Counted from the first letter of the stretch, positions 1 through 64,000 are shown. The stretch is DNA of 64,000 nt from Bacteroidota bacterium (GCA_022709695.1 JAKLII010000002.1:472955-536954); one strand, 5' to 3'. The notes: generated by a model not told the origin, from the letters alone. Made by a program: numbers and translations.

Positions 1-2180
1 TCCCCCTGACAGACGCTGATGGTACCCGAGCCCATAACAAGCTTCGGGCGGGGTTTGATATACAGATTCGATTTCACCAGAGAATCGTTCCATGAGGCCG
101 TATCGGCTACATAATTGGGGAAAGAGGATATGATTCTGAGTACATAGGATGAGTCTTGCTGAAACATGAAGCTACCGATGTTTACCGTATCGGTGGTATT
201 TACCGCCAGATTCCCGCTCCAGAAGTATTGCGGCTGGGCAGACCCGTTTACCGTCCAGTTGATGCGGGCTGATGTAAGGGGAAAAGGGCCGAAGTTTTTG
301 AGTACAACATGTACCGGAGCCACACCGGGACAGACTGAATCGGACGGGGCTGCAAATGCACTGATACCGGCATCGGTAACCAATACCGAAAACTCATCAG
401 CTCCGATATCGGGAGCAGTACCATTTCCTGCGTAGCCTGTATGTCCAAATCGTACTTCATTATCAAAATCTCTGTTAATCAGCGGGGTTGTAATCTGCTG
501 ACCCCCGCTTTCGGCCTGGGTGGGTAAACCGGGAGTGATATGGATATTGATTGGAGCACCTGAGCTGATGAATGGGGGCATTTCGGTAACCGAAGCGCTC
601 TCCCTGGGGGAAACCCTGGTTTTGTAAGCAGCAAGGGTCTGATCGGAATTGAGGCCATCATGAAATATCAGGTTCTTGGCTCCCGGTGTTCCCGCATAAA
701 ACAGGTTATTGTTGCAGGTGGATGCCAGGTTCGCATAGGAGGTTCCTGCCCACCAGAAGGCAACAGCGCGCAATCCTGTGGTTGCGTTGGTGGTATTGAC
801 CAGAATGTTGTTACGGGCATCCAGCGTGGTGCCGTTTGCAGGGTTCACGTACAGCGCTGCAGAGGTATTGGTGGAACTGGTGCTGGTATAATTGATATAG
901 CCGGTATTGTAATACAATTTCACTGAGCCCCCGGTAAAATAATAACCGGCCACCATATAGGTTGAGGTATTACCCGGCCCTTTCAGATCGTAAACAAAAT
1001 TATTGAATACATAGGCCGTGTTGGTCGCAGTGCTGGTAAACAGGGTACCAATGGCTCCGAGGTTTCCGGCAGAGGTGAGATTGTACACTTTATTGCGGTA
1101 GATGTAATCTGTTGCAGAGCCATCCCGTGCAATGATGCCAAAAATCTGCCCTCCTGTATAACTGCCATTGATGTTGTAAATGGTGTTTTCAGTTATCTCA
1201 TTGGTTGCACTGCCCACCTGCCTGAAGATGGGATTGATTCCTCCTCCGGAGCTATATACATTATTGATCACATTCCCTTTCACCCAGTTCAATCCAAAGC
1301 TGTTTGGAAAATAGATCCCATATACCGTTCCGGATGCTCCGTTCACCAGAGTCCGGATCGTATCATTCACAATTGAAAAATCTCCCGAATAGTTCAATTG
1401 TATCACATACATCGTATTTCCGACAATATTTGAGATCGTTGACCCGAAGATTTGGGTGCTGTCCTGGTACGACATATTGATGCCATAGAACGTACTGCCT
1501 GCAATCCCGCACGAATCGATCAGAACCTGCTGGATCTGGTTACCATAATCTTCAAAACCGGTAATCCCCGTAAACTGGATCCCCCGGATGGAATTTTTAA
1601 CCGTGACATTCTGCAGGGTATTGAGCGAATTTTTCCCTCCCAATGCTGTGGCTGTGGACAGTGCATATATCCCATACGCTCCGGTATGGCTGCCGGGCAT
1701 CCGGATGGTGCAGTTTTTCAGTGTAACATGCTGGCATCCATCGGTAGCAGTACCCGCGAGGTAGAAACCATAATCCAGATAATTGGAGGTGCTGGAACCG
1801 GCGCCGGTAATGTTGATGCCGTCGAACGTGATGTAATCGGTGCCATTCAGCCAGATGGCAGCATCGGTGGTTCCGGATCCCCCGGTAACCAGCAGCACCG
1901 GATTGGCCCCCGTTCCCGATTTTTCAAATTTGATGGGATTAGCAGCTGTTCCTGTAGCGGTAATTTTCAGGGCGAAGGTGTTGGCAGTAAGGTTAAACGT
2001 TTGCCCTGGGGCAACCTGAAAGGTGACCCCGCCGGTTCCCACTCCTTTGGCATTCAGGGAATCTACCGCTGCCTGAAGGGTAGGATAATCTCCGGGAATG
2101 GTTTTGGTGCCGGTAAGGGGTTGGGCCATTCCAGCGGAAATAACAGCCATCCAGACTAAACACAGTATAAATTTTTTCAT
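1..2180 (-). CDS. Secreted right-handed beta-helix surface protein, C-terminus cut by window edge
   Basis: The reading frame is open from an ATG at 2178-2180 to the window edge (about 726 codons), so the C-terminus is missing. Residues 1-20 form a signal peptide ending in a G-M-A-Q cleavage region. A P-G-D-Y-P-T-L-Q-A-A motif follows, which opens many Bacteroidota parallel beta-helix proteins. About 500 residues rich in Asn, Thr, Gly and Ile then give the irregular short repeats of a beta-helix, ending with D-I-G-A-D-E-F near residue 590. After it comes a CARDB/Ig-like module (V-V-L-K-N-F-G-P), closely matched in the next gene, and the visible part ends in V-C-Q-G, the start of a PKD/Ig-like module. 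By analogy with its neighbour the lost end probably carries a T9SS sorting domain; that is inference. A -7 element lies at 2253-2260. It resembles the protein starting at 23919. Confidence 0.85.
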   Translation of the reverse strand, partial: MKKFILCLVWMAVISAGMAQPLTGTKTIPGDYPTLQAAVDSLNAKGVGTGGVTFQVAPGQTFNLTANTFALKITATGTAANPIKFEKSGTGANPVLLVTGGSGTTDAAIWLNGTDYITFDGINITGAGSSTSNYLDYGFYLAGTATDGCQHVTLKNCTIRMPGSHTGAYGIYALSTATALGGKNSLNTLQNVTVKNSIRGIQFTGITGFEDYGNQIQQVLIDSCGIAGSTFYGINMSYQDSTQIFGSTISNIVGNTMYVIQLNYSGDFSIVNDTIRTLVNGASGTVYGIYFPNSFGLNWVKGNVINNVYSSGGGINPIFRQVGSATNEITENTIYNINGSYTGGQIFGIIARDGSATDYIYRNKVYNLTSAGNLGAIGTLFTSTATNTAYVFNNFVYDLKGPGNTSTYMVAGYYFTGGSVKLYYNTGYINYTSTSSTNTSAALYVNPANGTTLDARNNILVNTTNATTGLRAVAFWWAGTSYANLASTCNNNLFYAGTPGAKNLIFHDGLNSDQTLAAYKTRVSPRESASVTEMPPFISSGAPINIHITPGLPTQAESGGQQITTPLINRDFDNEVRFGHTGYAGNGTAPDIGADEFSVLVTDAGISAFAAPSDSVCPGVAPVHVVLKNFGPFPLTSARINWTVNGSAQPQYFWSGNLAVNTTDTVNIGSFMFQQDSSYVLRIISSFPNYVADTASWNDSLVKSNLYIKPRPKLVMGSGTISVCQG

Positions 2181-2252
2181 AAGATTGATAATATATTGAT
2201 AATATATGGTTTATATTTCTGATATCAAAGCCAGTTTAATAAATGCTGGCAA

Positions 2253-2260
2253 CAAAAGTA
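2253..2260 (-). promoter_or_regulatory. Bacteroidota -7 promoter element
   Basis: TACTTTTG on the minus strand matches the TAnnTTTG consensus. It sits about 73 bases upstream of the beta-helix gene that starts at 2180. No convincing -33 TTTG was identified. Confidence 0.5.
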
Positions 2261-2271
2261 TATAGATGAAT

Positions 2272-4383
2272 TTAGTCTGTTAAAAGTATCTTCTGACATC
2301 TTTCCCCCTGAGAACTCTCAAACCAAACCAGATAGGTTCCCTTCGGCAACCAGGCAAGATCCAGGTCAATGGTGCACGCATGCCCTGCCAGGGCTTCAAG
2401 GCTGTATGCCTCCCTCCCATCCAGTGCGCATACTCTGATGGCTGTTAAATTCAGATCCGTGCCACAGAGATCAACGGTTAGGCGGCCGTTTGAAGGATTC
2501 GGGCTGATGGTGATTGCTGCCTGGTGCAACCGGTCGTCTATTCCGGGGTTTTGCGCAAATGTAATCTTTATTGTATCAGTTCCCTTGCATCCGTGGTTAT
2601 CGGTAACCATAACCCAAATGGATTTGGTTCCCAGGCCTGTTCCGGTGGAATCAACGGTAATAATCTGGGTCATGGATCCGTTGGACCACAGGTAGGAGGT
2701 AAGGCCGGGGCCGGCATTCAGCACCAGGGTGGTAGTTGTACTCACGGTGGTGTCATTTCCGAGGGCCACCACAGGAGCGGGGTGCATGATCAAAGTCACC
2801 GGCTGTGAAAGGGTTGCACATCCGATGTTGCTGGTAACCTGCACGGTATAGGCACCACCTTGTTTGGCGGTATAAATGAAGTTATTGGCTCCCTGCACGT
2901 TCACACCATCTTTTTTCCACTGGTAGGTAAAATTCAAACCGATGGTGGCAGTGAGCACAAGAGAATCGCCCTGGCAAAATGCCTGGGTTCCTGACGGAGA
3001 TATCGTGGCGGGAGGTGCCGGGTTCACCGTTACGGTTACCGCAACGGTGGTGGTATTTACACAACCTCCTGCATCTGACACACTTTGAACGGTGTACGTA
3101 GTGGTACTGGCCGGGGTGACTTTATAACTGAAGGCAGAAGCAGTGAGATTGGAGAGGGTTTGCTGGGTAGTGCCTGAGCCCACCACAACCGTCCACGGAG
3201 CTATACCCGCAAGCGTTCCGGTGATATTGGCCGTATCTCCCTGGCAGATAGGCACTACGGTTCCAGTTAGTGATAATGAGGGTGCTGCCTTCACATAAAT
3301 TCCCGCTTTGGTGACGGTGTCATTGGCCGTGGCTGTATCCGCCAGATTGTTGGGCAGCGACGACCATGCCTGCAGGGTGTACAGGGTATCTTTATGGAAG
3401 GAATAGTTGCCCAGGGTAACAGTATCGGTTCCGTTCACCGGCAGGTTTCCGCTCCAGGTGTATTGTGTCTGCAGGCTGTTGTTGATTTTCCAGTTGATCT
3501 TTGCTGTTGCCAGGGGATTGGGGCCGTAATTTTTCAGCACCACCTTCACAGGCTGCAATCCGGCACAAATCGAGTCGGTTGGAGCCACCACCGAAGGCAC
3601 ACCCGCATCAGCAGGTACGGCCAGAAGTACCCCTCCCACCCAGTTGGAGGTGTTGCCGGTGAGGGCAAAATTCATCAGCGTTCCGTTGGCATTTCCCTTG
3701 GTATCGTTAAGTGTGGTGATGCCGGTATTGCTGCCGCTGGCCACCCCCTGGTCGAATTTGTAGTACAGCTTCAGGTTTGCATCGGTGGTATTGATGACGC
3801 CGCTGTACAAACCACTCACCTCCGATGCCGAAAGGGCTTTGGACCACAGCGACACCTCATCAATTTTTCCCTGATAGTTGAAGTTGTTGGCAGAATACAC
3901 CAGTTTGCCGAGGTACATGGTAACAGCGGTATTGGAGATAGACCCGGAAGCCGGATTGGAGGTGAGCAGTATGCCGTTTCGGTACAGGCTGAGGGCTGAG
4001 CCATTGTACGTAAGAACAAAGTGTTGCCAGGTATTCAGGACCAGGGTTGACGTGGTGATGTCGAAGGCTGTTCCGGAGCTGTTTCTGAAACGGGCTTCCA
4101 CCCCGGTAGAGGAGAGCTGACAGAGGTAGAAGTCGCAGTTGGAATCGTTCCGGAAACCGCCGAATCCATCGAAATCGGGCCATGCCGATGCGGTGTTCAC
4201 CGGGTACACCCACATCGAAAGGGAGATGCCTGAGGCGCCGGAAACAAATCCCGAGGCATTGGCAACCAGCACATGGTCGTCGGTCCCGTCAAAATCGAGG
4301 GCATTCTGGGCCACCAGAGAGGAGATCCCGGCACAGCAGCACAACACCAGACACAAAGTCGAAAGGGCAGTTTTCAATTTCAT
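2272..4383 (-). CDS. LamG-domain surface protein with T9SS C-terminal sorting domain
   Basis: A 703-residue secreted protein. Residues 1-26 form a signal peptide ending S-L-V-A-Q. Residues 27 to about 212 are a LamG/concanavalin-A-like domain (opening N-A-L-D-F-D-G-T-D-D; closing N-L-K-L-Y-Y-K-F-D), a fold used for carbohydrate or protein binding. A CARDB/Ig-like module around 255-345 closely resembles one in the downstream gene. Two PKD/Ig-like modules marked by I-C-Q-G-D and F-C-Q-G-D follow. Residues 626-703 are a type A T9SS sorting domain (I-S-P-N-P-S-N-G at its start, G-T-Y-L-V-W near the end), which directs export through the outer membrane. The stop is 91 bases from the start of the next leftward gene, so the two could form one transcript, although the second has its own -7 element. 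The ligand is unknown. Confidence 0.85.
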   Translation of the reverse strand: MKLKTALSTLCLVLCCCAGISSLVAQNALDFDGTDDHVLVANASGFVSGASGISLSMWVYPVNTASAWPDFDGFGGFRNDSNCDFYLCQLSSTGVEARFRNSSGTAFDITTSTLVLNTWQHFVLTYNGSALSLYRNGILLTSNPASGSISNTAVTMYLGKLVYSANNFNYQGKIDEVSLWSKALSASEVSGLYSGVINTTDANLKLYYKFDQGVASGSNTGITTLNDTKGNANGTLMNFALTGNTSNWVGGVLLAVPADAGVPSVVAPTDSICAGLQPVKVVLKNYGPNPLATAKINWKINNSLQTQYTWSGNLPVNGTDTVTLGNYSFHKDTLYTLQAWSSLPNNLADTATANDTVTKAGIYVKAAPSLSLTGTVVPICQGDTANITGTLAGIAPWTVVVGSGTTQQTLSNLTASAFSYKVTPASTTTYTVQSVSDAGGCVNTTTVAVTVTVNPAPPATISPSGTQAFCQGDSLVLTATIGLNFTYQWKKDGVNVQGANNFIYTAKQGGAYTVQVTSNIGCATLSQPVTLIMHPAPVVALGNDTTVSTTTTLVLNAGPGLTSYLWSNGSMTQIITVDSTGTGLGTKSIWVMVTDNHGCKGTDTIKITFAQNPGIDDRLHQAAITISPNPSNGRLTVDLCGTDLNLTAIRVCALDGREAYSLEALAGHACTIDLDLAWLPKGTYLVWFESSQGERCQKILLTD

Positions 4384-4473
4384 AGGTATTGATTATTGGT
4401 GAATTATTGTCATGATTCCTGACGGATTCCTTTTGACAGATACAGGGTAAATCGTTTTAGGTAATTTGAAGAG

Positions 4474-4481
4474 CAAAGGTA
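4474..4481 (-). promoter_or_regulatory. Bacteroidota -7 promoter element for the LamG protein
   Basis: TACCTTTG on the minus strand, about 90 bases upstream of the start at 4383, matches TAnnTTTG exactly. It lies in the divergent intergenic region shared with the gene starting at 4634. Confidence 0.55.
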
Positions 4482-4599
4482 CTATATTGAAGAGCGTTTG
4501 TCAAGAGGAAATCTCGAACCAGTCAGGTTAGCGGATCGTTAAAAACCACGCGGGAAAAATAAATCCGCTTAATCTTCGGGCGAAATAAAAATAACTGTT

Positions 4600-4607
4600 T
4601 ACCTTTA
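4600..4607 (+). promoter_or_regulatory. Probable -7 promoter element
   Basis: TACCTTTA differs from TAnnTTTG at the last base. It lies 26 bases before the ATG at 4634, and the spacing suits a short leader. Confidence 0.4.
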
Positions 4608-4633
4608 CGCTTCAATAACTCAACAAAATCGTC

Positions 4634-5122
4634 ATGGAAGAAACCAATACCTTGCAGGAACAGGAATGCTGCCCGCCATTTCACCCTGAAACTTATCATG
4701 AACAGGTACTGAGCTGGAACAACAAACTGTTTGTCAGAACCCGTGTGCGTTGCCTGTTCTATATGCCACTGAACTTCGGGGCGAAGATGCGCAGACTGGT
4801 GCCCCGGATCGAAAAAGCGGGGATCAGCATGCCGGAGGGGATGGTGCTTTCTGACCACACCTCACCCTGGAGCATGGACCTGCTGATCGCCATCGACAAG
4901 GTGTTGCCGGGAACGGAAAACGTCACCCTGACAGGCTCATTTGTAGCCCGGGTTTATGAAGGCTCCTTCAGCGAAACCGGAAAATGGTTCAAAGAATTTA
5001 ATACCTGGGTGAAGGATAAAGGGTATCAGGTGAAAAAAATCTATACCTGGTATACCACCTGCCCGAAATGCGCTAAAAAGTACGGGAAGAATTATGTGGT
5101 GCTGTTGGGGGAAGTTGTTTAG
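4634..5122 (+). CDS. Conserved hypothetical protein with CxxC motif
   Basis: A 162-residue soluble protein with no signal peptide or membrane segment. Near the N-terminus is E-C-C-P-P-F. The C-terminus carries T-T-C-P-K-C-A-K-K-Y-G-K-N-Y-V-V, a CxxC pair followed by a basic stretch, which looks like a metal- or redox-active site. I recall similar proteins being labelled only as hydrolases in databases, without a defined reaction, so no activity is assigned. It has its own probable -7 element and is transcribed away from the surface-protein pair. The start follows an A-rich leader and is the only plausible ATG. Confidence 0.75.
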   Translation: MEETNTLQEQECCPPFHPETYHEQVLSWNNKLFVRTRVRCLFYMPLNFGAKMRRLVPRIEKAGISMPEGMVLSDHTSPWSMDLLIAIDKVLPGTENVTLTGSFVARVYEGSFSETGKWFKEFNTWVKDKGYQVKKIYTWYTTCPKCAKKYGKNYVVLLGEVV

Positions 5123-5281
5123 TTGTTTAGTCGGTTAGTTGTTTAGTCGTATTATTGAGAGTCCTGAGTTGTGTAATACCAAGACTGGGTCACTTCAATA
5201 TAAATCACTCATAACTCATCACTTATAAATCCTGATCCATCATTTCTAATTTTTAATTTATAATTTCTAATTAAAAGCTTC
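5113..5281. repeat. Low-complexity degenerate word tract
   Basis: After the stop at 5122 the spacer consists of imperfect short words: repeats of GTTTAGTT/GTCGGTTAG, then ACTCATAACTCATCACTT, then TTTCTAATTTTTAATTTATAATTTC. The same or complementary words reappear at 8794-8820, 14685-14730, 30743-30825 and 31835-31940. No gene is visible in it. Confidence 0.6.
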
Positions 5282-5282
5282 T

Positions 5283-5465
5283 ATGTCAAAAAACTATCAG
5301 CAGTCGGGCCCTGCGGGGGCTGTTTACGGGTTGGGACTTATCGGTGCAGCGGTGTGGTTTATCTCCCAGGCTACCGGATTCTGGATCGGGGTACTGGGTT
5401 TTCTGAAAGCGATTGTATGGCCGGCGATACTGGTGTACGAGGCCTTTAAATTCCTTGCCGGGTAG
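5283..5465 (+). CDS. Small hydrophobic membrane protein
   Basis: A 60-residue protein beginning M-S-K-N-Y, with a glycine-rich segment G-A-V-Y-G-L-G-L-I-G-A-A-V-W-F-I-S that probably forms one membrane helix. A second hydrophobic segment follows (F-W-I-G-V-L-G-F-L-K-A-I-V-W-P-A-I-L-V-Y). It looks like a two-helix inner-membrane protein of a widespread uncharacterised small family. The function is unknown. It stands alone between a word-repeat spacer and a convergent lipoprotein gene. Confidence 0.7.
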   Translation: MSKNYQQSGPAGAVYGLGLIGAAVWFISQATGFWIGVLGFLKAIVWPAILVYEAFKFLAG

Positions 5466-5483
5466 GTGATTTCTTCCGGGCTT

Positions 5484-5999
5484 CTACTCCGGAAAAACCA
5501 TTTCGGTACCGTTGTTCAGGATAATTACCTGCTGTTTTTCCGTCCTGAAGTTGTAGTATTTGGCTCCATATCCCGATACTTTGCACTCGTAGGACCTGAC
5601 GATCCCCAGATAGCTTCTTGTGGTCATCACATAGGTGGGATGGATCAGCAGGTCGTAATCCCCTTTTGAGAGGGCTTTGTAGGCGGCAGAAGCCCGTACC
5701 CTGTTCAGCCTTGATGTTTGCCGGTTCCTGTGGGTAGAGTCTGCAGCTTCGGTACTGTAATAGATCCCATCCGCATACGTACGATCGCCGCTGATTCTGA
5801 AGAAAAACAGGTAGGTGCTGACGCTTTCGCCGGTCAGTTTTTCGGTATCCGACACCCGGATATCTGCCTTGATGGGGTCAAGCTCCACATCCCGCACCAG
5901 CACCGGAGAAGACTGAAATCCCTGATGGGTGGTAACGCATGAACTGAAAAAGAGGGCACTTGCTCCCAACAGGGTTACAAACATCAAAAGTCGTTTCAT
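5484..5999 (-). CDS. Hypothetical lipoprotein
   Basis: 171 residues from the ATG at 5997-5999. This start is chosen because it begins a lipoprotein signal (M-K-R-L-L-M-F-V-T-L-L-G) with the lipobox L-F-F-S-S-C at Cys21. The frame stays open further upstream to 6104, but that extension would bury the signal. The mature part has an N-terminal segment with D-P-I-K-A-D-I-R-V and a C-terminal segment with A-A-Y-K-A-L-S-K-G-D-Y-D-L-L-I-H-P-T-Y. The latter is typical of Bacteroidota lipoproteins in which repeated A-x-x-A-L and hydrophobic pairs form a small alpha/beta unit. The protein should be anchored in the envelope; its function is unknown. A possible -7 element (TAGTTTTA) is at 6083-6090. Confidence 0.7.
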   Translation of the reverse strand: MKRLLMFVTLLGASALFFSSCVTTHQGFQSSPVLVRDVELDPIKADIRVSDTEKLTGESVSTYLFFFRISGDRTYADGIYYSTEAADSTHRNRQTSRLNRVRASAAYKALSKGDYDLLIHPTYVMTTRSYLGIVRSYECKVSGYGAKYYNFRTEKQQVIILNNGTEMVFPE

Positions 6000-6115
6000 A
6001 GGTTGCTTGTTTATGGTTTTTTGCTTTTTGCTGCTGAAGAGGAAAGGGGCTGACCGCGCTCCCGGACCATTCAGAAGGTTCGTAAAACTACAGATTTCTT
6101 TCACGTAAAAACCGA

Positions 6116-6123
6116 TAGCTTTG
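6116..6123 (+). promoter_or_regulatory. Bacteroidota -7 promoter element for the S9 peptidase
   Basis: TAGCTTTG matches TAnnTTTG and lies 26 bases before the ATG at 6150. Confidence 0.55.
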
Positions 6124-6149
6124 TTAACGGATTAAAAAAACGACAACCT

Positions 6150-8795
6150 ATGAAAAACCGCCATCTGCTTCACTGTGTTCATGGGGATATCACGGTAACG
6201 GCAATCCTGTTGATCCAGTGGTTTTTTGCCCTGAGTGTTACCGGGCAGCCATTGCCGGAAGATACTTCCTCTGTTGATAAAGTGATGCTGAATCAGTGGC
6301 TTAAGGTGCCTGTATCCACATCACCGGCACCCCTGTTCGGAGAACAGGAGAACCTCCGCAAAAAGGTATTCAGCGACGAAGAGCTGCTCCGTTCCGAACC
6401 ATTTCCGGTCAGTGAGCTGTATCCTGAGGCAAAGGAGTTGTTTCAGTTTCTGCCCGGCTCACGATGGGAGCCTGTCTCATGCGACAGCACCGGAGTTTTA
6501 CTTTCTTCCCTGCCTTCAGACACAGCCGGGATCGCATGGCTGGCCACCTACCTCCACGCCGGCCGATGGCTTACAGGGAGCCTTGACATCAAAGGGGCCA
6601 TGTTGTTTTCGGTCTGGCTCGATGGAAAAAGTCTGGGGGATAAGACCCGTGCCGGAACCGATGAAAAACCGGGCAGCATCACCAAACCCATCAAACTGGA
6701 GCCGGGAACCCATCTGTTGCTCATCAAAGTGGTGAGTCCTGCCAAACATGACTTTACTGCCAGGATTTCGGCAACTGTTGAACTGAAACTCCCGTTCCGC
6801 AGTCCGGATCTGGTCATCTCCACCAATCCCTCGGGTACAAAAAACATCCATCACATGCTTGACGGACTGAAAATCAACGGGATGGAATTATCGGCCGATG
6901 GGAAATACTACCTGGTGAGTTACAGGCAAACCCTCCCCCCGGGCGACGGTTCCGAGAGCTGGAGCGAGATCAGGGAGGTGGCAGGCCGGAAGCTGATACA
7001 CAGTTTCCGCCATGCCAGCGTATGGAGCATCCACTGGCTCCCTGCCTCAAACCGGATATCTTACCTGGCTGGTCAGAACGAGAAAACCACCCTCTGGCTG
7101 CTCGATATTGAAAAAGGGAGCGTTACACCCCTGCTGCGGGACGTGGAAAAGCTGGCGGGGTACCGGTGGTCGCCCGATGAATCCTTCGTGGTCTATACCG
7201 TCTGGGAGGAGCCCGAAAAGAAACAGGAGGTGATGCGGAAGCTGGATGGGATGCCCGACCGGCAGCCCGGCTGGCGCAACCGGTCGTTCCTGTACAGATA
7301 TGACCTCACATCAGGAGTATCCACCCGCCTGACCTGGGGGAACCAGACGACCTGGCTTTCCGATATCAGCCCCGACGGGAAAAAGATCCTGTTCGGCCAG
7401 AGCTATCCCGATTTTTCGGAACGCCCTTACAGCCGGCAAAACATGTTCATCATGGACCTGGATACCTACCGGCTCGATACCGTTCAATACGAAGAGCCCT
7501 GGGGTGTTACAGCCCGCTTCTCCCCCGACGGTAAGGATCTGCTGGCCACGGGCGGGCCATCCTGTTTCGGGGGAGCAGGACTCAACATTTCTCCGGGGAA
7601 AATCCCGCACAACTCCGACAACCAGATCTACCTGTACCACATTGCAGATAAGAACGTTAAATGCCTAACCCGCGATTTCAACCCTTCGGTGGAGGAGGTG
7701 TTCTGGCATCCCCTGGACCGGCAGATCTATCTGGTGACTATTGATAAGGACCTCCGAAGGCTGTATAGGCTGGAGATGCCTTCGGAAAAGTTTTCCCCCC
7801 TCGAAACAGGGGTTGAATACCTCACCTCCGTCAGTTTCGCCTCCAAAACCCCGCTGGCCATGTTCCAGGGGAACCAGGCAAACCACTGGCCCTGCTGGTT
7901 TACCATCAACCTTAAAAATCTGAAATACAGTGTTTTTGAAGACCCTGAGGCAAAAAATTACCGCCATGTGACCTTCGGGGAGGTGAAGAACTGGGACTTC
8001 ACAGCCTCCACAGGGGTAAAAATTACAGGCAGGGTCTATTATCCTCCCCATTTTGATTCCACGGCAAAGTACCCGGTGATCGTATATTACTATGGCGGCA
8101 TCACCCCGGTGGGGCGCACCTTTGGCGGCAGATACCCGTTCAACATCTGGGCCGGCAACGGCTATCTGGTGTATGTGCTGCAGCCCAGCGGGGCCATCGG
8201 GTTCGGACAGGAGTTCTCCTCGGCCCACGTGAACAACTGGGGTACCACGGTAGCCGACGAAATCATAGAAGGGACGAAGAAGTTCCTGGAAGCCCATCCC
8301 TTCGCTGACAAAACCAAAGTGGGGTGTGCCGGGGCCTCCTACGGCGGATTTATGACGATGCTGCTGCTTACCCGAACCGATATCTTTGCGGCGGCGGTAG
8401 CCCATGCGGGTATCAGCTCCATCTCGAGCTACTGGGGCGAGGGGTACTGGGGTTACTCGTACAGCGCCGGAGCCAGCGCCAACAGCTTCCCGTGGAACAA
8501 CCGGGAGCTCTACGTAGGACAAAGCCCGTTGTTCCATGCCGACAAGATCCACACCCCGCTGCTGCTCACCCACGGCGACGAAGACACCAACGTGCCGCCG
8601 GGCGAAAGTATCCAGATGTACACCGCCCTGAAACTGCTGCAACGGCCGGTGGAGCTGGTGCTGGTGAAGGGCGAAAACCACCACATTGTCACCTACAGCA
8701 AGCGGATCCTGTGGCATAATACCATCATGGCCTGGTGGGACAAACAACTTAAAGACCAGCCGGAATGGTGGGACGATTTGTATCCGGATAATTAG
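6150..8795 (+). CDS. S9 family peptidase (prolyl oligopeptidase / dipeptidyl peptidase type)
   Basis: An 881-residue exported serine peptidase. The N-terminus is hydrophobic (residues 16-32) and ends V-T-G-Q, which fits a signal peptide. About residues 230-610 form a beta-propeller with repeated S-P-D-G/S-P-D-E strands. About 640-875 form the alpha/beta hydrolase domain. The nucleophile is Ser730 in G-A-S-Y-G-G, the acid is Asp812 in H-G-D-E-D-T-N-V-P, and the base is His844 or His845 in E-N-H-H. Family members cleave short peptides, often after proline or other favoured residues, from the periplasm; the exact specificity cannot be read. The N-terminal 200 residues are longer than in classic prolyl oligopeptidase and look like an added beta domain. 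It is monocistronic, with its own -7 element and repeat-rich DNA downstream. Confidence 0.88.
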   Translation: MKNRHLLHCVHGDITVTAILLIQWFFALSVTGQPLPEDTSSVDKVMLNQWLKVPVSTSPAPLFGEQENLRKKVFSDEELLRSEPFPVSELYPEAKELFQFLPGSRWEPVSCDSTGVLLSSLPSDTAGIAWLATYLHAGRWLTGSLDIKGAMLFSVWLDGKSLGDKTRAGTDEKPGSITKPIKLEPGTHLLLIKVVSPAKHDFTARISATVELKLPFRSPDLVISTNPSGTKNIHHMLDGLKINGMELSADGKYYLVSYRQTLPPGDGSESWSEIREVAGRKLIHSFRHASVWSIHWLPASNRISYLAGQNEKTTLWLLDIEKGSVTPLLRDVEKLAGYRWSPDESFVVYTVWEEPEKKQEVMRKLDGMPDRQPGWRNRSFLYRYDLTSGVSTRLTWGNQTTWLSDISPDGKKILFGQSYPDFSERPYSRQNMFIMDLDTYRLDTVQYEEPWGVTARFSPDGKDLLATGGPSCFGGAGLNISPGKIPHNSDNQIYLYHIADKNVKCLTRDFNPSVEEVFWHPLDRQIYLVTIDKDLRRLYRLEMPSEKFSPLETGVEYLTSVSFASKTPLAMFQGNQANHWPCWFTINLKNLKYSVFEDPEAKNYRHVTFGEVKNWDFTASTGVKITGRVYYPPHFDSTAKYPVIVYYYGGITPVGRTFGGRYPFNIWAGNGYLVYVLQPSGAIGFGQEFSSAHVNNWGTTVADEIIEGTKKFLEAHPFADKTKVGCAGASYGGFMTMLLLTRTDIFAAAVAHAGISSISSYWGEGYWGYSYSAGASANSFPWNNRELYVGQSPLFHADKIHTPLLLTHGDEDTNVPPGESIQMYTALKLLQRPVELVLVKGENHHIVTYSKRILWHNTIMAWWDKQLKDQPEWWDDLYPDN

Positions 8796-8820
8796 AAATT
8801 AAAAATTAGAAATTAGAAAT
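8794..8820. repeat. AT-rich word tract (AAATTAGAAATT type)
   Basis: Just after the peptidase stop the sequence consists of tandem imperfect copies of AAATTAGAAATT. It belongs to the same word family as 5245-5280 and 14685-14730, in the opposite orientation. Confidence 0.55.
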
Positions 8821-8834
8821 TTGAGTGTTCAAGT

Positions 8835-9106
8835 GTTCAACGATCAAAGATCAAGGATCAAAGAAAAGGGTTCAAGAGGTTCAAATGTTCGGGTGCTCGA
8901 GTGTTCAACGATCAAAGATCAAGGATCAAAGAAAGGGGTTCAAGAGGTTCGAGTGTTTGAATGTTTGAGTGTTCAACGATCAAAGATCAAGGATCAAAGA
9001 AAGGGGTTCAAGAGGTTCGAGTGTTTGAATGTTTGAGTGTTCAACGATCAAAGATCAAGGATCAAAGAAAGGGGTTCAAGAGGTTCTAATGTTCGAGTCT
9101 TCTAAT
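8835..9106. repeat. Four tandem copies of a 68-bp repeat
   Basis: Units start at 8835, 8903, 8971 and 9039, so the period is exactly 68 bases. Each begins GTTCAACGATCAAAGATCAA and continues through GGATCAAAGAAAGGGGTTCA and AGAGGTTCGAGTGTTTGAAT. The two central copies are nearly identical, and the outer ones carry substitutions in the last 20 bases. Within each unit the words GATCAAAG/GATCAAGG and GTTCGAGTGTTTGA are themselves internally repeated. There are no variable spacers, so this is not a CRISPR array. It is non-coding and of unknown role. Confidence 0.9.
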
Positions 9107-9114
9107 GTTCGAGG

Positions 9115-9365
9115 AATTTTTAGCTCCGTAGGAGCGTACTCTTTGTAGCAACGACGGGCATCCCCACCAAACCAAAAGCTCCGTAGGAGCGAAACATCGG
9201 TAGTGGATTGAACAGCAGTAGCCCCGGATCGCATCCGGGGAAACAATGCGCCCCCGCCGCCCTACAACCCACGAAGTGGGTTGAATAAGATTAGCCCCGG
9301 ATCGCATACGGGTGAAACAAGCGCCCCAACAACCAAAGAGGGCGTCTCAAAAGAGACACCCTCCT
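9115..9365. repeat. Mosaic of REP-like short palindromes
   Basis: A series of separate perfect or near-perfect hairpins: GCTCCGTAGGAGC at 9123-9135 and again at 9178-9190; CCCCGGATCGCATCCGGGG at 9222-9240; AACCCACGAAGTGGGTT at 9266-9282; a degenerate CCCCGGATCGCATACGGG at 9295-9312; and GAGGGCGTCTC paired with GAGACACCCTC at 9338-9363. No open frame crossing it looks like a real protein. A decayed relative of the right-hand part lies at 10993-11095 in the same orientation. Confidence 0.8.
9338..9363. terminator. Hairpin, possible bidirectional terminator
   Basis: Two 11-base arms pair with one G-T/G-U position around an AAAA loop. It lies between a rightward peptidase and a leftward lipocalin gene, where a terminator is expected. 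No strong T-tract follows, so termination is only inferred. It is also the last palindrome of the mosaic repeat. Confidence 0.4.
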
Positions 9366-9469
9366 ATTATCTCCACGGATGCATGGCCGCGAAGCAGCGT
9401 AGCTTGCCGTAAGGTTATATCTGTGATAGTAATGCCCGCAGGGCAGGCAAAACCTGACCGGGGATAACC

Positions 9470-10006
9470 TTATTGCTGTTTATTATGTTCAATCCACAAA
9501 AGGTCTGAGGTATTGTATCCAAAATCCTCAGCAATCTTTAAATATTTGGTTTTTATCTCATCAGGTATATTGGGTTCTCTGGATAAAATCCACAGATACT
9601 TAAAACTTGCTCCGGCAACCAAAACGTATTTATAATCAGAGTCAATTGCTATTACATTATAACCTGAATAAAAAGGACCAAAAAAAGATACCTTAAGCTT
9701 CCCGATCGTATCAGCTCCGACAAATTTAGCTTTTCCAACCGCCTGTTCCCATTCTCTCTTTTTTACATTATATCCTTTATTCAATACTTTAATGGTACCA
9801 TTAGTATTTAAAGAATATTCGGCAGTTGTATTGTTCAGATCTCTTTCATATTTAAAATCAATCCGGGCAATTTCAAACCATTTGCCAAGATACTTACCTT
9901 TTTCGAAAGGTTGTACCGCTGTTACCCCTTTGGGTATGGTTGAACAAGAATTAAATCCAATCATAATAACAATATTGAAAAATAATAATAATTTTCCGGT
10001 TCTCAT
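9470..10006 (-). CDS. Lipocalin family lipoprotein (Blc-like)
   Basis: 178 residues from the ATG at 10004-10006. This start gives a lipoprotein signal ending in the lipobox I-G-F-N-S-C (Cys21). The mature protein begins with the lipocalin signature Y-L-G-K-W-F-E-I-A-R and a Y-x-x-x-x-x-G-x-I-x-V-x-N motif. Near the end, Y-K-Y-V-L-V-A-G-A and L-W-I-L-S-R match conserved blocks of bacterial lipocalins. The family binds fatty acids or lysophospholipids at the outer membrane, often under envelope stress; the ligand here is inferred. The codon use is AT-rich, unlike the peptidase upstream. It is the leftmost of six same-strand single genes. Confidence 0.87.
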   Translation of the reverse strand: MRTGKLLLFFNIVIMIGFNSCSTIPKGVTAVQPFEKGKYLGKWFEIARIDFKYERDLNNTTAEYSLNTNGTIKVLNKGYNVKKREWEQAVGKAKFVGADTIGKLKVSFFGPFYSGYNVIAIDSDYKYVLVAGASFKYLWILSREPNIPDEIKTKYLKIAEDFGYNTSDLLWIEHNKQQ

Positions 10007-10174
10007 TTCATTCGTTGTTTTAAAATCTCTTATTTTCAAATCCCGCATACAACCAATGGCGGAATGTGCCATAGGGAATTTCACAGCCGTGCTGGTATTA
10101 CACATAACGAACCTCTATGTTTGCTGAAACGCCTGATATATGGTTATAGTGTCCCGCTGCCTGCCACAGGCTGG
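10007..10174. other. Spacer with weak attC-like inverted repeat
   Basis: The spacer between two leftward genes contains CATAACGAACCTCTATGTTT (from about 10102) facing ATATATGGTTATAG (10136-10149). The ends can pair as TAAC/GTTA with interrupted stems. It is much less regular than the elements at 12798-12927 and 13611-13745 and may not be functional. Confidence 0.3.
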
Positions 10175-10663
10175 TTACCATGTATACCTTATGCCAAGAG
10201 CAGCACCCCAGCCAAACCCATTATTATATCCGATAAAATCAAACATTGGGCGGGTATCCAAACTTACTATAATCGGGGCACCCGATTTATTAAAATCATA
10301 TTCTATTCCTATCTGGCCTCCTAATCCTATGTTTAAACCCCTGCTTGAAGTGATTTTATCATCCCAGTTATAAAAACCCAATATTGCTCCGGGCCCTATG
10401 TACCAGTTCCAGCCGCCCTTTATATTCCAATCCCACTGATACACGCCTGAGATAAACATATTGCGATAGTGTTTATAACCTCTGAATCCCAAATCGAATT
10501 CCAGGCGATTTGCATCTCCCATACCATGCTGATATGATAACTCAGCTCCATTTGTACTCCCATCCCCTCCAAAGCGAAGTCCCAGGGCATGTGGGTTTAT
10601 CTGGGCCTGGGAAAACAAACTTACTCCAAGAACAAGTGTAAAAATCAATACTGCTTTTTTCAT
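10175..10663 (-). CDS. Small outer-membrane beta-barrel-like protein
   Basis: 162 residues. Residues 1-21 are a signal peptide (M-K-K-A-V-L-I-F-T-L-V-L-G, ending F-S-Q-A-Q). The rest has alternating hydrophobic and polar residues rich in Gly, Trp and Tyr (for example W-D-W-N-I-K-G-G-W-N-W-Y-I-G-P-G) and ends in an aromatic residue (R-Y-T-W), as expected for an eight-stranded outer-membrane barrel. It resembles small OmpW/OmpA-barrel-like hypothetical proteins of Bacteroidota. The function is unknown. A -7-like TACCTTTG is about 200 bases upstream (10868-10875, minus strand). Confidence 0.75.
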   Translation of the reverse strand: MKKAVLIFTLVLGVSLFSQAQINPHALGLRFGGDGSTNGAELSYQHGMGDANRLEFDLGFRGYKHYRNMFISGVYQWDWNIKGGWNWYIGPGAILGFYNWDDKITSSRGLNIGLGGQIGIEYDFNKSGAPIIVSLDTRPMFDFIGYNNGFGWGAALGIRYTW

Positions 10664-11239
10664 AATATCTGTTTTTAAATTTTTTACTCGTATGGTTTTT
10701 CGGTTTTGTTCCGTTATAAACGGTTTTTAGTGTGCACTTACTGGTTTTGCGACATTCATCCACGTAGGTCAGGTACTGTCATCGTATCTCTTCGGTGGTT
10801 CTCTCGTCTGTCCGCTGTAAATCTTTAACGTGTCCATAGCGTTTCAGCATTTCGCCCGTCAATTCAGCACAAAGGTAATAAAAAACCAGATTCAGCAAGT
10901 GCAATCGGAATAGTAAAGGGATTTGAGGGGGCAGGGCGAAGCTTCCGGAAGTGAAGCGATTCGGGATGGAGGCAGCGGGGTTCCGGGAGCGAAGCATGCT
11001 GCCCCCCAACCCACAAGGAGGGTCGAAAGGATTAGCCCCGGATCTCATCCGGGGGAAACATGCGCCCCAACACCCAATGAGGACGTCTCAAATAAATCTC
11101 TTTTCCCTCACGGCAGGAAGACCGCGTAGCTGTTTTACGCAGTCCACTCAAAACTTGAATTTTGAAATTCATCAACAAAATCAACTTGTTGGCAGGAATT
11201 CAAAATACGGCAAGGCCGCATGCCTCTGCATTTGTTTAT
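10664..11239. other. Non-coding spacer with palindromes and a decayed repeat copy
   Basis: It contains CCGTTATAAACGG (10711-10723), a short palindrome next to TGTGCACTTACTGGTTTTGC. A GC-rich part at about 10930-11095 includes GCTTCCGGAAGTGAAGC and CCCCGGATCTCATCCGGGG. The segment at about 10993-11095 aligns with 9266-9350 of the first palindrome mosaic. The leftward frame at 10779-11048 reads into the repeat and is not a credible gene. Confidence 0.55.
10993..11095. repeat. Degenerate second copy of the palindromic repeat
   Basis: It shares with 9266-9350, in the same order and orientation, the blocks AACCCAC, GATTAGCCCCGGAT, ATCCGGG, GAAACA, GCGCCCCAACA and CGTCTCAAA. The two copies are direct repeats bracketing the lipocalin and barrel genes. 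Confidence 0.65.
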
Positions 11240-11875
11240 TTAGTTTGAAATAAAGGGTGACTTTTTAATATATGATTCATTTGAAAGCTGTTTGATGAGA
11301 AAAACCGCCAAATCAGTTGTGCTAATTTTTCTACCAGGGCAATCCGTCAGACTTACTTTGATTGCTCCTGATGTTTCCGATGGTTCGATAAGTGGCAGCC
11401 GTACAATTGTCCAGTCCAGATTGCTTTCTGAAATGATCGAATACTCTCTTTGTTTGTCTGCAATGACAGCAGAGTAACTCAGTTTCATGATTTTGGAGAG
11501 CAATTTTGTTTTAAAACTCTTCCTGTCAAAAGGTGTATCAATGGTTAAGCCGGTGATTACAATATACCTCCTGATATTGAAAGAATTCATTGCCCTGATG
11601 ATATTGGAGCTTGATACACTATGAACAGGCTTTTCACCTTTGGACTGGCCCAGCGCACTAATAACTGCGTTACAACCATCAATGAGGGAAAAAACAGTTT
11701 CATAGTCTGTGACATCCCCTGTTACCTTTTCTATCAAAGGACTGCTGATCTTTAATTTATCCGGGTTACGCAACAATACCTTTATTGTAAAACCTTGATT
11801 TACCAAATGTTTTACTAAAAATTTTCCGGCTTTGCCGGTTCCGCCGATTATGGCGATTTTATTAAACTTTTCCAT
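11240..11875 (-). CDS. NAD(P)H-binding SDR-like reductase/epimerase
   Basis: 211 residues. The N-terminus carries the dinucleotide-binding motif I-I-G-G-T-G-K-A-G-K-F (residues 8-18) after a beta strand. Then come L-L-R-N-P-D-K (the position that usually contacts the NADP phosphate), G-D-V-T-D, and N-A-V-I-S-A-L-G. This is the atypical SDR / NAD(P)H-binding family (NmrA- and BVR-B-like), which includes flavin reductases and nucleotide-sensing regulators. No classical YxxxK catalytic pair is obvious, so the activity is unknown. The gene is AT-rich and separated from its upstream neighbour by a 90-base spacer holding a strong hairpin. Confidence 0.83.
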   Translation of the reverse strand: MEKFNKIAIIGGTGKAGKFLVKHLVNQGFTIKVLLRNPDKLKISSPLIEKVTGDVTDYETVFSLIDGCNAVISALGQSKGEKPVHSVSSSNIIRAMNSFNIRRYIVITGLTIDTPFDRKSFKTKLLSKIMKLSYSAVIADKQREYSIISESNLDWTIVRLPLIEPSETSGAIKVSLTDCPGRKISTTDLAVFLIKQLSNESYIKKSPFISN

Positions 11876-11905
11876 AATTGCATTTTGTCAGGGCTGTATA
11901 ATCCC

Positions 11906-11948
11906 TAAGGCTTCGTGTGGCTTTGTTCCTCAGCCGTACGAAGCCTTA
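11906..11948. other. Strong intercistronic hairpin (attC-like or terminator)
   Basis: TAAGGCTTCGTGTGGCT (11906-11922) pairs with AGCCGTACGAAGCCTTA (11932-11948) at 15 of 17 positions around a 9-base loop, followed by AC. Read on the minus strand it begins GTTAAGGC. It lacks a T-tract in either direction, which argues against a standard terminator. Confidence 0.7.
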
Positions 11949-11965
11949 ACTATCAGAGGCAGGCA

Positions 11966-12739
11966 TTATTTGATTCTTTTCCCGATATAAAACACATAAC
12001 CATAATATGCTTTGTATTTGTAAAATAACTCTGCCTCATATCGCTGATAGGCTATAAATTGTTCTGCGGATCTGTTGCCCTTATATTTTTCCAGAAAAGA
12101 GGCTTGCATTTGTGGTTGCAGAGCATAATAGTCAGTCCAAACAGTTTCAGGTACAACAAAAGTAGCAATCGGAAGATATCCTGTTTTTTGCATTTGTGCA
12201 ACCTTGTTAGATATTGTGTCTATTTCAGGATAGGCTTTTTGCCAAAAATCCTGTATCTCGGCTGGTCGCTCTTCGGTAAACCATGTATTTTCTGTAACAG
12301 CTAAATATCCTCCCTGTTTCAGAAATTTTCGCCAATTGTTTAATCCACGTTCAAATCCAATGTTATAGATTGCACCCTCCGACCAAATCAAGTCAAATTC
12401 TTCCTCTTGAAACGGAAGTTCTTTCATATTGTCCACAATGCCTTTTACTCTATCCTGAAGATTTTTGTTTTGGGCGTTTTTGTTTAATTGGTTGACATAA
12501 TCAGAACATAAGTCAACACCAATGATATCACACGATGTGTTTTGTCCTAATACCATTGTTTGACCGCCTGTTCCGCAACCAATATCGGCAATTTTAGATT
12601 TTTCGGTAAGACCCTCAATAAAACTCAATGCTTTGAGTGTTATATCGGGACTCCCTGGTCCTTGACGATCTGTGTTTGAAAAGTATTCCAGAATAATATT
12701 CAAGTCAAATTCCCAGATTGTTTCTTTTTTATGGTTCAT
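11966..12739 (-). CDS. Class I SAM-dependent methyltransferase
   Basis: 257 residues, no signal peptide. Motif I is [11 protein letters not shown] (about residues 58-68), then G-V-D-L-C (motif II, binding the ribose of SAM), and [10 protein letters not shown] (motif IV). This is the Methyltransf_11/25 type of Rossmann fold. The substrate is not evident; a small molecule is more likely than nucleic acid given the short C-terminal cap rich in Tyr. The gene is AT-rich and flanked on both sides by spacers with long inverted repeats, which suits a mobile single-gene cassette. Confidence 0.87.
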
Positions 12740-12797
12740 ATCAGTCTTACTTAGTATTATTCCCTTTTAATTCGAAGGTGTGTTACCTGCTTAATTC

Positions 12798-12927
12798 TAA
12801 CGGCTGGTAAGCTTAAATCTGTTGTGGTCGATTTCGCAGGAATTGTCCGCATGCTCTACCGCTTGATTACTTGCGTCAGTATCCCTCAGTAGATGACACA
12901 TCAATAGTTTAAGCTTGCTGTTATGGG
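12798..12927. other. attC-like long inverted-repeat spacer element
   Basis: Left end TAACGGCTGGTAAGCTTAAA (12798-12817) faces right end TTTAAGCTTGCTGTTATGGG (12908-12927). The arms pair over AAGCTTAAA/TTTAAGCTT and again at TAAC/GTTA with unpaired bases between. Inner segments (TGTTGTGGTC and GATGACACATC) show weaker complementarity. The TAAC...GTTA boundaries and interrupted stems resemble integron attC recombination sites. Confidence 0.55.
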
Positions 12928-12945
12928 TTGTGCAATTCTTCAAAT

Positions 12946-13593
12946 TTATTCCTTATTCTGAAAAATCAATAATTGTAATGAAGCAGGCATATCATGCTCA
13001 TTAAAATTGATTTCTTGTTTTAATAAGCTTAATAATTCAACCATTTGCTTACTGTTTGAATATTCTAAATACAAGTCTGGGCTATGATAATGATAGATTT
13101 TATATTTGCCATGTTTAATAAATTCTACAGCATAGTTCGTACCATCTGATATTTCTTTATCTTTCCAACCCTTAATATCTTCTTGATTGGGCAAATCATA
13201 AATTTTATATTTATTGATTTCATTGAGAAAAATTGGCCATCCGGATTTTGGCACTCTTTTCTCTACAGAGAAAGTGTCTATTTGAATTTCAAAAGGATCA
13301 ATATTTAGTTTCTCTAAATAAAGATATACGAAGCAATTCCAACCTATGTAATTTTTTTTTATAATGATTAATTGACCAAATCTTTTTACTCCAGCTTTGG
13401 ACCAAATACGAATTTCGAGCGAGTCTGAGGAGTTTTCAAGATTGTTTAAATTTAATGAAGCAGAAATTTTCTTTTTATAATATCCAGAATAATAATGTAA
13501 TATTGTATCAGTGCCTTCACTAGAATTCGTAGTTCTATTGAATTGACAACTCAAGAGAGTAAAAGCAAATAATATTACTATATATTTTTTCAT
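12946..13593 (-). CDS. Hypothetical lipoprotein
   Basis: 215 residues from the ATG at 13591-13593. This start is chosen because M-K-K-Y-I-V-I-L-F-A-F-T-L-L-S-C is a clear lipoprotein signal (lipobox T-L-L-S-C, Cys16). An alternative ATG five codons upstream (13608) is possible. The mature protein is rich in Lys, Ile, Tyr and Asn, with no family motif I recognise. It contains G-W-P-I-F-L-N-E-I-N-K-Y and a C-terminal helix with K-Q-E-I. Very AT-rich codon use compared with genes outside the block suggests acquisition by transfer. Function unknown. Confidence 0.65.
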   Translation of the reverse strand: MKKYIVILFAFTLLSCQFNRTTNSSEGTDTILHYYSGYYKKKISASLNLNNLENSSDSLEIRIWSKAGVKRFGQLIIIKKNYIGWNCFVYLYLEKLNIDPFEIQIDTFSVEKRVPKSGWPIFLNEINKYKIYDLPNQEDIKGWKDKEISDGTNYAVEFIKHGKYKIYHYHSPDLYLEYSNSKQMVELLSLLKQEINFNEHDMPASLQLLIFQNKE

Positions 13594-13610
13594 TTTCTTT
13601 CTGTGCATAG

Positions 13611-13745
13611 CCCATAACGTTTGAGGCTAAAAGCTGGCGGGCATTTCGGAGCACTTCTCTGTCAAACTTCGACGAAGTTTATTAGTTGTAATGCCCTTCA
13701 ATTCAGCACTATCCGCCCGCTTGATTTTAGCCTTTGTTTTGTGTT
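13611..13745. other. attC-like three-tier inverted-repeat spacer element
   Basis: Between two leftward lipoprotein/exported genes. Left boundary CCCATAAC at 13611-13618. Outer stem GGCTAAAAGC (13625-13634) pairs with GATTTTAGCC (13723-13732). Second stem GGCGGGC pairs with CCGCCCGC (13713-13720). Central perfect hairpin AAACTTCGACGAAGTTT at 13664-13680. Such nested, imperfect stems with a TAAC-type boundary are the hallmark of attC sites. Confidence 0.6.
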
Positions 13746-13766
13746 CGTGCATTTTTTCTATCATCA

Positions 13767-14378
13767 TTATCTGTTTTTATTCCTTTTCCCTTTGTTTTTC
13801 TTATGAACTTCAATACCATCAATGTATCTTATTGGAGCAACATTATCATCAGCAAGGAGAAAAAACCATTTTGAAAGAGTATTATCAGGATTATCTTCTA
13901 TTGGTAATCCTCGCATGACAAAACAAAATTTTTGTCCTTTATAACTTATTTCAACAAAATGAATAGCATCATGTCTAATATTTATACTCTGATAAGTTGG
14001 AATTACGGTAATGGTATCAATTCTATTCATAAAAAAGAAGTCAATAATTGAGTCATTTACCAATATTTTAAATTCTTGTTGTCCTAAACCATACAATCCA
14101 TCTCCATTATGGAATGGTATTTTTAATTGGTAACAAATACCTTGGTTCTTCCAGATTACTTTACCGTATCCGTTAAACGATCCAGTGCTAAGCCAATGAC
14201 TATAAATCAGAATTGTGTCTATTCCAGTTTTTTGCAAACTATCTCTTATTTCTATGATTCGTTTGTCAACTGGATGATTAGATTGCTCATTACCGCAGGT
14301 ATTTACTTGTCCATATGTTTGCACTGAAATTAAAATTAAGAATCCTAAAATCAACTTATAAGATTTACTTTTCATCAT
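13767..14378 (-). CDS. Hypothetical exported protein
   Basis: 203 residues from the ATG pair at 14373-14378, which gives a signal peptide (L-I-L-G-F-L-I-L-I-S-V-Q-T-Y-G-Q). The frame is open a little further upstream, but without a signal at its start. The mature part contains W-L-S-T-G-S-F-N-G-Y-G-K-V-I-W-K and F-C-F-V-M-R-G-L-P, and a Lys/Arg/Asn-rich end. I do not recognise a family. The gene is AT-rich. It is preceded by about 330 bases without a gene and followed by the attC-like element at 13611-13745. Confidence 0.6.
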   Translation of the reverse strand: MMKSKSYKLILGFLILISVQTYGQVNTCGNEQSNHPVDKRIIEIRDSLQKTGIDTILIYSHWLSTGSFNGYGKVIWKNQGICYQLKIPFHNGDGLYGLGQQEFKILVNDSIIDFFFMNRIDTITVIPTYQSINIRHDAIHFVEISYKGQKFCFVMRGLPIEDNPDNTLSKWFFLLADDNVAPIRYIDGIEVHKKNKGKRNKNR

Positions 14379-14709
14379 AACATTACTTAATTCTTGCAAT
14401 ATTGTTCTTGCATGACACACAACTCACTTATAGAACCGGTATTTCCGTATATACATAAAACCTTTGGTATGTATTGTCCAGAAAAGGGCCGTTTTTATTC
14501 GTGTGCATAGGCGATTAGGTTGGTTTAGCCCCTCAAAGATAGGTACTTTTACAAATGATCGAACGGTGAGCAATTTTTTTATGCTGTGGTCCGATACGCG
14601 GGTACGGATCATATCGGTACAAATCCGTAAGATCCGATTTATCCGTGTGCCCTTGGGGTTCATCTACCGAGTCCCAAACCGATCATTTCTCATTTTTAAT
14701 TTCTAATTT
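14379..14709. other. Gene-free spacer with short words and a small palindrome
   Basis: About 330 bases with no credible gene. It holds ATACATA...TATGTAT around 14451-14475, repeated ATCCG/CGGAT words at 14595-14645, and a tract of TTTCTAATTTCTAATTTTTA near 14690-14725 that belongs to the dispersed AT-rich word family. Confidence 0.45.
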
Positions 14710-17700
14710 CTAATTTTTAATTAAAATCCTCTTCCCTTCCGAGTGTGACGCGAATTCAGGGGCGTACATGCACTGGATGGTGGTGATGCCGTTGGAGAAA
14801 TCGCCGGTGTGGGTGGCGCGGAGGCGGTACTCGAACACATAGGTTCCCTTGCGGAGGTAGTCGAAGAAGAAGTTGACGGCGGCATCGCGCGGACTTTCGT
14901 AATACCCCAGCCCCTGCTGCCAGCGGTACCCCGAGAGGGTGGTTTCGGGCTCCAGCGCCGAGGCGCGCATGTCCTTCATGTGCACGTACTCCATGTCGCG
15001 GTCGGCCCGCAGCTCGATGCGTACCACGATACGGTCGCCCACCTGCAAGGCGGTGGTGTCGGTAACCGGGCGCATCACGGTGCCCTTGGCGGTTTTCTCC
15101 TCCACAAACAGCTGCTTCTTCAGTGCCAGCGGGGTGGCCTGCCCGGTGATCTTGTCGAGCTGCTCGAAATATTGCCAGTACACCGCCCCCCAGGAGGCCC
15201 CCTCGTTGAAGGTGGTAACCTGCACGTCAGCCATTTTCGGGGTCACCTCGCTCCCGCTCCACGACACCTTGAAATACCCCGTACCCGCTTCGGGGGCATT
15301 GCCCTCCTGGTAGGGATCCACCGTTTTCTTTCCCACGCGGATCTCTGCAGGTTTTCCCTGCGCCAGCAGGTTGCTGCCCCGCATCAGCAGGGCAAAGCAG
15401 GCCTCGGTGGTGGCTTTGGTGGTCTTCCAGTCGGTGGTCTGCTTCTGTTTCAGCAGCCAGATTTTCATCTGCTCCACTGCGTCGCGGTCGCCGGCCACCT
15501 GGTCGAATACCTCGATCATCAGCGCCTGCCGTTCGATAGGCGCCTCGTACCAGTAGTATCCGGCATTTCCTGCCCAGTACATCCCCATCTCCTCCTTATG
15601 AAGGCTCCGCTCCTTAAGCGATTTCACGATATCTGCGGCAGCCGCCCCTTCGTTCAGCGATTTCATGGCCAGGGCCAGGTATCCCTGCATCATGATATCC
15701 TGGGTGGTCCAGTACTGCAGGGCCTGTTTCTTCAGCCAGTTCCATGCTTCGCTGGTAGATTTCCGGAGCGGGTACTGGCTTTCGAACCCGGCACGCAGGT
15801 ACAGGTACTGGATGATCAGCTGGTTCAGATGATTCTTCTCCAGATCGGCCGGTTTCAGTTTGTAATTTTTCTTCAGATCGTTGAAATATTCTTCCATCCG
15901 TTGATCCAGGTAGTACACTGCTTGAGAGGTAATGGCTTCAAGTTCAGGCTCCTGCTGAAGGCTGATCACCCCGGCACTCTGCAACCGGTACACGCCAATG
16001 ACAATATGCTGGGTGATGTACCAGCTGTCGGGACCCCCTTTGAACCAGGGCCATCCGCCGTTTTCGGTCTGCTGCTCCTGCAACTTCATCAGGATCGTTT
16101 GTTTTTCGCCGGCCATCCGGTTGAGGTCGAACAGCAGTGCCACCCGCTGTTTGCGGTCGGTTTCGGAGGCTCCCTCCATCAGCCAGGGGGTCTCTTCGAG
16201 CAGCAGCCCCTTCAGCTCCTGGTTCTTCTCCAGATTGGAGCGCAGGGCATCGGGCGAGAGGGTTTTCCAGCTGTCGAACACCGCTTTGATCTGCTGACTG
16301 GAGTTGGCAATATAGCCGGCCATGGCGTTGGCAAAATAGCGGCTGAAGAGCTGTTCGGAGCATTCGTAGGGGAATTCCATCAGGTACGGGAGCGCCTGGA
16401 TAGCATACCAGGCGGGGTTGGAGGTGTACTCGAGGGTGAGTTTGTGGTGTTTGAGAGTGCGCGAGTTCCCCGAGGCCGCGAGTTTTTCGAAAGTAAACTC
16501 CCGGGTCTGCGCACCGTTCACTGGCATAGGCATCGTTTCGGTTACCAGCATCCGGTTGGTGAGCACCGGGATCGTCATCTCCTCGCCGTCGGAGAAGCTC
16601 CCCGAGGTGGCAGTAACCCGATAGGTAATGGCTCCGGCCCCTTCGGGAATGGTGATATCCCATTGCACCACCCCGCTCTGTCCGGGAGCTACGGAAACCT
16701 GTTTCACAGGTTCGAGGTTTCTGCATAGGGCATCCATACCGGCACCCGTAAGTCCGCTGCTGAGTTTCAGGGTAACACTGCACACCTGTTCCTGCTGCGA
16801 GAGGTTGGTAACTTTGGCCGTGAAGGTCATCTGATCCTGTTCACGGAAAAAGCGGGGGGCGTTGGGCACCACCATCAGTTCTTTCCGGGTAACCAGCTGT
16901 TTCTCCAGCGTTCCGATGCGCAGGTCGGGGGTGTGGGCCAGGCACATCAGCTTCCAGGCCGTGAGTGACTCGGGTACCTTGTAACTGAACACCACGTTTC
17001 CTTCGGCATCGGTCATGAGCTGGGGGAAGAAGAAGGCGGTTTCGCTGAAGTTGGTACGCGGGGGAGCGGCTGCCGGGCTGGATTTTGCTTCTTCGACATC
17101 AGGAAGATCCTCCACAGACAAACTGTCGGCGATGGCTCCTTCCTTCCTGACTTTAAAGTTACCATTGGTTTCTTCGGTAACGGCATAGTCACCCCTCATG
17201 TCCAGGGCAGCCTCCTCCAATTCAACCCCTTTGCTGAACGCCCCCCTAAGAAAGCCCCTGCCCCTTCCGCTGCCAGCATGGAGGTAACCATACCAGTTCA
17301 GCCTGTCGTACTGCTGGTTGCGGTATTTGTAGTTCGTGCGGGGCGCAAACGACAGATAGGTTCCGCCGGTATGTCCAAATGCCTGGTGGTTCCACTGCAG
17401 GTAGCGACCGTTCTGCTCATACAGCCAGAACTGCCAGCTATTGGATGCAAAGGCATCGAGGGAGGCATCGTACATACCGGCAAGGAGTTCTGCCATCACT
17501 TTATCGCCCGTATGACCTATGATGGTAACCCTGTACTCCTCCTGCTCACCCGGCTGCAGTTTATCCCTGAAGGTGGCAAACCGGATATCGAGGGTTTTGT
17601 TTGAGAAGGGAACCTGCAGGAAGGAGGTATGGGTATAGGGGCGGTTGTTGTACACCATGGCCAGGTGAAATGCAACGCCACCGCGGTGTTCCCCGAGTAC

Positions 17701-20700
17701 ATTAAACGTGATCTGTTTCTGTTCCCGGTTCAGGACAATCCATTGGTCTTCAAGCATTTTGCCGTTCAGTTCGATGGTAAACCTTACGCGGGCCTGCACC
17801 GCAGAACCCACCAGCAGGGTAACGGTTTCGCCGGGCTCGGCCTTGGTTTTCAGTGGTTTTACCCAAAGCTGTTCAGCCACCGGAATGGTGGAGGCCGCTT
17901 TGTCGAACAGAATAAAATCGTGTTTTAACGTAACCTTTTGGCCAAAGGTATCAGACGTTTCCAGTACGAGGTAATATCGGCCGGGCTGCGAGGTCTGCAG
18001 CATCTCCGGCGAGACGGGGCTCTCCTTTCCGCTGACGAAGGTGCCGCTCCCTACCAGCTCTCCGGTGAGGGTATCGTATGGGTCCACGCTGCCGTACAGG
18101 TCGTTGGGGAACATTTTGTTAAAAGCTGCCTGATCCATGACATAGAGGTCGGGGGCTGTCCAAAGCCTCTTCCGGAGCGGTTCCGGAGGAGCAGGTCTGC
18201 GCCACAGCTGCCAGGTGCCAATGGTTTTCACCGCTTCACCGTTCAGGTTACTGGTGGAAACCTGAAATTCGGGTTTTTGGGCACGGTCGATGCTGCCACC
18301 GGGGGAACAGCTGATTTCCAGCGTTTTCTGTCCGACCCTCACCTGCCCTTCGGCGCTGTGGGTCTCGCCGTTGAGGTCGGTTACATCTGCAGTGATCAGA
18401 AACCGGAATACCGTTTCGGGGGACATCGGTTCGGAGGGATCCATTTCTGCCCTGAAGGTTATCCTGAAGAGCCCGTCCTCTCCGATGGTGGCTTCTCCCT
18501 GCGAGATGGCACTCTTTCTGTTGCTGCGGCCGGGATAGTAGCGCCAGGGGTAACCCCATTGCCACTCTTTTTCACGCTCCACCTGCCACACCACTTTGGC
18601 TCCGGTAAGGTTGTACCCGGCGTATGCTTCCGCTTTCCCGGTAACGTTTACCTCATCCCCCGGGCGGAAAACCCCCGCTACCGGATCCATTTTTACCTCA
18701 AATTTCGGCCTTTTGTACTCTTCCACGCTGAAGTATTCACTGCCGGTCTCGCAGCTTATGCTCATCTGGCCTGTAAGACCCGTGGAGGGGAGCACAAAAC
18801 TCCCCTGGAAGCTGCCGAAGATGTTGGCCACAACCGGTATTCGTCCCACCTCCCGGCCGTTTACATCCATCAGCCTGATGTCTGTCCGGTACCAGGTGGC
18901 TGCCTTCTTCTCCTTTCCCTGTATTTCAACCACGATCCCCTTGAAATAGAGGGTCTGGCCCGGCCGGTAGATCTTCCGGTCGAGGAACAGGTGGGTCTGA
19001 TAGATGGTAATTACAGGGGTCTTTGATTTGCCCGACAGCGAAAAGTGATCGTTGGTAAAAAGGGTATCACCCCCGGGACCGTAGCATTCGAAGGAGAAGT
19101 TCCGGTAGCTTCCGGACTCTTCCGGCACAGGGATGAACACGATCCCATCTGCGTTTGTAACGTAGTTATCGTAAATCGATTCTATCCATTGCCTTTTCTG
19201 GTAGTTGTATTCCCGGAAGCTTGCCACTACCGTAATGCCCTGCAAGGGGATGCCGGTCTGGCGGTCGGTAACCAGCAGGGTTCCCCCCAGTACAGGCTGT
19301 ACGCGCTGTATCAGAGCGATGCGGCTCACCTGGAACGATGTCCAGGCCAGCTCGTTGTCTTTGGTAGTGAAATCCGCATTTTTGCTGGCGAGCAGCACAT
19401 ACTGTCCGGTGGGTTGCTCAGGCACCCCATATTCGAACGCATGGGAACGGTAGTCACCCGGATCCCGGGTAGTGATACTCCACTGGTGCACAGGTTTCAT
19501 CTTCGCCAGGTCGGCAGCCATGTCCTCCTGCGAATGGGTACCCATTTGTTTCAGCTGTTTCCGGCTGATCCGGATCAGGCGGTAATGCACCTCAGGGATG
19601 TTTTTGAAGGAGGTGAGGTACAGCATAGCCTCACCGGGCAGGTACACCTCCTGGGCATTGAGCTCCAGATGGGGGCGTTCAATCTGTGCCAGCAGCGACT
19701 TGCAATCGGATATACCCTCTCTTCCGCGGCCATTTTCGATGGCTTCGATACAGATCTCACGGGCTGTTTTCAGGTTCCACCGGTTCTCTTCAGAGTAGTC
19801 TTCATTGTCAGCGTCACCCGATTCGAACCACCACAAGGCAACTTTATAGCGGAGCCAGGGATAGAGCTGGCTGCTATTGTATTTGGCCGAAAGGGTTTCC
19901 AGAGATGACAGATACAGGGAGTCCTTGTCCGGAAGGTTAACCACCAGGTTTTTGGCATATTCCAGTCTGTAAACTGTAAGTTCAATCAGGGCTTCCGGTG
20001 CCGTATCTGCGAGATGCAGGCGAATCAGTTCCTGAAAGATCCGGAGGGCATTGGCTGTACATCCGAGGGTATCGGCCGGATCTGCAACCATCTTCAGAAA
20101 GCGCTGATTATCTGAAAGAAGGGCAGGGTTATTATACTCCGTAAATGATTCTGCCGAAGCATTGTAGCCATACTGATTTGTAAAATACTCCAGCGCCCTG
20201 TGGGCGAGAAAGTCGTACAGGGTAGGCCGGTATTTCGCTGAGCCGGAAGCTTTTTCGAGGATTGCACTGAAATCATCAATGGGGGTGGCCTGCAGCAGTT
20301 TGGCGGGGGTCAGGGAGCGGCGGTACAGCAGGGTGACCTCGGCTGCAATCCGTCTGGCATCCCACAGGTTGAAATCGGGTTCCTTAAAATCCTTGAGGGG
20401 CGTACGCTGATCGATGATCCACGACTGCATGTCGTAATAATCGCGGAACGTTTCCGCCAGCATCGATTCGAGGATCGCTTTCACCAGCGGCTCGCGGGTT
20501 CTGGCCAGTTCATCGCGCAGGAGTTTTACGGTTTCGCCATACACATCCTCCTGAAAGGTAGCCTGGATGGAGGTTCGGTACATCACGGCCCGGATTCTTT
20601 CGCTGTGGCGGCCGGTTTTCACAGCATCGGCATAGATCTTATCCACTACCCCCAGGGCCGATTTCGGCAGCGATTTCTCCATGAAGGCATCTGCCTCTTT

Positions 20701-20826
20701 CCATTGCTTGTCGTAGGGCCCCGGTTTGGCGGGGGTTTGCGCAGATGAACCTTCTGTCATCAATCCAAGAATAAGCGCAGGTAACCCTATCATGAATAGT
20801 TTCCTCAACCAGCTGTATCCATTCAT
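14710..20826 (-). CDS. Alpha-2-macroglobulin family protein
   Basis: 2038 residues. A signal peptide covers about residues 1-29 (ending G-S-S-A-Q). The first 500 or so residues are helical and TPR-like, as in the large Bacteroidota form. An MG2 domain lies near 610-710 (K-I-Y-R-P-G-Q-T-L-Y-F-K-G). The A2M domain is near 1255-1345 (F-P-Q-L-M-T-D-A-E-G-N-V; L-T-A-W-K). The thioester motif is intact: Cys1489-Ser-Glu-Gln1492 in Y-E-C-S-E-Q-L. The following helices form the thioester toroid. The family traps foreign proteases in the periplasm or on the envelope, a bacterial parallel of complement-like defence. There is no pbpC neighbour, unlike the enterobacterial type. It is monocistronic with a -7 element 24 bases upstream of the start. 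Confidence 0.9.
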   Translation of the reverse strand: MNGYSWLRKLFMIGLPALILGLMTEGSSAQTPAKPGPYDKQWKEADAFMEKSLPKSALGVVDKIYADAVKTGRHSERIRAVMYRTSIQATFQEDVYGETVKLLRDELARTREPLVKAILESMLAETFRDYYDMQSWIIDQRTPLKDFKEPDFNLWDARRIAAEVTLLYRRSLTPAKLLQATPIDDFSAILEKASGSAKYRPTLYDFLAHRALEYFTNQYGYNASAESFTEYNNPALLSDNQRFLKMVADPADTLGCTANALRIFQELIRLHLADTAPEALIELTVYRLEYAKNLVVNLPDKDSLYLSSLETLSAKYNSSQLYPWLRYKVALWWFESGDADNEDYSEENRWNLKTAREICIEAIENGRGREGISDCKSLLAQIERPHLELNAQEVYLPGEAMLYLTSFKNIPEVHYRLIRISRKQLKQMGTHSQEDMAADLAKMKPVHQWSITTRDPGDYRSHAFEYGVPEQPTGQYVLLASKNADFTTKDNELAWTSFQVSRIALIQRVQPVLGGTLLVTDRQTGIPLQGITVVASFREYNYQKRQWIESIYDNYVTNADGIVFIPVPEESGSYRNFSFECYGPGGDTLFTNDHFSLSGKSKTPVITIYQTHLFLDRKIYRPGQTLYFKGIVVEIQGKEKKAATWYRTDIRLMDVNGREVGRIPVVANIFGSFQGSFVLPSTGLTGQMSISCETGSEYFSVEEYKRPKFEVKMDPVAGVFRPGDEVNVTGKAEAYAGYNLTGAKVVWQVEREKEWQWGYPWRYYPGRSNRKSAISQGEATIGEDGLFRITFRAEMDPSEPMSPETVFRFLITADVTDLNGETHSAEGQVRVGQKTLEISCSPGGSIDRAQKPEFQVSTSNLNGEAVKTIGTWQLWRRPAPPEPLRKRLWTAPDLYVMDQAAFNKMFPNDLYGSVDPYDTLTGELVGSGTFVSGKESPVSPEMLQTSQPGRYYLVLETSDTFGQKVTLKHDFILFDKAASTIPVAEQLWVKPLKTKAEPGETVTLLVGSAVQARVRFTIELNGKMLEDQWIVLNREQKQITFNVLGEHRGGVAFHLAMVYNNRPYTHTSFLQVPFSNKTLDIRFATFRDKLQPGEQEEYRVTIIGHTGDKVMAELLAGMYDASLDAFASNSWQFWLYEQNGRYLQWNHQAFGHTGGTYLSFAPRTNYKYRNQQYDRLNWYGYLHAGSGRGRGFLRGAFSKGVELEEAALDMRGDYAVTEETNGNFKVRKEGAIADSLSVEDLPDVEEAKSSPAAAPPRTNFSETAFFFPQLMTDAEGNVVFSYKVPESLTAWKLMCLAHTPDLRIGTLEKQLVTRKELMVVPNAPRFFREQDQMTFTAKVTNLSQQEQVCSVTLKLSSGLTGAGMDALCRNLEPVKQVSVAPGQSGVVQWDITIPEGAGAITYRVTATSGSFSDGEEMTIPVLTNRMLVTETMPMPVNGAQTREFTFEKLAASGNSRTLKHHKLTLEYTSNPAWYAIQALPYLMEFPYECSEQLFSRYFANAMAGYIANSSQQIKAVFDSWKTLSPDALRSNLEKNQELKGLLLEETPWLMEGASETDRKQRVALLFDLNRMAGEKQTILMKLQEQQTENGGWPWFKGGPDSWYITQHIVIGVYRLQSAGVISLQQEPELEAITSQAVYYLDQRMEEYFNDLKKNYKLKPADLEKNHLNQLIIQYLYLRAGFESQYPLRKSTSEAWNWLKKQALQYWTTQDIMMQGYLALAMKSLNEGAAAADIVKSLKERSLHKEEMGMYWAGNAGYYWYEAPIERQALMIEVFDQVAGDRDAVEQMKIWLLKQKQTTDWKTTKATTEACFALLMRGSNLLAQGKPAEIRVGKKTVDPYQEGNAPEAGTGYFKVSWSGSEVTPKMADVQVTTFNEGASWGAVYWQYFEQLDKITGQATPLALKKQLFVEEKTAKGTVMRPVTDTTALQVGDRIVVRIELRADRDMEYVHMKDMRASALEPETTLSGYRWQQGLGYYESPRDAAVNFFFDYLRKGTYVFEYRLRATHTGDFSNGITTIQCMYAPEFASHSEGKRILIKN

Positions 20827-20849
20827 AGCGATCCATTATTTGTGATGCT

Positions 20850-20857
20850 CAAAAGTA
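20850..20857 (-). promoter_or_regulatory. Bacteroidota -7 promoter element for the alpha-2-macroglobulin gene
   Basis: TACTTTTG on the minus strand, 23 bases before the ATG at 20826. Confidence 0.55.
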
Positions 20858-20865
20858 GCTTTTTT

Positions 20866-20925
20866 AAGTATGTTGAGGAAGTTTAGGAAGTTTAGGAAGT
20901 TGAGGAGGCGCAGCGAAGCGCTCAA
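20866..20925. repeat. GTTTAGGAAG word tract with GCGC hairpin
   Basis: Tandem GTTTAGGAAG/GTTGAGGAGG words, then GCGCAGCGAAGCGC, which can fold back on itself, then CTCAAC (complement of GTTGAG). The same words occur between fabH and trpS. Confidence 0.5.
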
Positions 20926-20975
20926 CTTTTTGTGTATAGAGAAAGTGAAACCATCGGTTGCATATATATTTCTAT

Positions 20976-20983
20976 TACTTTTG
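20976..20983 (+). promoter_or_regulatory. Bacteroidota -7 promoter element
   Basis: TACTTTTG, 27 bases before the ATG at 21011. It rules against any start further upstream for the beta-helix gene. Confidence 0.5.
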
Positions 20984-21010
20984 TTTCCGAAATCTAAATC
21001 GTTTTACTTG

Positions 21011-23875
21011 ATGAAAAAAGATTCTATAATTCAGATAAACAAGTATTTAATGATCAGAAACTTGTTATTACTTCAATTATTATGGATGTTTTGTGGTCCG
21101 GTTGATGCGCAATACTACGTTTCCCCTGGTGGATCGGACGCCAACCCGGGCACCTTTCAGCAGCCCTTTAAAACCATCCAGAAAGCTGCCAATCTGATGG
21201 TTGCAGGCGACACCTGTTATATCAGGGGGGGCATATACCATGAAATGGTAACGCCAGTCAACAGCGGTACCCTTGCCAATCCGCTGGTATTTACCCGGTA
21301 TGCCAGTGAGAAGGTAATCGTTACGGGAACCGATTCCATTTCAGGCTGGGTACCTTATCAGGGGGGTATTTACAAAGTCTGGGTCCCTGATTCGGTCATG
21401 CAGCTGATGGTAAACCGGAAACCCGCCCATGAGGCCAGATATCCGAATTTTCAGGGGAATTTTCTTTCGTTGAACGACTGGCGTGCGGTAGTAACCGATA
21501 CCAACCGGAATGCAGTATTTTCGGGCACAAACTTCCCGTCGGGATATTGGGTTGGTGGATATGTGCAGGTGATGGTGGGTTCGAAATGGGTGAATCAGTG
21601 CGGAAAAATTGATGCATCAAACGGCAACCAGGTGCACTGCAGTACCACAAGCTATCCCTGGGGAACCACTCCCGCCTACAGCCCGTCGGTGTACACCGGA
21701 TCGGGATCAGGCTATATCATCGGGCATCTCAACGCACTCGATACCATCAACGAATGGCACTGGCAAAACGACACCCTGTATTATTACCCGCAGAGTTCAT
21801 CCGTGATTAACACTCTTTCGATTCAGGCCAGGACGCGGTTAAACGGATTCAATTGCTACGGCAAACAATACATCAAGCTTGAAAACCTGCATTTTGTGAT
21901 GGCCACGGTAAATTTCGAACAGGCAACAGGTTGTACCCTGCAAGGGGGTAGTGTGGTTTTCCCCACCCCTTTCCATTACTTCAGCAAAGCCTGGGGCAGG
22001 CAGGAGTTTGACACATTGAACTTCGGCCTCAGCAACTGGACAGGGAAAGGGATTGCTGTATCGGGTTTCAATAATACAGTGAAGGACTGTTACATTGCCC
22101 ACAGCTGGGGTGATGGGGTAAGCGTCGGGGGGCAGAACCACCGGGTAGAAAACTGCCTCATCGAGGACTGCAACTGGTCTGGAACTGATTATGCCCTTAT
22201 CTCTACCGTGGGTTCAGGGCATCAGATTACCCGTAATACGATCCGTCGTACCGGCAGAAGTGCCCTGGTAAACCGCCTCAGCAATCTTACAGACATCACC
22301 TATAACGACATGTATGACTGTGGCCTCATCACCCACGACCTTGGAATCACCTATTCCTATCACTCCAATGGCAACGGCTCCCATATTGCTTACAACTGGG
22401 TGCATGACAATTATGCGCCCAGTTCCTGCATGGGCATTTACCTGGATAACTACGACACAAATTATGTAGTGCATCATAATGTAATCTGGAAAGTTAAAAA
22501 TGCCATCCAGACCAATAAACCGGCGGTGAATCATCAGATATACAACAATACAGCCTGGTACTGCACGGTAGCCATGGGAGCCTGGGGTAATACAGGAACC
22601 ACCATACAGGGTCAGGTGGTAAAGAACAATCTTTCAGACAAAGCCTGGAGTACCGGCAATACCTTCAGCAATAATCTGGTAACCTCAGCCTCTCCCTTCA
22701 CACAGGTTTCAGCCTGCGATTTCACCCTGGCCCCCGGATCTTCAGCCATAGATTATGGGGTTCATATTCCGGGGATTACCAATGGGTACAGCGGAGCTGC
22801 TCCGGATGCCGGTGCTTACGAGTTTGGCGTAACCCCCTGGGTTCCCGGCACCAGTACGGTAATGCCCGACCTGAGTGAAATGTATCTGATCACTTCAGTA
22901 CCAGACTCAGCCAAGATTCTCAGTGGTACCTTTAAGGTATGCCAGGGAGAGAGCAATGTGCTATACACCGTAGAGCCGGTAATCAATGCCACCTCTTATC
23001 AATGGACGCTGCCCAATGGTGCCACGGGAATCACTGCAGCCAACACCATCATTGTCAATTTCAGCAGCAATGCTGCTTCAGGAAACATATCGGTGGTGGG
23101 AATCAACTCCAATGGTACCGGTATAACATCGGTCACAAGATCTATCACTGTAAATCCGGCAGTTGCAGCCGCCGGACCCATCACAGGACCAGCACAGGTG
23201 TGTCAGAATCAATCGGCTACCTATTCCATTGCCACTCTTCAAGGTGCGACTTCTTACGCCTGGACCCTTCCGAACGGGGCTACCGGAAGCAGCAACACCC
23301 ATTCTATTACCATCCAGTTTGGTTCTGGTGCCACTACTGGTTATGTAGCTGTAAAAGGGATAAATCCATGCGGGGAGGGCATATCTGATTCAATGCTGGT
23401 TACTGTGATGTATCAGCCCCCAGCCCCTCAGATTGTGCAAGCCGGTGACACCCTGTTTTCAAATGCTGCGATGGGAAATCAATGGTACTGCCAGAGTACA
23501 GGATTGATACCCGGGGCATTCAATTCCTGGTACACACCGGTAAAGACCGACTGGTACTACGTACTGGCAAACCTTGTCGGATGCCCTTCCGACACCTCCA
23601 ACAAAATTTACTTTGTATACAACGGCATTGTTCAGCCAGAGGGGGAAGGGGATCTTCAGGTGTTCCCCAATCCCACCCGTGGATCCATTCAAATCCTCTG
23701 CAGTGAGGAGATTATGCGTGTTGAATGTTTGGGTGCAGCGGGGCAATACCTGTTGCAGAAAGAGGGTGACCAGGATTACAGTCTCCCTGTTGGGTTGACC
23801 TCAGAAAGCGGATTCGCCATCCTCCGGGTCATAACTACCTCAGGATCCAGGGTAATCAAGGTGGTAAAAATCTGA
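21011..23875 (+). CDS. Right-handed beta-helix surface protein with T9SS sorting domain
   Basis: 954 residues from the ATG at 21011, chosen because a -7 element ends at 20983. An ATG at 21050 would give a shorter signal peptide. The signal ends P-V-D-A-Q. The mature part opens with Y-Y-V-S-P-G-G-S-D-A-N-P-G-T (DUF1565-type) and continues as a parallel beta-helix to about residue 600. Features such as N-T-I-R-R-T-G and H-H-N-V-I-W-K are typical of polysaccharide-lyase-like helices. Two PKD/Ig-like modules follow (each with A-T-S-Y-x-W-T-L-P-N-G-A-T-G). Residues about 883-954 are a T9SS sorting domain (V-F-P-N-P-T-R-G). It may be a surface glycan-active enzyme or adhesin; catalytic residues cannot be assigned. 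The next surface-protein gene begins 43 bases downstream. Confidence 0.85.
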   Translation: MKKDSIIQINKYLMIRNLLLLQLLWMFCGPVDAQYYVSPGGSDANPGTFQQPFKTIQKAANLMVAGDTCYIRGGIYHEMVTPVNSGTLANPLVFTRYASEKVIVTGTDSISGWVPYQGGIYKVWVPDSVMQLMVNRKPAHEARYPNFQGNFLSLNDWRAVVTDTNRNAVFSGTNFPSGYWVGGYVQVMVGSKWVNQCGKIDASNGNQVHCSTTSYPWGTTPAYSPSVYTGSGSGYIIGHLNALDTINEWHWQNDTLYYYPQSSSVINTLSIQARTRLNGFNCYGKQYIKLENLHFVMATVNFEQATGCTLQGGSVVFPTPFHYFSKAWGRQEFDTLNFGLSNWTGKGIAVSGFNNTVKDCYIAHSWGDGVSVGGQNHRVENCLIEDCNWSGTDYALISTVGSGHQITRNTIRRTGRSALVNRLSNLTDITYNDMYDCGLITHDLGITYSYHSNGNGSHIAYNWVHDNYAPSSCMGIYLDNYDTNYVVHHNVIWKVKNAIQTNKPAVNHQIYNNTAWYCTVAMGAWGNTGTTIQGQVVKNNLSDKAWSTGNTFSNNLVTSASPFTQVSACDFTLAPGSSAIDYGVHIPGITNGYSGAAPDAGAYEFGVTPWVPGTSTVMPDLSEMYLITSVPDSAKILSGTFKVCQGESNVLYTVEPVINATSYQWTLPNGATGITAANTIIVNFSSNAASGNISVVGINSNGTGITSVTRSITVNPAVAAAGPITGPAQVCQNQSATYSIATLQGATSYAWTLPNGATGSSNTHSITIQFGSGATTGYVAVKGINPCGEGISDSMLVTVMYQPPAPQIVQAGDTLFSNAAMGNQWYCQSTGLIPGAFNSWYTPVKTDWYYVLANLVGCPSDTSNKIYFVYNGIVQPEGEGDLQVFPNPTRGSIQILCSEEIMRVECLGAAGQYLLQKEGDQDYSLPVGLTSESGFAILRVITTSGSRVIKVVKI

Positions 23876-23918
23876 AATCACAATTATAATTGAATATAAC
23901 AACTTAAATAACAGCTAT

Positions 23919-26900
23919 ATGAAAAGACTATTTTTATTTTTTACATGCATTATCAGTATTCTCGGTGTATCGGGCCAGACCCCGGTAGGGACAGGACAGA
24001 CTTATGCTACCCTAAAAGCAGCATTTGATGCCATCAACAGCGGAACGCTTACCGGGGCTGTGGTTTTACAACTGACCAGCAACACAACTGAACCTGCGTC
24101 GGCAGTACTGAATGCAAGCGGCGGCAGTTCAAACTACACCTCCGTAACCATTTATCCCGCTGTTGCCAACCTTACGGTAAGTGGCACTGTTGCCGGAGCC
24201 CTGATCGAATTAAGCGGAGCAGATCAGGTAATTCTGGATGGGCGTGTGAACCAGCAGGGAGCAGCGAGTTTGTCGATTTCCAATGCCAGCACAGCCACCA
24301 ATGCAACCACCATCCTTTTTTCCAATGATGCAACCTTCAATACCATCAAGCACAGCATTATCTCAGGATGTGCCCCAACCAGCGGAGTAGTTACCTTCGG
24401 CACCACCACCGGTAGCACCGGAAACGACAACAATACGGTAGAATTTTGCGAAATAAAGGATGGCCTTACCAAACCCAGGTATCTGGTGTATGGATCAGGG
24501 ACCACTTCAAAGGAGAACAGTAACAACTCTATCCTGAACTGCAACCTGATGAACTATAACGCTGCCACCTCCACAGGGGCCATCTATCTTGCCTCCGGCA
24601 ATACCGGATGGATCCTGTCAGGGAACAGCATCTATCAGACGGCTGCTTACGCCGGTTCTGCGACAACAGCCTACGGGATTTATATCAGCGGAGGAAACGG
24701 CTACCAGGTGACAAATAATTATATTGGTGGAAGTTCCCCCATGTGTGGTGGCACTGCCTGGACCATCAATGGCACAGCAGCAGCCATGAAATTTAACGGC
24801 ATCTATCTTGGGGTAGAAACTCTGGTTACTACCTCAGTTCAAAACAACCAGATCAGGAACATCTATTGGCTTACCAGTGCAACAACCACCGCATCACCGG
24901 GGGTGTGGTGCGGGATACACTCCCCTTCGGGCAATGTACATATCGGAAGTTCTGCAGGCAACATTATTGGTGACAGCGTGGGAAACGGATCTATCACGAT
25001 TGTAACCACAGGCACAACGAATGCCTATATTTATGGAATATCCAATATCTCTACCGGAAGCAACATCAATATCTCAAACAACAGAATTGGTTCATTGACT
25101 CTTGGCAACGGAATATCAACCACTGCATTATCGGCCCTGTACTGTATCCACAATTCCGGTGGAACCGCGGGTACTACCACCGCAGTTATTGAAAATAATC
25201 TGATAGGGAGTTTGACCACACCCAACAGCATCCTGTATGCCAATGCAACCACCAGCACCATCAACCAGTTCATCAACGGACTGTACAACAATGCACTGGG
25301 TAGCGCTTTAATTTCCGGCAATACTGTTTCCAACATCAAAAACAATTATTCGTCGAATGGTACGAGTGCCAGCGCCATCTGCGGGCTGTTCGTCGGAGGG
25401 GGAAGCAATACCATTACCGGAAATGTAATCCGGGATCTGACTTCATCGGGCACCAGTACAGGAACCGGTATCGGCACCAATCTGCTCGGTATTTTTTTCA
25501 GGGATATTGCTGCCCTGTCAGGCAACCAGACCATTTCCGGGAACAAGGTTTTCAACCTGAACAACACTGCTGCTTCTGCGGCAGTAACGGTAGCCGGGAT
25601 CTATTTCGATGCATACAATTCAGCCTCTTCGAATGTAATTGAAAAGAACCAGGTGTATAACCTTAATCCTTCCACTACAGGAGCTGCGGTAATAAGCGGC
25701 ATCAACATAGCCAGCAGTGGCAACACCACACAGGTAATCAACAATATGGTATCGCTGGGAGATGGGCTGTCGAATAATTACCTGATCACAGGGATTCTGG
25801 ATTCAGCAGGTACCAACCACTACTACTACAATTCTGTGTACATCGGTGGCAGTGCTGTTTCAGGGTCGAATGTCACCTATGCATTCAACAGTCATGTTAC
25901 CACAGTCAGTCGCAATTTTCTGAACAACATTTTTTACAATGGCCGATCCAATGGTACAGGAACCGGTAAGCATTATGCTGTGCGGATTGCCGGAACAATC
26001 ACAAATCCTGTCGGCTTAACGATGAATTACAATGATCTTTTCACTGATGGCACCGGTGGTGTTATGGGGGTATTCAACAGCGCTGACCGGACCAGTCTGA
26101 CGTTATGGCAAACTGCCACCGGACAGGATGCAAACAGTATTTCTGCCGACCCGAAGTATCTCGGCATCACAAATCTGCACATCCAAACCACAATCACCTC
26201 ACCGGTTGACAATGCGGGATTGACGGTTGCGGGCATTACCACAGATTTCGACGGGGACTTCCGTACCAATACCCCGGATATCGGAGCCGATGAGTTTGCA
26301 AGCCTGCCGGTGAATAATTGCACAGGGACTCCCTCAGCCTCTCTGATCCTCGGACCCGATTCTCTTTGTGCCGGAAATGCCACCACCTTGTCGCTCAACA
26401 ACGCCTATAATCTTACAGGCATATCCTATCTGTGGAAATATGGAACCACTGCCTCCGGACCCTGGACAAATCTCGACACCCTCCTGACCCAGTCCACCGG
26501 CATCCTGACGGCAACCCGGTATTTCACCTGCACCATCTCCTGCAGCTTCAGTGGATTGTCGTACACCACTCCTGCAAAAAGTATTGTGGTAACACCCATT
26601 CCCAACGCTTCCATCAGTTATCCGGGAGCGCCCTTCTGCCAGGCTGACTCCTCCATAAAATCTGTTACCCTGACCGGAACCACCGGAGGGACTTTCACTG
26701 CCCTTCCTTCCGGTCTTGTCCTGAATGGTGCCAATGGAAACCTCCAGCCTTCGGCAAGCCAGCCGGGCAGCTACACCATCTCCTATACCATCCCTGCCTC
26801 CGGTGGATGCCCATTGTTTACTGCCACAGCACCTGTTACAATCAATCCCATCCCCAATGCTTCCATCAGCTATCCGGGAAGTCCCTTTTGCAACAGCCTC

Positions 26901-27895
26901 TCTTCGATCCAGAATGTCAGCATTACAGGCACCGGTGGCGGTACTTTTTCCGCAGCTCCGGCAGGGTTAATCCTGAACAACTCTACAGGTGGCATAACCC
27001 CGGGCTCCAGTACCCCGGGCAATTATCAGATCACCTATTCCATTGCTGCTTCCGGAGGGTGCCCTCCGTTCACGACTACTGCTCCGGTGGTAGTTACTGC
27101 TTTGCCATCGGCAACCATCTCGTACAGCAGTACCATATTCTGTAAAAATCTCAGCACACCCCAGAGTGTAACCCTTACGGGAACCCCCGGCGGAGTGTTC
27201 AGTTCCACCACCGGATTATCCATTCAACCCGGCACCGGAGCCATTGTTCCATCCACCAGCAGCATGGGGGTTTATACAGTAAACTACGTCATTGCTGCCG
27301 GAGGGGGTTGTCCTGCAGTTACCGCCAGCACCAGTGTGTTCATCAACCCCATGCCCGACCCGGCTGGTGTAATCACCTCTGTAAACAACGACACGGTAAA
27401 TCCGGGAGAAATGAACCTGAATTATACCGTTCCGGCCATTACCAATGCCACTTCCTATATCTGGCGATACAGCGGAAGCGGAGTTACCTTTGTGCCTGAT
27501 ACCATAACCATGTCGGCAGTGTGCTGATCAATTTTGGTCCGGGTGCGACCTCAGGCATTCTTACTGTAAGAGGGTACAATACATGTGGCGAAGGGGATCC
27601 CTCTGCCGGATATCCGGTATTCGTAACCGTAGGTTTGGAGGAAATGGCAAACCAGCAGAAATTCCGTATACACCCGAATCCGGCGGCAGGAAAGGTAGAA
27701 ATTCGCCTTCCGAAACCTGTATATGGATTGGAAATCAGTATTATTACTTCAGAAGGGAAAGTTGTTCTATCCCAAAATGAAACAACGATTTCAGAAGTCG
27801 TTCTCATGGATCTGACCAGGTTACCGGCAGGGTTGTATCTGATGAAGTTATCCGGACAAGGCTTTTCGGGAACGGAAAGGATCGTAGTGCAGTAA
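23919..27895 (+). pseudogene. Frameshifted beta-helix / Ig-repeat surface protein (T9SS cargo)
   Basis: The first frame runs 23919-27527 (1202 residues): signal peptide 1-20 (ending V-S-G-Q), Y-A-T-L-K-A-A-F-D-A-I-N opening, a long Asn/Ser/Thr-rich beta-helix, D-I-G-A-D-E-F near 787, then three exact-period 84-residue Ig-like repeats (893-976, 977-1060, 1061-1144). It stops at 27525-27527. The homologous continuation, including L-I-N-F-G-P-G-A-T-S-G and a complete T9SS sorting domain (I-H-P-N-P-A-A-G), lies in another frame at 27521-27895. The break lies between 27500 and 27524. One extra base near 27509 would restore D-T-I-T-N-V-G-S-V-L-I-N-F. The cause is either a real one-base deletion or a sequence error. 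Without the sorting domain the protein should not be displayed by T9SS. Confidence 0.85.
26595..27350 (+). repeat. Three 252-bp in-frame repeats encoding Ig-like modules
   Basis: Repeat starts are at 26595, 26847 and 27099, exactly 252 bases (84 codons) apart. Each unit begins P-N-A-S-I-S-Y or its variant P-S-A-T-I-S-Y, has a conserved Cys about 10 residues later and G-G-C-P near its end, suggesting one disulphide per module. Confidence 0.85.
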
Positions 27896-27943
27896 ACCCA
27901 ACCAGGGTACTGCATTATTCATTTGCGATCTAAAAAAAGTTCT

Positions 27944-27951
27944 TACCTTTG
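27944..27951 (+). promoter_or_regulatory. Bacteroidota -7 promoter element for the DUF177-rpmF-plsX-fabH run
   Basis: TACCTTTG ends 31 bases before the ATG at 27983. It heads the only long housekeeping operon-like run in the window and excludes the earlier ATG at 27923. Confidence 0.55.
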
Positions 27952-27982
27952 CCGGCTATTTCAGAAGGAAAGTTATATCCGG

Positions 27983-28510
27983 ATGGCAGTGAGGGATTAC
28001 ACCATACAGTTCAGCGGGTTGGCCGAAGGGGACCACAGGTTCGACTTCGTGCTCGACAAGGCTTTTTTTGCCCTTTTCCAGGAGGAGCAGATCCTCGGCG
28101 GACGGGTGGATGCAGAGGTTACCCTGGACCGTCAGAGCCGCATGCTGGTGTTCTTTTTCGACCTGAAAGGTGTTGTTGAGGTGGTTTGCGACCGTTGTGC
28201 CGACCCGCTTCTGATTGCCGTAGCAGGGAAGCAGGAGTTGATTGTCCGGATCGGAGAAGAAGGAGAATCGACCGACGACGACCTCGTTTTTATTCCTGAG
28301 GAGGCCTTTGAGTTCGATCTTTCGCAGCATCTGTTTGACTATGTGCATATACTTCTTCCCATGCGCCTCACCCATGATGACAGTGCTGACGGAAAGGGCT
28401 GTGATCCGGAAATGCTAAAACTGCTGGAGCGTTACAACGCGGAAAAACCGTCTGACAATCCCTGGCAAGGGCTTGAGAAACTGCTGGGGGATACCCCCAA
28501 CGAAAACTAG
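27983..28510 (+). CDS. DUF177 / YceD family protein (23S rRNA accumulation)
   Basis: 175 residues from the ATG at 27983, supported by the -7 element just upstream. The central V-V-C-D-R-C-A-D-P-L motif is the CxxC signature of DUF177, and the acidic C-terminal half (D-D-D-L-V-F-I-P) is also typical. The E. coli relative YceD is linked to large-subunit rRNA accumulation. In most bacteria the gene sits directly before rpmF, as here (35 bases apart), which strengthens the call. It is probably co-transcribed with rpmF, plsX and fabH. Confidence 0.88.
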   Translation: MAVRDYTIQFSGLAEGDHRFDFVLDKAFFALFQEEQILGGRVDAEVTLDRQSRMLVFFFDLKGVVEVVCDRCADPLLIAVAGKQELIVRIGEEGESTDDDLVFIPEEAFEFDLSQHLFDYVHILLPMRLTHDDSADGKGCDPEMLKLLERYNAEKPSDNPWQGLEKLLGDTPNEN

Positions 28511-28545
28511 ATAATCATATAAATCATTGAAATTCATATTTTTGT

Positions 28546-28731
28546 ATGGCACATCCTAAAAGAAAAACCTCGAAGACCAGAAGAGACAAACGGCGTACCC
28601 ATTACAAAGCCGTTGTGCCCACCGTGGTGAGCTGTTCCAACTGCGGATCTCCTGTATTGTACCACAGGGTTTGCTCCAACTGCGGTTTCTACAAAGGGAA
28701 GCCGGCCATCGAGAAGGCCGGGGCATTGTAA
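28546..28731 (+). CDS. rpmF: 50S ribosomal protein L32
   Basis: 61 residues starting M-A-H-P-K-R-K-T-S-K-T-R-R, the invariant basic N-terminus of L32. Two CxxC pairs, C-S-N-C-G and C-S-N-C-G, form a zinc ribbon, so this is the zinc-binding form of the protein. It is slightly extended at the C-terminus (K-P-A-I-E-K-A-G-A-L). It lies between DUF177 and plsX, the usual arrangement linking ribosome and membrane-lipid synthesis. Confidence 0.97.
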   Translation: MAHPKRKTSKTRRDKRRTHYKAVVPTVVSCSNCGSPVLYHRVCSNCGFYKGKPAIEKAGAL

Positions 28732-28755
28732 GCCGGTAACCAACCCGACAGCAGG

Positions 28756-29706
28756 ATGAAAATCGCTCTGGACGTAATGGGCGGTGACAACGCTCCGCTG
28801 TCGCCCGTGCTGGGTGCAGTGGAGGCTCTCGGGCATTTACAGCCCGACGACCGGATTGTGCTCGTAGGAAAGGGTGAGGCTATACGTGAATGTCTTGATA
28901 GACAACATATTGCACAAGATACTTTTGATATTGCCGAGGCCCCTGAGGTGATCGGACAGGATGAACACCCTACTGTGGCTTTTTCCCAGAAGCGCAACGC
29001 CAGTATTCCACTGGGATATCAGCTGATGAAACAGGGGCGTGCAGATGCCTTTGCCTCAGCGGGTAATACCGGGGCGATGCTGGTAGGGGCCCTGTATCTG
29101 CTCAACACCATCCCCGGTATTATCCGTCCCTGCATACCGGCACTTATCCCACGGGCAGCAGGAGGGTATACCCTGATACTGGATGTGGGGAGCAACCCCG
29201 ATGCACGTCCTGATGTGTTGTATCAGTACGGCATGATCGGCGCTGCCTTCGCAGGGATGGTGCTGAAAATTGCCGAACCGCGGGTGGCCCTGCTCAACAT
29301 CGGTGAAGAGGAGGAAAAAGGGAGCCTGCTTACCCAGGCAGCCTACAAGGCCATGAAGGGTACCAACGATTTCCGGTTTACGGGAAACATCGAAGCGCGC
29401 GATCTGTTCGGAGACAAAGCCGACGTGATTGTGTGCGACGGATTCAGCGGAAATATTGTGCTGAAACAGATTGAAGGCTTCTATAACCTGTTGGTGGAGA
29501 AGGGGGTACAGAACCCTTTCTTCGACAGGTACAACTATGAAAACTACGGTGGCACCCCGATCCTGGGTGTGAACGGAGTGGCAATGATTGCCCATGGCAT
29601 ATCGAGCACCTCGGCGTTCCGCACCATGATTACCGAAGCTGCCAACATATACCGATCGGGTCTGATCGGTGAACTTCAGGCCCGCCTTAAACGTTTCTCT
29701 GATTAA
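28756..29706 (+). CDS. plsX: Phosphate acyltransferase PlsX
   Basis: 316 residues. It converts acyl-ACP and phosphate to acyl-phosphate, the first step of phosphatidic acid synthesis with PlsY. The N-terminus A-L-D-V-M-G-G-D-N-A-P is diagnostic. S-A-G-N-T-G-A-M-L-V-G (residues about 100-110) and V-C-D-G-F-S-G-N-I-V-L-K match conserved blocks. Length is normal for the family (about 310-340). It follows rpmF by 24 bases and precedes fabH by 13, so the four genes are likely one transcript. Confidence 0.96.
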   Translation: MKIALDVMGGDNAPLSPVLGAVEALGHLQPDDRIVLVGKGEAIRECLDRQHIAQDTFDIAEAPEVIGQDEHPTVAFSQKRNASIPLGYQLMKQGRADAFASAGNTGAMLVGALYLLNTIPGIIRPCIPALIPRAAGGYTLILDVGSNPDARPDVLYQYGMIGAAFAGMVLKIAEPRVALLNIGEEEEKGSLLTQAAYKAMKGTNDFRFTGNIEARDLFGDKADVIVCDGFSGNIVLKQIEGFYNLLVEKGVQNPFFDRYNYENYGGTPILGVNGVAMIAHGISSTSAFRTMITEAANIYRSGLIGELQARLKRFSD

Positions 29707-29719
29707 CAAACCTATTTGA

Positions 29720-30745
29720 ATGATGGCAAAGACCAGAGCAATGATCACCGGCGTGGGTGCACACCTGCCGGATTACATCCTTACCAACGACGAACTGAGC
29801 AGGATGGTGGATACCTCAGATGAGTGGATTATGACCAGAATCGGTATCCGCGAAAGGCGCATCCTCAAAGGCCCTTACGGCCCTTCGGAGCTGGGCGCCG
29901 AAGCCATCAGGGAGCTGCTGCAGAAAACCGGCACCCACCCCGATGAGATCGAACTGGTGATCTGTGCTACCGTGACCCCCGACCACCAGTTTCCGGCAAC
30001 CGCCAATATCATCAGCGACAAGGTGGGGATTACTAAAGCGTTCTCCTTCGATCTGAACGCAGGGTGTTCAGGATTTTTGTTCGCCCTTGCCACTGCCACC
30101 CAATTCGTGGAAAACGGGATGGTGAAAAAAGCGATCGTGGTGGGAGCCGAAAAGATGTCTTCCATCGTGGATTATCAGGATCGTGCCACCTGTCCTATTT
30201 TTGGTGACGGAGCGGCCGCCGTGTTGCTGGAGCCCACCACCGAAGAGATCGGGGTGATGGATTCCATGATGCGGGTGGATGGATCGGGAAGGGTACACCT
30301 GCATCAAAAAGCCGGTGGCTCGGTGAAACCCGCCAGCCACGAATCGGTAGATGCAAGGGAGCATTTCATTTATCAGGAAGGACAACCGGTGTTTAAGGCT
30401 GCTGTGTCCAATATGGCCGATTATGCGGTGGATATGATGAAAAAGCACCATCTCACTGCCGCTGATATTGCATGGCTGGTGCCCCACCAGGCTAATATGC
30501 GTATCATCGAAGCCACTGCACGCCGCATGAACCTCGACCCGGCAAAGGTAATGATCAACATCGAAAAGTTCGGCAACACCACCGCGGCCACCCTCCCACT
30601 GTGCCTGTACGATTATGAGTCGAAACTGAAGAAGGGCGACAACATCATCCTCGCTACTTTTGGTGCCGGATTCACCTGGGGCGCCATTTACCTCAAATGG
30701 GGCTACGACGGTGCTGAAGCCGCACGGAACAATAAACCCTATTGA
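29720..30745 (+). CDS. fabH: 3-oxoacyl-ACP synthase III (KAS III)
   Basis: 341 residues (the second of two adjacent ATGs at 29723 is equally likely). It starts fatty-acid synthesis by condensing acetyl-CoA with malonyl-ACP. The catalytic triad is complete: Cys116 in N-A-G-C-S-G-F, His256 in V-P-H-Q-A-N, and Asn286 in F-G-N-T-T. The thiolase-fold motif D-E-W-I-x-x-R-x-G-I-R-E-R is at residues 35-48. It is last in the DUF177-rpmF-plsX-fabH run. A hairpin-forming word repeat follows. Confidence 0.96.
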   Translation: MMAKTRAMITGVGAHLPDYILTNDELSRMVDTSDEWIMTRIGIRERRILKGPYGPSELGAEAIRELLQKTGTHPDEIELVICATVTPDHQFPATANIISDKVGITKAFSFDLNAGCSGFLFALATATQFVENGMVKKAIVVGAEKMSSIVDYQDRATCPIFGDGAAAVLLEPTTEEIGVMDSMMRVDGSGRVHLHQKAGGSVKPASHESVDAREHFIYQEGQPVFKAAVSNMADYAVDMMKKHHLTAADIAWLVPHQANMRIIEATARRMNLDPAKVMINIEKFGNTTAATLPLCLYDYESKLKKGDNIILATFGAGFTWGAIYLKWGYDGAEAARNNKPY

Positions 30746-30825
30746 TGGTTTAGGAGGTTGAGGAGGTTTAGAAAGTTTAGATTTAACCACTCAACTTCCT
30801 CAACTTCCTCAACTACTTCAACTTA
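30743..30825. repeat. Word-repeat hairpin between fabH and trpS
   Basis: GGTTTAGGAGGTTGAGGAGG is followed 20-30 bases later by the complementary words CAACTTCCTCAACTTCCTCA. The two halves can pair into a long imperfect stem. It may act as a terminator or attenuator for fabH; no T-tract is present. It is a member of the dispersed GTTGAGGAGG word family. Confidence 0.5.
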
Positions 30826-30831
30826 AACAAA

Positions 30832-31827
30832 ATGGAAAGAGTCGTAAGCGGTATCAGGCCCACCGGAAACCTGCACCTGGGGAACTATATGGGTGCGTTG
30901 CGCAATTTTGTGAAGATGCAGCACGAGCACGACTGTTTCTTTTTTATTGCTGATTATCATTCCCTTACCACCCATCCCAATCCAACCGACCTTCACGGCA
31001 ACGTGAAGGATGCCCTGGTGGAGTACCTGGCGGCGGGGCTCGATCCCGAAAAAGCTACCCTGTACATCCAGAGCGATGTACCCGAAACTGCCGAGCTGTA
31101 CCTGCTCCTGAATATGAATGCCTATTTGGGTGAGTTGGAGCGTGTTACCTCGTTTAAGGACAAGATTCGCCAGCAACCCGACAATATCAACGCGGGGCTC
31201 CTCACCTACCCTGTGCTGATGGCGGCAGATATCATCATCCACAAAGCGGCCAAGGTGCCCGTTGGCAAGGACCAGGAGCAGCACCTTGAGATGACCCGCA
31301 CCTTCGCCCGCCGTTTCAACCGCATTTACGGAGTAGAGTATTTCCCTGAACCCGAAGCTTTCAACTTCGGGCAGGAGCTGATCCGAATCCCCGGACTGGA
31401 TGGCGGCGGCAAAATGAGCAAAAGCGACAACCCCGGCAGCGCTATTTTCCTGGCCGATGAACCCGAGGTGATCCGGAAGAAGATCATGCGTGCTGTTACC
31501 GACGAAGGGCCCAAAACCCTGAATCAGCCGAAGCCCCAAGCCATTCAGAATCTCTTCGACCTGATGCAGGTGGTGTCGGAACCTGATACCATTGCCCATT
31601 TTGATGCTGCTTTCAACAACTGCACAATTCGTTACGGCGACCTCAAGAAACAGCTGGCAGAAGATATGATCCGCTTTACAGCACCCATCCTGGAGAGAAT
31701 CAGGGAATTGAGGTCCAATGATACGTACCTTAGAAAAGTGGTACACACCGGCCGCGACAAGGCGGTTACTTCGGCCCGGCAAACCATCCGGGAGGTCAGG
31801 GAGATTATTGGGTTCAGGGGGTTCTGA
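30832..31827 (+). CDS. trpS: Tryptophanyl-tRNA synthetase
   Basis: 331 residues, normal length for bacterial TrpRS. It charges tRNA-Trp. The class I signatures are both present: H-L-G-N at residues 15-18 after G-I-R-P-T-G-N, and K-M-S-K-S at 194-198 in G-G-K-M-S-K-S-D-N. The dimer and tryptophan-pocket motif D-Q-E-Q-H-L-E-M-T-R is at about 145-155. It stands apart from the fabH run, separated by a hairpin repeat. Confidence 0.97.
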   Translation: MERVVSGIRPTGNLHLGNYMGALRNFVKMQHEHDCFFFIADYHSLTTHPNPTDLHGNVKDALVEYLAAGLDPEKATLYIQSDVPETAELYLLLNMNAYLGELERVTSFKDKIRQQPDNINAGLLTYPVLMAADIIIHKAAKVPVGKDQEQHLEMTRTFARRFNRIYGVEYFPEPEAFNFGQELIRIPGLDGGGKMSKSDNPGSAIFLADEPEVIRKKIMRAVTDEGPKTLNQPKPQAIQNLFDLMQVVSEPDTIAHFDAAFNNCTIRYGDLKKQLAEDMIRFTAPILERIRELRSNDTYLRKVVHTGRDKAVTSARQTIREVREIIGFRGF

Positions 31828-31834
31828 TTGAATC

Positions 31835-31940
31835 CAAAGGATTCAGGATCAAGGTTCAAAGATCAAGGTTTAAAGATCAGGTTCAAAGATTCATGACTTG
31901 GTTATAAGTGATGAGTGATGAGTGATGAGTGATTTGTGCG
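31835..31940. repeat. Degenerate GATCAAAG and GTGATGAG word tracts
   Basis: Tandem imperfect GGATCAAGGTTCAAA/GATCAAGGTTTAAA words are related to those inside the 68-bp repeat at 8835-9106. They are followed by three to four copies of GTGATGAGTGATGA, the complement of the ACTCATCACTT words near 5205-5225. Confidence 0.55.
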
Positions 31941-32000
31941 CAAGTGCGGAAGGATTTCCGTATCATTGTGACCGAAAATCCCTGAAATCCCGACGCTGTT

Positions 32001-33416
32001 ATGTTGAAAAAAATCCCCCTCCACTGGCAGATCCTGGCGGGTCTGGTGCTGGCTGTTGTGTTTGGCGTTGTATTCCCCGACCGGTACCGCATCGACGATG
32101 ATTTCTTTAAGGCGCTGGAAAAAAAGGAGTATGCCTGGTCGGTGGATGCGCAATACCTTTTCGGGGGAATGGCAGGCAGATCTCTTACCCAGAAAGAGTT
32201 TCTGAAGGTGCTTGAGAGCAGGTACACTGTATCGGAGCTGAAGCAGACCACACCCCATTTCCTGGAGGCTGCCAGGTACAACCGTGCGATCAGATACATC
32301 GACTGGATCGGTGAGTTGTTTATGCGTGCCTTAAAAATGCTCATCGTGCCCTTGGTGCTCAGCTCGATTGTGAGCGGAGTGGCCGGCATCGGTTCGGCGG
32401 CAGGGCTTGGAAGGATCACGGCCAAAACCCTAGGCTTTTATATCCTCTCGAGCCTGGTGGCGATTGTGACCGGGCTGGGGCTGGTATTGCTCATCAAACC
32501 CGGTATGGGAATGGGTCTTACCGCAGTGCAGTCGGCCAGCGACCTGGCAGGGATGTCAACCTTCCGCGACACCCTTATCGGCATCATCCCCGACAACATT
32601 TTTGCTGCCTTTACTTCGGCCAATATGCTGTCGATCATTTTCTTCGCCATGGTAACGGGGTTTTTTATCACTCAGCTCCGGGATGATTACCGCGAAAAGC
32701 TCCTGTTTATGTTCACTGCTTTTTCGGAGTTGATGCTGAAAATGACCCTGTGGGTGATCCGCTTTGCACCGCTGGGGGTATTTGCCCTGGTAGCGGGTGT
32801 GGTGGCAGGCCATTCAGACCTTGCGGGGCTGGCTGAAAATCTGGGGCTCTATTTTGTTACGGTGATGCTGGCCCTGGCCATTCATGGTCTGATTACCCTT
32901 CCGCTAACGATCCGTTTGCTGGCCAGGGTAAATCCTGTGAAACACTTCAGGGCGCTGCGGGTGGTGCTGCTCACCGCCTTCTCCACCAGCTCCTCCGGAG
33001 CCACCCTGCCCCTTACCATGGAGGCTGTTGAGCATAAGTGCGGCGTTTCCAATAAAATCGCCAGCTTCACCCTGCCGCTGGGGGCAACCATCAACATGAA
33101 CGGTACGGCGCTTTATGAGTGTATTGCCGTTATTTTCATCGCCAATGCCTACGGCATCGACCTCTCCTTCGGACAGCAGGTGATCGTGGTGATCACCTCC
33201 CTGCTGGCGGCCATTGGAGCTGCCGCGGTACCCATGGCCGGACTGGTGATGATGACCATCATCCTGACGGCCGTGGGCCTGCCCCTGGAAGGGATCGGGT
33301 TGATTCTGACGGTGGACCGTATCCTGGATATGTTCCGCACCACGATCAACGTGCTGGGCGATACCTGCGGGGCGGTGATCGTGGCGAAATCGGAGGGGGA
33401 GAAATTACCTCAGTAG
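32001..33416 (+). CDS. Dicarboxylate/amino acid:cation symporter (DAACS family)
   Basis: 471 residues, about 50-70 longer than typical GltP-like carriers. TM1 is I-L-A-G-L-V-L-A-V-V-F-G-V-V-F. A hydrophilic insert of about 70 residues (about 27-100) follows before the TM2 signature L-F-M-R-A-L-K-M-L-I-V-P-L-V. The substrate and sodium site is visible: S-S-S-G-A-T-L-P (HP1) and N-M-N-G-T-A-L-Y-E (TM7), with V-D-R-I-L-D-M-F-R-T-T-I-N-V-L-G-D (TM8). The family imports glutamate, aspartate or C4-dicarboxylates with Na+ or H+. It ends tail-to-tail with the next gene, and the stops overlap by 7 bases. Confidence 0.9.
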   Translation: MLKKIPLHWQILAGLVLAVVFGVVFPDRYRIDDDFFKALEKKEYAWSVDAQYLFGGMAGRSLTQKEFLKVLESRYTVSELKQTTPHFLEAARYNRAIRYIDWIGELFMRALKMLIVPLVLSSIVSGVAGIGSAAGLGRITAKTLGFYILSSLVAIVTGLGLVLLIKPGMGMGLTAVQSASDLAGMSTFRDTLIGIIPDNIFAAFTSANMLSIIFFAMVTGFFITQLRDDYREKLLFMFTAFSELMLKMTLWVIRFAPLGVFALVAGVVAGHSDLAGLAENLGLYFVTVMLALAIHGLITLPLTIRLLARVNPVKHFRALRVVLLTAFSTSSSGATLPLTMEAVEHKCGVSNKIASFTLPLGATINMNGTALYECIAVIFIANAYGIDLSFGQQVIVVITSLLAAIGAAAVPMAGLVMMTIILTAVGLPLEGIGLILTVDRILDMFRTTINVLGDTCGAVIVAKSEGEKLPQ

Positions 33417-34264
33417 GCCCCGATATTGGATCCTTTTTCCCCTTTTTTCAGCAGGGGTGAATTCTTGCTGAGTCTGAAGTCGCCGGCGTCAGCATCGATA
33501 AAGCCGGGTTCTGTTTCATCGTTGATGATATTGTTCCCTTTGTCTTCAACACTTTCCTCTTCGATACTATAGGCTTGTATCAGGCTGTAGCTGACCGGGA
33601 TGTTTTTCCCGGAATTCAGATAGAACGTATCGCCATTGCCCCAGAGGATGGTGTTGCTGACGGTGGGTTTTGAGTCTGAATTGCACTCCAGCCCGTACTC
33701 GTTCAGCGTAAGGGTGCAATGGTCGATCACAGGCTCTGAACCCTGCTTGCAGTTGATGCCCGTCCAGCCGTTTGAGAAGGTGCAATGCGATACTTTGCCG
33801 GTGGATTTGATGAACGTGAGCATCCCGGTTGCGTTGTCACCTTCAATAACATATCTGATATAGTGTCCGTAGCTGAATTTGCACCACGCGAATTCAGACC
33901 CCTTGTCGGTGGTATTCACCACCACGGCGCCCCAGCTCCCCTCATTTCCCAACCGCGTAAAAACGATCGGTTTACCCTCCTTGCCCCTGGCCACCAGCTT
34001 GCCGTTGACCCTTAAAAATCCGAAATCGAAGCTGCTTCCACCATATTCAAATTCTTCATTGATGCTGGTTTTAAACTTCACCTCTACCCCCGGTTTAATG
34101 GTAAGGGTTTTCCCTTCGGGCACAATGGCTTCGCCCTGAACAATATAGGGTGATCCTTTGGGGCCCCAGGTACCGGATACCTGTTGCTTATCGGCGATAA
34201 TGGTTTCGGCATGCACGAAGTGCATACTCAACATCAGCAAAAGAAAAGCGGTAATTGTTCTCAT
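33410..34264 (-). CDS. Secreted right-handed beta-helix (NosD-like) protein
   Basis: 284 residues. Signal peptide 1-20 (ends F-V-H-A-E). Early motifs I-V-Q-G-E-A-I-V-P-E-G and L-T-I-K-P-G-V-E-V-K-F are typical of the beta-helix capping region in NosD/PbH1 proteins. Later turns carry V-I-D-H-C-T-L-T-L-N-E-Y-G-L-E-C and V-S-N-T-I-L-W-G-N-G. There is no T9SS sorting domain, unlike the larger beta-helix genes here, so it is probably periplasmic. Function unknown. It has its own -7 element; its stop overlaps the convergent symporter. Confidence 0.78.
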   Translation of the reverse strand: MRTITAFLLLMLSMHFVHAETIIADKQQVSGTWGPKGSPYIVQGEAIVPEGKTLTIKPGVEVKFKTSINEEFEYGGSSFDFGFLRVNGKLVARGKEGKPIVFTRLGNEGSWGAVVVNTTDKGSEFAWCKFSYGHYIRYVIEGDNATGMLTFIKSTGKVSHCTFSNGWTGINCKQGSEPVIDHCTLTLNEYGLECNSDSKPTVSNTILWGNGDTFYLNSGKNIPVSYSLIQAYSIEEESVEDKGNNIINDETEPGFIDADAGDFRLSKNSPLLKKGEKGSNIGAY

Positions 34265-34288
34265 GGCTTATGGTTATTATATGATGTA

Positions 34289-34296
34289 CAAAGGTA
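34289..34296 (-). promoter_or_regulatory. Bacteroidota -7 promoter element
   Basis: TACCTTTG on the minus strand, 24 bases before the ATG at 34264 of the beta-helix gene. Confidence 0.5.
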
Positions 34297-34363
34297 CAAT
34301 CGAACAGATGGTTTTGTTCGTTTATAACCTGTTAATGAAATGAAAACCGGGATTGGCCAACCC

Positions 34364-35257
34364 TCAGGGACAGGCGAACAGGAAATCGAGCAGCTGAGGA
34401 TCGCTGGAAACAGGTCGGGGTGTGGTTCTGAGTTTCTTTTCGGGAACATATTTCTGAAGCCTGGACCGTTCGCTTACGATGGCTACCTGCTTTACCACCG
34501 TTTCATCTTCGGATTTGAGCTGCTGCTTCTGCGACAGATCGTTCTGCTGCCGGTCAGGAGAAAGGTTCTTTCCCATTTTCCCGATATCTTCTTTTGCCAT
34601 GGTAACGCCCTCTGGTTTTGGGACAAGGGCAGGGGCTCTTACGGCTACTTCCCTGAAGGCAGAAGCGTCGTCCAGGGTTGTATCCTGTACATATTGTGAT
34701 GCCACTGGATTTTGAGGGTATTTTCCCTGATCCTGCAAATCTTTTGTCTGATACAGGTTTTCGATGGTTGAACCAGGATCAGCCTGCCCTTTTTCATTTG
34801 TTGCGTCTTCCACAGATGAAGCCCCCGGGACCACTAGGGTATCCTTCAGATTTTCTGCCAGCTGAGGTTGTGGGTTCAGGACCCTGTCGAAGGGCTGGGT
34901 GATCAGGTACCACACCGATGCCACGGCGATGAAAAACGCAGCGGCAGCCGCCACCGAGAGCCATGTTTTACGGGGCACCATCATTCGAATTCTGGCAGCG
35001 GGAGGAGCCTGTGCCGGATACTGCCGGTCGTAGGCATCCATCAGCCTGTCTTTCAGTCCGGGATTGAGGGGCGGCTCCGGCGATACTTCGGTACCGGTTA
35101 TCATCAGCAGGGTTTCACGCATCAGGGTATATTCCTCCTCCCCGGCGACAATCCCCTCCAGGAGGGCCTTCTCTTCGGGCAGAAGTGCATCCCACGGCTT
35201 CGAAAGCATCAGTGCCTCGAAATCCAGGTTATCAAAACTATGCGTGTTATCACTCAT
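34364..35257 (-). CDS. Putative anti-sigma factor with one membrane segment
   Basis: 297 residues from the ATG at 35255-35257 (another ATG lies three codons upstream). The N-terminal 100 residues are acidic and helical (F-E-A-L-M-L-S-K-P-W-D-A-L-L-P-E-E-K), resembling anti-sigma domains. A single membrane helix follows (residues about 98-118: W-L-S-V-A-A-A-A-A-F-F-I-A-V-A), then a low-complexity periplasmic part rich in Gln, Lys and Pro. It begins 18 bases after the ECF sigma gene on the same strand, the usual place for its regulator. The call rests on context and architecture; there is no zinc ZAS motif. Confidence 0.68.
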   Translation of the reverse strand: MSDNTHSFDNLDFEALMLSKPWDALLPEEKALLEGIVAGEEEYTLMRETLLMITGTEVSPEPPLNPGLKDRLMDAYDRQYPAQAPPAARIRMMVPRKTWLSVAAAAAFFIAVASVWYLITQPFDRVLNPQPQLAENLKDTLVVPGASSVEDATNEKGQADPGSTIENLYQTKDLQDQGKYPQNPVASQYVQDTTLDDASAFREVAVRAPALVPKPEGVTMAKEDIGKMGKNLSPDRQQNDLSQKQQLKSEDETVVKQVAIVSERSRLQKYVPEKKLRTTPRPVSSDPQLLDFLFACP

Positions 35258-35275
35258 TATTTTCAATCCCCTCTG

Positions 35276-35857
35276 TCAGGGATCCGGGTTTGTATAATCC
35301 TTCAATTTTTCAGATAGTTTCCGAACCGCGTAAAACAACCTCGACTTGGCAGTCCCTTCCGAGCACTGCATCGACTCTCCCATCTCCTTCATCGACAGGT
35401 TCTGTTCGTACCGCAGGAGAAATGCCTCCCGGTGATGCGGTTCGAGTTCCAGCACGGCTCTGTCGAGCCTTTCGGTGAGTTCAGTTCTGTCGATGCGCTC
35501 TAGGGGCTCGTCGCCGGTTGTGGATTTGCCGGTTGTTTTGCCGATCTCCAGCGCCGCGGTTTTGCGTACCTCAACCCTCCGGTATTCGTTCTTGCACATA
35601 TTCATCGCCACGCTGAAGAGCCAGGTTTTAAAAGGTCTCGAAGTATCGTAGCTTTCGGGGTTGCGGATGATTTTCATAAAAAGATCCTGCACAAAATCTT
35701 CCGCTTTTTCCCTGTCCTGCCAGAGCATCTTCATGAAATACCTGAGCAGCATACCGGCGTAGCGGTCGTACACTGCCGAGAAGGCGTTCCGGTCGCCCTG
35801 CTGCATCCGCTGCATCAGTTCTTCATCGGGGATGTTGGCATAGGACATCAGCTGCAA
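35276..35857 (-). CDS. ECF-type RNA polymerase sigma factor
   Basis: 193 residues. Region 2 reads A-F-S-A-V-Y-D-R-Y-A-G-M-L-L-R-Y (2.1) through A-E-D-F-V-Q-D-L-F-M-K-I (2.2), then F-K-T-W-L-F-S-V-A-M-N (2.4). Region 4 has L-E-L-E-P-H-H-R-E-A-F-L-L-R-Y-E and the helix-turn-helix L-S-M-K-E-M-G-E-S-M-Q-C-S-E-G-T-A-K-S-R-L. Regions 3 and 1.1 are absent, as expected for ECF. The following gene is its probable membrane anti-sigma partner, so the pair likely responds to an envelope signal. The target regulon is not visible here. Confidence 0.93.
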   Translation of the reverse strand: MQLMSYANIPDEELMQRMQQGDRNAFSAVYDRYAGMLLRYFMKMLWQDREKAEDFVQDLFMKIIRNPESYDTSRPFKTWLFSVAMNMCKNEYRRVEVRKTAALEIGKTTGKSTTGDEPLERIDRTELTERLDRAVLELEPHHREAFLLRYEQNLSMKEMGESMQCSEGTAKSRLFYAVRKLSEKLKDYTNPDP

Positions 35858-36367
35858 TTTCCGGGTCGATGGGTTGGTTTGCGGATTGAGATAGAGGGCA
35901 ATCCTGAAAAGGGGCAGGATAGCAGCAATATCCGTTCCGCAAAGCGGTTCAAAGAACGAAATTACAGAATAAAGTAAAACGTTTCAGATTACTTCATAAA
36001 AGCATACATCTTTGCAAGGAAATGGTTCATTTGATTGGCAATTCAGGTGACAATCCTTCAAAGCAGTTCTGGTGACGAAACAGGAAACGGCTTCGAAAAT
36101 AGGTCGATTGCTGTCGACAATTTTACACAAAAAATGTCGTGTGTAATCGACAATTCTGCGAAAAAGATTTTCTCTCGCGGAAATGCGCTGAAATTTCGCT
36201 GAAAGGCGCTGAAAGAAGACTCTGCGGATTTCAGCGAGAAATTTTCCATCTGACTAATTTGGTATTTTTTAGCTATATGATTTTATCATAAGCACTTATG
36301 TTCCTGGATTCTGCGGGAAAAAGTTGGTTTTTGGAGTTGACTCATTATTCAAAGAGCAACGAGGCGT
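35858..36367. other. Gene-free spacer with GCTGAAA words and a hairpin
   Basis: About 510 bases separate the sigma gene and a convergently oriented region. At 36183-36213 the word GCTGAAA recurs (GCGCTGAAA, CGCTGAAA, GCGCTGAAA). AAATTTCGCTGAAA (36191-36204) pairs with TTTCAGCGAGAAATTT (36229-36244) except for a two-base bulge. No gene is credible in it. The sigma-gene promoter may lie near 35880-35990, but I see no clear element. Confidence 0.55.
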
Positions 36368-37540
36368 CTATTTCTTTGGCGGCGCTTTCAGGAAGCGGTT
36401 TAGTTCTTCGGTTTTACCTGCTTTTTGCGCCAGGGTGGTCATTTGTTGTTTCAGTTTCTCAGCACCTGCCCGATTCCCTTCGCTCAACTCGTGCTGATAG
36501 AGCAATCCCATGGGTAGCAGGTAATTGGCGGCCATCCTGTTAAGGTCGGGGTTTAGGGTAGCCGGTACCAGGGCCGACTGGTCGAAACTACTCCAGTTCA
36601 CCTTCAGTACGGGCAGATTGTCGTAGGGCATGGTGGTGAGTTTCATGGCCAGTCCGGTGGTGTAAAGGTGCTCGGCAGCTTTTCCCAGCAGCTGTTTTTC
36701 GACGGTGACTGAGAGATATACGGGCTTTTTCTCGCCTGCTTCGGCCAGTTCGCGAAAGAAAGCCCCCTTGTCGGTGGTGAATCGTTTGTAGGCTCCCTTT
36801 TTCAGTTTGAAGGGGGCCATTGCCCGGTTGAAATAGCGCTCCTGGTGCAGCAGTTCCATTTGCAGGATGGTGACATCGGTTCGGATTCCCTGCACCTTTT
36901 GAAGCACCCACAGGGGCTGTGTATCCCATTCGCCGCGGGTGATGAGGAAGGCGCCGGGTTCAACGGATTTCAAAAGGTTGCGGGCATAAGCATACAGGTA
37001 GGGGTCGTAGAGGTTTTGCTGCTGGATGAGTTTACAATACCGGAGTTGCTGGGCAGGTTCCCCTTTTGCTTCGAAAAACAGCGTGAGTTCAGGCAGCAGC
37101 TCCTTGTTGGCGGGGGCCAGGCGGTAGGCTTCCAGCAGATGGTGGCCGGCAGCGGTATCGAAGCGGGCATTGAGGTAGCTGGCATAGTGGTATTCGAAAC
37201 TCCGGGCGTTCATTTCCCCCAGTTTTTCCACCACCTGGTTGAGCTGGGCCTGCTTTGCAGGAGCAATGTGGTAGCGATTGGCCGCCAGTGCCTCTTTTCT
37301 GAGTTTCTGATAAACGGCCAGATAACCCGCTTCTGACATGGTACCGGCCACAGCCCCGTCGGCCACCCCGGGTTCTACCGCCGGTGCCTGCTTCTTCTTC
37401 ACCGTAGGAATGGCATTGTTCTGCTGGTTCTGCAGTGCTTTTTCTTTTTCCTGCGTGTTTACCTGGGCAAAGAGCAGGAAAGGGGAAAGCCAAACGAGCA
37501 GCGTGGCCCAAAAGGGGTTCGGTAACATTACCTTTTTCAT
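36368..37540 (-). CDS. Exported protein resembling the periplasmic domain of DUF2723 proteins
   Basis: 390 residues from the ATG at 37538-37540. It is preferred over 37576 because a -7-like TATCTTTA lies at 37561-37568 and this start opens a signal peptide ending L-L-F-A-Q. A Gln/Ala-rich linker follows, then helical TPR-like repeats around residues 95-200. The segment G-A-F-L-I-T-R-G-E-W-D-T-Q-P-L-W-V-L-Q with G-I-R-T-D-V-T-I-L and Y-F-N-R-A-M closely follows the soluble C-terminal part of DUF2723 membrane proteins (G-x-L-F-T-x-G-D-x-D-T-x-P-L-W...R-T-D-V). Here no multi-spanning membrane part is present. Function unknown; DUF2723 proteins are thought to be glycosyltransferase-like. Confidence 0.65.
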   Translation of the reverse strand: MKKVMLPNPFWATLLVWLSPFLLFAQVNTQEKEKALQNQQNNAIPTVKKKQAPAVEPGVADGAVAGTMSEAGYLAVYQKLRKEALAANRYHIAPAKQAQLNQVVEKLGEMNARSFEYHYASYLNARFDTAAGHHLLEAYRLAPANKELLPELTLFFEAKGEPAQQLRYCKLIQQQNLYDPYLYAYARNLLKSVEPGAFLITRGEWDTQPLWVLQKVQGIRTDVTILQMELLHQERYFNRAMAPFKLKKGAYKRFTTDKGAFFRELAEAGEKKPVYLSVTVEKQLLGKAAEHLYTTGLAMKLTTMPYDNLPVLKVNWSSFDQSALVPATLNPDLNRMAANYLLPMGLLYQHELSEGNRAGAEKLKQQMTTLAQKAGKTEELNRFLKAPPKK

Positions 37541-37632
37541 TCCTGACAGCATTCGGTTGGTAAAGATACACATCAAATCAATTCAGCATACACTTCTTAC
37601 ATCAGTAGGTTCATGGATTCCTTTTCTATCCT

Positions 37633-37640
37633 TACCTTTG
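37633..37640 (+). promoter_or_regulatory. Bacteroidota -7 promoter element for the aldehyde dehydrogenase gene
   Basis: TACCTTTG, 16 bases before the ATG at 37657. It leaves a leader of roughly 10 bases. Confidence 0.55.
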
Positions 37641-37656
37641 TCACAAACCATTCGTT

Positions 37657-39069
37657 ATGACTACCTTTCCCATCTATGTTGCCGGCAGATTTATCGAAGG
37701 CCATGATTTGCTGGAGGTTATCAATCCATATACCGGGCGGGCTTTTGCTTCCACCTGGCGTGCAGGAACTGAACACCTGGAGGAATCGATTGCAGCAGCT
37801 ATTGCCGTAACGGAGGAAATGAAAAATATGCCCTCGTACCAGCGCTCGGCCATATTGCAGGAGATTGCAGCAGGCATCGAGGACAACGCCGCAGAATTTT
37901 CGGAGGTGCTGGCCATGGAGGCGGGCAAACCGGTGCGCTATGCCACCGGGGAGGTTTTGCGGGCGATGCAGGTGTTCAGGGTTGCAGCCGAAGAGTGTAA
38001 ACGGTTGCCGGGGGAATACCTGTCGCTGGACTGGACCCCGGCCGGAACGGGCAAAGAGGGGTGGGTGAAGCATTTCCCGGTAGGGCCGGTAGCTGCCATT
38101 GCCCCTTTCAACTTCCCGCTGAACCTTGCCGTTCATAAGATTGCCCCGGCCATTGCAACAGGATGTCCGGTGGTGCTGAAACCTGCCACCAGCACTCCCC
38201 TTTCGACCCTCCTGCTGGCCAGGCTGATCGATCAGACTGACCTCCCCAAAGGGGCGGTTTCCATCCTGCCGCTCGACCGCACAACAGGGAACCTGATGGT
38301 GACCGATGAACGGTTTAAGCTGCTCACCTTTACCGGATCGCCGGAGGTGGGCTGGGAGATGAAACGCAAGGCCGGGAAGAAGAAAGTGGTGCTGGAGCTG
38401 GGCGGCAATGCCGGACTGATCATCACTCCCACGGCTGACCTTCAGGCAGCTGTACCCAAGGCCGTGGCAGGTTCCTTTGCCTATTCGGGGCAGGTGTGCA
38501 TCCATACCCAGAGAATCATGGTACACCGTTCGGTATTCGGCGCCTTTGCAGATGCGTTCACCCGGCAGACCCTGATGCTGCAGCAAGGGGATCCACTGGA
38601 CCCGGAGACTGAAATCTCGGTGATGATAGATCAAGGGAATGCCATCCGGGTAGAAGAGTGGGTGGCTGAAGCTGTTGCCGGAGGCGCGGAGGTGTTGTGC
38701 GGTGGTGTGAGGAGGGGTACTTTCTTTGAGCCCACCGTGCTAACCGGAACCCGTAACCATATGAAGGTATGCGCACTGGAGGTTTTCGGGCCGGTAGTGA
38801 CCCTGGAACCCTACGATACGTTTGAAGAGGCTGTTGCCATAGTGAACCACAGCAGATATGGCCTGCAGGCAGGAGTTTTTACACAGAATATCAGGGAGAT
38901 GGACTATGCATTCAACCATCTGGAAGTTGGGGGGGTCATCATCAACGATGTACCCACCTTCAGGGTGGACCACATGCCTTACGGGGGTGTTAAGGAGAGC
39001 GGCCTGGGCAGGGAGGGGGTAAAATACGCCATGCTGGATATGCTGGAACCCAGGTTACTGGTCAAATAG
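37657..39069 (+). CDS. NAD(P)-dependent aldehyde dehydrogenase
   Basis: 470 residues, standard ALDH length. It oxidises an aldehyde to the acid (or acyl thioester) with NAD(P)+. The nucleophile is Cys281 in S-G-Q-V-C-I-H-T-Q-R, the general base Glu247 in L-E-L-G-G-N-A-G, and the oxyanion Asn lies in A-P-F-N-F-P-L-N. C-terminal G-G-V-K-E-S-G-L-G-R-E-G is the usual closing motif. The V-C-I-H-T-Q-R variant resembles enzymes acting on small phosphorylated or sulfonated aldehydes, but the substrate cannot be fixed. The adenine deaminase gene starts 20 bases downstream, so the two are probably co-transcribed, although no metabolic link is obvious. Confidence 0.92.
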   Translation: MTTFPIYVAGRFIEGHDLLEVINPYTGRAFASTWRAGTEHLEESIAAAIAVTEEMKNMPSYQRSAILQEIAAGIEDNAAEFSEVLAMEAGKPVRYATGEVLRAMQVFRVAAEECKRLPGEYLSLDWTPAGTGKEGWVKHFPVGPVAAIAPFNFPLNLAVHKIAPAIATGCPVVLKPATSTPLSTLLLARLIDQTDLPKGAVSILPLDRTTGNLMVTDERFKLLTFTGSPEVGWEMKRKAGKKKVVLELGGNAGLIITPTADLQAAVPKAVAGSFAYSGQVCIHTQRIMVHRSVFGAFADAFTRQTLMLQQGDPLDPETEISVMIDQGNAIRVEEWVAEAVAGGAEVLCGGVRRGTFFEPTVLTGTRNHMKVCALEVFGPVVTLEPYDTFEEAVAIVNHSRYGLQAGVFTQNIREMDYAFNHLEVGGVIINDVPTFRVDHMPYGGVKESGLGREGVKYAMLDMLEPRLLVK

Positions 39070-39089
39070 AAATCAAATCGCACATCGAA

Positions 39090-40736
39090 ATGGAAATCTC
39101 AGGCAACACGTTTTCACTGGCAGGACACTTCTTTCTTCCGGAAGATGGCAGGTTTTTCAAAGGGGTAATGGAGGTGAAAGAGGGAATGATCATCAGCCTC
39201 ATTCAACAGGAAGATGTACCCGAACGCTATTATTTCCCGGGGCTGGTGGATGCACATGTGCACATCGAGAGTTCGATGCTGGTGCCGGCAGAATTTGCCC
39301 GTGCTGCGGTGGTGCACGGAACCGTGGCAACGGTATCGGACCCCCACGAGATTGCCAATGTGCTTGGCAAAGAGGGCGTTGAATTTATGATCCGCAACGG
39401 GGCCACCACCCCTTTCCGGTTTTATTTCGGTGCCCCTTCGTGTGTGCCGGCCACGCCGCTGGAGACTTCGGGGGCAGTGCTTGATGAAAATGACATTCTG
39501 GAACTGCTGCAAAGAGAAGACATTGTGTACCTGGCGGAGATGATGAATTTTCCGGGGGTCATTTTTGATGACCCGCAGGTGCAGGCCAAGCTGGAATATG
39601 CCCGGAGGCTGGGAAAACCCATTGATGGCCACGCCCCCGGATTGCAGGGGGAACAGCTTAAAAAATACATCGGGGCCGGGATCAGCACCGACCATGAGTG
39701 TTTTACCCTGGAAGAGGCCCGCGAAAAGGCGGCTCTGGGGATGAAAATTCTTATCAGGGAGGGTTCGGCGGCAAGGAATTTCGAAACACTGATCCCATTG
39801 CTCCGCGAAATGCCCCATATGGTGATGTTCTGTTCCGACGACAAGCACCCCGACGATCTGGAGAGAGGGCATATCAACCTGCTGATACAGAGAGGACTGG
39901 CTTTGGGATATCCACTGGGGGACCTGATCAGGGCTTGTACACTGAACCCGGTAACCCACTACGGACTGGACTGCGGCCTCCTGCGACCCGGCGACCCTGC
40001 CGATTTTACCGAAGTAGATCACCCGGACCGTTTCAATATTCTAACAACCTATATCCATGGGATTTGTGTGGCCCGAAACGGGAAATGCCTTTTTGAGACC
40101 CGGTCCGCAATGACACCCAATCGTTTTGATCCGGCTCCCCTTACGGCCAGAGACCTTCAGATTCCGGCCAAAACCGACACCGTGCAGGTAATCGGCGCAA
40201 TGAACGGACAACTTGTCACACAGCAGCTTGTAAGAAAGCTGCCTGTATCTGAAGGGCTGCTTCAAACGGATACCGGGGCAGATGTGATAAAGCTGGTGGT
40301 GGTAAACCGGTACCAGCCGGCACCTCCGGCGGTGGCGTTCATTCATGGCTTTGGACTGAAAGCGGGAGCACTGGCAGGTACGGTGGCCCACGACAGCCAC
40401 AACATCATTCTGGCAGGAACCGATGACCATTGGATTCTCAGGGCCTTCGAAGCCATTTGCAACTCCGGGGGAGGGCTGGTTCTTACCGGACCCGATGGTA
40501 TCCTGTCGCTACCGCTGCCGGTAGGGGGCATCATGTCGGATCTTCCGCTGGCAGAAGTATCAGCGAAATATGCAGCCCTCGACCGGAAAGCCAAAGAACT
40601 GGGGTGTACCCTTTCGGCTCCTTTCATGACCCTTTCGTTCATGGCACTGCTGGTGATCCCCGAATTAAAGCTCGGAGATAAAGGTTTATTCGATGGCAAC
40701 ACCTTCCGTTTTACCGATCTATTTGTATATCAATAA
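39090..40736 (+). CDS. ade: Adenine deaminase
   Basis: 548 residues, normal for the Ade family. It deaminates adenine to hypoxanthine and ammonia for purine salvage. The metal-binding strand is P-G-L-V-D-A-H-V-H-I-E-S-S-M (H-x-H), followed by T-V-A-T-V-S-D-P-H-E-I-A-N-V, both diagnostic. Further conserved blocks are I-D-G-H-A-P-G, S-D-D-K-H-P and the C-terminal V-A-H-D-S-H-N. It sits immediately after the aldehyde dehydrogenase gene. A separate adenosine deaminase-family gene occurs at 56703. Confidence 0.95.
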   Translation: MEISGNTFSLAGHFFLPEDGRFFKGVMEVKEGMIISLIQQEDVPERYYFPGLVDAHVHIESSMLVPAEFARAAVVHGTVATVSDPHEIANVLGKEGVEFMIRNGATTPFRFYFGAPSCVPATPLETSGAVLDENDILELLQREDIVYLAEMMNFPGVIFDDPQVQAKLEYARRLGKPIDGHAPGLQGEQLKKYIGAGISTDHECFTLEEAREKAALGMKILIREGSAARNFETLIPLLREMPHMVMFCSDDKHPDDLERGHINLLIQRGLALGYPLGDLIRACTLNPVTHYGLDCGLLRPGDPADFTEVDHPDRFNILTTYIHGICVARNGKCLFETRSAMTPNRFDPAPLTARDLQIPAKTDTVQVIGAMNGQLVTQQLVRKLPVSEGLLQTDTGADVIKLVVVNRYQPAPPAVAFIHGFGLKAGALAGTVAHDSHNIILAGTDDHWILRAFEAICNSGGGLVLTGPDGILSLPLPVGGIMSDLPLAEVSAKYAALDRKAKELGCTLSAPFMTLSFMALLVIPELKLGDKGLFDGNTFRFTDLFVYQ

Positions 40737-40779
40737 ATTAAAATTTTATATCTGAAAAATCAAATATTAGATTGTTTTA

Positions 40780-40787
40780 TATATTTG
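40780..40787 (+). promoter_or_regulatory. Bacteroidota -7 promoter element for the ArsR regulator
   Basis: TATATTTG in an AT-rich stretch, 22 bases before the ATG at 40810. Confidence 0.5.
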
Positions 40788-40809
40788 CATACCAAAAATA
40801 AGCACTCCC

Positions 40810-41106
40810 ATGCCAAAAACCAATCTCGACATCACACGCCTGGAAGAGGCCGCCAGCAAGCTCAGAGCAATTGCCCATCCTATGCGCATTGCCATCATCG
40901 GAATGCTGGAAGATACCGCAAAGATGAATGTAACGGAGATTTACGAAGCCCTGAACATTGAGCAGGCTGCAGCATCCCATCATCTCAACATCCTTAAAAC
41001 CAAAGGGGTTCTGGCTTCGAAACGTGACGGAAAAAACACCTATTACTTCCTTAAGCACAGCACTTTGAGCCAGATCATGGAGTGCCTGGATAAATGTGAT
41101 ATGTAG
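40810..41106 (+). CDS. ArsR-family winged-helix transcriptional regulator
   Basis: 98 residues. R-A-I-A-H-P-M-R-I-A-I-I-G-M-L (residues 19-33) is the start of the ArsR fold, and I-E-Q-A-A-A-S-H-H-L-N-I-L is the recognition helix-turn-helix. G-V-L-A-S-K-R-D-G-K-N-T-Y-Y is the wing. No cysteine metal site of the ArsR/SmtB CxC type is present; the only Cys residues are two near the C-terminus (C-L-D-K-C), so sensing of a metal is uncertain. It has its own promoter; targets are unknown. Confidence 0.9.
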   Translation: MPKTNLDITRLEEAASKLRAIAHPMRIAIIGMLEDTAKMNVTEIYEALNIEQAAASHHLNILKTKGVLASKRDGKNTYYFLKHSTLSQIMECLDKCDM

Positions 41107-41123
41107 GCGGAAACCGGGTTTCC

Positions 41124-41540
41124 CTAGAAATGCATTTTGTAGTAGAAGTTGTAGTCGAGGTGCTGCGCCTCCTTCAGTTTTCTGATTTTCAATGCGATTC
41201 TCAGCAGTAATTCAAGTTTTTCCTTTTTAAGGATCTCAATGGCAGAGGGGTTAAGATAGGCTGCATCCACCATCAGTACAAGCAGGCGGAATTCATATCT
41301 GGCCAGCCATTTGTAGGCTTCGGTATCCTCATCGATAGCGTTGCTGAAGGCAGCGAAGTGGTTGAACCCGTTCTTCATAAGCCACTGGAAGGCATCTATA
41401 TCGGCCTGGAGGGAGCTGGCCAGGGCGGCCAGTTCAGGGTAATCGTTTTCGAGAAGCCATTTATGGATTTCATAGTTGCCGTCAATAGCTTCCCCGAGTG
41501 CCACCAGGATTTTCGGTTCGTAACTGCTCAGTTCGTTCAT
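41124..41540 (-). CDS. Small helical-repeat protein of unknown function
   Basis: 138 residues from the ATG at 41538-41540. The open frame extends further upstream, but that part lies inside the radical SAM gene. Three helical units of about 25 residues follow one another: E-I-H-K-W-L-L-E-N-D-Y-P-E-L-A-A-L-A-S-S, I-D-A-F-Q-W-L-M-K-N-G-F-N-H-F-A-A-F-S, and T-E-A-Y-K-W-L-A-R-Y-E-F-R-L-L-V-L-M-V. All share an A/H-x-x-W-L core, and a half-unit (L-V-A-L-G-E-A-I-D) precedes them. No known family is recognised. It starts 10 bases after the radical SAM stop, so the two are probably expressed together. Confidence 0.6.
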   Translation of the reverse strand: MNELSSYEPKILVALGEAIDGNYEIHKWLLENDYPELAALASSLQADIDAFQWLMKNGFNHFAAFSNAIDEDTEAYKWLARYEFRLLVLMVDAAYLNPSAIEILKKEKLELLLRIALKIRKLKEAQHLDYNFYYKMHF

Positions 41541-41550
41541 GGCTGCATCA

Positions 41551-42330
41551 TCATGGATAAACCCGCACGTCGATGCCTGTTGCGGCAGCACGTGCGGCAA
41601 TGGCACGCAGGGTTTCAGGGTCGATTTTTTCGAGTCCGGCAGCCGGTGTTTCACGGTCGATGGGATAAACCATTACGTAGGCCGGGGCGATTTTTTTCAG
41701 GTTTTCAATCCATGCCAGCACCTCGGATTCTGTGGTATTATCTACCGGTACTCCCTCCACTGTTCCCCTCAGGAAGAGGGTCTGGATGATCACCTTTCCG
41801 TTGAAAGCGGCAAGCTGCTGCACCAGACGTTCGGTGCTTACGTTCCTGTTTGGCCGGTTAATGAGGTTGAGGGCAAGCTGCGTTCCGGCATCAAGTTTCT
41901 GGATGTTGAGGTCGATCTTCCGGAGTGCTTCAAACACGTCAGGATTTCCCAGTCCGGTCCCGTTGGAGAGCACCGTTACAAATGCTGAAGGGGCATAGCG
42001 GTTTCTGAGGGCGAGTGTATCGTGGATGATGGCCGGAAAATCGGGGTGGAGGGTAGGTTCACCGTTCCCGGCGAAGGTGATGGCATCGGGCAGGGCATCC
42101 TGCTGTTTAAGGGCCTTCAGCTTTTTCTCAAGGGCATCCACCACGGCGGCCCTTTCGGGCATTTTGCGACCCGACAGATTGCTGCTGTTGGTCCAGCCGC
42201 ACTCGCAGTAGATGCAATCGAAAGTACAGCATTTGGCTTCTGCCGGGAGCAGGTTAACCCCCAGAGAACGACCCAGCCGGCGGCTGTGCACGGGTCCGAA
42301 TACCACTTTGTCGAAAAGAAATCCTGCCAT
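41551..42330 (-). CDS. Radical SAM protein
   Basis: 259 residues. The 4Fe-4S cluster motif CxxxCxxC is at Cys35, Cys39 and Cys42 (C-T-F-D-C-I-Y-C), after F-G-P-V-H-S-R-R-L-G-R-S-L-G-V-N. F-A-G-N-G-E-P-T-L-H-P is the SAM-binding GGE-like strand. This is the small stand-alone family whose opening motif S-R-R-L-G-x-S-L-G is widespread in archaea and bacteria (wyosine-type or activase-like), with unknown substrate. CACCTTTG at 42353-42360 is a probable -7 element. A small helical-repeat protein is encoded right behind it. Confidence 0.88.
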   Translation of the reverse strand: MAGFLFDKVVFGPVHSRRLGRSLGVNLLPAEAKCCTFDCIYCECGWTNSSNLSGRKMPERAAVVDALEKKLKALKQQDALPDAITFAGNGEPTLHPDFPAIIHDTLALRNRYAPSAFVTVLSNGTGLGNPDVFEALRKIDLNIQKLDAGTQLALNLINRPNRNVSTERLVQQLAAFNGKVIIQTLFLRGTVEGVPVDNTTESEVLAWIENLKKIAPAYVMVYPIDRETPAAGLEKIDPETLRAIAARAAATGIDVRVYP

Positions 42331-42384
42331 TACCCAGTATTATTTCACGATGCAAAGGTGCAACTTTTTCGGATGATGAAGCGG

Positions 42385-43167
42385 TTATTGCAGCCGGAGG
42401 ATCAGGCCACGCAGGCTGATAAGTCCGAACAGATCAGCTACCAGGATGATGATAAAAACCATCATGAACCAGCGGATAAAACCGTTGCCCAGGGAGATGG
42501 AAGCCCTTGCTGCCACCCAGGCCCCGGCGGCCTGCCCGATACTGAGTACCAGTGCAAACGGCCAGTTGATCAGGTCTGCGATGATAAAAGGCACCAGGGT
42601 AAAGGGGACGTAGAGCATCACGATAAACACTTTCAGGGCATTGGACCGAAGCAGGTCGAGGCCGGTGGTAAGCACCAGGGCTGCCAGCAGGAAGTACCCG
42701 ATTCCGATGTAGATAAATCCACCATAAAACCCCACCAGAAAAAACACCAGATGGTGCCAGGGTTTGGGCTTAACTTCCGGTTCCGATTTTTTCCCCATCA
42801 TCCAGATACCAGGTTTCAGTACCATCGCGATCAGCATCAGCAGCATAGCTATACCGGCAATGATCCTGAACGTATCTTCCCGGATGTCCACCGATGCCCA
42901 CGCTCCGGCAATGGATCCCAACGTGGTTGGGATTCCGTAGCGAAGTCCGGTTTTAAAGTCAAGGATTTTCTGCCGCAGAAAGGCTCCTGAGGAGGCCAGG
43001 GTCTGGAAGGCAGCTGCCACCCGATGGGTGGCATTGGCCGCCATGATGGGCAGGCCCAGTACCATCATGGAGGCAAAGGAGATGACCGTAGCTCCTCCGG
43101 CGATGGTATTGATAAATCCCACGGCAAAACCTGCGGTGATCAAAACGGTTACTTCCACCCAGTTCAT
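42385..43167 (-). CDS. TauE/SafE family membrane permease
   Basis: 260 residues from the ATG at 43165-43167. About eight hydrophobic helices start with V-T-V-L-I-T-A-G-F-A-V-G-F-I-N-T-I-A-G-G, the conserved G-F-I-x-x-x-A-G-G-G-like motif of the family. The second half-repeat begins near G-F-Y-G-G-F-I-Y-I-G-I-G. Family members export sulfite, sulfoacetate or other organosulfur anions. A -7 TACTTTTG (43173-43180) ends only 5 bases before the ATG, so the mRNA may be leaderless. Confidence 0.88.
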   Translation of the reverse strand: MNWVEVTVLITAGFAVGFINTIAGGATVISFASMMVLGLPIMAANATHRVAAAFQTLASSGAFLRQKILDFKTGLRYGIPTTLGSIAGAWASVDIREDTFRIIAGIAMLLMLIAMVLKPGIWMMGKKSEPEVKPKPWHHLVFFLVGFYGGFIYIGIGYFLLAALVLTTGLDLLRSNALKVFIVMLYVPFTLVPFIIADLINWPFALVLSIGQAAGAWVAARASISLGNGFIRWFMMVFIIILVADLFGLISLRGLILRLQ

Positions 43168-43172
43168 CGGCA

Positions 43173-43180
43173 CAAAAGTA
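43173..43180 (-). promoter_or_regulatory. -7 element almost touching the start codon
   Basis: TACTTTTG on the minus strand ends 5 bases from the A of the ATG at 43167. With the usual 5-8 bases from box to transcription start, the message would begin at or beside the ATG. Confidence 0.45.
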
Positions 43181-43210
43181 CATTTTCCGTCTCCAAATCA
43201 GAAAAAATGG

Positions 43211-43218
43211 TACCTTCG
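43211..43218 (+). promoter_or_regulatory. Probable -7 promoter element
   Basis: TACCTTCG differs from TAnnTTTG by one base and lies 28 bases before the ATG at 43247. Confidence 0.4.
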
Positions 43219-43246
43219 TCGGTTGTTAAACCATTATTCAACCCTT

Positions 43247-44866
43247 ATGAAAACCAAATATTTTGTAATGATGCTGGCAGCAGCGAGCCTGATTATGATG
43301 GCATTCCGTGCCGATCAGCCGGTACAGGACCGGTTAAAAAAGTATGCAGAGGTAACCCTCACGAGTGATATCTCTCATCTTTCTCCAGCTGAAAAAGAGA
43401 TGCTGGTGCATCTTTTTGAAGCGGCAAAGATCATGGATGACCTTTACTGGAAGCAGGCTTACGGAGACAAGGCTGCCCTGATGAAGCAGCTGAAGACCGC
43501 CCCGGAGAAGCAGTTTGCGGCCATAAACTATGGTCCGTGGGACCGTCTGGCAGGGAATGAGCCCTGGCTCAAGGGGGCAAAGGCCAAGCCCAAAGGGGCA
43601 GGTTTCTATCCCTCAGACATGACAGCTGAAGAATTTGAGAAGCTTGACAACCCGGATAAAACCAGCCTTTACACGGTGATCCAGCGAGATAAGAGCAAAG
43701 TGCTCACGGTGGTACCCTACCATATAGCCTATGCACAGGAGTTGCAGAAAGCTGCGGAGCACCTTGTAGCAGCAGCCAATCTTTGCCCCGATCCGGCATT
43801 TGCCGAATACCTTACCCTGAGAGCTGAGGCACTGGTAACTGACCAGTATCAGTCTAGTGATTTTGCCTGGCTCAAGGCAAAGGGATCGAACATCGACTTT
43901 GTGATAGGTGCCATCGAAAATTATGAGGATGGACTGTTTGGATACAAAGCTGCCTATGAAGCATTTATCCTGATCAAAGACCATAAATGGAGTGAGATGC
44001 TGCAGAAATTCAATGCCTTTTTGCCCGAAATGCAGAACCTCCTTCCGGTCCCTGATGAATACAGGCGTGAGATGCCGGGCACCGATGCCGACATTAATGT
44101 TTACGATGCAGTATTTTACGCCGGCGACTGCAATGCCGGAAGCAAGACCATTGCCATCAACCTGCCCAACGATGAGCAGGTGCAGCTGGAGGCCGGATCG
44201 CGGAAGCTGCAGCTGAAGAATTCGATGCAGGCAAAATTCGACAAGATCCTGATGCCGATTGCCACAGTGGTGATCCATCCGGATCAGATCAGGCATGTGA
44301 AATTTGAAGCGTTTTTTGCCAACACGATGTTCCATGAGATTGCCCATGGGATGGGAATCAAGAACACCATCAACGGCAGCGGCACCATCAGGACAGTGCT
44401 CAAGGAAGCCTACAGCCCTATCGAGGAGAACAAGGCAGATGTTCTCGGCTTATGGTTGGTTACACAGATGGTGGACCGCGGAGAGCTGGAGGGAGAGATG
44501 ATGGATTACTATGTAACCTTTATGGCCGGTATCTTCAGGTCGTCGAGGTTTGGAGCAGCCAGTGCCCATGGCAAGGCCAATATGATGCGGTACCATTTTC
44601 TGCAGCGCAGGGGGGCATTTACGATTGATGAGAACGGGTATTATGTGATCAACCCCGACGTTATGCGTGAGGCTATCCAGGAGCTGGTAGCCGAAATTCT
44701 GATCATGCAGGGGAACGGCGATTATGTGGGTGCCTCAAATCTGGTTAAAACCGAGGGTGTGGTACCGAAAGAGCTGCAAACGGCCCTTCAGAAAATCAAT
44801 TCGAAAAACATTCCGGTTGATATCGTCTTCAAACAGGGGCCTGAAGTGCTGGGGCTGAGCAAATAA
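43247..44866 (+). CDS. Dipeptidyl-peptidase III-like (M49-type) metallopeptidase
   Basis: 539 residues from the ATG at 43247, which starts a signal peptide; frames further upstream overlap the divergent permease gene. The zinc motif is H363-E364-I-A-H367-G-M-G, and the distal glutamates are E393/E394 in E-E-N-K-A-D, the order found in DPP III. The protein resembles the shorter bacterial DPP3-like family (A-H-G-M-G-I-K-N-T-I-N-G-S-G-T). Unlike classical DPP III, whose zinc motif is HExxGH, the motif here is a five-residue HExxH. It likely removes or degrades short peptides in the periplasm. An M28 peptidase follows 33 bases later. Confidence 0.82.
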   Translation: MKTKYFVMMLAAASLIMMAFRADQPVQDRLKKYAEVTLTSDISHLSPAEKEMLVHLFEAAKIMDDLYWKQAYGDKAALMKQLKTAPEKQFAAINYGPWDRLAGNEPWLKGAKAKPKGAGFYPSDMTAEEFEKLDNPDKTSLYTVIQRDKSKVLTVVPYHIAYAQELQKAAEHLVAAANLCPDPAFAEYLTLRAEALVTDQYQSSDFAWLKAKGSNIDFVIGAIENYEDGLFGYKAAYEAFILIKDHKWSEMLQKFNAFLPEMQNLLPVPDEYRREMPGTDADINVYDAVFYAGDCNAGSKTIAINLPNDEQVQLEAGSRKLQLKNSMQAKFDKILMPIATVVIHPDQIRHVKFEAFFANTMFHEIAHGMGIKNTINGSGTIRTVLKEAYSPIEENKADVLGLWLVTQMVDRGELEGEMMDYYVTFMAGIFRSSRFGAASAHGKANMMRYHFLQRRGAFTIDENGYYVINPDVMREAIQELVAEILIMQGNGDYVGASNLVKTEGVVPKELQTALQKINSKNIPVDIVFKQGPEVLGLSK

Positions 44867-44899
44867 TCCCGTCGAGCAAACACCATTGATCATCTGCCT

Positions 44900-46624
44900 A
44901 TGACTGTCACAGCATTGAGGACCAAAGGTTTAATCACCGGACTGTTGTTAATGACTGCCGGGCTGCCGTTGGCTGCACAGCAACTTTTACCAGACCGTTT
45001 TCTTACTTCCATGAAAGAAGACCTGCAGATCCTGGCAACCGACTCCCTGGAGGGAAGAGAAGCCGGATCAATGGGTGAGCTTTATGCAGCGCTGTATATT
45101 GCCGATCGTTTTGAACGGCTGGGTATTAAGCCCTGGTTCGGCATCTGCTATTACCAGGATTTCGACTTTGCCGACGGGAAGGAGTACACCTCCGCCAGCA
45201 ATTACCTGAAGGTGGTTCCAGGTTCCGGTACAGCCTCCTCCCCTCTCTCCATTGGCCCTGACGGGATAACGCCTTTGCAGTGGGGTGCCGACGGAACCAT
45301 TACCGCGGAGGTGGTACAGGCAGGATTCTGTCTGCCCGCAATGGCTGCCACTGCCAGAAAGGGTAAAAAGGGGAAAACTGAGACGCAGCAGGAACCGGAC
45401 CTTAAGGGAAAAATCGCCCTGATCCGGTATGATGCCCCTCCGGGCTATGATGCAGCGGAAGGGATTTCAAAGGTGATGGCCGATAAGGTGAAGCATGCCG
45501 GTACGCTGGGTGCTGCAGGGGTGCTGTTTTACGACCCGGCAGGTGTGGTTACCATGGCTCCGGGACAATATTTCATTCAGGATAAATTTGAGATCCCGGT
45601 GGTATTTATGCTCAATGGCAGGGAAGCAAATGCGCTGGCATCCAAAACCGTGGAGTTGTCGGTGGCATCTGCCCCGAAAAAAAGTTACGGGAAGAATGTG
45701 GCAGGATACATTGACAATGGTGCAGACAAAACGGTCATCATTGGAGCGCATTACGATCATCTGGGCTGGGGACACTACAATTCGAGACATACCGGATTGC
45801 CTGCAATCCATTACGGGGCCGATGACAATGCCAGCGGAGTGGCCGGCATGCTGGCCCTGGCAGAGTGGCTGACAATGGGAAATCTTACTGGCCGCAACTA
45901 TTTGTTTATTGCATTCTCGGCAGAGGAGAAGGGGTTGCTGGGATCAAAGGTTTTCACCGGACATCCCGATTTTAATCCTGAGAAGTATTTATGCATGCTG
46001 AATTTCGACATGATCGGCAGGGTAAAGCCCGACGAATCGGTCATCAGCTTGCTTGCAGCCGGAAGCTCCCCGAAGTGGCAGGAGATCATTCCTCTGGTGA
46101 AAGAGGATGTAAAAGCCGAAGCGGTACAGGGAGGAACGAATGGATCAGACCATTACCATTTTTATGCTAAACAGATTCCGGTATTGTTCTTCTTCAACGG
46201 CATCCACGACGACTACCACAAGCCTACTGATGTAGTTGAAAAGATCAATTTCAAAGGGATGCGGGATGCGGTGGAGTATTCAGCAGGGTTGCTGAGGATT
46301 CTGGACACAATTTCTGATCTTCCCTTTTCGGAAGTACCGGCAGAAAATCAGGGAGGGTCACGCAGAGCAGGCAAGATCTCGCTGGGGATTGTTCCGGCGC
46401 ATGGCGTTGAAGCTGACGGGGTTGGGGTTCAGGAGGTGCTACCGGGCAAACCGGCTGCCCTGGCCGGCATCGAAAAGGGGGATGTAATCATCAGGGTTGC
46501 GGGGAAGGAAATTCACGATATCACCGACTATATGAAAGCGCTGGGCGAAATCAGCGAGGGGCAGAAAGTAAAGGTGCAGGTAGCCCGTGGGAACCGGAAA
46601 AAGACCTTTGCACTGCAGTTTTAA
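44900..46624 (+). CDS. M28 family metallopeptidase with PA and PDZ domains
   Basis: 574 residues. Signal peptide at the N-terminus (ends L-A-A-Q). A PA-type insert lies at about 120-250. The zinc peptidase core shows A-H-Y-D-H-L-G (His and Asp ligands), D-D-N-A-S-G (bridging Asp), S-A-E-E-K-G (catalytic and binding Glu), F-D-M-I-G-R (Asp) and G-S-D-H-Y-H-F (final His), so all ligands are present. A C-terminal PDZ domain (G-V-G-V-Q-E-V-L-P-G-K-P-A) spans about 490-574. It is probably an aminopeptidase acting on short peptides in the periplasm, together with the preceding M49-like enzyme. gpsA follows 15 bases on. Confidence 0.93.
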   Translation: MTVTALRTKGLITGLLLMTAGLPLAAQQLLPDRFLTSMKEDLQILATDSLEGREAGSMGELYAALYIADRFERLGIKPWFGICYYQDFDFADGKEYTSASNYLKVVPGSGTASSPLSIGPDGITPLQWGADGTITAEVVQAGFCLPAMAATARKGKKGKTETQQEPDLKGKIALIRYDAPPGYDAAEGISKVMADKVKHAGTLGAAGVLFYDPAGVVTMAPGQYFIQDKFEIPVVFMLNGREANALASKTVELSVASAPKKSYGKNVAGYIDNGADKTVIIGAHYDHLGWGHYNSRHTGLPAIHYGADDNASGVAGMLALAEWLTMGNLTGRNYLFIAFSAEEKGLLGSKVFTGHPDFNPEKYLCMLNFDMIGRVKPDESVISLLAAGSSPKWQEIIPLVKEDVKAEAVQGGTNGSDHYHFYAKQIPVLFFFNGIHDDYHKPTDVVEKINFKGMRDAVEYSAGLLRILDTISDLPFSEVPAENQGGSRRAGKISLGIVPAHGVEADGVGVQEVLPGKPAALAGIEKGDVIIRVAGKEIHDITDYMKALGEISEGQKVKVQVARGNRKKTFALQF

Positions 46625-46639
46625 ACGGAGGGATTTACC

Positions 46640-47647
46640 ATGACGGAAAGAGGGCCGGGCTTGAAGGCAGGGGTGCTTGGAGGAGGCAGCTGGGGTACAG
46701 CCCTGGTAAAAGTGTTGCAGCATCATCACAATGAGGTACACTGGTGGGTGCGGCGGCCGGCACAACTGGAAGCCATCCGGAAGGGGGGATTCAACCCCGA
46801 TTATCTCAGTTATACGCATTTCGACAACCGAAATCTGCATCTCAGTACTTCGCTTGAGGAAGTGGTTTCCCGGTCTGATGTGGTGTTTCTGGCCATCCCC
46901 TCTGCATTTCTGCCAGAGGTTTTTCATACCGGAAACCGCACCCTGCTGGCCGGCCGAACGGTGATTTCAGCCGTTAAAGGGCTGGAACCGACCTCCCTCA
47001 AACCTGTGTATGTATGGCTTGAAGAGGAGATGGGCGTATCACGCAATAACCTTGGCGTTATTGGCGGCCCGTGCCATTCGGAGGAGGTGGCCATGCAACG
47101 CCTCTCATTTCTGACCCTGGGGGTTTTTGACAAAGCACTGGGAGAAAAAGTAGCCGGGATGCTGGAAACCCCGTTCCTGAAGGTATTGCTGTCGGATGAT
47201 GTATTGGGGATCAGTGTGGCGGCGGTGCTTAAAAACATTTACGGCATCCTGGCCGGCACCGCCTATGGTCTGCGGTTTGGCGATAACTTTCTGGCGGTAA
47301 TGGTTTCGAATGCCCTGCTGGAGATGGACCGCGTGCTGGCAGATATTACCGGCACAACCAGAAGCATTCAGAACTCGGTATATGCCGGCGACCTGATGGT
47401 GACCTCCTATTCCGGTTTCAGCCGTAACTGGATGCTGGGCAACCTGATCGGCAAAGGGTATCCGGTGAAGGCGGCGCTGCTGGAGATCAGGATGGTGGCA
47501 GAAGGATATTATGCCACCGGGGTATTGAAATCGGTTCCCGGATTTTCTGCCGGGAAGTATCCGCTGCTCGATGCTGCCTACGCTCTCCTGTACGACGGAA
47601 TCCCGCCCGAACAGATCTTCAGGGAGCTCTCTTCCAGGCTCAGATGA
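46640..47647 (+). CDS. gpsA: Glycerol-3-phosphate dehydrogenase [NAD(P)+]
   Basis: 335 residues. It makes sn-glycerol 3-phosphate from dihydroxyacetone phosphate for phospholipid synthesis. N-terminal G-V-L-G-G-G-S-W-G-T-A-L (residues 12-23) is the diagnostic GxGxWGTAL nucleotide fold. The middle has V-I-G-G-P-C-H-S-E-E-V, where most GpsA have G-P-S-x-A. The catalytic lysine is in A-V-L-K-N-I-Y-G-I. T-T-R-S-I-Q-N and Y-S-G-F-S-R-N-W close the substrate site. It follows the M28 peptidase gene closely. Confidence 0.93.
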   Translation: MTERGPGLKAGVLGGGSWGTALVKVLQHHHNEVHWWVRRPAQLEAIRKGGFNPDYLSYTHFDNRNLHLSTSLEEVVSRSDVVFLAIPSAFLPEVFHTGNRTLLAGRTVISAVKGLEPTSLKPVYVWLEEEMGVSRNNLGVIGGPCHSEEVAMQRLSFLTLGVFDKALGEKVAGMLETPFLKVLLSDDVLGISVAAVLKNIYGILAGTAYGLRFGDNFLAVMVSNALLEMDRVLADITGTTRSIQNSVYAGDLMVTSYSGFSRNWMLGNLIGKGYPVKAALLEIRMVAEGYYATGVLKSVPGFSAGKYPLLDAAYALLYDGIPPEQIFRELSSRLR

Positions 47648-47736
47648 TGAACACCGGAATGTTCAAAATTTGATGCAGGATTATACCTTTTTCGGGCCGG
47701 TTTCGTTAATTTTACGGACTTTCCCGAATATCCGTT

Positions 47737-48972
47737 ATGCCGGTTTCCAATATACATTACAATCGTTTCCCTTCGACAACTGCCTTCATCCGGGCCATGT
47801 GCTTTGTCTTTCTGGCCGGATCCGTACCCGGTTTTTCCCAGAACCTGGTGTCCAATCCCGGATTTGAGCTGTACAAGGTGTGTCCGGAAAAATACAACAC
47901 GACCCTGGTAAAGCATTATGAGATCTGCAACCGCTGGTATACGGTAAGCGAGGCGTCACCCGACTATTTCAATACATGCAGTAAAAGCGACAAGGTTTCG
48001 GTGCCCCGCAACTTTACCGGTAATATGAAACCCCATGGAGGGAACGGGTATATAGGTCTGATCCTCAAATCAGATCGGGCTTACTATCCGGGCGATTCAA
48101 GCTATACCGAACATATACAGAATAAGTTAACCTCCACCCTAAAAAAGGATCGGTACTACTGCTTTGAAATCTGGATTGTATTGGGGAAAACCTCCACCAT
48201 TGCTGCACAGGATTTCGGGGTATATTTTTCAAGGGAGCAGATCACCTTTCCCAATCCTCCCGATTCACTTCCCAAACCGCACCTGCAATACACGGGGCAG
48301 GTGCTGAAGAACTCCATCAAGTGGGTTCAGCTGCGGGGTCTTTACAAGGCAGCCGGGGGTGAGAAATACCTCACCATTGGCAATTTCCAGCCCTGGATAC
48401 CCGGACGTTTCGAGCGGTTGCGCACTTCGTTCGCCACCAACGACCTGAAAGAGTTCGCCTACTACCTGTTTGATGATGTATCGCTGATTGAGGTGAAAGA
48501 TTCTTCGAAATGTGCATGCAACATGATCACCGTTGAACCTGTGGAAAAACCACAGCCTGAAGCTGCCCTCAAACCGGTTGAGAAGAAAGAAACGGAGCCG
48601 GTGAACGAATTTGAGAAGGCTGTTGTAGGAGAGGCTATTGTGTTGAAAAACATCTTCTTTGCATTTGACAAGTCGGATTTGCTGCCGGCCTCTTATCCTG
48701 AACTGGATAAACTGGTAGCATTGATGAAAAAGTATCCAACGATGCGCATTGAGATTGCGGGGCACACCGACTACAAGGGGAGTGTGGAATACAACGTGAA
48801 ACTGAGCAACGACAGGGCCAATTCGGTAGTGCAGTATCTGATCGGCCAGGGGATTCCGGCGAGCCGCCTCACCTGGATCGGCCATGGAAAATCAAAACCC
48901 ATAGCTGACAACACCACCGAAGAGGGGCGCCAGCTGAATCGCAGGGTGGAGTTTACGATTCTGAATAAATAA
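47737..48972 (+). CDS. OmpA-family outer-membrane protein with N-terminal CBM-like domain
   Basis: 411 residues. The hydrophobic N-terminus ends V-P-G-F-S-Q (signal peptide). Residues about 35-265 form a beta-rich domain opening N-L-V-S-N-P-G-F-E-L-Y, typical of carbohydrate-binding-like domains in Bacteroidota OmpA proteins. A Glu/Pro/Lys linker follows, then the OmpA peptidoglycan-binding domain (about 300-411): I-F-F-A-F-D-K-S-D-L, I-E-I-A-G-H-T-D-Y-K-G, and L-S-N-D-R-A-N-S-V, ending G-R-Q-L-N-R-R-V-E-F. It should tether the outer membrane to peptidoglycan. A weak -7 (TACCTTTT) is at 47684-47691. Confidence 0.9.
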   Translation: MPVSNIHYNRFPSTTAFIRAMCFVFLAGSVPGFSQNLVSNPGFELYKVCPEKYNTTLVKHYEICNRWYTVSEASPDYFNTCSKSDKVSVPRNFTGNMKPHGGNGYIGLILKSDRAYYPGDSSYTEHIQNKLTSTLKKDRYYCFEIWIVLGKTSTIAAQDFGVYFSREQITFPNPPDSLPKPHLQYTGQVLKNSIKWVQLRGLYKAAGGEKYLTIGNFQPWIPGRFERLRTSFATNDLKEFAYYLFDDVSLIEVKDSSKCACNMITVEPVEKPQPEAALKPVEKKETEPVNEFEKAVVGEAIVLKNIFFAFDKSDLLPASYPELDKLVALMKKYPTMRIEIAGHTDYKGSVEYNVKLSNDRANSVVQYLIGQGIPASRLTWIGHGKSKPIADNTTEEGRQLNRRVEFTILNK

Positions 48973-49072
48973 CGTACTCCTTTCAACCGGAAAATTCCAT
49001 TCTGTCCCTAACTTTCATCCGGCAAGGGTGTTTATCCATCAGAAAACCCATTGATCATCAATCCACACGGAT

Positions 49073-49495
49073 ATGTCAGAACTTAAAACAAAAGCTACCG
49101 GTGCTGATGTAAATGCTTTTATCAACACCTTTGCCGATACTGAACAAAAACGGGCCGACAGCTTTGCCCTGCTGAAGCTGATGCAGGAATTCACCGGCCA
49201 TGAACCCCGTATGTGGGGGCCTTCGATCATCGGCTTCGGGGTGTACCACTACAAATCGGAGCGGAGCCGGCAGGAGGGTGACTGGCCCCTGGTGGGATTT
49301 TCGCCCCGCAAAGCGGCCATATCGCTGTATGTGTACACCGGACTGCCCGAACATGAGTACCTGCTGAAAGATCTTGGTACATTCAAAATGGGCAAAGCCT
49401 GCATCTATATCAAAAAACTTTCCGACATCAACCCGGAGGCTCTGAAGTCACTTATGAAAGCCACCATCGGGTATCTGGAGGAGAAATACAGATAA
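49073..49495 (+). CDS. DUF1801 domain-containing protein (YdhG-like)
   Basis: 140 residues. The fold is visible through R-A-D-S-F-A-L-L-K-L-M-Q-E, M-W-G-P-S-I-I-G-F-G-V-Y-H-Y, P-L-V-G-F-S-P-R-K-A-A-I-S-L-Y and C-I-Y-I-K-K-L-S-D-I. These are conserved blocks of the DUF1801 (YdhG/YjbR-related) family of small cytosolic proteins. No catalytic role is established. It stands alone between the OmpA gene and a convergent glycosyltransferase gene. Confidence 0.88.
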   Translation: MSELKTKATGADVNAFINTFADTEQKRADSFALLKLMQEFTGHEPRMWGPSIIGFGVYHYKSERSRQEGDWPLVGFSPRKAAISLYVYTGLPEHEYLLKDLGTFKMGKACIYIKKLSDINPEALKSLMKATIGYLEEKYR

Positions 49496-49556
49496 AAGCA
49501 ACCCATTTCGGGTCTTGTTCAGAACAGACTACCAGATGTGATTTCTGCTATTTACC

Positions 49557-50585
49557 TCAAAACATTCTTTGATCCAATTCCCTCTGCCGGATCCATTCTG
49601 CCTTCCCCAGCTGCTTGTGCAGTTTCGCCAGATACTCCTGCTCAGTTTGGCCGGGTGTGGGAATAAACAGGGGGTTGCCACCGGTGAAGTGCAGGTCCAT
49701 GATGGTGGAGTAACCTGAGCGGCTGATGACCCGAATGCTGAACTTCAGGTATCCGGCCATCAGGTGATCGGGCAGGTCGGGGTACACCGTGATGCGGAAA
49801 GGAAGATCACGATAAGCAGAGATATCATCTGTACCTGCCACCACCACAGCGGTAGCAGCAGTTGTCAGTAGATTTTGTATCACTTTGGAAAGCAATATAC
49901 TGCGCTGGGGCTCCGGGCCCGAAATCACACAGAAAACATCGGGTACTTCCGAAGGTGGAGTGATCTGGCTGAGGATTCCAAACCTCGACAGCGGACCCAC
50001 ATACCGGAGATTTTGGGGTAATCTCCCGGGGGGATGGGACAGGATGCCTGCCAGTCCGGGATATTCTGCAAAGTCGGGGACCCAGCACTGGTCGAATCTG
50101 CGGATGAACCTTCGGATGATCCGGGTTGCGAGCCACATCAGGGGGCGGGAGGCTCGGCCGGCGGGCAGCAGTTGCAGCTGATGGGTGATGAGCACCGAAC
50201 AGCAGTTCCGGCTCCACAGGCCATACCGGTTATCGGAGATCACCAGATCGATGTGCTGCTGACGGATGATGCTATTCAGCCACTGATGCTCTTTCCGGAT
50301 GGCGGCCGAGAGTCTGGGGGCAGAGCGGGCCATCTTCCAAACCAGGCGGTCGCTTGCCGGGTAGCGGACTTTATAACCCGGTATTTCATAATACTGCAGA
50401 TGGGGAAACCGTTGTGTAAGCCATTTTCCGGCAGTCCCGTCAGAGGCAAGGAGGATCTCTGCCTCGGGAAATGCCTCCTGCAGTGCCCGGATCACCGCCA
50501 CACAACGGGTGGCATGGCCGAGCCCCCAGTTGAGGGGGGCTACCAGGATTTTTTCAGGGCGCAGGGGCAATCGCAGTATCTCCAT
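49557..50585 (-). CDS. GT-B glycosyltransferase (MurG / family 28-like)
   Basis: 342 residues, no signal peptide. N-terminal A-P-L-N-W-G-L-G-H-A-T-R-C (residues 16-28) is the GxGH-type glycine loop of MurG-like enzymes. The C-terminal half contains C-V-I-S-G-P-E-P-Q-R-S and S-R-S-G-Y-S-T-I-M-D-L, the nucleotide-sugar-binding site, then F-I-P-T-P-G-Q-T-E-Q-E-Y-L-A. It probably transfers a sugar to a lipid or polysaccharide acceptor. A TACCTTTA -7 element (50590-50597) ends 4 bases from the start codon. Confidence 0.85.
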   Translation of the reverse strand: MEILRLPLRPEKILVAPLNWGLGHATRCVAVIRALQEAFPEAEILLASDGTAGKWLTQRFPHLQYYEIPGYKVRYPASDRLVWKMARSAPRLSAAIRKEHQWLNSIIRQQHIDLVISDNRYGLWSRNCCSVLITHQLQLLPAGRASRPLMWLATRIIRRFIRRFDQCWVPDFAEYPGLAGILSHPPGRLPQNLRYVGPLSRFGILSQITPPSEVPDVFCVISGPEPQRSILLSKVIQNLLTTAATAVVVAGTDDISAYRDLPFRITVYPDLPDHLMAGYLKFSIRVISRSGYSTIMDLHFTGGNPLFIPTPGQTEQEYLAKLHKQLGKAEWIRQRELDQRMF

Positions 50586-50589
50586 GTGG

Positions 50590-50597
50590 TAAAGGTA
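50590..50597 (-). promoter_or_regulatory. -7-like element next to the glycosyltransferase start
   Basis: TACCTTTA on the minus strand, 4 bases before the A of the start codon at 50585, again predicting a leaderless or near-leaderless message. Confidence 0.35.
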
Positions 50598-50659
50598 AAA
50601 AAGTTTCCGGCGGTTTCCTTTTTCGCCATTTCAATCAACTATAGGAGGAAAAGACCGAA

Positions 50660-51766
50660 ATGCCGGAAATCAGAAATGAATTGCTCTACCAGATTGCCAT
50701 CACCCAGCTCCGGGATGTGGGCCCGGTATCTGTGAAAAGGCTCATAGCCCATTGTGGTTCAGCCTCTGCCGTTTTTTGCGAAAAGAAAAAGTTACTGGAG
50801 AGGATTCCAGGCATCCATAAAAATATGGTGACGAGTATCCTGCAGAATGGGGTCCTGGAAGTTGCCGAGCGGGAGATTCAGTTCATAGAGAAGAACCAGA
50901 TTACACCCTGTTTTTATCTGTCGCCGGAGTACCCGTCGCGGCTGAAGCACTGTGCCGACGGACCTATAATGCTCTATTTCAGGGGCAATGCCGATTTAAA
51001 CCATCCGCGGATCATCGGGGTGGTAGGCACACGGCAGCCCAGCCGCTACGGCCTGGAGCAATGCGCTGCGCTGATGGCCGAACTCGCCACGGTGGATGTG
51101 CTGGTGGTAAGCGGGTTGGCCTATGGGATCGATGCCTGCGCCCATAAGGAAGCGCTGGAAGCCGGCCTGAAAACGGTTGGGGTGCTGGCGCATGGCCTCG
51201 ACCGGATCTATCCCCCGGTGCACCGCTATCTGGCAAGGAAGATGCTCCTGGATGGTGGCCTTCTTACAGATTATATTTCGGGCACCAACCCCGACCGGCA
51301 GAACTTCCCGAGCAGGAACCGTATTGTGGCCGGTATCAGTGATGCAGTGATCGTGATAGAATCGGGAATAAAGGGGGGTGCTCTGATCACGGCCGACATT
51401 GCCAACTCGTACAACCGTGATGTATTCGCCATTCCGGGGCGCAACACCGATCCTCCTTCAGCAGGGTGTAATCTGGCCATCAGCGAAAACAGGGCGGGCA
51501 TCCTGCTGGGGGGCAACCATCTGGTTTCGGTGATGGGGTGGGATGAGAAGAAAAGCAGGAGCCAGCGGCAACAGGAGATCTTTATCAATCTGAGTGCCGA
51601 GGAGGAACGGATCGTAAACATCATCAGGCAGATGGGTGAGCCACTGGTGGATCAGATCTCCCTTGAGTGTTCCATCCCGGTGAGCCGCACTGCATCCCTT
51701 TTACTGGAGCTGGAGCTGAAAGGGGTTATCAGGTGTTTGCCGGGCAAGAAATACAGCCTGGGTTAA
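50660..51766 (+). CDS. dprA: DNA processing protein DprA
   Basis: 368 residues. It loads RecA onto incoming single-stranded DNA during natural transformation. An N-terminal SAM-like helical segment (L-R-D-V-G-P-V-S-V-K-R) is followed by the Rossmann core: V-G-T-R-Q-P-S-R-Y-G, V-S-G-L-A-Y-G-I-D-A-C-A-H, F-P-S-R-N-R-I-V-A-G and G-A-L-I-T-A. A C-terminal winged helix covers about 300-368 (I-S-L-E-C-S-I-P-V-S-R-T-A). Length is typical. A response regulator gene follows. Confidence 0.95.
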   Translation: MPEIRNELLYQIAITQLRDVGPVSVKRLIAHCGSASAVFCEKKKLLERIPGIHKNMVTSILQNGVLEVAEREIQFIEKNQITPCFYLSPEYPSRLKHCADGPIMLYFRGNADLNHPRIIGVVGTRQPSRYGLEQCAALMAELATVDVLVVSGLAYGIDACAHKEALEAGLKTVGVLAHGLDRIYPPVHRYLARKMLLDGGLLTDYISGTNPDRQNFPSRNRIVAGISDAVIVIESGIKGGALITADIANSYNRDVFAIPGRNTDPPSAGCNLAISENRAGILLGGNHLVSVMGWDEKKSRSQRQQEIFINLSAEEERIVNIIRQMGEPLVDQISLECSIPVSRTASLLLELELKGVIRCLPGKKYSLG

Positions 51767-51786
51767 CGGTATTCCGAAAGGAAATG

Positions 51787-51794
51787 TACATTTG
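51787..51794 (+). promoter_or_regulatory. Bacteroidota -7 promoter element
   Basis: TACATTTG, 43 bases before the ATG at 51838 of the LytTR regulator. It lies just after the dprA stop and rules out the upstream in-frame extension. Confidence 0.5.
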
Positions 51795-51837
51795 CATCGG
51801 AATCCTCCAACCATTTGTTACCAAACGGGGCTGCCGT

Positions 51838-52557
51838 ATGAAAAAACAAAGAATCCTCATTGCCGAAGATGTGTACAACGTATCTGTGGATATCAGGCAC
51901 ACCCTGGAAGAGATGGGATACACCGTGCTTAAGTTTGCTGCCACACCGGAGGCGGTTATGAAAAGTATTGAAGAGGAGCAACCCGACCTGGTACTGATGG
52001 ACACCTACCTGAACGGAGAGCTTTCGGGCATTGAGACTGCCACCATGGTGTATGATCTTTACAAGGTACCTGTTGTATTTCTGGTGAGCGAGGTACCCGC
52101 AGACTATCTGAGGGATATGATTGCTTCAGAGGCATTCGGTGTGGTCATAAAACCCTTCAGGGCAGAAACCCTGAGGCTTGCCATTGAGCTTGCCTTCAAC
52201 AAGCACAAAGGACCAGGAAAAACGGTACAACCATACGGGGATGCGCTGTTTGTAAGAACCGATTACCGTCACCAGCGGATCGGACTGCAGCAGATTCTGT
52301 TCATTGAAGCCATGAAGGATTATGTAGTGATCCACCTGCAGCACGGAACGGTAACGACACACACCACCATCAAAGGGATCGAAGAACTTTTACCCGAAGC
52401 AGATTTCGTGAGGATTCACCGCTCCTACATTGTGCGTATCGATAAAATACACTCGGTACGCTACCCCGATCTGGTGATAGAAGGGAAAATGAAGGTGCTG
52501 CCGGTGGGAGGTTTTTATAAGAAGCACCTGTTCAGCAGGTTGATTACCCTACAGTAA
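51838..52557 (+). CDS. LytTR-family response regulator
   Basis: 239 residues from the ATG at 51838, set by the promoter at 51787-51794. The receiver domain covers residues 1 to about 120: the acidic pocket is I-A-E-D, the phosphorylated Asp is in L-V-L-M-D-T-Y-L, and the conserved Lys is in V-V-I-K-P-F. The LytTR DNA-binding domain covers about 140-239 (I-L-F-I-E-A-M-K-D-Y-V-V-I; F-V-R-I-H-R-S-Y-I-V). No histidine kinase gene is adjacent, so its partner must be elsewhere. Target genes are unknown. Confidence 0.92.
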   Translation: MKKQRILIAEDVYNVSVDIRHTLEEMGYTVLKFAATPEAVMKSIEEEQPDLVLMDTYLNGELSGIETATMVYDLYKVPVVFLVSEVPADYLRDMIASEAFGVVIKPFRAETLRLAIELAFNKHKGPGKTVQPYGDALFVRTDYRHQRIGLQQILFIEAMKDYVVIHLQHGTVTTHTTIKGIEELLPEADFVRIHRSYIVRIDKIHSVRYPDLVIEGKMKVLPVGGFYKKHLFSRLITLQ

Positions 52558-52562
52558 AAGGG

Positions 52563-54611
52563 TTACCGGATCGTAGCTCCACTTACCACATCTGCCCCTT
52601 CCGGAGTCACAAAGAAGAGGGTGCCATCGGGATTCTGAGCCATCAGGATCATGCCGTTGGAGGTGATTCCCCGCAATTGCCTAGGTTCAAGGTTTACCAG
52701 CACAGCCACTTTTTTTCCGATGATCTCTTCCGGTTTGAAGTATTCGGCAATGCCTGATACGATGGTGCGGGTGTCCAGGCCGGTATCCACGGTCAGTTTC
52801 AGCAGTTTCTGCGTTTTCGGCACGGCCTCGGCAGCAAGGATCGTAGCGGTGCGGATATCCATCTTCAGAAAATCATCATAGTTTACCGGTTCCCTGGCAG
52901 GTTCCAGCGGAATAGCAGCTTTCGGCTGCAGGTTCTGTTGACGGGTTTTCTCCAGCTTATCGATCTGAAACTGAATGGCATCATCTTCGATTTTTTCGAA
53001 CAGGAAAACAGGATCCCCCAGCACGGTGCCGGGTTTCAGGAGGCTTTGATTACCTGCATCATCCCAGCGATTTTCGCTGATATTCAACAATCTGTGCATT
53101 GATTGGGAGGTAAAGGGGAGGAAAGGGGCAGACACCAGGGTGAGGGAGGCACACACCTGCAGCGAAAGGTTGAGGATGGTTTTTACCCGCTCTTCGTCGG
53201 TTTTGATCTTTTTCCAGGGCTCCTGGTCGGTGAGGTATTTATTGCCGAGGCGGGCAAGGTTCATCATCTGGTTAAGGCCTTCGCGGAACCTGAAATGCTC
53301 GATGTTCTCGGCGATTTTTCCGGGAAAATCTTCCAGTTGTCCTAGTAGCAGCCTGTCATCTTCTGTAAGTTCCGTGACCTCCGGCACCACGCCACCGAAA
53401 AATTTATGGGTAAGCACCACGGTTCTGTTCACGAGGTTCCCCAGGATGGCCAGAAGTTCATTGTTGTTCCGGGCCTGAAAATCTTTCCAGGTAAAATCGT
53501 TGTCTTTGGTTTCGGGGGCATTGGCCGTTAGCACATAGCGCAGCACATCCTGTTTGCCCGGGAACTCCTGCAGGTACTCGTGCAGCCATACGGCCCAGTT
53601 GCGGGAGGTACTGATTTTTTCTCCCTCGAGGTTAAGGAATTCATTGGAGGGGACATTATCCGGCAGGATGTAGCTGCCTTCTGCCTTCAGCATCGCGGGA
53701 AAAATGATGCAGTGGAATACGATATTGTCTTTCCCGATGAAATGGATCAGCCTGCTTTCGGGATCTTTCCAGTAGGTTTCCCAGTTATCGGTCAGCTCAC
53801 GGGTAGCGGAGATATACCCGATGGGTGCATCGAACCACACGTACAGCACTTTCCCTTCGGCCCCTTCCACGGGTACCTTCACGCCCCAGTCGAGATCGCG
53901 GGTTACGGCACGGGGCTGGAGCCCCTGGTCGATCCATGATTTGCACTGCCCGTAAACATTGGCACGCCAGTCGTTTTTATGCCCTTCCAGGATCCATTCC
54001 CGCAGCCAGGGTTCATATTCCTGGAGGGGGAGGTACCAGTGGCGTGTGGTTTTCAGCACAGGTGCTGAACCGCTCAGGGTAGATCTTGGCTGGATGAGTT
54101 CTTCGGGGCTGAGGGACGATCCGCATGCCTCGCACTGGTCACCGTAGGCTCTTTCGTTACCGCAACGGGGACAGGTTCCGGTGATATACCGGTCGGCCAG
54201 AAACTGTCCGGCTTCGGTATCATAAAACTGGTCGCTGGTTTTCTCGATGAATTTTCCTTCCCGGTAGAGTTTTTCAAAAAAGGCCGAGGAGGTTTGGTGG
54301 TGCATGGCATTGGAGGTGCGGGAATAGATGTCGAAGGAGATGCCGAACTCTGAAAAGGCATCCCGGATCATGGTATGGTACCGGTCAACGATTTGTTTGG
54401 GGGTTATTCCTGCTTCACGGGCTTTGATGGTGATAGGAACTCCGTGCTCATCGGATCCGCCGATAAAGATCACATCGCGCCCTTTCATCCTCAGGTACCT
54501 GACATAAATATCGGCCGGCACATACACACCGGCAAGGTGGCCGACATGGACAGGGCCATTGGCGTAGGGCAAAGCTGAGGTAACGGTATACCGTTTAAAT
54601 TCCTTCGACAT
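52563..54611 (-). CDS. metG: Methionyl-tRNA synthetase
   Basis: 682 residues from the ATG at 54609-54611. An upstream start at 54659 is rejected because a TACTTTTG -7 element lies between them (54633-54640). It charges tRNA-Met. The class I HIGH motif is H-V-G-H (residues 22-25) in G-P-V-H-V-G-H. A zinc knuckle C-P-R-C-G-N...C-E-A-C-G follows. The KMSKS loop reads K-I-S-T-S (about residue 330). A C-terminal tRNA-binding domain (M-D-I-R-T-A-T-I through G-M-I-L-M-A) provides dimerisation, as in the long MetG form. Confidence 0.96.
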
Positions 54612-54632
54612 AGCGTGTTGGATTTGGGAAGG

Positions 54633-54640
54633 CAAAAGTA
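54633..54640 (-). promoter_or_regulatory. Bacteroidota -7 promoter element for metG
   Basis: TACTTTTG on the minus strand, 21 bases before the ATG at 54611. It decides the metG start. Confidence 0.55.
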
Positions 54641-54704
54641 CGGGGAAAAACTGAGCCATGCCAATTAAAACAACCCCGGTTACGGTATCATGTCCAGGGT
54701 TTAC

Positions 54705-55946
54705 TTACATCCTATCCAGCTTGCCCTTAAGAGGTGCAATAAAACTTTTATACGGGTTCAGGCTATCGGGGTGGACGGGTTTTGCGGGTGGAGATTCCAG
54801 TTTCAGGGGATTGATGGGGGTGCCGTTTTTGTACACCCTGAAATCGAGGTGGGGACCGGTGGAGAGGCCTGTACTGCCCACGTAGCCAATTACATCGCCC
54901 TGTTTCACACGGCTGCCATGGCGGATTCCGGATCCAAATCCTCTGAGGTGCATGTACACGGTGGTATACACGCTGTTGTGCCTCACTTTCACCATTTTTC
55001 CCGCGCCTCCCGCGTATCGGGCATCGATCACAGTGCCATCGCCGATGGTACGCACCGGGGTGCCCGGGGCTGCTGAGTAATCCACGCCGTGGTGGGGACG
55101 GTACCGGCGGAGGATGGGGTGCAGGCGGCTGTGCGAAAAATGGGAACTGATGCGCCTGAACTCGAGCGGAGCCTTCAGGAATTCGCGCCGCAGGGAGGTT
55201 CCCTGGTCGTCGAAATACTGCATTCTCCCCTCCTGCATGTACCTGAAAGCATAGAAATCGGTGCCGTTATTTCTGAACCAGGCTGCATGGATGGTTCCGA
55301 TACCGGTACTTTTTCCCTCTACCATCAGTTCATCATAGAGCACTTTAAACCTGTCGCCCTCCTGTAAGCCAAAGAAATCGATCACCCAGGCGAAAACATC
55401 TGAAAGGCTGAGGATCAGTTCAGGGTTTTTTCCGTCGTCGGTCATGGTATTCCACAAGGAAGAGGTGATGGTAGCAGAATACTGATGGACTATGGTATCC
55501 ACCGGCAGCGCTCCGGTGGTAACGGCGACCACCGTATCGGATGAAAAGATCACATAATTTACGGGATCGGTATGGTAAATAAAATACCGCAGGGGATTGC
55601 CCCCGGTTTTTTCCCTGAACAGGGTACATGGGTTGCCTGCTTTGATTTTACGAAGGTCGAGAACCCCTTCCGATTTTGCCACCCAAGCATTCACAAGGGT
55701 ATCGGAGGCCCCCCATTCCAGCATGATCGACCCAAAAACGGCACCTTCCGGGAAAACGGTATCGGTGGCTGAAAAACGGTCGAGAGGGATCCCATAGCGT
55801 GTTCTCACCACAACACTGTCGGTGGATTCAGCAGTATCCCCTCCCCTGCTGCACCCCTGGCTGCCGATACCAAATATCAGCAGGAATGCCACGATTGCCA
55901 CCAGAACAACGGATCCTACTGCCAGTAACCAGGTTTTACGCTTCAC
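54705..55946 (-). CDS. M23 family metallopeptidase (LytM-type endopeptidase)
   Basis: 413 residues. A hydrophobic segment near the N-terminus (V-L-V-A-I-V-A-F-L-L-I-F-G-I) is an anchor or signal; Cys32 in G-S-Q-G-C could be lipidated. The middle part is beta-rich (OapA/LysM-like architecture). The catalytic LytM domain near the C-terminus has H-H-G-V-D-Y (HxxxD-type zinc ligands) and G-P-H-L-D-F (HxH-type). It should cleave peptide crosslinks in peptidoglycan at the envelope. A -7 TACTTTTG lies at 55978-55985, 31 bases upstream. Confidence 0.92.
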   Translation of the reverse strand: MKRKTWLLAVGSVVLVAIVAFLLIFGIGSQGCSRGGDTAESTDSVVVRTRYGIPLDRFSATDTVFPEGAVFGSIMLEWGASDTLVNAWVAKSEGVLDLRKIKAGNPCTLFREKTGGNPLRYFIYHTDPVNYVIFSSDTVVAVTTGALPVDTIVHQYSATITSSLWNTMTDDGKNPELILSLSDVFAWVIDFFGLQEGDRFKVLYDELMVEGKSTGIGTIHAAWFRNNGTDFYAFRYMQEGRMQYFDDQGTSLRREFLKAPLEFRRISSHFSHSRLHPILRRYRPHHGVDYSAAPGTPVRTIGDGTVIDARYAGGAGKMVKVRHNSVYTTVYMHLRGFGSGIRHGSRVKQGDVIGYVGSTGLSTGPHLDFRVYKNGTPINPLKLESPPAKPVHPDSLNPYKSFIAPLKGKLDRM

Positions 55947-55977
55947 TGATCTCCTGTGATTGCATTGCGTGAAGGCT

Positions 55978-55985
55978 CAAAAGTA
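55978..55985 (-). promoter_or_regulatory. Bacteroidota -7 promoter element for the M23 peptidase
   Basis: TACTTTTG on the minus strand, 31 bases before the start at 55946. Confidence 0.5.
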
Positions 55986-56164
55986 TGGAAAACACCGGAA
56001 TGCCCGTGACGTGTTGAAAAGTTTTTTCTCTTTTGGATGCGATAGAGCGATATGTTTTAATTTTGATACCTATTGTAACTACCCAGACAGAAAACAGATG
56101 GCGATGATGAAGTGTTAAGACACGATCCTGAAATCTCATCTGACCATATTGAAAAGATCAACAC

Positions 56165-56515
56165 ATGGCAACAATCACATTGGAGGGGATGGACTTTTAC
56201 AGCTTTCACGGCCATTTTGCCGAGGAGCAGAAAATCGGCACCCGTTTCAGGGTGGATCTGAGTGTGGAGGCGGATACCGGAGTGGCTGAACAGAGCGACC
56301 GGCTGCACGATACACTGGATTACCAGGCATTGTACCGTTTGGTAAAGAGAGAGATGGAGCAGGATTCGAAGTTGCTGGAGCATGTGGCCCGGCGGATCCT
56401 GGATTCTGTGAAACGCACCTTCGGGCAGGTAACCTGGTGTACGGTTACGGTGGCCAAGCTGAATCCTCCGCTGGGTGGGAAGCTGGATGCGGTGAGTGTT
56501 ACGCTGGAAGAGTAG
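56165..56515 (+). CDS. folB: Dihydroneopterin aldolase
   Basis: 116 residues, typical FolB length. It cleaves 7,8-dihydroneopterin to 6-hydroxymethyl-dihydropterin in folate synthesis. The N-terminus I-T-L-E-G-M-D-F-Y-S-F-H-G (residues 4-16) carries the conserved Y-x-x-H-G substrate loop, and the E-E-Q-K-I-G segment the catalytic Glu. The C-terminal V-A-K-L-N-P-P-L-G-G is the other conserved block, including the catalytic Lys. It is a single gene upstream of tRNA-Cys. Confidence 0.93.
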   Translation: MATITLEGMDFYSFHGHFAEEQKIGTRFRVDLSVEADTGVAEQSDRLHDTLDYQALYRLVKREMEQDSKLLEHVARRILDSVKRTFGQVTWCTVTVAKLNPPLGGKLDAVSVTLEE

Positions 56516-56554
56516 GTGGCTGTGATATTTTTGTTTGATATTCCGGAAAAACGG

Positions 56555-56562
56555 TATCTTTG
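56555..56562 (+). promoter_or_regulatory. Bacteroidota promoter for tRNA-Cys
   Basis: The -7 element TATCTTTG is preceded by TTTG copies at 56530-56533 and 56534-56537, 17-21 bases upstream, giving a complete -33/-7 promoter. The tRNA begins 15 bases after the -7 box. Confidence 0.65.
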
Positions 56563-56577
56563 CAACGCTGTAATCAG

Positions 56578-56648
56578 GGTCTCGTGGCCGAGTGGCTAGG
56601 CAGCGGTCTGCAAAACCGCGTACAGCGGTTCGAATCCGCTCGAGACCT
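56578..56648 (+). tRNA. tRNA-Cys (anticodon GCA)
   Basis: A 71-base cloverleaf. Acceptor arms GGTCTCG and CGAGACC pair fully, with a T discriminator, the usual base for tRNA-Cys. The D-arm is GCCGAGTGGCTAGGC. The anticodon arm CGGTCTGCAAAACCG places GCA in the loop. The T-arm GCGGTTCGAATCCGC contains the canonical TTCGAAT loop. The variable loop is short. The 3' CCA is not encoded. Confidence 0.95.
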
Positions 56649-56702
56649 CACCCCCACCCGACGATTATTGCCACCGCAGTTATCGTTTTTTATTAACGGC
56701 CT

Positions 56703-57650
56703 ATGAATGCAGAAGATCAACGGTTTATCAGGGCACTTGAGACGGCTGACAAAGCATTGCTGCAGTCGGTACCCCGCAGCGACCTGCATTGTCATGCCGG
56801 CCTCTCCTTCCGTCTGGAGGTACTGGAGCGGTGGGCCGGGAAAAAAATCACCCCTCCCCCATCGCTGATGGAGTCGCTTGCACCGATGAACCGCTGGATT
56901 ACCGAAGAGCTTACTGAGCTCTACCAGGATCGGAAATGCTTCGAATTTTCGCTGAAGGCGGCGTTGGCCGAGGCATGGAACGACGGTATCACCCTGCTGG
57001 AAATGAGCATTGACGTATCCTTCATCGGGCTGTATGAAAATGATCCCATGCGGTTTACCCGCTTCATCCGGGAGGCGCATCAGGTAGTGGCACCTGAGGT
57101 TGATTTCAGGCCTGAGCTGGGCATTGCCAGGGATGCCGATCCCGGCCGCTGGCTCCCTCTGATGCGGGACTGCATTGAAACGGGGGTGTTCCGCAGCATT
57201 GACCTGTATGGCACCGAAGATGCCCGCCCACCGGAAATGTATGCTGAAATGTACCAGCATGCCCGCTCTGCCGGCCTGAAGTGCAAAATGCACTCCGGGG
57301 AATTCGGCACGGCTGCTTCCATGGAACACGACCTCAACGTGCTCAGACCTGATGCCATTCAGCATGGCATTGCTGCTGCCTCTTCGCAGGAGCTGATGCG
57401 CCGGCTGGCGGACGAAGGAACCGTGCTGAATGTCTGCCCTACCAGCAATATCAGATTGTCAAGAGTTACCGGTTACCGCCATCACCCTATACGAACCCTC
57501 TTCGATGCCGGCATTCAGGTTACCCTGAACTCAGACGATATCATGGTATTCGGAAGCCTTGTATCGGATGAATACCTGCATCTTTTCACCCGGGGTGTGA
57601 TGAATGCTGAGGAGCTGAATCAAATCAGGATTACAGGATTGTCCCAGTAA
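56703..57650 (+). CDS. Adenosine deaminase-family hydrolase
   Basis: 315 residues. Metal ligands are His29 and His31 in D-L-H-C-H-A-G; further conserved sites are K-M-H-S-G-E (about residue 195; catalytic His and Glu), Q-H-G-I-A-A and L-N-S-D-D (final Asp ligands), with C-P-T-S-N before it. All motifs needed for deamination of adenosine-type substrates are present. Classical enzymes have H-A-G-E where this one has H-S-G-E, so the substrate may differ (for example another nucleoside or a modified adenine). It starts 55 bases after tRNA-Cys. Confidence 0.88.
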   Translation: MNAEDQRFIRALETADKALLQSVPRSDLHCHAGLSFRLEVLERWAGKKITPPPSLMESLAPMNRWITEELTELYQDRKCFEFSLKAALAEAWNDGITLLEMSIDVSFIGLYENDPMRFTRFIREAHQVVAPEVDFRPELGIARDADPGRWLPLMRDCIETGVFRSIDLYGTEDARPPEMYAEMYQHARSAGLKCKMHSGEFGTAASMEHDLNVLRPDAIQHGIAAASSQELMRRLADEGTVLNVCPTSNIRLSRVTGYRHHPIRTLFDAGIQVTLNSDDIMVFGSLVSDEYLHLFTRGVMNAEELNQIRITGLSQ

Positions 57651-57664
57651 CCAAAACAAATATG

Positions 57665-57672
57665 TATCTTTG
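57665..57672 (+). promoter_or_regulatory. Bacteroidota -7 promoter element for the C25 protease
   Basis: TATCTTTG, 43 bases before the ATG at 57716. It excludes an in-frame ATG at 57662. Confidence 0.55.
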
Positions 57673-57715
57673 TGTCATAAATGATCTGCAAACTAAATCA
57701 GGAGTGCCATTGCCC

Positions 57716-60700
57716 ATGAGAATTCTCTTTTTTACCTGTTTCATGTTACTATTTTCCCTGGTCCATGCGCAGGATATCAGGGTATCCAACCCCCTTCTTC
57801 CGGTTGTATCTTTCAGCGATTATGGTACTGAAGGCCTGGAGGTACACTATCGTGCCGGAAGCCTAACCGAAGTGGGTTCAGAGATACATGAGGGGCTTCT
57901 CTGGAAGCAGATTTCCATCCCCGGGTATCAGCCATCCCGTGCCGGAGGCAAACCCCAGCTACCGGTTCATACCGAACTGGTGGTGGTGCCTGCAGGGGCA
58001 TCTTACGACTGGACCCATACCACGGGGTCCACCGAAGCGCTTCAGGGGTACCGTATTTATCCCACCCTGGCACCTGCCACCGACCGTTATGGCGATCCGG
58101 AGCCTGTATTCGGATACGACCCGGTGGTTTACCATACCGATGCCTATTATCCCGCGAACCCTGTTACCGTTACATCCGTCCAGGAGTTCAGGGGGATGAC
58201 CCTGGTTTGGTTCGAAATCAGTCCGGTACAATACAACCCGGTAACCGGAGCCATAAAGCTCCATCACGACCTGACCCTTGAGATGTCGTTTTCCGGAGCC
58301 AGGCAGTTTTTGCACTACCCCGATCATTCGGCGCATTTTTTAGGCAACTTCTCGCTGACGGCCCTGAATGCAGGATCCATTCAGCGTGAAATTGCCGGAT
58401 ACCTCGACGGGGCTGAGGCCCTGGGTACGGTAACTCCTTCTTCCTATATCATCCTCACCGACACATTGTTTCTGGCAGCTGCCGGGAAGCTGGCGGATTG
58501 GAAGCGGCAGCTCGGCTTTTCGGTGGAGGTTGTTTCAGGTGGGGGCTGGACCTTCAATGCCATGAAAAACGAAGTACAAAGCCGATATCAGCAATGGACT
58601 CCGAAGCCCGATTATGTACTGGTGATCGGCGACCACGACCGGATGCCTGCCCAGATGGTGATAAACCCCGACAATGAGCAGTATGGCACTGATCTGCATC
58701 TTGTGACCATGGGCGGAGGGAACGATTATGTACCTGAAATGGCCAGAGGCAGGCTATCGGTAACTTCAGCAGCCCAGGCCATGACGGTAGTGGACAAGAT
58801 CATCCAGTACGAGAAAAATCCACCGACCGACAGTGCTTTCTATGCTACCGGGCTGAATTGTGCCCAGTTTCAGGATGATGACTTCAATAATTTTGAAGAC
58901 CGCAGGTTTGTGCATACCAGCGAAGAGGTGCGGGACTACCTTACCACCAAAGGGTACGACATCAAGCGGGTGTATTATGCAGATCTTACCAGTTCCACCC
59001 CGCAGTATTACAACCCAAGCTACTATTCGGCAGGGCAGCCATTGCCGGCAGCCCTCACCCAGAGCTCCTTCAGCTGGGGTGGCGGGCCATCACAGATCCT
59101 CAGCCAAATCAACAGTGGCGTATTCTATGTGCTGCACCGCGACCACGGCTATGCCGGTGGATCCGGATGGCATGCCCCGAACTTTGTAACCAGCCATGTG
59201 AGTATGCTGAACAACGGCACAAAGACCCCGGTTGTCTTCAGCATCAATTGCCATACAGGGGAGTTTACCCTTTCTGAATGTTTTGCAGAACGGTTCCAGC
59301 GCCATGCCAATGGTGGGGCCGTAGGCGTAGTGGCTGCCTCATATTACAGCTACAGCGGATGGAACGATGGTTTGACAGCAGGGATCTTCGATGCCATCTG
59401 GGCATCACCTGGCCTTGTGCCGGCGTTTGGTGCAGGGGGCATTTTCAGTCCGGCCAATCCCTCTCATCCCAACATCCGCAATCTGGGCTTTGTGATGAAC
59501 CACGGGTTGTTGCGGATGACCCAGACATGGAGCTCTTCTCCGGTTGAAGCACAATATACGTACCGGCTGTTCCACTATTTCGGTGATCCTGCAATGCGCA
59601 TCCGGACAGCAGTTCCTACCCAGCTAACCGCACAGCATAACGACAGCGTTGTTTGCGGAGCCCCAGGCTTTACGGTTTCTGGCGTTAACCTTCCCGAAGC
59701 CACGGCAACCCTTACTATCCCGGGAAAAATCATCGGGAGTGCAGTTCTGGTAAACGGATCCTGCACCATCCCCACCACCCCGTATGCTGCTCCCTGGCTG
59801 CTGCTCACCGTAAGCGCTCCGGAAGGGATTCCATACACTGATACCATCTGGGTCATTCCCGGCCCGCTGTCGGTTACCGTACAGAAACAGGATGTAAAAT
59901 GCCACGGAAAGGCCGAAGGTGCCATTGAGATTACCATTTCCTGTGGCGTTAGTCCTGCTGCTATCAGCTGGGCACATGGCCCCACCTCAGCATCATTGTC
60001 GCAGTTGCCGGCCGGCACCTATCATTATGTTGTCACCGACGCCAACAACGACTCCATCATCGATTCGGTAATCATCAGCGAACCTTCCTCCCCGTTGCTG
60101 GTCAATGCCAGTATAACCCCTGTTCTGTGCTACTATGGCGCCAACGGATCCATACAAACCAATGTTTCAGGAGGTGTGCCGCCCTATGTGTACAAATGGG
60201 GCAACAACACCACAGGTACATCCCTCACCAATCTGCCTGCAGGAAGTTATGCCCTCACCATTACCGACGGAGTCGGGTGCATCAGGGTGGATACCTTCGT
60301 GGTAACACAGCCACAGCCCCTTAAAGTGGATGCTGACATCATCCATGATATGACCAATACCTGTACCGGACAGGCTACCGCACTTCCTTCAGGGGGTACG
60401 GCTCCCTATACCTACCTCTGGAACGACCCATCGGCCCAAACCAACATCACCGCCACCGGATTATGCCCGGGGCTTGTAAGGGTAACGGTAACCGATCATA
60501 ACGGCTGTATGGCTATCAAGGCCTTTAACATCTACAACACTTCGGGGTTGGAAGATATTGGGCAACCTGCACCGAAAATCTTCCCCAACCCGGTCACCTC
60601 CCAAACGTTGTTCGTTGAGCTTCCCGCATCGGAACCAACCCATCAAATCCTCACTGCCGAAATCTACAATTCCTCCGGCCAACTGATCAGCCGTTATGTG

Positions 60701-60832
60701 GTTTTACCGGAAGACCGGCAAATTGTCATAACACCATTCCCCGAAGCGATCGGACTGTATCACCTCATCATCAGAAGAGATGATTACTCAATATTAATTG
60801 CGGAAAAAATTGCCCGGATCAGATCACTCTGA
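57716..60832 (+). CDS. Gingipain-like C25 cysteine peptidase, T9SS-secreted
   Basis: 1038 residues from the ATG at 57716, set by the promoter at 57665-57672. The signal peptide (1-19) ends L-V-H-A-Q. A propeptide-like region runs to about 220. The C25 domain spans about 225-630, with the His-Cys pair His477 (L-H-R-D-H-G-Y) and Cys512 (I-N-C-H-T-G-E-F), 35 residues apart, close to the spacing in gingipain R. Three SprB-type repeats follow (starting near 720, 797 and 875). The end (about 954-1038) is a T9SS sorting domain (I-F-P-N-P-V-T-S). It should be displayed on the surface or released, cleaving proteins. Specificity is unknown. Confidence 0.9.
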   Translation: MRILFFTCFMLLFSLVHAQDIRVSNPLLPVVSFSDYGTEGLEVHYRAGSLTEVGSEIHEGLLWKQISIPGYQPSRAGGKPQLPVHTELVVVPAGASYDWTHTTGSTEALQGYRIYPTLAPATDRYGDPEPVFGYDPVVYHTDAYYPANPVTVTSVQEFRGMTLVWFEISPVQYNPVTGAIKLHHDLTLEMSFSGARQFLHYPDHSAHFLGNFSLTALNAGSIQREIAGYLDGAEALGTVTPSSYIILTDTLFLAAAGKLADWKRQLGFSVEVVSGGGWTFNAMKNEVQSRYQQWTPKPDYVLVIGDHDRMPAQMVINPDNEQYGTDLHLVTMGGGNDYVPEMARGRLSVTSAAQAMTVVDKIIQYEKNPPTDSAFYATGLNCAQFQDDDFNNFEDRRFVHTSEEVRDYLTTKGYDIKRVYYADLTSSTPQYYNPSYYSAGQPLPAALTQSSFSWGGGPSQILSQINSGVFYVLHRDHGYAGGSGWHAPNFVTSHVSMLNNGTKTPVVFSINCHTGEFTLSECFAERFQRHANGGAVGVVAASYYSYSGWNDGLTAGIFDAIWASPGLVPAFGAGGIFSPANPSHPNIRNLGFVMNHGLLRMTQTWSSSPVEAQYTYRLFHYFGDPAMRIRTAVPTQLTAQHNDSVVCGAPGFTVSGVNLPEATATLTIPGKIIGSAVLVNGSCTIPTTPYAAPWLLLTVSAPEGIPYTDTIWVIPGPLSVTVQKQDVKCHGKAEGAIEITISCGVSPAAISWAHGPTSASLSQLPAGTYHYVVTDANNDSIIDSVIISEPSSPLLVNASITPVLCYYGANGSIQTNVSGGVPPYVYKWGNNTTGTSLTNLPAGSYALTITDGVGCIRVDTFVVTQPQPLKVDADIIHDMTNTCTGQATALPSGGTAPYTYLWNDPSAQTNITATGLCPGLVRVTVTDHNGCMAIKAFNIYNTSGLEDIGQPAPKIFPNPVTSQTLFVELPASEPTHQILTAEIYNSSGQLISRYVVLPEDRQIVITPFPEAIGLYHLIIRRDDYSILIAEKIARIRSL

Positions 60833-60867
60833 CGAAATTATTTACATCTGATACCGTTTGCCCTATT

Positions 60868-63800
60868 GTGAAAAAACTGGAAAAACGCAGAAAAAATAAT
60901 CGCAGGTTTTCAGGCAGAAAATGGGTGATTTCCCTGCTTCTGCTTTGGATGGCATTCCCGGCTTTTTCGCAATTCTACAACGGATCCCAGCTCACCTTCG
61001 GGAAGAACCGTGTACAGTACAATGTTGACAGGTTCTGGACCCATTACCGGTATGCCCGGTTCGACACCTATTTCTACATGGGCGGAAAGGAATATGCTTT
61101 GTACACAGCCCGTTATGCCATGGAGGTGATGCCTGACATGGAGGAGCAACTCGACTACAGCCTTTCGGAGAAGATTCAGTTCATCATCTTCAATAACCTG
61201 TCGGAGCTGAAAGAGAGCAATATTGGCCTTCTGAGCGATGCCACCTACAATATCGGAGGGGTAACCTATATTGTAGGAACCAAAATTTTCCTCTATTTCG
61301 ACGGCAGCTATATTCATCTTGAAAACCAGATCAGAAAAGGGCTTGCACAGGTAATGGTGAATGAGCTGCTGTATGGTTCCGAGATTGCCTCACAAATGAA
61401 GAATTCAACCCTGATAAGTTTTCCGGAATGGTATCTGAACGGGCTGATTTCCTATCTGGGAGAGGAATGGAATGTGGAAACCGACAACTTCGTCAGGGAT
61501 GGGGTTTTAACCGGCAAGTACCGGAATTTCAACAGCCTCACGGGGGAGGATGCCGTGTATGCAGGACACAGTGTATGGAAATATGTAGCAGACAAATATG
61601 GAGCCGGGAGTATTCCCAACATCCTGTATATGACCAAAGTAAGCCGTCAGATCAACAATGGTTTTCTTTATGTGATCGGCGTTCCGTTTAAAACCTTGTC
61701 GAAAGAGTGGATGGAATATTTCAGCAATGAATACTTCAGATACGACGAGGACAGGCTTTTCCCGTCAGGTAAGGAAATGCCGGTAAAACAACGGCGGGAT
61801 ATGGCAGTTACCACTGTAAAGGTGAGTCCGGACGGAAGGTACGCTGCCTTTGTGACCCAGCAATCGGGGAAATACCGGATTATGCTGTATGATGGAGAAA
61901 CCGGCAGGACGAAACGGCTCTTCCGAAGAGGGCATAAGCTGGATCAGAAGGTTGATTACAGCTATCCTTTGCTGGCATGGCATCCCAGCAGCAAGCTGTT
62001 TACCTTTCTGATAGAAGAAAAAGGTTACCCATGGCTCTATTCCTATACCCTGGAAGAGGATCTGCTGGAAAAGGACATCATGTCCGATTTTCAGAAAATC
62101 ACGAGCTATGCCTTCAGCCAGAACGGGGAATTACTGGTGATGAGTGCTGTACAGCGCGGACAGTCGGATATTTTCGTATATTCCAGGTCATCCCGCACCT
62201 CCGAGGCCATCACACGGGATGTCTATGATGACTACACCCCACATTTTCTTGACGAAGGTGCACGGATCATTTTCAGTTCAAACAGGCCGGGAGACACCCT
62301 GGTGCCTGACAGGATTACAGCACGCATCGATACCTTCCGGCTCATTGACCGCATGCCATATACGGATATTTTTGTGTACGATTTTCAGAGAAGAAGCCCC
62401 GTTCTCAGGAGGATTACCAGTACACCCGATTACAGTGAACACCAGCCTTCAGAATATCAGCAGGGTTACATGATGTATCTGTCTGAAGAGAATGGAATCC
62501 TGAACCGGCATCTGGCCCGATTCGACAGCACTGTTGCCTATATTGACACCATCACCCATTACAACTATTTCACCGAATCGTTTCCTGTAACCAATTACCG
62601 CCGCTCTCTTTTATCTGCGGAGGTAAACCGGCCGGGAGGCGAGATGACAGAACTGATCCATTACAGTGGCAAATTCCATATACTACGGTCAGAAGCTGAG
62701 GATGCACGATTGATCAGGGGTGTAACGATGACAAATACCACGTTCAGAATGCAGCAGCTGGCCAGTGGCCGGGGGAGCATCGTGCCCAAATCAAAACCGA
62801 AAGAACAAACACAGGAGCGACAGCAGGAGGGGCAGGCCAAACGGAGGTTTGTAAACGTAAGGCAGCAGCAGGAAGTACCAGTTGACACAACCGTGACTGA
62901 AAAGGAAAATCCTGCGGTTCAACCCCTGCCGGTTCAGAAAAGCCTTTTCAGGGGAGGCCATACCCTGTTCTTCATCCCGAAGGAACGGGTTTACGAAGTG
63001 GCCTTTTCCATCAATCAACTGGTAAGCCAGGTTGACCTCGGATATATCAACTCTGCATACCAGACCTTTACCGGAGGCGGGCAGCCCATATACATCAATC
63101 CGGGTATCAACAGTTACTTTCGGCTGGGTTTAACCGATCTGCTGGAAGATTACCGGATTACGGGTGGAGTCAGAATCTCCTTCAACCTGCAGAACAATGA
63201 ATATTTTCTGAGTTTTGAAGACCTTAAAAACCGATGGGACAAGCAGATCATCCTGCACCGGAAAAGCCTGGAATCCTTTACTGAGTACAGTATTATCAGG
63301 AGTTTATCGCATGAGGTGCATTACCTGATCAAATATCCTTTCAGCAATGTATTCTCTGTTCGTAACGGCCTGATTTTAAGGCTTGACAAAGATGTTTTTC
63401 TGGGAACTGATCTGAACAACCTGGAACGGCTGGATCTGTTCAATGCCTGGTTAACCGGTCGTTCAGAATTGATTTTTGACAATAGCCGTGAGCGGGGGAT
63501 GAATACCCTGTTTGGATCGCGGGGTAAGCTTTTCGGTGAGTATTATCAGAAGATCAACGATCTTGATCAGCACATGATCATCCTTGGTGGTGATTACCGG
63601 TATTATCTGCCCATCCACCGTACTTTCATCTGGGCGAACAGGATTGCAGGAAGCACCTCATTTGGCAACAACCGGTTGATGTACTATATGGGCGGGGTTG
63701 ACAACTGGTTGCTTCCCCGGTTCAACAATGACATCAACATCGACAGGGAGCAAAACTGGACCTACCAGACCCTGGCCACCAACATGCGTGGCTTTGAGCA

Positions 63801-64000
63801 GAATATCCGCAACGGGAACAGTTTTGTGGTGATCAACAGCGAACTGAGGATGCCCGTTTTCAGGTATTTTCTGAACCGGCCCCTGCGCAACAATTTCCTG
63901 AACCATTTTCAGGTGATCGCATTTGGAGACCTGGGTACTGCCTGGACCGGGCCTGATCCCTGGTCGGAGAAAAATGCGCTGTACACCCAGGTGGTTGAAC
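60868..64000 (+). CDS. TolB-like / BamA-like barrel fusion protein, C-terminus cut by window edge
   Basis: At least 1044 residues, open to the window edge, from the GTG at 60868. GTG is chosen because the only nearby ATG falls inside the signal peptide (L-L-L-L-W-M-A-F-P-A-F-S-Q). The N-terminal part (about 60-300) resembles a peptidase MA-like fold (I-Q-F-I-I-F-N-N; G-T-K-I-F-L-Y-F-D-G) but has no HExxH. A TolB/WD40-type propeller follows (about 310-560; V-S-P-D-G-R-Y-A-A-F), then a Lys/Gln-rich linker. The C-terminal part has Y-Y-M-G-G-V-D and N-S-E-L-R-M-P-V-F-R, as in Omp85/BamA-like barrels. This composite family is Bacteroidota-specific; its role is probably in outer-membrane assembly or export, but it is unproven. 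Confidence 0.8.
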   Translation, partial: MKKLEKRRKNNRRFSGRKWVISLLLLWMAFPAFSQFYNGSQLTFGKNRVQYNVDRFWTHYRYARFDTYFYMGGKEYALYTARYAMEVMPDMEEQLDYSLSEKIQFIIFNNLSELKESNIGLLSDATYNIGGVTYIVGTKIFLYFDGSYIHLENQIRKGLAQVMVNELLYGSEIASQMKNSTLISFPEWYLNGLISYLGEEWNVETDNFVRDGVLTGKYRNFNSLTGEDAVYAGHSVWKYVADKYGAGSIPNILYMTKVSRQINNGFLYVIGVPFKTLSKEWMEYFSNEYFRYDEDRLFPSGKEMPVKQRRDMAVTTVKVSPDGRYAAFVTQQSGKYRIMLYDGETGRTKRLFRRGHKLDQKVDYSYPLLAWHPSSKLFTFLIEEKGYPWLYSYTLEEDLLEKDIMSDFQKITSYAFSQNGELLVMSAVQRGQSDIFVYSRSSRTSEAITRDVYDDYTPHFLDEGARIIFSSNRPGDTLVPDRITARIDTFRLIDRMPYTDIFVYDFQRRSPVLRRITSTPDYSEHQPSEYQQGYMMYLSEENGILNRHLARFDSTVAYIDTITHYNYFTESFPVTNYRRSLLSAEVNRPGGEMTELIHYSGKFHILRSEAEDARLIRGVTMTNTTFRMQQLASGRGSIVPKSKPKEQTQERQQEGQAKRRFVNVRQQQEVPVDTTVTEKENPAVQPLPVQKSLFRGGHTLFFIPKERVYEVAFSINQLVSQVDLGYINSAYQTFTGGGQPIYINPGINSYFRLGLTDLLEDYRITGGVRISFNLQNNEYFLSFEDLKNRWDKQIILHRKSLESFTEYSIIRSLSHEVHYLIKYPFSNVFSVRNGLILRLDKDVFLGTDLNNLERLDLFNAWLTGRSELIFDNSRERGMNTLFGSRGKLFGEYYQKINDLDQHMIILGGDYRYYLPIHRTFIWANRIAGSTSFGNNRLMYYMGGVDNWLLPRFNNDINIDREQNWTYQTLATNMRGFEQNIRNGNSFVVINSELRMPVFRYFLNRPLRNNFLNHFQVIAFGDLGTAWTGPDPWSEKNALYTQVVE

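Follow-up and report, generated by a model that had tools for sequence, protein, structure and literature searches.

Complementary cassette starts and attC ends are a property of integron cassettes, and greater stability of the bottom strand is a known bias of classical attC sites. The integron integrase, IntI, is defined through its additional domain (PMC9668308), and the published view, restated in PMC8138268 and PMC9668308, is that attC recombination requires I2. How I2 and attC could have arisen, each needing the other, has been cast as a chicken-and-egg paradox (Escudero et al. 2016, PMC4792948). Reviews list Bacteroidota among the integron-bearing phyla (PMC8618304), and complete integrons of Bacteroidetes are nearly absent from the surveys consulted, an earlier study giving only In0 and a later one a single case in Salinibacter (PMC9024848).

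Here we analysed a 64 kb stretch of a Bacteroidota genome (henceforth the window) and conclude that about 12800-14620 of its minus strand is very probably an integron with a deleted integrase gene, which belongs to a widespread Bacteroidia family with an I2-less integrase and works as proposed below. The original prediction described six consecutive leftward genes, AT-rich and mixed in function, as a possible integrase-less cassette array, and guessed at a divergent Bacteroidota cassette system. Six minus-strand ORFs indeed occupy 9470-14420, the G+C content of the interval is 30-43% against 47-58% around it, the Pfam matches are to lipocalin, NAD(P)-binding and SAM methyltransferase families (three of the six genes have no match), and the array does belong to such a system. 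As an array, the prediction stood for two full cassettes and the beginning of the next, and it did not extend to the three leftmost genes, which show no attC. To describe the features we refer to R1, an attC covariance model built from 45 sites downstream of integrase genes (41 from other genomes and 4 from the C21 array of the same genome, with no window sequence), and to L022, the locus of an intact integrase on contig C1 of the same genome. The features are as follows:

14549..14618, minus strand: decayed integrase 3' end of about 24 codons with one frameshift and the original stop kept, recognised by similarity to L022
14423..14548, minus strand: attI-like region, homologous to the L022 attI, with a core common to other loci
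13618..14422, minus strand: cassette 1 (TTGTGTGTC ... G), one gene plus attC1
13767..14378, minus strand: cassette-1 gene, about 203 aa, with a signal peptide-like N terminus, predicted to be exported; no Pfam match
13610..13744, minus strand: attC1, R1 97 bits, E 3e-23; bottom-strand fold
12801..13617, minus strand: cassette 2 (TTATGGGC ... G), one gene plus attC2
12946..13608, minus strand: cassette-2 gene, lipoprotein-like, about 220 aa; no Pfam match
12793..12928, minus strand: attC2, divergent, R1 21.2 bits, E 1.8e-4 with filters off; stem also found by a script
11966..12800, minus strand: cassette 3, 5' part only, start TTAGAATT; methyltransferase gene with no attC after it
11966..12739, minus strand: methyltransferase gene, from ORF and Pfam match
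9470..11965, minus strand: three more genes (NAD(P)-binding, barrel-like and lipocalin) with their spacers; neither attC nor attI found

The attC covariance-model search put forward as a check on the original prediction supported two sites rather than none. attC1 was the sole R1 match at E<10 across the 64 kb and the top-scoring attC of the whole genome by R1, and folding gives -20.8 kcal/mol (z -3.5) for its bottom strand against -18.8 for the top. attC2, at 21 bits and with a fold z from -1.3 to -2.1, is a weak site, and its E-value refers to R1 run with filters off over 8500-15500 (7 kb), a search in which nothing apart from attC1 and attC2 matched below E=0.3. In both sites the bottom strand is the more stable one, and both are independently recovered by a script that looks for AAC...GTT stems. 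An integron would show at least two attC sites between single same-strand genes, and two are present here, the second of them weak. The spacers that contain them (13609-13766 and 12740-12945) are those carrying long imperfect inverted repeats, and the claim that the spacers hold such repeats was thus upheld for two, with AAC...GTT ends at 13610-13744 and 12793-12928, and failed for the others as far as attC is concerned: R1 with filters off over 8500-15500 gave no attC in the spacers 11876-11965, 10664-11239 and 10106-10174. Spacer 11876-11965 is a plain hairpin with a 9-nt loop, and a strong fold (z -3.9) was computed for the hairpin at 11906-11948, which by R1 is not an attC. We found no cassette structure among the three leftmost genes (9470-11965), and their membership in the integron is unsupported by the sequence. 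An Rfam scan of 8700-15000 returned no attC family and no match over the gathering score. An exact-motif scan of the genome with RNCGTTATRGGC was set aside: the matches inspected outside the window look like chance in coding DNA and were fewer than with the reversed control.

All 18 stem pairs of R1 have double-sided changes, 91.7% of the cells of its alignment pair, and the covariation score is 0.852 compared with 0.182 for shuffled and about 0.1 for slid alignments. Because the script demanded AAC/GTT ends, all training sites have them by construction; the script also chose for a stem, which favours the share of paired cells and does not favour agreement across sites on which positions pair and which stay unpaired. 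Not imposed by the script are the conserved unpaired bases of the stem, a C in 44/45 sites and an A in 42/45. In 36/45 sites the more stable of the two strands is the bottom one (p 1e-5). Applied to 56 loci, R1 gave 132 matches, which by hand count from the tables comprise 129 that lie downstream of the integrase and on its strand and 3 that lie upstream on the opposite strand; in loci with canonical IntI or other Xer-like genes R1 gave no attC.

The first clue to the cassette ends was the complementarity between the first letters of cassette 2, which read GTTATGGGC, and the start of its own attC2; the cassette start GTTATGGG is the exact reverse complement of that attC2 start, CCCATAAC. The start of cassette 1 agrees by inspection at 8/9 bases with the partner expected for the R'' of its own attC (ACACAAAAC). 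For each cassette we compared two sets of six variable bases, those following GTT at its start and those preceding AAC in its own attC. Among 47 pairs of consecutive sites, 38 were complementary at 5 or 6 of the six bases, against 5.4% for random pairing (binomial p 7e-40), whereas complementarity within one site averaged 2.5 of 6, the level of random pairs. The complementarity at 38/47 boundaries is no more than an indirect sign of cassette excision and insertion. Where the first-cassette start was predicted from attC, all nine bases were present in nearly all loci examined. The status of the third cassette gains nothing from relatives of its gene: methyltransferase homologues occur in three other genomes of the class and as a second copy in the same genome (C1:483363), and one of these four genomes, G113, has no attC match, so cassette status for this gene does not follow from the homologues. 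The cassette-2 protein has no relative in viral contigs.

Upstream of cassette 1, 14421-14587 aligns to L022 2234-2402 at 77.5% (E 4.7e-30), which covers the integrase 3' end and the region downstream of it. The frames of the remnant read TDMIRTRVSDHSIKK...SPFDHL followed by the stop, against TTEIYTHVTDNSLKKIRSPFDDL followed by the stop in L022; the window holds only this 3' remnant and no intact integrase gene. The attI core, TATAAGTGA|GTT, lies at 14432-14421 with the cut at 14423/14422, and the form TATAAA-n-n-A|GTT is shared by the window and most of 13 other loci with an early first cassette. In most of these 13 loci the first cassette begins about 100 nt after the integrase stop (about 775 nt in L086). 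An attI beside the integrase gene, with cassettes starting at G|TT, is thus recognised in the window through homology within its own genome and the core. A box, TATCTTTG, about 10 nt past the integrase stop in the attI region is a candidate cassette promoter. Across loci a TAnnTTTG box occurs in the attI region of 21/72, against 7.3 expected, and is enriched rather than general; the full -33/-7 promoter pattern was seen in 13 of 72 loci.

The intact integrases of the same genome are tyrosine recombinases of 384-386 aa. There are two of this kind, each followed by attI and cassettes; in the integron on contig C21 the first cassette carries a five-gene CBASS-type defence operon. Intact relatives score 209-211 against the integron integrase family TIGR02249, whose cut-off is 265. 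When the integrase is aligned to VchIntIA (2a3v), residues 182-242 of the latter (61 residues), the region of the IntI-specific domain, stand opposite 19 query residues, and the TIGR02249 alignment has a gap at the same place. The KDR motif and HxLRH stand 62-68 residues apart in the Bacteroidia proteins where both were found, and 105 apart in IntI1. By these sequence comparisons the IntI-specific I2 domain (about 40 residues) is missing from the Bacteroidia integrases, which do not qualify as members of an IntI family with I2. A Chryseobacterium plasmid protein of this kind carries the NCBI label ‘site-specific tyrosine recombinase/integron integrase’. The AlphaFold model of the integrase has a mean pLDDT of 86 and 2a3v as its top PDB match, and the N terminus carries an additional domain, some 80 residues long, that is predicted to fold by itself (pLDDT 89). 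Pfam HARP matched this domain's proteins in 6/42 members (best E 7.6e-5), and the likeness of the domain to SMARCAL1 HARP 4o66 is weak by both profile (E 0.044) and Foldseek (E 0.13); a HARP-like identity is accordingly a weak lead. Against the XPB N-terminal region it reached Z of about 5.3, tied with unrelated rows and in the range of common arrangements. VIA-align gave a best Z of 5.4 with a tie between eIF1/SUI1-like proteins and XPB, and we therefore assigned no fold from it. A tree built from 69 sequences sets apart from XerC/XerD a clade with 100/100 support that unites the Bacteroidia integrases with IntI and XerA-like proteins. Inside it IntI makes up a 100/100 clade of its own, whose position is an open fork (96/76), so that the lack of I2 may be either ancestral or a loss.

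To gauge how widespread these elements are, 295 Bacteroidia genomes were surveyed with thresholds of E<=1e-60 for an integrase relative and E<=1e-8 for attC, the many-genome searches using stricter filters. An integrase relative was found in 128/295 genomes and attC in 211/295. attC was present in 127/128 integrase-positive genomes (G179 being the exception) compared with 84/167 integrase-negative ones (Fisher p 1.3e-24, which is only a guide as the species are related; the lists were matched by hand). The 84 genomes with attC and no strong integrase match may reflect divergent or missing integrases, assembly gaps, CALINs or another enzyme. A canonical IntI over the curated cut-off was found in 1/295 genomes. 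Cultured carriers of such arrays include Flavobacterium aciduliphilum, Winogradskyella ursingii and, on a plasmid, Chryseobacterium sp. SNU WT5.

In these elements the attC sites, attI, cassette-end complementarity, integrase linkage and missing I2 are established at the level of sequence; we infer catalysis by the I2-less integrase, bottom-strand use, the promoter and a role for the N-terminal domain. The integrase gene would be oriented like the cassettes and followed, about 100 nt on, by attI (TATAAA-n-n-A|GTT). Circular cassettes would enter attI singly via a single-stranded attC that is folded, roughly 135 nt long and cut at G|TT; a promoter within the attI region would drive their transcription. 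The integrase would be a tyrosine recombinase of the Xer/IntI group without I2, in which the weakly HARP-like N-terminal domain of about 80 residues may help to bind folded attC. In the window copy, what remains after deletion of the integrase gene would be the final ~24 codons of that gene, attI, two full cassettes and the 5' part of another. We are evenly divided on whether the Bacteroidia integrase never had or lost I2 and recognises folded attC through its HARP/XPB-like N-terminal domain instead, as a second solution or a pre-I2 relative.

The label CALIN-like in the original prediction raises the possibility that the integrase gene was never here and that an integrase acting in trans inserted the cassettes at a secondary site. 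The window without an intact integrase, the two intact integrases elsewhere in the genome, and attC sites on contig C15 that lie away from the genome's own integrases all fit such an origin, and at least two attC sites with no neighbouring integrase, by which a CALIN is recognised, are what we find, although attI and the remnant remain. The label is apt in so far as there is an attC array without an intact integrase gene, and falls short in that the attI and integrase remnant at 14421-14618 had been overlooked. Since cassette 1 is preceded by the integrase 3' end with its stop codon and by attI, correctly ordered and spaced, which off-target insertion leaves unexplained, the integrase was in our reading lost in place, and a trans-acting origin is very improbable.

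We consider it very improbable that the I2-less integrase is a mere neighbour, with the attC sites worked by a canonical IntI in trans or by XerC/D and the cassettes passively inherited. The published requirement for I2 (PMC8138268, PMC9668308) and the 84 genomes that have attC without a strong match to the I2-less integrase speak for it; against it, canonical IntI is all but absent from the survey (1/295), co-occurrence with the I2-less enzyme is 127/128, and the arrays begin right after its gene. That the locus is just a run of ordinary AT-rich accessory genes with terminator-like hairpins suits the three leftmost genes, whose spacers lack attC and include the strong non-attC hairpin at 11906-11948. 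As an account of the whole it is scarcely credible, and for 12800-14620 it is refuted by the 97-bit attC1, the end complementarity of cassette 2 and the attI with its remnant, which it does not explain. Gene order bore little on these choices: the one same-genus genome compared (86% complete) has neither attC nor integrase and no match for one flanking gene, and synteny, sought through relatives of two flanking genes (alpha-2-macroglobulin and S9 peptidase), was dropped, this single genome not offering a comparable locus. Overall, an integron that lost its integrase gene in place is the reading we retain.

This kind of integron, apparently very common in Bacteroidia, is provisionally undescribed: the full-text literature searched, a scope that excludes most subscription papers and all preprints, held no account of I2-less Bacteroidia integrons, and a paper followed up for an SOS/LexA link in Bacteroidetes does no more than cite integron work. 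A search based on the I2 domain would be expected to miss the dedicated integrase of 128/295 Bacteroidia genomes, and attC in 211/295 points to a large unread pool of cassettes. If functional, these integrons would offer direct material on how attC and I2 could arise without each other.

SMARCAL1 HARP (4o66) and the XPB N-terminal domain have a weak profile or fold likeness to the integrase N terminus, but the known HARP proteins are helicase-like and not recombinases. XerA-like archaeal and other simple tyrosine recombinases (5hxy, 4a8e; NF040815) likewise lack I2 and fall into the 100/100 clade together with IntI and the Bacteroidia integrases, and the own-genome integrase P0001 passes NF040815 by one bit (221.3 versus 220); they are, however, some 80-100 residues shorter and thus without the N-terminal domain, and no attC arrays were found beside the archaeal or other non-Bacteroidia members examined. 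Classical integrons (IntI; class 1, Vibrio VchIntIA) have in common with these elements attI, unidirectional arrays, covarying attC sites of the RYYYAAC/GTTRRRY type, complementary cassette ends and a stabler bottom strand, and VchIntIA (2a3v) is the top structural match. They differ in that the Bacteroidia integrase is without I2, carries the additional domain of some 80 residues at its N terminus and is encoded in the direction of the cassettes. With CALIN elements (IntegronFinder; PMC9024848) the window shares an attC cluster without an intact integrase gene, but unlike them it keeps attI and the integrase 3' end, which argues for loss in place.

A strong hairpin lies within the six-gene interval at window positions 11906-11948, one arm of which reads AAGGCTTCGT. 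It resembles hairpins found 3' of genes in the integrase locus on contig C1 of the same genome (L022), and by its appearance it looks like a terminator or a repeat; as a candidate attC site it was rejected. Repeats also occur in and beside the interval. A 68-nt repeat in four tandem copies (8820-9159) sits between the peptidase gene and the six genes, and a GC-rich repeat that includes the palindrome GCCCCGGATC...CCGGGG is present at 9201-9351 and 11015-11092, with further matches in L022 and in another locus, L025. The 50 nt at 14615-14664 are 82% identical to L022 984-1033, upstream of the C1 integrase, and are also similar to two places in a further locus, L021. This stretch may be a dispersed repeat.

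Elsewhere in the window's own genome (G000), three attC matches lie on contig C15, away from both integrases, and the first cassette of the integron on contig C21 (locus L017) carries five genes with matches to PADLOC models for a defence system of the CBASS type:

Features elsewhere in the genome
G000:C15:189111-189243, attC match
G000:C15:324877-325013, weak attC match
G000:C15:326244-326378, attC match
L017 (G000:C21) 8496-12234, minus strand, first cassette: QueC, TGT, cyclase, 2TM effector and OGG

Toward the far end of the C21 array, two mutually similar isochorismatase-family genes (L017 1-458 and 2844-3341) are possibly a duplicated cassette.

An integron of the Bacteroidia kind, whose integrase has no I2 domain, is also borne by a plasmid of Chryseobacterium sp. 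SNU WT5 (NZ_CP041688.1; L220), where the array has at least five attC sites and contains a transposase of the IS110 family as well as a group II intron reverse transcriptase.
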